A stretch of DNA of 12,814 bases, from positions 1 to 12,814 of the forward strand of contig JAISKG010000022.1 in the NCBI GenBank assembly GCA_031261015.1, in the 5' to 3' direction. This document shows, in pieces, positions 1 through 12,814 of this stretch. The stretch comes from Dysgonamonadaceae bacterium. GTDB lineage: Bacteria > Bacteroidota > Bacteroidia > Bacteroidales > Azobacteroidaceae. The notes beneath the pieces were generated by a model that did no database searches, was not told where the DNA came from, and saw only the letters and a list, made by a program, of their open reading frames with translations. Both the position numbers and the translations under genes were made by a program. Within the stretch, counting starts at the first letter, position 1. The number at the start of each line of letters is the position of its first letter.

Positions 1-353
1 GAACTTCCTTCTTCCAAGCGAAAAGCCAAGCCGATGGAATCTTTGTAAATAACGGTTTGCACCATTTCCGAACTCAATAAATTGTCGATCGCTTGTTGAG
101 GATACGGTTTTCTTTCCGCTTTGCGCACAGGGGCGTCAATTGTTTCCGAATAAACCGTATCATACTGTCCGTTCATCCACAGGTGCATCCGCGCCGCATA
201 GTTCGATTCGGGAGATTGATACGGATTTTCATACGAAATGTCGGCCACTTTTTTGTTAATGGGAATCACTTGGTAGTCTTTGCCCCAATCTTGGGCAAAG
301 ACCGATAATGCTGATAGAAGCAGACAGAATGTTGTTGAAATTTTCATTTTCAT
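1..353 (-). CDS. Secreted protein of unknown function, 3' end outside the window
   Basis: This open frame runs from ATG at 353-351 to the left edge with no stop, giving 117 codons; the C-terminus is missing. It is the third gene of the precursor/maturase operon: its ATG lies 2 nt after the maturase stop codon (TAA-TC-ATG), so translation is probably coupled. The N-terminus is a clear signal peptide: Lys residues at 2 and 4, a hydrophobic stretch, then LSVFAQ-DWGKD, which reads as a signal peptidase I site. A second ATG at 347-345 would give nearly the same protein. The mature part is polar and rich in Tyr, Pro and Gln (for example ISYENPYQSPESNYAAR), has no lipobox cysteine after the signal, and shows no metal-binding or protease motif in the visible part. 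I do not recognise the family. Position suggests a job linked to the peptide product, for example a periplasmic or surface partner or processing factor, but this is inference. Confidence 0.75.
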   Translation of the reverse strand, partial: MKMKISTTFCLLLSALSVFAQDWGKDYQVIPINKKVADISYENPYQSPESNYAARMHLWMNGQYDTVYSETIDAPVRKAERKPYPQQAIDNLLSSEMVQTVIYKDSIGLAFRLEEGS

Positions 354-355
354 GA

Positions 356-1852
356 TTATTCTGGATTAAGTTCGTAAATAAATTCAGGTGCGCATTTGCA
401 TCGTGGATCTGGGAAATCCCAATTTTCATCCCCATAACCCTTTAATACGTCAGCAAAACATTTGTTCGGATAAGCGAAACATTCGTCAAATATACTACAT
501 TTTTTACAAACGCTTGCATCTCTGAAATTTTCTTTTTTAGGAAAGGCGAGTTCCAATGCTCTCGGCGAGTTCCAAACTTCCTCAATGCTCTGCTTGGATA
601 CGTCCCCGATAAGGAAGCGCGGATTCCAATACAATTGTTCGCAGATAGACACTTTGCCATCGGGTAATATAACCATGTGCGAGTAATTAGCGGAACATCT
701 GGATCCGGCAAAATGCCGGCTTCCTCCTTCGCATTTAAAGTATCGCAAATCTCCTCCTGACGGTGACCACTGAATATTGAGAGGTGTTGTTTCTTTTTTC
801 TGATCAATCCATCTGGCGATACGATTTTCCGTTTCCCGTGAGATTTTGATCGTATCGAAATCAGCCCGGCTATACAACGATTTGAACGCCACCCTTATTT
901 CCCACCGGACGATGTTTTTAAAATCACGTAAAAATTCGTGCATTTCTTCAAGCATTTCCAAATCATCGTTGTATTGCGTTATAATTGTCGCAACTTGGAA
1001 TTGGACATTCTTTTGTTCCAACAATAAAAGTGTATGCTTAATTTGTTCTAAGTAATGATCGTTGACGTTCAAAATTTTCTTCAAACATTCGTTTTGAATG
1101 GAATCCAAAGAAATTTGTACAGGGATTTTGTGTCCTTTGATAAAATCGATATCTGCTTCTTTGAGTGGTACTTTAGTTGAAAAGATAGGTGGTTTATATC
1201 CTTGATTGACAAGTTCATTGATTAATTCTTTCCACTGAGGATACAGACAGATTTCGCCTCCGGTGACTAAAACATCCAATACTCCTGCTTGCCGGGCATT
1301 TTGAATGATAGCTTGAATGCGTTCAAAAGGTAAGGTTTGGACTCTCACACTTTTATCAGCATAACAATAAACACAATCCGTAGAGCAATGATTGTTAATC
1401 ATAAAGATCATACCAAGAGGCGATTGAAAAAATTTTTCTCTGTTAAAATCCAAATCTTGATAAACAAATTGGTCCGGCGCATATTGCACACTGTCTATAA
1501 AAGCATCTTCCGCCTTGATAATGATATTAGGTGGAAAAATATTTCTTACTCCACCGTATTTGCAAACAGAAAAATCATCTTTTTCAATTAGAGAATGGAG
1601 CGTTTGTTCAATGTATGCTTTAGGAAGTTCCAGAAATTCGGTAATTTGTTCGATGGCATCATCCAAAGTAATTGGATTTGAAAAGAAAGATAAAATCATT
1701 GCATAAACAGGGTGTATCATTGCGATTAGTCCGGAATGTATCTTTGTAGTCGCCAGAGCAGAAAGCGATTCGGAGCTAACAATGTAACTTCTTTTTAAAT
1801 CATGTTTCAGTTTGTAAAAGTGATTTAGTATGTATTGAGGTGAATTTGTCAT
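356..1852 (-). CDS. Radical SAM/SPASM peptide maturase of a GG-leader RiPP-like locus
   Basis: This 498-aa protein is predicted to use S-adenosylmethionine and iron-sulfur clusters to modify the small precursor peptide encoded just upstream. Residues about 40-95 (HPVYAMILSFF, then TLDDAIEQITEFLELP) look like a small winged-helix, possibly a leader-binding RRE-like region; this is a weak call. The radical SAM core starts at about residue 145 with the CxxxCxxC motif CSTDCVYC (Cys156, 160, 163), followed by the SAM-binding VTGGE (about 196-200). The C-terminal 125 residues hold nine cysteines (374, 386, 404, 449, 452, 458, 465, 485, 487) with the order expected of a SPASM domain carrying auxiliary clusters. 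The open frame extends upstream to a TTG at 1873, but that TTG lies in the intergenic stem-loop, so ATG at 1852-1850 is preferred. The chemistry (thioether, epimerisation or other) cannot be read from the sequence. The family call is firm; assignment to the neighbouring peptide rests on adjacency and the GG leader. Confidence 0.9.
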   Translation of the reverse strand: MTNSPQYILNHFYKLKHDLKRSYIVSSESLSALATTKIHSGLIAMIHPVYAMILSFFSNPITLDDAIEQITEFLELPKAYIEQTLHSLIEKDDFSVCKYGGVRNIFPPNIIIKAEDAFIDSVQYAPDQFVYQDLDFNREKFFQSPLGMIFMINNHCSTDCVYCYADKSVRVQTLPFERIQAIIQNARQAGVLDVLVTGGEICLYPQWKELINELVNQGYKPPIFSTKVPLKEADIDFIKGHKIPVQISLDSIQNECLKKILNVNDHYLEQIKHTLLLLEQKNVQFQVATIITQYNDDLEMLEEMHEFLRDFKNIVRWEIRVAFKSLYSRADFDTIKISRETENRIARWIDQKKETTPLNIQWSPSGGDLRYFKCEGGSRHFAGSRCSANYSHMVILPDGKVSICEQLYWNPRFLIGDVSKQSIEEVWNSPRALELAFPKKENFRDASVCKKCSIFDECFAYPNKCFADVLKGYGDENWDFPDPRCKCAPEFIYELNPE

Positions 1853-1872
1853 GTTATTGTGTATTAAAAACA

Positions 1873-1907
1873 AAGGACTGCCGAACCCGCCGGAACCAAC
1901 AGTCCTT
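1873..1907 (-). terminator. Stem-loop with T-tract between precursor and maturase (probable partial terminator)
   Basis: On the minus strand an 8-bp perfect stem (AAGGACTG at 1907-1900 pairing with CAGTCCTT at 1880-1873) encloses a 19-nt GC-rich loop and is followed at once by TGTTTTT. It starts 18 nt after the precursor stop codon and ends 20 nt before the maturase ATG. Since both genes face the same way and no promoter is evident between them, it probably lets only part of the transcripts through, giving more precursor than enzyme. RNA processing or stability is an alternative role. Confidence 0.75.
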
Positions 1908-1925
1908 CGCTACCGTTTTTATAAA

Positions 1926-2177
1926 TTAAAATTTACTATTCAGGACTGCTTCTTTGACGGTGGAGTTGGCCTGCTCTATCGGAGTTGCCAAGCCGGCAAT
2001 ACCACTTTTGCAGATACCGTCCCCATCCGTACAATAAGATGTAACGATTTTAACGGAGCAAATACCCGCGTCGCAACCACAAGTCTGAACATCCACACCA
2101 CCTTCGATTTTCGAAAGTTCTTGAGCAGATAAGTTATCATTCACTAAGTCGGAAAATTTAATTTTATTCGTTTTCAT
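1926..2177 (-). CDS. GG-leader, cysteine-rich RiPP-like precursor peptide
   Basis: This 83-aa peptide has the layout of a ribosomally made, post-translationally modified peptide precursor. Residues 1-27 are a leader ending in LSAQELSKIEGG, the double-glycine form seen in Bacteroidales GG-type natural product precursors and normally cut by a C39 peptidase during export. The predicted core (28-83) has five cysteines, all in its first half: Cys33, 35, 40, 49 and 56, including a CGC pair and two similar GIC elements (DAGIC at 36-40, GDGIC at 52-56). The last 27 residues are cysteine-free and helix-prone. An odd cysteine number argues against simple full disulfide pairing. The start ATG follows an A/T-only stretch, normal for this phylum. 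A radical SAM/SPASM gene lies downstream and a long structured leader upstream. I recognise the leader type but not the core; its activity (bacteriocin, signal or other) is unknown. Confidence 0.85.
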   Translation of the reverse strand: MKTNKIKFSDLVNDNLSAQELSKIEGGVDVQTCGCDAGICSVKIVTSYCTDGDGICKSGIAGLATPIEQANSTVKEAVLNSKF

Positions 2178-2401
2178 AATTTTAATTTTTTAATTTGGTT
2201 TTTCCTACTCTCTCCAAGCTTTTCGGATCCGCTTCTTTTTTTTCGCGCAACCTGTTTGTCTTTGCCAAACAAGATACGTCCAGTTGCCTGAGGCATAGTC
2301 AGGGTTTTGGATCATTTTTTTCTTTTTGGCTTTCTTGTGAGTTTCGGTTTATTGTTGGTTTGGTTCTTGATTCATTCGCAAGGGAGCCGGCCTCGAAAAC
2401 G
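2178..2401 (-). promoter_or_regulatory. Long 5' leader of the precursor operon, with two hairpins
   Basis: From the predicted start near 2401 to the precursor ATG the transcript would have a leader of about 220 nt, far longer than the other leaders in the window (about 12-55 nt). It holds two small stem-loops: CCTGA/TCAGG with a 7-nt loop (2287-2303) and TGTTTG/CAAACA with a 7-nt loop (2253-2271). It also holds an 8-codon mini-ORF (2349-2375) and a 36-aa ORF (2205-2315). No known riboswitch class was recognised. The length suggests post-transcriptional or transcript-stability control of the precursor, but the individual hairpins are weak. Confidence 0.45.
2205..2315 (-). CDS. Possible 36-aa leader ORF upstream of the precursor
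   Basis: An ATG preceded by an A-rich stretch (AAAGAAAAAA) opens a 36-codon frame that ends in TAG 27 nt before the precursor ATG. The product would have a Trp/Tyr-containing first half (ASGNWTYLVWQRQ), one Cys, and a strongly basic end (KKKKRIRKAWRE). Both leader hairpins fall inside it. It has no recognised homologue and may be chance in an RNA leader. If translated, it could act as a regulatory upstream ORF or be a second small peptide of the locus. Confidence 0.25.
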   Translation of the reverse strand: MIQNPDYASGNWTYLVWQRQTGCAKKKKRIRKAWRE

Positions 2402-2407
2402 ATGATG

Positions 2408-2415
2408 CAAAGATA
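2408..2415 (-). promoter_or_regulatory. Promoter of the precursor/maturase operon (-7 TATCTTTG)
   Basis: On the minus strand TATCTTTGCATC matches the Bacteroidota -7 consensus TAnnTTTG exactly. About 19 nt upstream is a T-run (TTTTTT) rather than a clean TTTG -33 box. The start would be near 2401, giving the long leader described separately. Confidence 0.7.
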
Positions 2416-2441
2416 AAGTGTTGAAAAGTCATAGAAAAAAT

Positions 2442-2455
2442 AATTTGTTCAAATT
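2442..2455. promoter_or_regulatory. Palindrome upstream of the operon promoter (possible operator or weak terminator)
   Basis: AATTTG-TT-CAAATT is a perfect inverted repeat with a 2-nt centre, located roughly 40-54 nt upstream of the predicted start of the precursor operon and just after the HTH regulator gene. It could be a binding site for that dimeric HTH protein. Read on the minus strand it is followed by ATTTTTT, so it could instead be a weak terminator for the HTH gene. Confidence 0.35.
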
Positions 2456-2475
2456 TTTGCGACAACGTGTACAAA

Positions 2476-2784
2476 TCATTTCGACACTTCTTGGGAAAGA
2501 ATGATTGCGACCGAATTGTCGGAAGCTAATTCATTTAATTTCAATTCGTTGGTTTTGATGACAACCAAGAAATTGCGGGGCATGGATTCGAGATAAACTG
2601 CTTCAAAGTTGTAATTCAAGACTTTGGAGATGGTTTTCAACAACTCCCTATTAATACTTTGGCGGTTAAAAATGGAATAAACATTACTGCGACTATAGTG
2701 AATAGCTCTGGCAAAGTCGGTTATGGATATTTTGCGCTCTTTTACGATGCGATAGATTAACGATCCGATATGTATATTTTTCAT
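2476..2784 (-). CDS. Small HTH (Cro/C1-type) DNA-binding regulator
   Basis: This is a 102-aa cytoplasmic protein. Residues 1-55 form a five-helix HTH of the XRE/Cro/C1 kind: IGSLIYRIVKERKIS, then ITDFARAIHYSRSNVYSIF with the recognition helix around SRSNVYSIFN, then ELLKTISKVLNYNF. The remaining 45 residues (MPRNFLVVIKTNELKLNELAS onward) have no recognised ligand-binding domain. The open frame extends to a TTG at 2823, but that overlaps the gene's own -7 promoter element, so ATG at 2784-2782 is used. It lies directly upstream of the precursor operon on the same strand and divergent to the SGNH/MBOAT operon, so either could be a target; a palindrome at 2442-2455 is a candidate site. The HTH call is confident; the regulatory target is inference. 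Confidence 0.82.
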   Translation of the reverse strand: MKNIHIGSLIYRIVKERKISITDFARAIHYSRSNVYSIFNRQSINRELLKTISKVLNYNFEAVYLESMPRNFLVVIKTNELKLNELASDNSVAIILSQEVSK

Positions 2785-2812
2785 AATCGAAAGGTATTTG
2801 ATTAAATTTCGA

Positions 2813-2843
2813 CAAAAATACAAAACTATTTTCTATTTCCAAG
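2813..2843 (-). promoter_or_regulatory. Promoter of the HTH regulator gene
   Basis: On the minus strand TATTTTTG (2820-2813) matches TAnnTTTG, with CTTG 19 nt upstream (2843-2840), close to the -33 TTTG box at consensus spacing. The start would be about 20 nt before the HTH ATG. This promoter sits between the divergent HTH and SGNH genes, which share only about 100 bp. Confidence 0.65.
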
Positions 2844-2860
2844 CATTTATTGTAATTTTA
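2830..2860 (+). promoter_or_regulatory. Weak candidate promoter for the SGNH/MBOAT operon
   Basis: TAATTTTA (2853-2860) matches seven of eight positions of TAnnTTTG, with TTTC at 19-nt spacing upstream. It is the best plus-strand candidate in the short divergent intergenic region and overlaps the HTH promoter, but it is not a perfect match. Confidence 0.3.
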
Positions 2861-2884
2861 CCGGAATTTTATGAAAAACATAAG

Positions 2885-4375
2885 ATGAGGGTTCAGGAAA
2901 CACTCTTTTTTATCGCTGCGGTCATATTGATGTTGCTGTTTTTGTCGCTTTCTTTCCCGGAAGAAGGTGTTGTGATAGCAGGAAAGCGTTTGTACTTCCC
3001 TTCGGTGGAGGAAGCGCTTATGCAAGAGCCGGATACGAGCGCCAATGTGTTAGCGGCAATGGATGCGATGGAAGAAAGTTTGACTATGGATCAATTAGTT
3101 GATTCTGCTGCGATTACGCACGAACAAGCTTATCAAGACTCCTTATTATTCTATACTAATTTCTTTGAAACTCATCCTTCGCGCATTTATTTGCCCGACA
3201 ACGATTTGAAGTTTTTCGATACGGTTTTTGACCAAATGGAAAATTGCCGAAAAGATAATCAAGTGGTTCATATTCTGCACTATGGCGATTCGCAAATCGA
3301 AGGCGACCGGATTACGGGTTTTATACGTGAACAATTACAAGAGAAGTTCGGAGGCAATGGACCTGGCTTACTGCCTGCCGTTCAGCCGATTCCATCGGCA
3401 GCTGTCGGACAAACGGCTTCCGGCAATCTCAAGCGATACATTATTTCGGGTACAATGATGGATCGCGTAAGTCACAGGCGTTACGGAGCTTTAGGTCAGG
3501 TTGCACAAGTAATGAACGGCAATTCGATTTCCGTGGCTACGCGTAATTGGAAAGGCACTTTTGAGCAGGTAAAAACCTTTTCTAAAGTGCGTTTGTACGT
3601 CGGTTACAACAACGGATTGCTGCGCGCCACATTAAAAACATCTGATCAACCAGCTGAAATACAAACGATTGGCCAAGCACATTCCGAATTTGAAGTGCTG
3701 ACTTGGAATTTAGCGGAACCGGTCAAAAAAATCACTTTGAATTTGTCCGGTTCGGCCGAAATTTACGGCCTTTCTCTCGACGGAAATTATGGAGTAGCCG
3801 TCGATAATATTCCACTGAGAGGAAGCGCCGGAACGTTTTTTACCGACATCAATCCTACGGTGATGCGCTCCATGCTGCAAGACCTGAATGTCAGCTTGAT
3901 TATTATGGAATTCGGAGGAAATAAAATGCCGGCTATTAGAGGAAATAAAAATATATCCGACTATAAAAAACAGGTAAGCGAGCAAATCAACTATTTCAGG
4001 CAAATCAATCCGACAATGAAAATTTTGTTGATTGGTCCGGCCGATATGTCAACGAAAGTCAACGGGAAATTACAAACCTATCCGTTTTTGGAACAGACAA
4101 TTGATTCGATGCGCACAGCTGCTTTGGAAAACGGAGCTGCCTTTTGGGATATGTATCAAGTGATGGGCGGACGAAATTCTATGATCAAATGGGTACAAAA
4201 CAAACCGGCTTTGGCTGCTCCCGATTATATTCATTTTACGCCAAAAGGAGCCGACCGGATTGCTAAAACATTTTACGAATCCTTGATGATTTATTATGAT
4301 TATGCTCATTTTCAAAAACAACATAAACAACAAATGGAAATGTGGGCGCGACAAACTCGCCAACGATCAAAGTAA
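2885..4375 (+). CDS. Membrane-anchored SGNH-hydrolase-fold protein (first of two)
   Basis: This 496-aa protein starts with one hydrophobic helix (residues about 6-24, LFFIAAVILMLLFLSLSF) that probably anchors it in the inner membrane facing the periplasm. SGNH/GDSL blocks are visible: HYGDSQ with nucleophile Ser136, FGGNKM with Asn346 (block III position), and DYIH with Asp447/His450. Between blocks I and III (about residues 205-300) lies a beta-rich insert (KVRLYVGYNNG, KKITLNLSGS) that could be a carbohydrate-binding-like module. Upstream in-frame codons reach 2798, but ATG at 2885 gives a normal membrane-targeting N-terminus and fits the candidate promoter. The next gene begins 4 nt after the stop. 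Family knowledge: SGNH proteins beside MBOAT acyltransferases, such as alginate AlgJ/AlgX or peptidoglycan PatB, transfer acyl groups to glycans, or remove them. The role here is inferred from this context; the glycan is unknown. Confidence 0.82.
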   Translation: MRVQETLFFIAAVILMLLFLSLSFPEEGVVIAGKRLYFPSVEEALMQEPDTSANVLAAMDAMEESLTMDQLVDSAAITHEQAYQDSLLFYTNFFETHPSRIYLPDNDLKFFDTVFDQMENCRKDNQVVHILHYGDSQIEGDRITGFIREQLQEKFGGNGPGLLPAVQPIPSAAVGQTASGNLKRYIISGTMMDRVSHRRYGALGQVAQVMNGNSISVATRNWKGTFEQVKTFSKVRLYVGYNNGLLRATLKTSDQPAEIQTIGQAHSEFEVLTWNLAEPVKKITLNLSGSAEIYGLSLDGNYGVAVDNIPLRGSAGTFFTDINPTVMRSMLQDLNVSLIIMEFGGNKMPAIRGNKNISDYKKQVSEQINYFRQINPTMKILLIGPADMSTKVNGKLQTYPFLEQTIDSMRTAALENGAAFWDMYQVMGGRNSMIKWVQNKPALAAPDYIHFTPKGADRIAKTFYESLMIYYDYAHFQKQHKQQMEMWARQTRQRSK

Positions 4376-4379
4376 AATA

Positions 4380-5642
4380 ATGAAAAAATATATTGTATTC
4401 ATATTCTTGTTGATTCTTTGGAAAGATACACCGATTCAAGGACAGTCCGTTGTGAGCCGAATCTATATTCCTTACTACGATTTTATTGATTATCAATACA
4501 GTAAAATTATAATTCCATCGAACGATTCCACGCGGATCAAAAATTTTTATCGCAAAGTCGATCACTTGATCAAAAAAGGGCAGGGGCAAATCAATATTTT
4601 GCATATTGGCGGATCGCATGTGCAGGCCGATATTTTTTCCAACCAAGTGCGGCAAAATCTGGATGCGATCAATCAAACGTTTCAAAGTCCGCGCGGTTTT
4701 ATTTTTCCTTTTTCGGTGGCGAAAACCAATAATCCACGCAATTATAAGGTGACCTATACCGGTCGCTGGGAGTCGGCGCGCAATGTACAATCACTTCGTA
4801 CCCTGCAAGTTGGAATGGCCGGAATTTCCGTAGCAACTTCCGATCCGGAAGCTACGATTACGGTTGAGTTGAATCCCAATTCTTTTCCGGGACGATGGAA
4901 TTTCGATCGTTTGCGTGTGCTGGCTTATTCGCTGGACGGCAGCGACAACGTGCAGCCGGTTTTGTACAAACGAAGGGAAACGATTCCGGCGCAAAAAGAT
5001 TCGGCTACGAATACCTATTTCTTTGATTTTTCGGAGTTAACCGAATCTTTCACAATCGGTTTTCAACAAAATGATCGCACTCCGCACACCTTTATCGTGA
5101 ACGGATTTATTCCGGAAAAAACCGTTCCGGGCATCCGTTATCACGCGATCGGCGTGAACGGCGCTTCGGTTTCTTCGTACTTGAACAGCGAATTATTGGA
5201 AGCCGAATTGCCTCTGATTGCGCCCGATATGGTTATTTTTGGCCTTGGAATTAATGATGCCGTCGCTCCCAATTTTTCGGCAGAAACTTTTATTAATAAC
5301 TATAATGAGTTGATTGCCAAAATAAAACGCGTTAATCCCGACTGCGCTTTTATTTTTATAACGAACAATGATTCGTTCCGCAAGGTAACGAAAAAGCAAT
5401 ACCGTTTGAATACCAACGGTTTAATCGCACGCGATGCGTTTTATCAAATCGCCAAGAATAATCAGGGCGGCGTGTGGGATCAATTCGCTTTGATGGGTGG
5501 CTTACGATCGATGCAAACTTGGCAGGAAGCTGGTCTGGCTCAACCGGATAAAGTGCATTTTACGCGACAAGGCTACGAATTATTGGGTGACTTGCTTTAT
5601 AATGCTCTAATCGATTTTTATTTACAGAATAATATGGAATAA
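4380..5642 (+). CDS. Secreted SGNH-hydrolase-fold protein (second of two)
   Basis: This 420-aa protein has an N-terminal signal peptide (MKKYIVFIFLLILW, probable cleavage near IQGQ). SGNH blocks are HIGGSH with nucleophile Ser79, GVNGAS (about 259-264, block II), GLGIND with Asn292 (block III) and DKVH with Asp390/His393. Block I reads GGSH where the family usually has GDS; the Ser and the DxxH pair are intact, so the enzyme is probably active. A beta-rich segment (about 150-250) separates blocks I and II, as in the upstream paralogue. Both proteins also share DxxHFTxxG near the end, so they are probably diverged duplicates. ATG at 4380 was chosen because it gives the signal peptide; in-frame upstream codons overlap the previous gene. 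It lies in the middle of the operon (4-nt gap before, 5-nt gap after), consistent with acting on the same glycan as its neighbours. Confidence 0.82.
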   Translation: MKKYIVFIFLLILWKDTPIQGQSVVSRIYIPYYDFIDYQYSKIIIPSNDSTRIKNFYRKVDHLIKKGQGQINILHIGGSHVQADIFSNQVRQNLDAINQTFQSPRGFIFPFSVAKTNNPRNYKVTYTGRWESARNVQSLRTLQVGMAGISVATSDPEATITVELNPNSFPGRWNFDRLRVLAYSLDGSDNVQPVLYKRRETIPAQKDSATNTYFFDFSELTESFTIGFQQNDRTPHTFIVNGFIPEKTVPGIRYHAIGVNGASVSSYLNSELLEAELPLIAPDMVIFGLGINDAVAPNFSAETFINNYNELIAKIKRVNPDCAFIFITNNDSFRKVTKKQYRLNTNGLIARDAFYQIAKNNQGGVWDQFALMGGLRSMQTWQEAGLAQPDKVHFTRQGYELLGDLLYNALIDFYLQNNME

Positions 5643-5647
5643 ACTCT

Positions 5648-7495
5648 ATGATTTTTGAATTTCTAAAGAACCTATTCGCTTTTGATGCTAACTCTCCGCT
5701 ACTCTTTACTCAATTTTATTTTTGGGCTTTTTTCGCCTTTGTTTTTGCGGGATTCGCTTTAGTGAAAAATAAAATTTTGTTGCGCAATACCTTCCTTTTT
5801 TTCGTCAGCCTGTTCTTTTATTTCAAAACGAGTGGTTTGTTTGTATTGATTCTGATATTCACAACTTTTTTTAATTTTTATCAGGGGAAATTCATTGATC
5901 GCGCTGAAACGGAGAAAAAACGCAGGCAAAGTTTGCTTATCGGATTGTTAGTTAATTTGTTCTTCTTGTGCTATTTCAAATATGCGTATTTCTTTACCGA
6001 TGTAATCAACAACATGCTGGGCGCTCATTTGAAGATTTTCGATGTGTTTGCGTGGGTTGGCAACGGCTTTCGGCAGACCGGCAAATTTGATGTATCCAAT
6101 ATCCTGTTGCCGGTCGGAATTTCATTCTATACTTTCCAGAATATCAGTTATTTAATGGATATTTTCAGAAAGCGGGTGAAGCCGGTGGAAAATGTTTTGA
6201 ACTTCGGATTCTACGTGAGCTTTTTCCCGCAATTGGTGGCCGGTCCTATTGTTCGGGCTAGCGAATTTATTCCTCAATTGTACAAAAAATATTTTCTTTC
6301 GGAACGGCAGTTCGGAATCGCTGTCTTTTGGATACTCAATGGATTAGCGAAGAAAATTATTTTGAGCGATTACATTGCCGTCAACTTCGTCGATCGCGTG
6401 TTTGACAATCCAACCATGTTTTCGGGATTTGAAAATTTGGTGGCTTTATTCGGCTATTCCTTACAGGTTTATGCCGATTTTTCGGGATATACCGACATCG
6501 CGATCGGCTTGGCGATGCTGATGGGATTTTACTTGCCTAAGAATTTCAATTCGCCATACAAAGCGACCAATCCCGGCGATTTTTGGAAACGTTGGCATAT
6601 TTCGCTGTCGCGTTGGCTGCAAGATTATGTGTATATTCCGTTGGGCGGCAACCGGAACGCTACTTTTGGTACTTACGCTTTGATTATCAGCATCGCTTTG
6701 ATTGCCTTAATTCTTTCCGGCAGTTTTTGGGTCGGTTTAATTATGTTTGTAATTATTTCCACTTTGGCATATACCGCCAGAGTTTATCCCGAAAAAAAGA
6801 AAAAAATCACGACCAATCTCAACATGATGGATACAATGCTGGTAGGTGGAATTTGGCACGGCGCGAGTTGGAATTTCATGATTTGGGGCGGTTTAAACGG
6901 CTTAGGCATACTTACTTATAAATTTTGGAAAGATTGGGATGTACGTATCCGAACGGTGATTTTATTGGTGTTGACGGTGATCTGTTTCCTCGTTTCTCAA
7001 TGGACGGATAGCGCGATTATGAATATCGCTTTTGTTTGGGTAGGAATTATTTTCGCCGGGACACTCATTCGTTTTCTCTACACAATTTACGGAGATAATA
7101 AACCCTACAAACAATTGGAAGTTGCTTGGGCGATTTTCCAAACATTTGTTTTTATTTCCTTTACGCGATTGTTTTTCCGTTCCGGCTCTAATTTGGACCC
7201 TGTCGAAGCCAATCAAACTGCTTGGAATACAGCCAAATCCATGGTGAATCAAATCGGTGGTCGTTGGGATTTTTCGCAGATCGGCGACATGATTTATGAA
7301 TACCGTTCCGTGTTTTTCTTGATTGTTATCGGCATGATTATCCATTGGTTGCCCGAAAATTTCAAGCGGACTTACCGTATCCTTTTCTCTCGTATTCCCT
7401 TATTTTTTATGGCCATTCTGGTAGCGACCTTGATTTTTGTGATGTATCAGTTTGTAACGGCTGATTTGCAGAAGTTTATTTATTTCCAATTTTAA
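5648..7495 (+). CDS. MBOAT-family membrane O-acyltransferase (AlgI/PatA-like)
   Basis: This 615-aa polytopic inner-membrane protein probably moves acyl (likely acetyl) groups across the membrane to supply the two SGNH proteins encoded upstream. MBOAT landmarks are clear: PVGISFYTFQNISY (155-168), FFPQLVAGPIVR (192-203), YADFSGYTDIAIG (275-287), FWKRWHISLSRWL (312-324), PLGGNR (331-336) and GGIWHGASWNF (400-410) with catalytic His404. In AlgI-type proteins the last two blocks are only about 15-20 residues apart; here about 60 residues separate them, containing two extra hydrophobic segments (LIISIALIALILSG and FWVGLIMFVIISTLAY). There is also an extra C-terminal membrane region of almost 200 residues, so the protein is longer than the usual 450-520 aa. 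My recollection is that Bacteroidota relatives share this insert, but I could not check. It ends the operon; a hairpin follows at 7504-7545. Confidence 0.92.
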   Translation: MIFEFLKNLFAFDANSPLLFTQFYFWAFFAFVFAGFALVKNKILLRNTFLFFVSLFFYFKTSGLFVLILIFTTFFNFYQGKFIDRAETEKKRRQSLLIGLLVNLFFLCYFKYAYFFTDVINNMLGAHLKIFDVFAWVGNGFRQTGKFDVSNILLPVGISFYTFQNISYLMDIFRKRVKPVENVLNFGFYVSFFPQLVAGPIVRASEFIPQLYKKYFLSERQFGIAVFWILNGLAKKIILSDYIAVNFVDRVFDNPTMFSGFENLVALFGYSLQVYADFSGYTDIAIGLAMLMGFYLPKNFNSPYKATNPGDFWKRWHISLSRWLQDYVYIPLGGNRNATFGTYALIISIALIALILSGSFWVGLIMFVIISTLAYTARVYPEKKKKITTNLNMMDTMLVGGIWHGASWNFMIWGGLNGLGILTYKFWKDWDVRIRTVILLVLTVICFLVSQWTDSAIMNIAFVWVGIIFAGTLIRFLYTIYGDNKPYKQLEVAWAIFQTFVFISFTRLFFRSGSNLDPVEANQTAWNTAKSMVNQIGGRWDFSQIGDMIYEYRSVFFLIVIGMIIHWLPENFKRTYRILFSRIPLFFMAILVATLIFVMYQFVTADLQKFIYFQF

Positions 7496-7503
7496 GCAAA
7501 TAA

Positions 7504-7545
7504 AAAATCAGATAATCGAAAGCAATTTCTTAATTATCTGATTTT
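7504..7545. terminator. Bidirectional terminator between the MBOAT operon and tRNA-Pro
   Basis: A 13-bp perfect stem (AAAATCAGATAAT at 7504-7516 with ATTATCTGATTTT at 7533-7545) encloses a 16-nt loop. On the minus strand it is followed by a T-tract ending the tRNA transcript (the stem runs into TTTTTTA). On the plus strand it lies 8 nt after the MBOAT stop and ends in ATTTT. It separates two convergent units. Confidence 0.8.
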
Positions 7546-7551
7546 CAATTG

Positions 7552-7626
7552 TCGAGGTACCTAGATTCGAACTTGGGACCCCCTGCTCCCAAAGCAGGTG
7601 CGCTAACCGGGCTGCGCTACACCTCG
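7552..7626 (-). tRNA. tRNA-Pro, anticodon TGG
   Basis: The minus strand folds as a full cloverleaf of 75 nt. The acceptor stem is CGAGGTG with TACCTCG (last pair G-T) and discriminator A73. The D arm is GCGC/GCGC around AGCCCGGTTA, and the anticodon stem is CCTGC/GCAGG with loop TTTGGGA, giving anticodon TGG (proline). The variable loop is GGGTC and the T loop TTCGAAT. CCA is not encoded. The T stem (CCAAG/CTAGG) has an A-A mismatch at its middle pair (51-63), which is unusual but leaves four good pairs. A TAnnTTTG promoter lies upstream and a strong hairpin downstream, so it is transcribed alone. Confidence 0.95.
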
Positions 7627-7644
7627 ATTCTTTTTTTGCGAGTA

Positions 7645-7652
7645 CAAAAGTA
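7645..7652 (-). promoter_or_regulatory. Promoter of tRNA-Pro (-7 TACTTTTG)
   Basis: On the minus strand TACTTTTG matches TAnnTTTG exactly and ends 18 nt before the tRNA 5' end, placing the start about 10 nt before the mature tRNA. A T-rich stretch (CTTTT) lies about 19-20 nt upstream in place of a clean -33 box. Confidence 0.65.
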
Positions 7653-7700
7653 AGGGTTTTTCTTGGGATTGAAAAGAGAATTGGAAGAAAATTTTTGAAG

Positions 7701-7737
7701 CAAGGCTTTCCAAGCTCTTGAAACTCGGAAAGCCTTG
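7701..7737 (-). terminator. Stem-loop after the outer-membrane protein gene (probable terminator)
   Basis: An 11-bp perfect stem (CAAGGCTTTCC at 7701-7711 with GGAAAGCCTTG at 7727-7737, 15-nt loop) begins 9 nt after the stop codon of the minus-strand outer-membrane protein gene. The sequence after it is CTTCAAAAATTTTC, a poor T-tract, so it may work by RNA stability or factor-assisted termination. It lies upstream of the tRNA-Pro promoter and so separates the two units. Confidence 0.65.
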
Positions 7738-7746
7738 TATGCAATA

Positions 7747-8571
7747 TTACTTCAACCGGTAAGCCACTCCGACGTTCAGGCCGAAAGAAGAAAAATCTAT
7801 ATTCCTCGGTTTCCCATAAATATAATCGAGGTTGGCGGAAAGCGAAATGCTGTTGCTACAATTCCAGCGAACGGAAGCACCCAAATTGCACACAAAGGTC
7901 GTTTTGGTGCTATAAGACGCTCCATTCCATACCTCGACACCGTTGCCGTAACCAACCATGGGTTTAAAATCAAATTCTACTATATGCGATTCTGTAGCGA
8001 ACGAAAATAAAGGGCCTACAACTAATCCGCTCAAACCAATAGATCTGTCTTCTTCAATACGCCAATTGGACGGTAGGTAAGAAGTAGTGAATAGAGATGC
8101 TGCCAAACCAACATTTTTGGAAAACAAGTAACCGAAATTTAGATTGAATTGACCTCCGGAACTGTCAATTTCATCATAATCTGTTAATAAAGTGGCCATT
8201 CCAAAGCTAACACCAATATAACCTTTGCGATAATTTTGTATGGGAGCATTCGTTGGATTATAAGTAGGATTTGAATAAGTTCTCTCCTGATAAACAGGAG
8301 CTTGCGTTGAGTAATTGGAAGAAGGAGTCGTTGTTTCTTCTTGGAAAAAATCCTGATCTCCGTTTTCGTATTGAATCTTCAGGACTTCGGAAACAGGAAC
8401 GATACGTCTGATTCCCGTTTCGCTTCCTTCTTTGATGTACTTAACACTGTAATCGGTGATTTCGACCACTTTTCCGCGAACTTCTTCACCGTTCTTTTTA
8501 ATAATAATGTCTTGCGCATACAGGATAGAAGAGATGCACAAACAGAGCAATACTAAAATAGACTTTTTCAT
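7747..8571 (-). CDS. Outer-membrane beta-barrel protein with a short N-terminal periplasmic domain
   Basis: This 274-aa protein has a signal peptide (MKKSILVLLCLCISS, cleavage after YAQ at residue 20). Residues 21-76 form a small basic/acidic beta domain (DIIIKKNGEEVRGKVVEIT, then YSVKYIK, then VSEVLKIQYENGDQ), a layout often found at the N-terminus of Bacteroidota surface proteins. A Thr/Ser/Tyr/Asn/Pro-rich linker follows (about 77-115). From about 116 to the end, alternating hydrophobic strands with glycine and aromatic residues (GYIGVSFGMATLL, FNLNFGYLF, SLSANLDYIYG, FGLNVGVAYRLK) make a barrel of perhaps eight strands. Function is unknown; such proteins serve as porins, stress-related barrels or envelope stabilisers. 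It is transcribed alone from its own promoter, ends in a stem-loop, and has no functional neighbour. Confidence 0.82.
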   Translation of the reverse strand: MKKSILVLLCLCISSILYAQDIIIKKNGEEVRGKVVEITDYSVKYIKEGSETGIRRIVPVSEVLKIQYENGDQDFFQEETTTPSSNYSTQAPVYQERTYSNPTYNPTNAPIQNYRKGYIGVSFGMATLLTDYDEIDSSGGQFNLNFGYLFSKNVGLAASLFTTSYLPSNWRIEEDRSIGLSGLVVGPLFSFATESHIVEFDFKPMVGYGNGVEVWNGASYSTKTTFVCNLGASVRWNCSNSISLSANLDYIYGKPRNIDFSSFGLNVGVAYRLK

Positions 8572-8612
8572 AACTGATAAATTTTAAATTTAAATTATTT
8601 TGATTTTTATGA

Positions 8613-8642
8613 CAAAAGTAGTGAATTTTTATAATAAAACAA
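8613..8642 (-). promoter_or_regulatory. Promoter of the outer-membrane protein gene
   Basis: On the minus strand TACTTTTG (8620-8613) matches TAnnTTTG, and TTG (8642-8640) lies 19 nt upstream, close to the -33 consensus. The start would be about 35 nt before the ATG. The -33 box lies within a few bases of the comM stop codon, so the two genes are nearly contiguous but separately promoted. Confidence 0.7.
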
Positions 8643-8643
8643 C

Positions 8644-10182
8644 TTATCCCGCCCAATTTTCTCGATCCAAATTCCGGTATCCGATCGCCTCCCCAATGTG
8701 ATACGGTCGCACCGTTTCCGACGCTTCCAAATCGGCGATCGTGCGAGCAACGCGCAAAATCCGGTCGTATGCGCGCGCGGAAAGATTCAGTTTTTCCATC
8801 GCATTTTTCAATTGCATGAGGCCTCCTTGGTCGGGTTGGGCATGCTGGTGCAAGAGGCGCGTATTCATTTGGGCGTTGCAATAAATGCCTGATTCTTCGG
8901 CAAATCGATCTTCTTGAATCTTTCGGGCGGCAATCACACGTTGCCTGACATGTTCGCTGGATTCGGCCGGTCGCGTGTCGGAAATGGCCTCAAACGGGAC
9001 GGGAACGATTTCGATTTGAATATCAATCCTGTCTAACAGTGGTCCGGAGAGGCGGTTCAGATATTTACGCACTTGTTGCGGCGAGCATACGCAATCTTTG
9101 TTTGGGTCGTTGTAATGTCCGCAGGGACAAGGATTCATGGAAGCGACCAGCATCACTCCCGCCGGATATTCGACGGTGAACTTTGCCCGTGAAATGGTGA
9201 TTTTACGGTCTTCCAGCGGTTGCCGGAGTACTTCCAGTACGCAACGATTAAATTCGGCGATCTCGTCCAAAAACAGCACGCCGTTATGCGCCAGACTGAT
9301 CTCACCCGGTTGCGGATACGAACCGCCGCCGACCATCGCCACCGTCGAAATCGTGTGATGCGGACTGCGAAACGGCCGGATTGCAATCAGCGAACCGTTG
9401 TGATTGATCTTTCCCGCCACCGAATGAATCTTGGTTGTTTCCAAACTTTCCCGTAAAGTTAATGGCGGTAAAATCGAAGGTATTCGCTTAGCTAACATGC
9501 TTTTACCGGCTCCGGGACTTCCGATCAAAATCAAATTGTGGCCGCCGGCGCAAGCCACTTCCATCGCCCGCTTCACATTTTCTTGGCCTTTGACTTCGGC
9601 AAAATCGCAATCGACCGACATTTGGTTGTCATAAAATTCTTTGCGAGGATCAACGGTCACCTGCTCCAACGTTTTCTTCTGATCAAAAAAATGAATGACA
9701 TCCAACAAGTTATCCGCTGCGTAAACGGTCAATCCGGCGACGACTGCCGCCTCGCGCGCATTGCATCGTGGAAGAATCAAGCCTTTGAAACCGGCCTCTT
9801 TCGCTTGAATCGCGATTGGTAAAACGCCTTTCACGGCTTGCAAACTGCCGTCGAGCGACAATTCTCCTATCAGGATGTAATCGCCAATGCCTTCGGATTT
9901 GATTTTTTCAGCTGCCGCTAAAATGCCGATAGTCAACGGAAGATCGTAAGCCGCTCCTTCTTTCCGGATGTCGGCGGGAGCCATATTGACGACAATTTGA
10001 TTGCGAGGAAACTTTAATCCGTTGACTTGCAGGGCTGAAGTGATCCGCTCATGAGATTCGCGAATAATGACGTCGGGCAAACCGACCAACATAAATTTAA
10101 TACCTTTACTACTATTGACTTCTATGGTAATGACAGTGGCGTTCACTCCTTGTAGCGCTGCTGCATATACTTTTGATAACAT
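8644..10182 (-). CDS. comM: ComM/YifB-type AAA+ ATPase (Mg-chelatase-like)
   Basis: This 512-aa cytoplasmic protein is a full-length member of the YifB/ComM family. In naturally competent bacteria ComM is a hexameric helicase that drives branch migration while incoming single-stranded DNA is recombined; it is widespread in non-competent species too. Residues 1-170 form the N-terminal Lon-protease-like domain without a proteolytic role ([29 protein letters not shown]). The AAA+ core has Walker A GSPGAGKS (221-228), FRSPHHTIS (271-279), Walker B VLFLDE (302-307) and LLDRIDI with an Arg at 385. It carries the family's cysteine cluster CPCG...DCVC (352-366). The C-terminal region (about 405-510) is the helical lid. 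A dedicated promoter lies upstream and the stop adjoins the next gene's promoter. Family assignment is secure; the competence role in this organism is not shown. Confidence 0.95.
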
Positions 10183-10243
10183 AAGGTTTTGTGATTATTA
10201 TGTTAATACTTGGTTAAATTTGTTTTTAATGAATTATTTTCGG

Positions 10244-10251
10244 CAAAGATA
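10244..10251 (-). promoter_or_regulatory. Promoter of comM (-7 TATCTTTG)
   Basis: On the minus strand TATCTTTGCCG matches TAnnTTTG exactly, giving a leader of about 55 nt before the comM ATG. The -33 region is only T-rich (TTT at about 19 nt). It lies between the lpxB stop and comM, so comM can be expressed apart from surE-lpxB. Confidence 0.65.
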
Positions 10252-10268
10252 AACAAAAATTGAGAATC

Positions 10269-10303
10269 GAAAATGGAAAGTTGAAAATTAATTTTTCATT
10301 TTC
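10269..10303 (-). terminator. Weak A/T stem-loop at the lpxB stop codon
   Basis: GAAAATG (10269-10275) pairs with CATTTTC (10297-10303), enclosing an A/T-rich self-complementary stretch (AAAATTAATTTT). It includes the lpxB stop codon and is followed on the minus strand by moderate T-runs. Termination here would be partial at best. Confidence 0.3.
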
Positions 10304-11423
10304 TGCTATAAATTAATTGAGCTACTCGTTCTGCTGCGCCGGGGTTTCCCAATTTTTTAACCACTCCCTCATAATTCCTCATCATTTCCTGGCGATAATC
10401 ATCATCGCAAAGCAACCGTCGCAATTCATCCTGAATTTGCGTCCGCGAAAAATATTTTCCAAACAATTCTTGTACAACCGTTTTTTCCGCAATCAGATTC
10501 ACCAGCGAAATATACGGAACTTTGAAAAAATGCTTCCATACAAACGACACTAAATGTTTGAGCGGCGTTTGATAACACACCACTTGCGGCGTTCGCAGTA
10601 AAGCCGTTTCAAGCGTGGCCGTCCCCGACGTGACCAAAGCGGCTTTCGCTTGCTGTAATAAACGGTAAGTTTGATTAAAAACCACAGGAACAGAAGCGTT
10701 TCCGGTGAAATTTCGATAATATTCCGGATCCATGCCGGGCGCGCCCGCAATCACACATTGGTAAGCGTCGAAAGGAGCGGAAGCCTGCAACATCGTCGGC
10801 AAATTATCTTTGATTTCCTGACGGCGGCTGCCGGGTAAAAGAGCGATAATCGGTTTATTAATCAGTTGATTAGCTGAAATAAATTCCTCGAAAGTTTCGT
10901 TTGCATATTCGCGGGTAGCGATTTCATCTACTGTCGGATTTCCCACATAATCAACCGAATATCCATGTTTTTTATAAAAATCCGGTTCAAACGGCAAAAT
11001 GCACAACATCCGGTCTATGTATTTTTTGATGGACCGGATGCGGTATTCTTTCCACGCCCAAATCTTCGGCGAGATGTAATAATACACGCGCGGAGCCGGA
11101 TTCAATTGCTTTAAATATTTGGCAATCCGAAGATTAAATCCTGGATAATCGACCAAAATAACTGCATCGGGTTGATATTCCCGGATGCTTTCCTTCGCTA
11201 ATTTCAGATTTTCAAAAATAGCGGGCAAATGCAAAAGTACGGGAATAAAACCCATGTAAGCCATTTCACGATAATGCTTTATCAATGTTCCACCAACCGA
11301 TTGCATCAAGTCGCCGCCAAAAAAACGAAAATCCGCTGCCGGATCAATGGCCTTTAGCGACCGCATCAAATTCGATGCGTGCAAATCGCCGGAAGCTTCG
11401 CCTGCTATCAAAAAATATTTCAT
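10296..11423 (-). CDS. lpxB: Lipid-A-disaccharide synthase
   Basis: This 375-aa GT19 glycosyltransferase joins UDP-2,3-diacylglucosamine and lipid X to form the lipid A disaccharide, at the cytoplasmic face of the inner membrane. Length is normal for the family. Visible landmarks are GEASGD (8-13) at the N-terminus, the membrane-facing hydrophobic segment around residues 56-70 (MGFIPVLLHLPAIF), VDYPGFN (91-97), SPKIWAWK (118-125), VGNP (160-163), LPGSRRQEI (196-204) and SGTATLE (266-272), which contribute to the UDP-sugar site. The gene begins 7 nt after the surE stop and has no promoter of its own in that gap, so the two are cotranscribed. The surE-lpxB pairing recurs in Bacteroidota as far as I recall. 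Confidence 0.96.
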   Translation of the reverse strand: MKYFLIAGEASGDLHASNLMRSLKAIDPAADFRFFGGDLMQSVGGTLIKHYREMAYMGFIPVLLHLPAIFENLKLAKESIREYQPDAVILVDYPGFNLRIAKYLKQLNPAPRVYYYISPKIWAWKEYRIRSIKKYIDRMLCILPFEPDFYKKHGYSVDYVGNPTVDEIATREYANETFEEFISANQLINKPIIALLPGSRRQEIKDNLPTMLQASAPFDAYQCVIAGAPGMDPEYYRNFTGNASVPVVFNQTYRLLQQAKAALVTSGTATLETALLRTPQVVCYQTPLKHLVSFVWKHFFKVPYISLVNLIAEKTVVQELFGKYFSRTQIQDELRRLLCDDDYRQEMMRNYEGVVKKLGNPGAAERVAQLIYSRK

Positions 11424-11430
11424 CGCGATA

Positions 11431-12192
11431 CTATATTTCCCATTTTTTCAATGGATCCAAAGCGTGGTAAGCGGTCATATCGACTTGCATCGGTACCAAA
11501 GCCGCATAGCCGTGACTGAGCGCCCACTCGTCGGAATGTACATTTTCCGGCTCTTGATTGGTAAATTCGCCGGTGAGCCAATAGACGTCTTTCCCGTTCG
11601 GATCTTGCGCCGATTGAAATTCTTTCGCCCAATAACCACGCGTTTGCGAGCAGACTTTCAAGCCTTTCACATCCGGAATATTCGGTACATTCAAATTGAG
11701 GCAAACGCCTCTCGGCAACCCGTCGCGCAACACTTTTTCCGCTACAATCCGGCCATACTTAACCGCTTCCGTAAAATCGGCCGACGGCGAATGATCGTCT
11801 AGCGAAACGCCCAGCGAAGGAATGCCGACGATACAACCTTCCAAAGCCGCGCCGATCGTCCCGGAATAAATCACGCAGACGGCGGAATTAGAACCGTGAT
11901 TGATTCCCGACAAAATCAAATCCGGCCGTCGATCCGCCAACTGATCAAGCGCTAATTTAACGCAATCGACCGGAGTGCCTGTACAGCTATAAATAGTCAA
12001 ATCATCTTCTTGCCGTATTTTATTTAAACGAATCGGATGTATGGACGTGATCGCGCTCGACATTCCGGAGCGCGCGCCGTCGGGAGCCACCACGAGCAAC
12101 TCGCCCAGTGAGCGAGCGCCTTCGATCAGGCTGCGGAGGCCTGCGGCTTCCACGCCGTCGTCGTTGGTGATGAGGATAAGGGGTTTCTGCAT
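11431..12192 (-). CDS. surE: 5'/3'-nucleotidase SurE
   Basis: This 253-aa metal-dependent nucleotidase/exopolyphosphatase removes phosphate from nucleoside monophosphates and is associated with stationary-phase survival. The family's metal site is intact: ITNDDG with Asp11/Asp12, RSG with Ser42, and SGINHG with Asn98. SCTGTPVDCV (69-78) and SGTIGAALEG (110-119) are also typical. The frame extends to a TTG at 12213, but that triplet is part of the TAACTTTG promoter element, so the mature message would start after it; ATG at 12192-12190 (MQKPLILITNDDG) is the right start. It is the first gene of the surE-lpxB operon, with a very short leader of about 12 nt. Confidence 0.95.
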   Translation of the reverse strand: MQKPLILITNDDGVEAAGLRSLIEGARSLGELLVVAPDGARSGMSSAITSIHPIRLNKIRQEDDLTIYSCTGTPVDCVKLALDQLADRRPDLILSGINHGSNSAVCVIYSGTIGAALEGCIVGIPSLGVSLDDHSPSADFTEAVKYGRIVAEKVLRDGLPRGVCLNLNVPNIPDVKGLKVCSQTRGYWAKEFQSAQDPNGKDVYWLTGEFTNQEPENVHSDEWALSHGYAALVPMQVDMTAYHALDPLKKWEI

Positions 12193-12210
12193 GTTTTCTT
12201 TTTTGAGGGG

Positions 12211-12218
12211 CAAAGTTA
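12211..12218 (-). promoter_or_regulatory. Promoter of the surE-lpxB operon (-7 TAACTTTG)
   Basis: On the minus strand TAACTTTG matches TAnnTTTG exactly and lies 18 nt upstream of the chosen surE ATG. No clean -33 TTTG is present. Its position rules out the upstream TTG as the translation start. Confidence 0.65.
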
Positions 12219-12263
12219 CGTGAAATAATTAAGAATGCACAGAGGGGGGGAAATTGAATCGGT

Positions 12264-12294
12264 TTTGTATTAAAATAATTTTTTTGTATTTTTG
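12264..12294 (+). promoter_or_regulatory. Consensus promoter of the putative toxin-antitoxin operon
   Basis: TTTG (12264-12267), exactly 19 nt, then TATTTTTG (12287-12294): this is a perfect match to the Bacteroidota -33/-7 consensus and the best promoter in the window. The start would be near 12301, about 19 nt before the ATG of the 63-aa protein. Confidence 0.8.
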
Positions 12295-12319
12295 CCCTAT
12301 GATTCTAAAATATAAAATT

Positions 12320-12511
12320 ATGGCAACACATACAAAAGAAGAATTGTCTGAGATCAAAAAACAACGTAACGATTTGTTGTATCTGATTTTACACAAAACA
12401 GGCGTAGCATATAAAGATTTGATCGAACATGCCAAAACTGACTTTATTATTAGTAATCTGGATATTGTAACAACAGAAGAAAAACAACAATTTACCAAAC
12501 TTGTTTTTTAA
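12320..12511 (+). CDS. Small helical protein, putative antitoxin of a PIN-domain module
   Basis: This 63-aa protein is encoded 2 nt upstream of a PIN-domain gene (TAA-CC-ATG), the usual antitoxin-then-toxin order. It is rich in charged residues and looks largely helical (THTKEELSEIKKQRNDLLYL at residues 3-22, YKDLIEHAKTD, TTEEKQQFTKLVF). I see no ribbon-helix-helix, AbrB or Phd-type signature. The open frame reaches back to 12254, but upstream codons overlap the promoter, and ATG at 12320 follows the predicted transcription start. If it is the antitoxin, its family is one I do not recognise. It could also be an unrelated accessory protein. Confidence 0.65.
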   Translation: MATHTKEELSEIKKQRNDLLYLILHKTGVAYKDLIEHAKTDFIISNLDIVTTEEKQQFTKLVF

Positions 12512-12513
12512 CC

Positions 12514-12814
12514 ATGCCTCAAAGAATTGATTATCGTACTTATGTTGATACGAATGTGCTTGTGGACTATTACACAGGACAAAACGATGCCATTTCCTGC
12601 TTGAAATATTTGTTTTCAACCAACAGAAAAGAAAATTTGTTTACATCTTCTTTAGCGCTTGTACAGACGGTATCACAGTTACAAAAGAAGAACCCGCAAA
12701 GAAGCAGGAAAGCCGTTCCTAAAGATAAAGTGATTGAGTATTTGCAATTTATATTCAACAAATTTACAATACTTGATTTAACACAGAAAGATATTATCGA
12801 CAGTTTTCCTTTGG
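12514..12814 (+). CDS. PIN-domain protein, probable VapC-like toxin nuclease, 3' end outside the window
   Basis: The first 100 codons of a PIN-domain protein are visible, from ATG at 12514 to the right edge with no stop. The N-terminal YVDTNVLVDYYTG (residues 10-22) is the hallmark first strand with the metal-binding Asp12. The following ISCLKYLF and FTSSLALVQTVSQL match the PIN helix and second strand. At the position where many VapC proteins have a second acidic residue, this one has Gln51; some Bacteroidota PIN proteins (PIN_3-like) also lack Glu there. The C-terminal Asp residues would lie beyond or near the edge. PIN toxins typically cut tRNA or rRNA to stop growth until neutralised by the cognate antitoxin. 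The family call is good; toxin function is inferred from the paired small gene upstream. Confidence 0.8.
   Translation, partial: MPQRIDYRTYVDTNVLVDYYTGQNDAISCLKYLFSTNRKENLFTSSLALVQTVSQLQKKNPQRSRKAVPKDKVIEYLQFIFNKFTILDLTQKDIIDSFPL

Follow-up and report, generated by a model that had tools for sequence, protein, structure and literature searches.

What would a bacterium make from a short, cysteine-bearing peptide with a GG leader that is encoded just ahead of a radical SAM enzyme? The window that we analysed, a stretch of 12,814 nucleotides that constitutes an entire 12.8-kb contig (C168) of a 2.0-Mb assembly (284 contigs, 72.3% complete), raises this question on its minus strand. There, a helix-turn-helix (HTH) protein is followed by a leader region, an 83-residue GG-leader peptide, a radical SAM/SPASM enzyme and a secreted protein (Table 1). 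We give a probability of roughly three in four to the reading that the locus is a RiPP operon, in which a GG-leader precursor, a radical SAM/SPASM maturase and export act together; the RiPP interpretation of the peptide-enzyme pair itself is well supported. The relatives of the locus place the genome in or near Bacteroidales. No publication on this locus was found among the literature matches listed, as judged by titles and abstract starts.

Table 1. Positions of the features of the locus within the window.
Feature	Position	Strand	Remark
Cro/C1-type helix-turn-helix protein, 102 aa	2476..2784	-	HTH_26 32.1 vs 22 bits, HTH_3 29.8 vs 23
TATCTTTG, candidate -7 box	2408..2415	-	fits pattern TAnnTTTG
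Conserved leader (model R1, 113 positions)	2198..2312	-	between promoter region and first gene
Rfam RF02914 DUF805b RNA	2202..2235	-	inside the leader, at its 3' end
GG-leader precursor peptide, 83 aa	1926..2177	-	TIGR04149; alignment of 17 precursors
Precursor leader, residues 1-27	2097-2177	-
Precursor core	1929-2096	-
Radical SAM/SPASM peptide maturase, 498 aa from ATG (505 aa from alternative TTG start)	356..1852	-	N-terminal extension of ~140 residues
Secreted protein, N-terminal 117 aa	1..353	-	signal peptide by eye; truncated by the contig end (base 1)

The Precursor Keeps Four Spaced Cysteines

The leader of the precursor ends in LSAQELSKIEGG, which places the double glycine at residues 26 and 27, and residues 1-37 match TIGR04149 at 26.9 bits (cutoff 25). 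Cysteines follow at positions 33, 35, 40, 49 and 56, with the triplet GIC at 38-40 and again at 54-56. All of these residues had been named in a first-pass annotation of this DNA and are confirmed here. The annotation had also described the core as CxC plus two GIC repeats; the residues are present, but the motif that the relatives have in common is a different one, consisting of four spaced cysteines. We aligned 17 precursors from the 16 loci of the window's clade, leaving a second L046 precursor out of the count, and observed that 14 of them contain the strict motif C-x4-C-x(6-10)-C-x(2-6)-C, often followed by xSG. Two of the exceptions (L036a and L039) deviate in spacing, and the third (L036b) is without the second cysteine. 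In the window precursor, Cys35, Cys40, Cys49 and Cys56 fit the motif. Cys33 is private to it, being absent from the other 16 aligned precursors, and CxC is therefore not conserved; a C-terminal cysteine of the L032-L035 precursors is in turn missing from the window peptide.

The cysteine cores of other clades are very different, for example CGLGC[YF] or CSSCNKTQSCQT, which indicates that the family keeps the enzyme and the leader while it varies the core. A protein search for the window precursor among 5.8 billion proteins matched only the peptide itself, and the precursors of the relatives were located by genomic position.

The Maturase Family Travels with GG-Leader Peptides

The enzyme carries the radical SAM motif CSTDCVYC at residues 156-163 and nine cysteines after residue 370, both as described in the first-pass annotation. 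In the family search that the annotation had suggested, the leader scored above the TIGR04149 cutoff and the enzyme above those of the Pfam Radical_SAM and SPASM domains (SPASM: PF13186, 50.8 vs 21.5 bits) and of the NCBIfam SPASM model TIGR04085 (35.2 vs 27). Of the nine C-terminal cysteines, seven (386, 404, 449, 452, 458, 465 and 485) do not vary among 23 aligned sequences, that of the window included. The seven-cysteine SPASM pattern is present, with a spacing of x6 at the place where the usual consensus has x3.

How widespread is this enzyme, and does it always have a peptide beside it? We found 1088 homologues at E <= 1e-10, and the family occurs in 11 of the 295 genomes sampled from the order (E <= 1e-20). 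A scan of named genomes yielded 80 maturase loci, mostly from Bacteroidales by title, of which 67 were eligible, as the enzyme start was complete and 420 or more bases of upstream sequence were available; the other 13 were excluded because the match did not include the enzyme start (10 loci) or because too little upstream sequence was present (3 loci). An open reading frame with a GG/GA-leader pattern and at least two later cysteines lay no more than 1 kb ahead of the enzyme at 52 of the 67 eligible loci. The same pattern was met at 2 of 67 loci on the antisense strand and in 38 of 1294 random segments. The remaining 15 eligible loci had no precursor by the strict pattern. Among them, candidates could be seen by eye in L045, L047, L076, L079 and L080; in L094, a candidate lies 1.4 kb upstream.

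In a 69-row maturase tree, the window's clade forms a group of 16 rows with support of 100/99. Among the matches listed, no NCBIfam equivalog was reached by the window maturase or by 10 representatives of its own and other clades, and the only NCBIfam model above cutoff in these 11 enzymes was the SPASM domain TIGR04085. The maturase belongs to a widespread, unnamed enzyme family with more than 1000 relatives.

Two other assignments were considered and rejected. An anti-phage viperin (PADLOC pVip, 56.8 bits; NCBIfam viperin, 44.8 vs 180) was set aside in view of the SPASM domain and the GG peptide. A cofactor maturase of the mycofactocin or PqqE type scored 62.2 vs 265 and 35.9 vs 381 bits, respectively.

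Predicted Fold and the Type of Bond

The predicted fold of the maturase is nearest to those of SuiB and SkfB, the alignments covering model residues 7-487 and 11-469; CteB and TigE are among the lower-ranked matches. These whole-chain alignments start at model residues 7 and 11; Pfam gave no RRE match in the N-terminal region. RREs of SuiB and SkfB are described in PMC6231123, and the N-terminal domain of the window enzyme may be an RRE that binds the precursor leader. The first-pass annotation had proposed the combination of a GG-leader precursor and a radical SAM/SPASM maturase, and the family models, the 52 of 67 pairings and the SuiB/SkfB-like fold all agree with it. It had also named two observations that would speak against the proposal, namely relatives that have the maturase without a GG peptide and a closest family with a non-peptide substrate; neither of these checks refuted the proposal.

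Which bond would such an enzyme make? We lean, by a small margin, towards cysteine thioethers on the four-cysteine core. Another possibility, which we consider appreciable but less probable, is that the product is a RiPP on which the enzyme performs an epimerisation, a C-C cross-linking or an oxidation, and that the four cysteines go on to form disulfides in the periplasm. The cross-link made by SuiB is reportedly a C-C bond. According to PMC6231123, SuiB, the best fold match, joins two side chains, and the scores of the window maturase for thioether-forming equivalogs fall far below the cutoffs for both the sactipeptide enzymes (AlbA, 53.7 vs 850; SkfB, 40.5 vs 300) and the ranthipeptide enzyme (PapB, 38 vs 340); furthermore, the chemistry of the bond cannot be told from sequence. 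On the other hand, what the clade conserves in the core is the four cysteines, and the precursors of other clades bear cysteines as well, although this is partly built in because the search pattern required at least two.

A Related Exporter Is Encoded Elsewhere in the Genome

The first-pass annotation had suggested looking for a C39-peptidase transporter to the left of the operon. Since the window is the entire contig, we turned to the rest of the source genome, which has three C39 matches, on C282, C203 and C38. Our comparison covered the C39 proteins of C282 and C203 together with the HlyD partner on C38. The PCAT and HlyD proteins of C282 share 81% and 76% identity with the pair that directly follows the maturase in L034, and 81% and 74% with the corresponding pair in L032. 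These results indicate that the expected exporter is present in the genome but unlinked to the operon. Of the 80 loci, 50 have a C39 exporter match (E <= 1e-20) no more than 6 kb away; among the loci with 6 kb on both sides, the count is 28 of 36.

Homologues of the Secreted Protein Form a Hydrolase Family

The gap between the stop codon of the maturase and the start of the secreted protein is 2 nt, the distance given by the first-pass annotation, which had called the protein coupled to the enzyme. This position holds, and the description can now be made more specific, as the full-length homologues have a fold like that of erythromycin esterase and ChaN, in which an H-E-H site is conserved. 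The 117 residues within the window are 55.6% identical over 117 aa to a 533-residue protein at the same operon place in L035 (2687-4285) and include none of the H-E-H motif. The motif would fall beyond the contig end, so the active site of the window protein is deduced from its homologues, and its ChaN/Ere-like domain would lie past base 1. PF04187 is above cutoff in three of the six homologues tested (L035, L036 and L032), and H210, E238 and H356 are kept in all 37 alignment rows that reach the region. A match to the hydrolase family occurs within 3 kb of the maturase in 11 of 80 loci (weakly in L088, L090 and L092). The family is mostly found away from maturases: 3 of 20 fetched regions, taken from 28 matches, had one, and in one of these it was a fragment match only.

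We infer that the hydrolase serves in immunity or in trimming of the product. Could it instead be a leader peptidase that replaces the C39 domain? L033 and L039 carry the hydrolase with no C39 match in ~10 kb downstream, and leader cleavage is one possible role for the Tiki/TraB proteins of graspetide loci in PMC8939145. However, the hydrolase stands together with C39 exporter matches in L032, L034, L090 and L167, L036 has a partial C39 match at the contig end beside it, and the genome of the window has a matching C39 exporter, all of which makes a leader peptidase improbable. The contig of L035 ends too early for the presence of C39 to be judged.

A Conserved Leader RNA Precedes the Precursor Gene

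The least expected part of the locus is the leader RNA. At its 3' end, 24 nt before the precursor ATG, DUF805b scores 36.9 bits (gathering 35.6; E 6e-08). The leader DNA is 81% identical over 109 nt to that of L034 and 74% over 108 nt to that of L032; in both of these sister operons, it precedes the hydrolase gene, which comes first. DUF805b reaches 40.3 bits in the L034 leader and 33.5, below gathering, in that of L032. When folded separately, the leaders of the window, L034, L032 and L174 adopt similar two-stem arrangements, with folding energies that are not unusual relative to shuffles (z -1.91, -0.06, -0.46 and -0.51). In the alignment of the four sequences, both partners differ in three base pairs of the second stem, and other pairs are broken; one of the three double changes is confined to L174, which by itself folds in a shifted register.

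That the precursor and the enzyme are relics or chance neighbours, with an unexpressed reading frame and an enzyme acting on some other substrate, is very improbable: the protein search gave no close homologue of the window precursor, but its leader, core pattern and position are kept in sister loci, the conserved leader RNA ends 20 nt before its ATG, and TIGR04149 is above cutoff.

How far does this leader spread? We built a covariance model, R1, from the leaders of the window, L034 and L032 and searched genomes with the stricter filters of Infernal. In 198 genomes from across the order, it matched, besides the window, G144 (1.6e-8) and G156 (4.5e-4); a phylum-wide search of 395 genomes found only the window. 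The G144 match lies ahead of a 53-residue peptide that has a GG leader and an aromatic core and stays under the TIGR04149 cutoff (17.4). The maturase beside this peptide is a relative of YhhB/FxsB, with scores of 301 and 287 bits that do not reach the cutoffs of 445 and 370; compared with the window enzyme by BLASTP, it shows no meaningful similarity (22.3 bits). The G156 match (L175) precedes an unrelated 375-residue protein, not a GG peptide. Within the loci already collected, another 15 weak R1 matches turned up (E 0.05 to 8.7); in 8 cases, a GG-type precursor follows directly (L093, L071, L044 twice, L039, L059, L077 and L091). A sequence pattern, composed after the sequences had been viewed and applied to the 80 loci and the window, occurred 14 times, 12 times at 22-27 nt before one of 60 precursor-like open reading frames and twice before the hydrolase; before long reading frames, the count was 0 of 656. 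An earlier, plainer test with GAGTAG gave 8 of 60 vs 3 of 648.

DUF805b itself is above cutoff in 93 of the 198 genomes, ahead of many kinds of genes. Among its 30 best-scoring loci there, a GG peptide follows by eye in only 4 (L190, L191, L198 and L201), which rules out that the RNA is specific to peptide operons; no reading frame was found in 4 others (L178, L186, L187 and L195), and the rest have OMP-like, secreted or other genes downstream. The second DUF805b copy of the source genome precedes a beta-barrel gene. We found no publication on DUF805b or DUF805 RNA in Bacteroidetes.

It is conceivable, though on balance doubtful, that mechanistically unrelated Bacteroidales peptide operons (the one with the cysteine core, its sisters and the YhhB/FxsB-like cyclophane type) share the 113-nt leader as a structured regulatory RNA, so that one RNA-level switch would serve several modified peptides and their partner hydrolases.

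A Possible Regulator and Promoter Region

Homologues of the HTH protein lie upstream of the cassette in L032, L033 and L034 (3 of 80 loci, E <= 1e-5), and in L167 one stands divergently beside it. In the window, the HTH gene is upstream of the cassette and co-directional with it, and the protein may be the operon regulator. A scan of the window for promoters and terminators returned chance-level results. By its letters, TATCTTTG could be a promoter -7 box, as it fits TAnnTTTG, the Bacteroidetes form of this element; no -33 box could be established with it, and a pattern of this type was not found in the stretches of L032 and L034 looked at.

Proposed Mechanism and Its Meaning

We propose that the N-terminal domain of the maturase would bind the leader of the 83-residue precursor and that the enzyme would then introduce radical-initiated cross-links, most likely cysteine thioethers, into the four-cysteine core. 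The modified peptide would be cut after Gly27 and exported by the C39-peptidase ABC transporter and HlyD encoded elsewhere in the genome, presumably those of C282. Outside the cytoplasm, the secreted Ere/ChaN-like protein might act on the product, either for self-protection or as the last processing step. Control would probably be exerted on transcription by the neighbouring HTH protein, and on translation or the elongation of the transcript by the 113-nt leader that ends in DUF805b.

With a conserved four-cysteine core, a paired secreted hydrolase and an exporter in trans, the system lends itself to reconstruction in E. coli. Searches for precursor genes, which are short and poorly annotated, could start from the leader, which also suggests the testable idea that Bacteroidales control several peptide products together.

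Comparison with Known Systems

SuiB, which makes streptide, and SkfB, which makes the sporulation killing factor, are the nearest fold matches of the window maturase, at 14-17% identity; for SkfB, the equivalog score is the low one given above. Their substrates are not known to be related to the window precursor.

The leader family is common to the window and to the Bacteroides TIGR04149 peptides, which occur with TIGR04148/TIGR04150 radical SAM pairs; one such Bacteroides cluster has a C39-type exporter with HlyD (both from PMC4573289). Neither TIGR04148 nor TIGR04150 is among the best 25 of 61 rows for the window enzyme, and whereas the Bacteroides systems have pairs of radical SAM enzymes, the window contig has one radical SAM match and ends soon after. 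The nine Bacteroidales RiPP clusters of Fernandez-Cantos et al. (2023; PMC10352776) follow the same rule of a radical SAM enzyme, a GG peptide and a C39 exporter; the excerpts of that paper do not describe a secreted Ere/ChaN-like protein or a leader RNA.

For the secreted protein, the known relatives of the homologues' fold are the erythromycin esterase EreC, BcR135 and ChaN. H210 and E238 of the homologues are 28 residues apart, like H50 and E78 of EreC in PMC7979712. A distant erythromycin-esterase homologue also stands beside a RiPP operon in graspetide loci, where modification or resistance has been proposed as its role; those loci are gammaproteobacterial (cluster 575) and use an ATP-grasp enzyme as the main enzyme, whereas that of the window is a radical SAM enzyme (PMC8939145). 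Finally, the match to Rfam DUF805b covers 34 nt at the 3' end of the leader; the conserved leader as a whole is longer and has two more predicted stems.

Relatives of the Maturase and Neighboring Genes

Maturase-family members were also found in MAGs not labelled Bacteroidales: two Bacteroidales-type loci (L064 and L071) in one MAG labelled Lachnospiraceae (RGIG7478), and further members in two Aminicenantes MAGs (L086 and L087). The L071 locus is close to L082, which comes from a Lentimicrobiaceae MAG. The contigs in the Lachnospiraceae-labelled MAG may have been misbinned, or the loci may have been transferred. In five relatives (L037, L038, L040, L069, and L094), the maturase is adjoined by matches to a glycosyltransferase-like/LanC-like ORF, both labels having been given by eye from the sequence. 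Elsewhere in the window, the GDSL and MBOAT genes look like a polysaccharide O-acetylation set, and the terminal ORF and PIN-domain pair is toxin–antitoxin-like.

Features in the window and in related or leader-matched loci
Feature	Location	Remark
S41-family peptidase	L036:4454-6058; L039:7586-9088	After secreted hydrolase homologue; PF03572 above cutoff
Two GDSL-type hydrolases, then MBOAT acyltransferase	Window 2885-7495	
85-aa ORF, then PIN-domain protein	Window 12254-12813	PIN protein truncated by contig end; PF01850 25.2 vs 23.6
Second DUF805b match	G000:C242:1379-1414 (L121)	Same genome as window; score above gathering
Two Cys-rich GG-leader peptides in succession	L191:1510-2300	
GG-leader peptide with aromatic core, YhhB/FxsB-related maturase	L174:1501-3063	Window-type leader RNA ahead

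DUF805b and the Leader RNA

By eye, a porin-like beta-barrel gene (1433-2185, plus strand) begins ~18 nt after the C242 match to DUF805b, the Rfam RNA (RF02914) lying within the window leader; because this second copy precedes such a gene, DUF805b is not peptide-specific in the window genome. At L191, from the 198-genome DUF805b search, a DUF805b-like element lies 22–28 nt ahead of the ATG of each of the two peptides. An HTH-like ORF lies divergently upstream of the L174 pair, whose enzyme scores below the cutoffs of the known maturases YhhB and FxsB.
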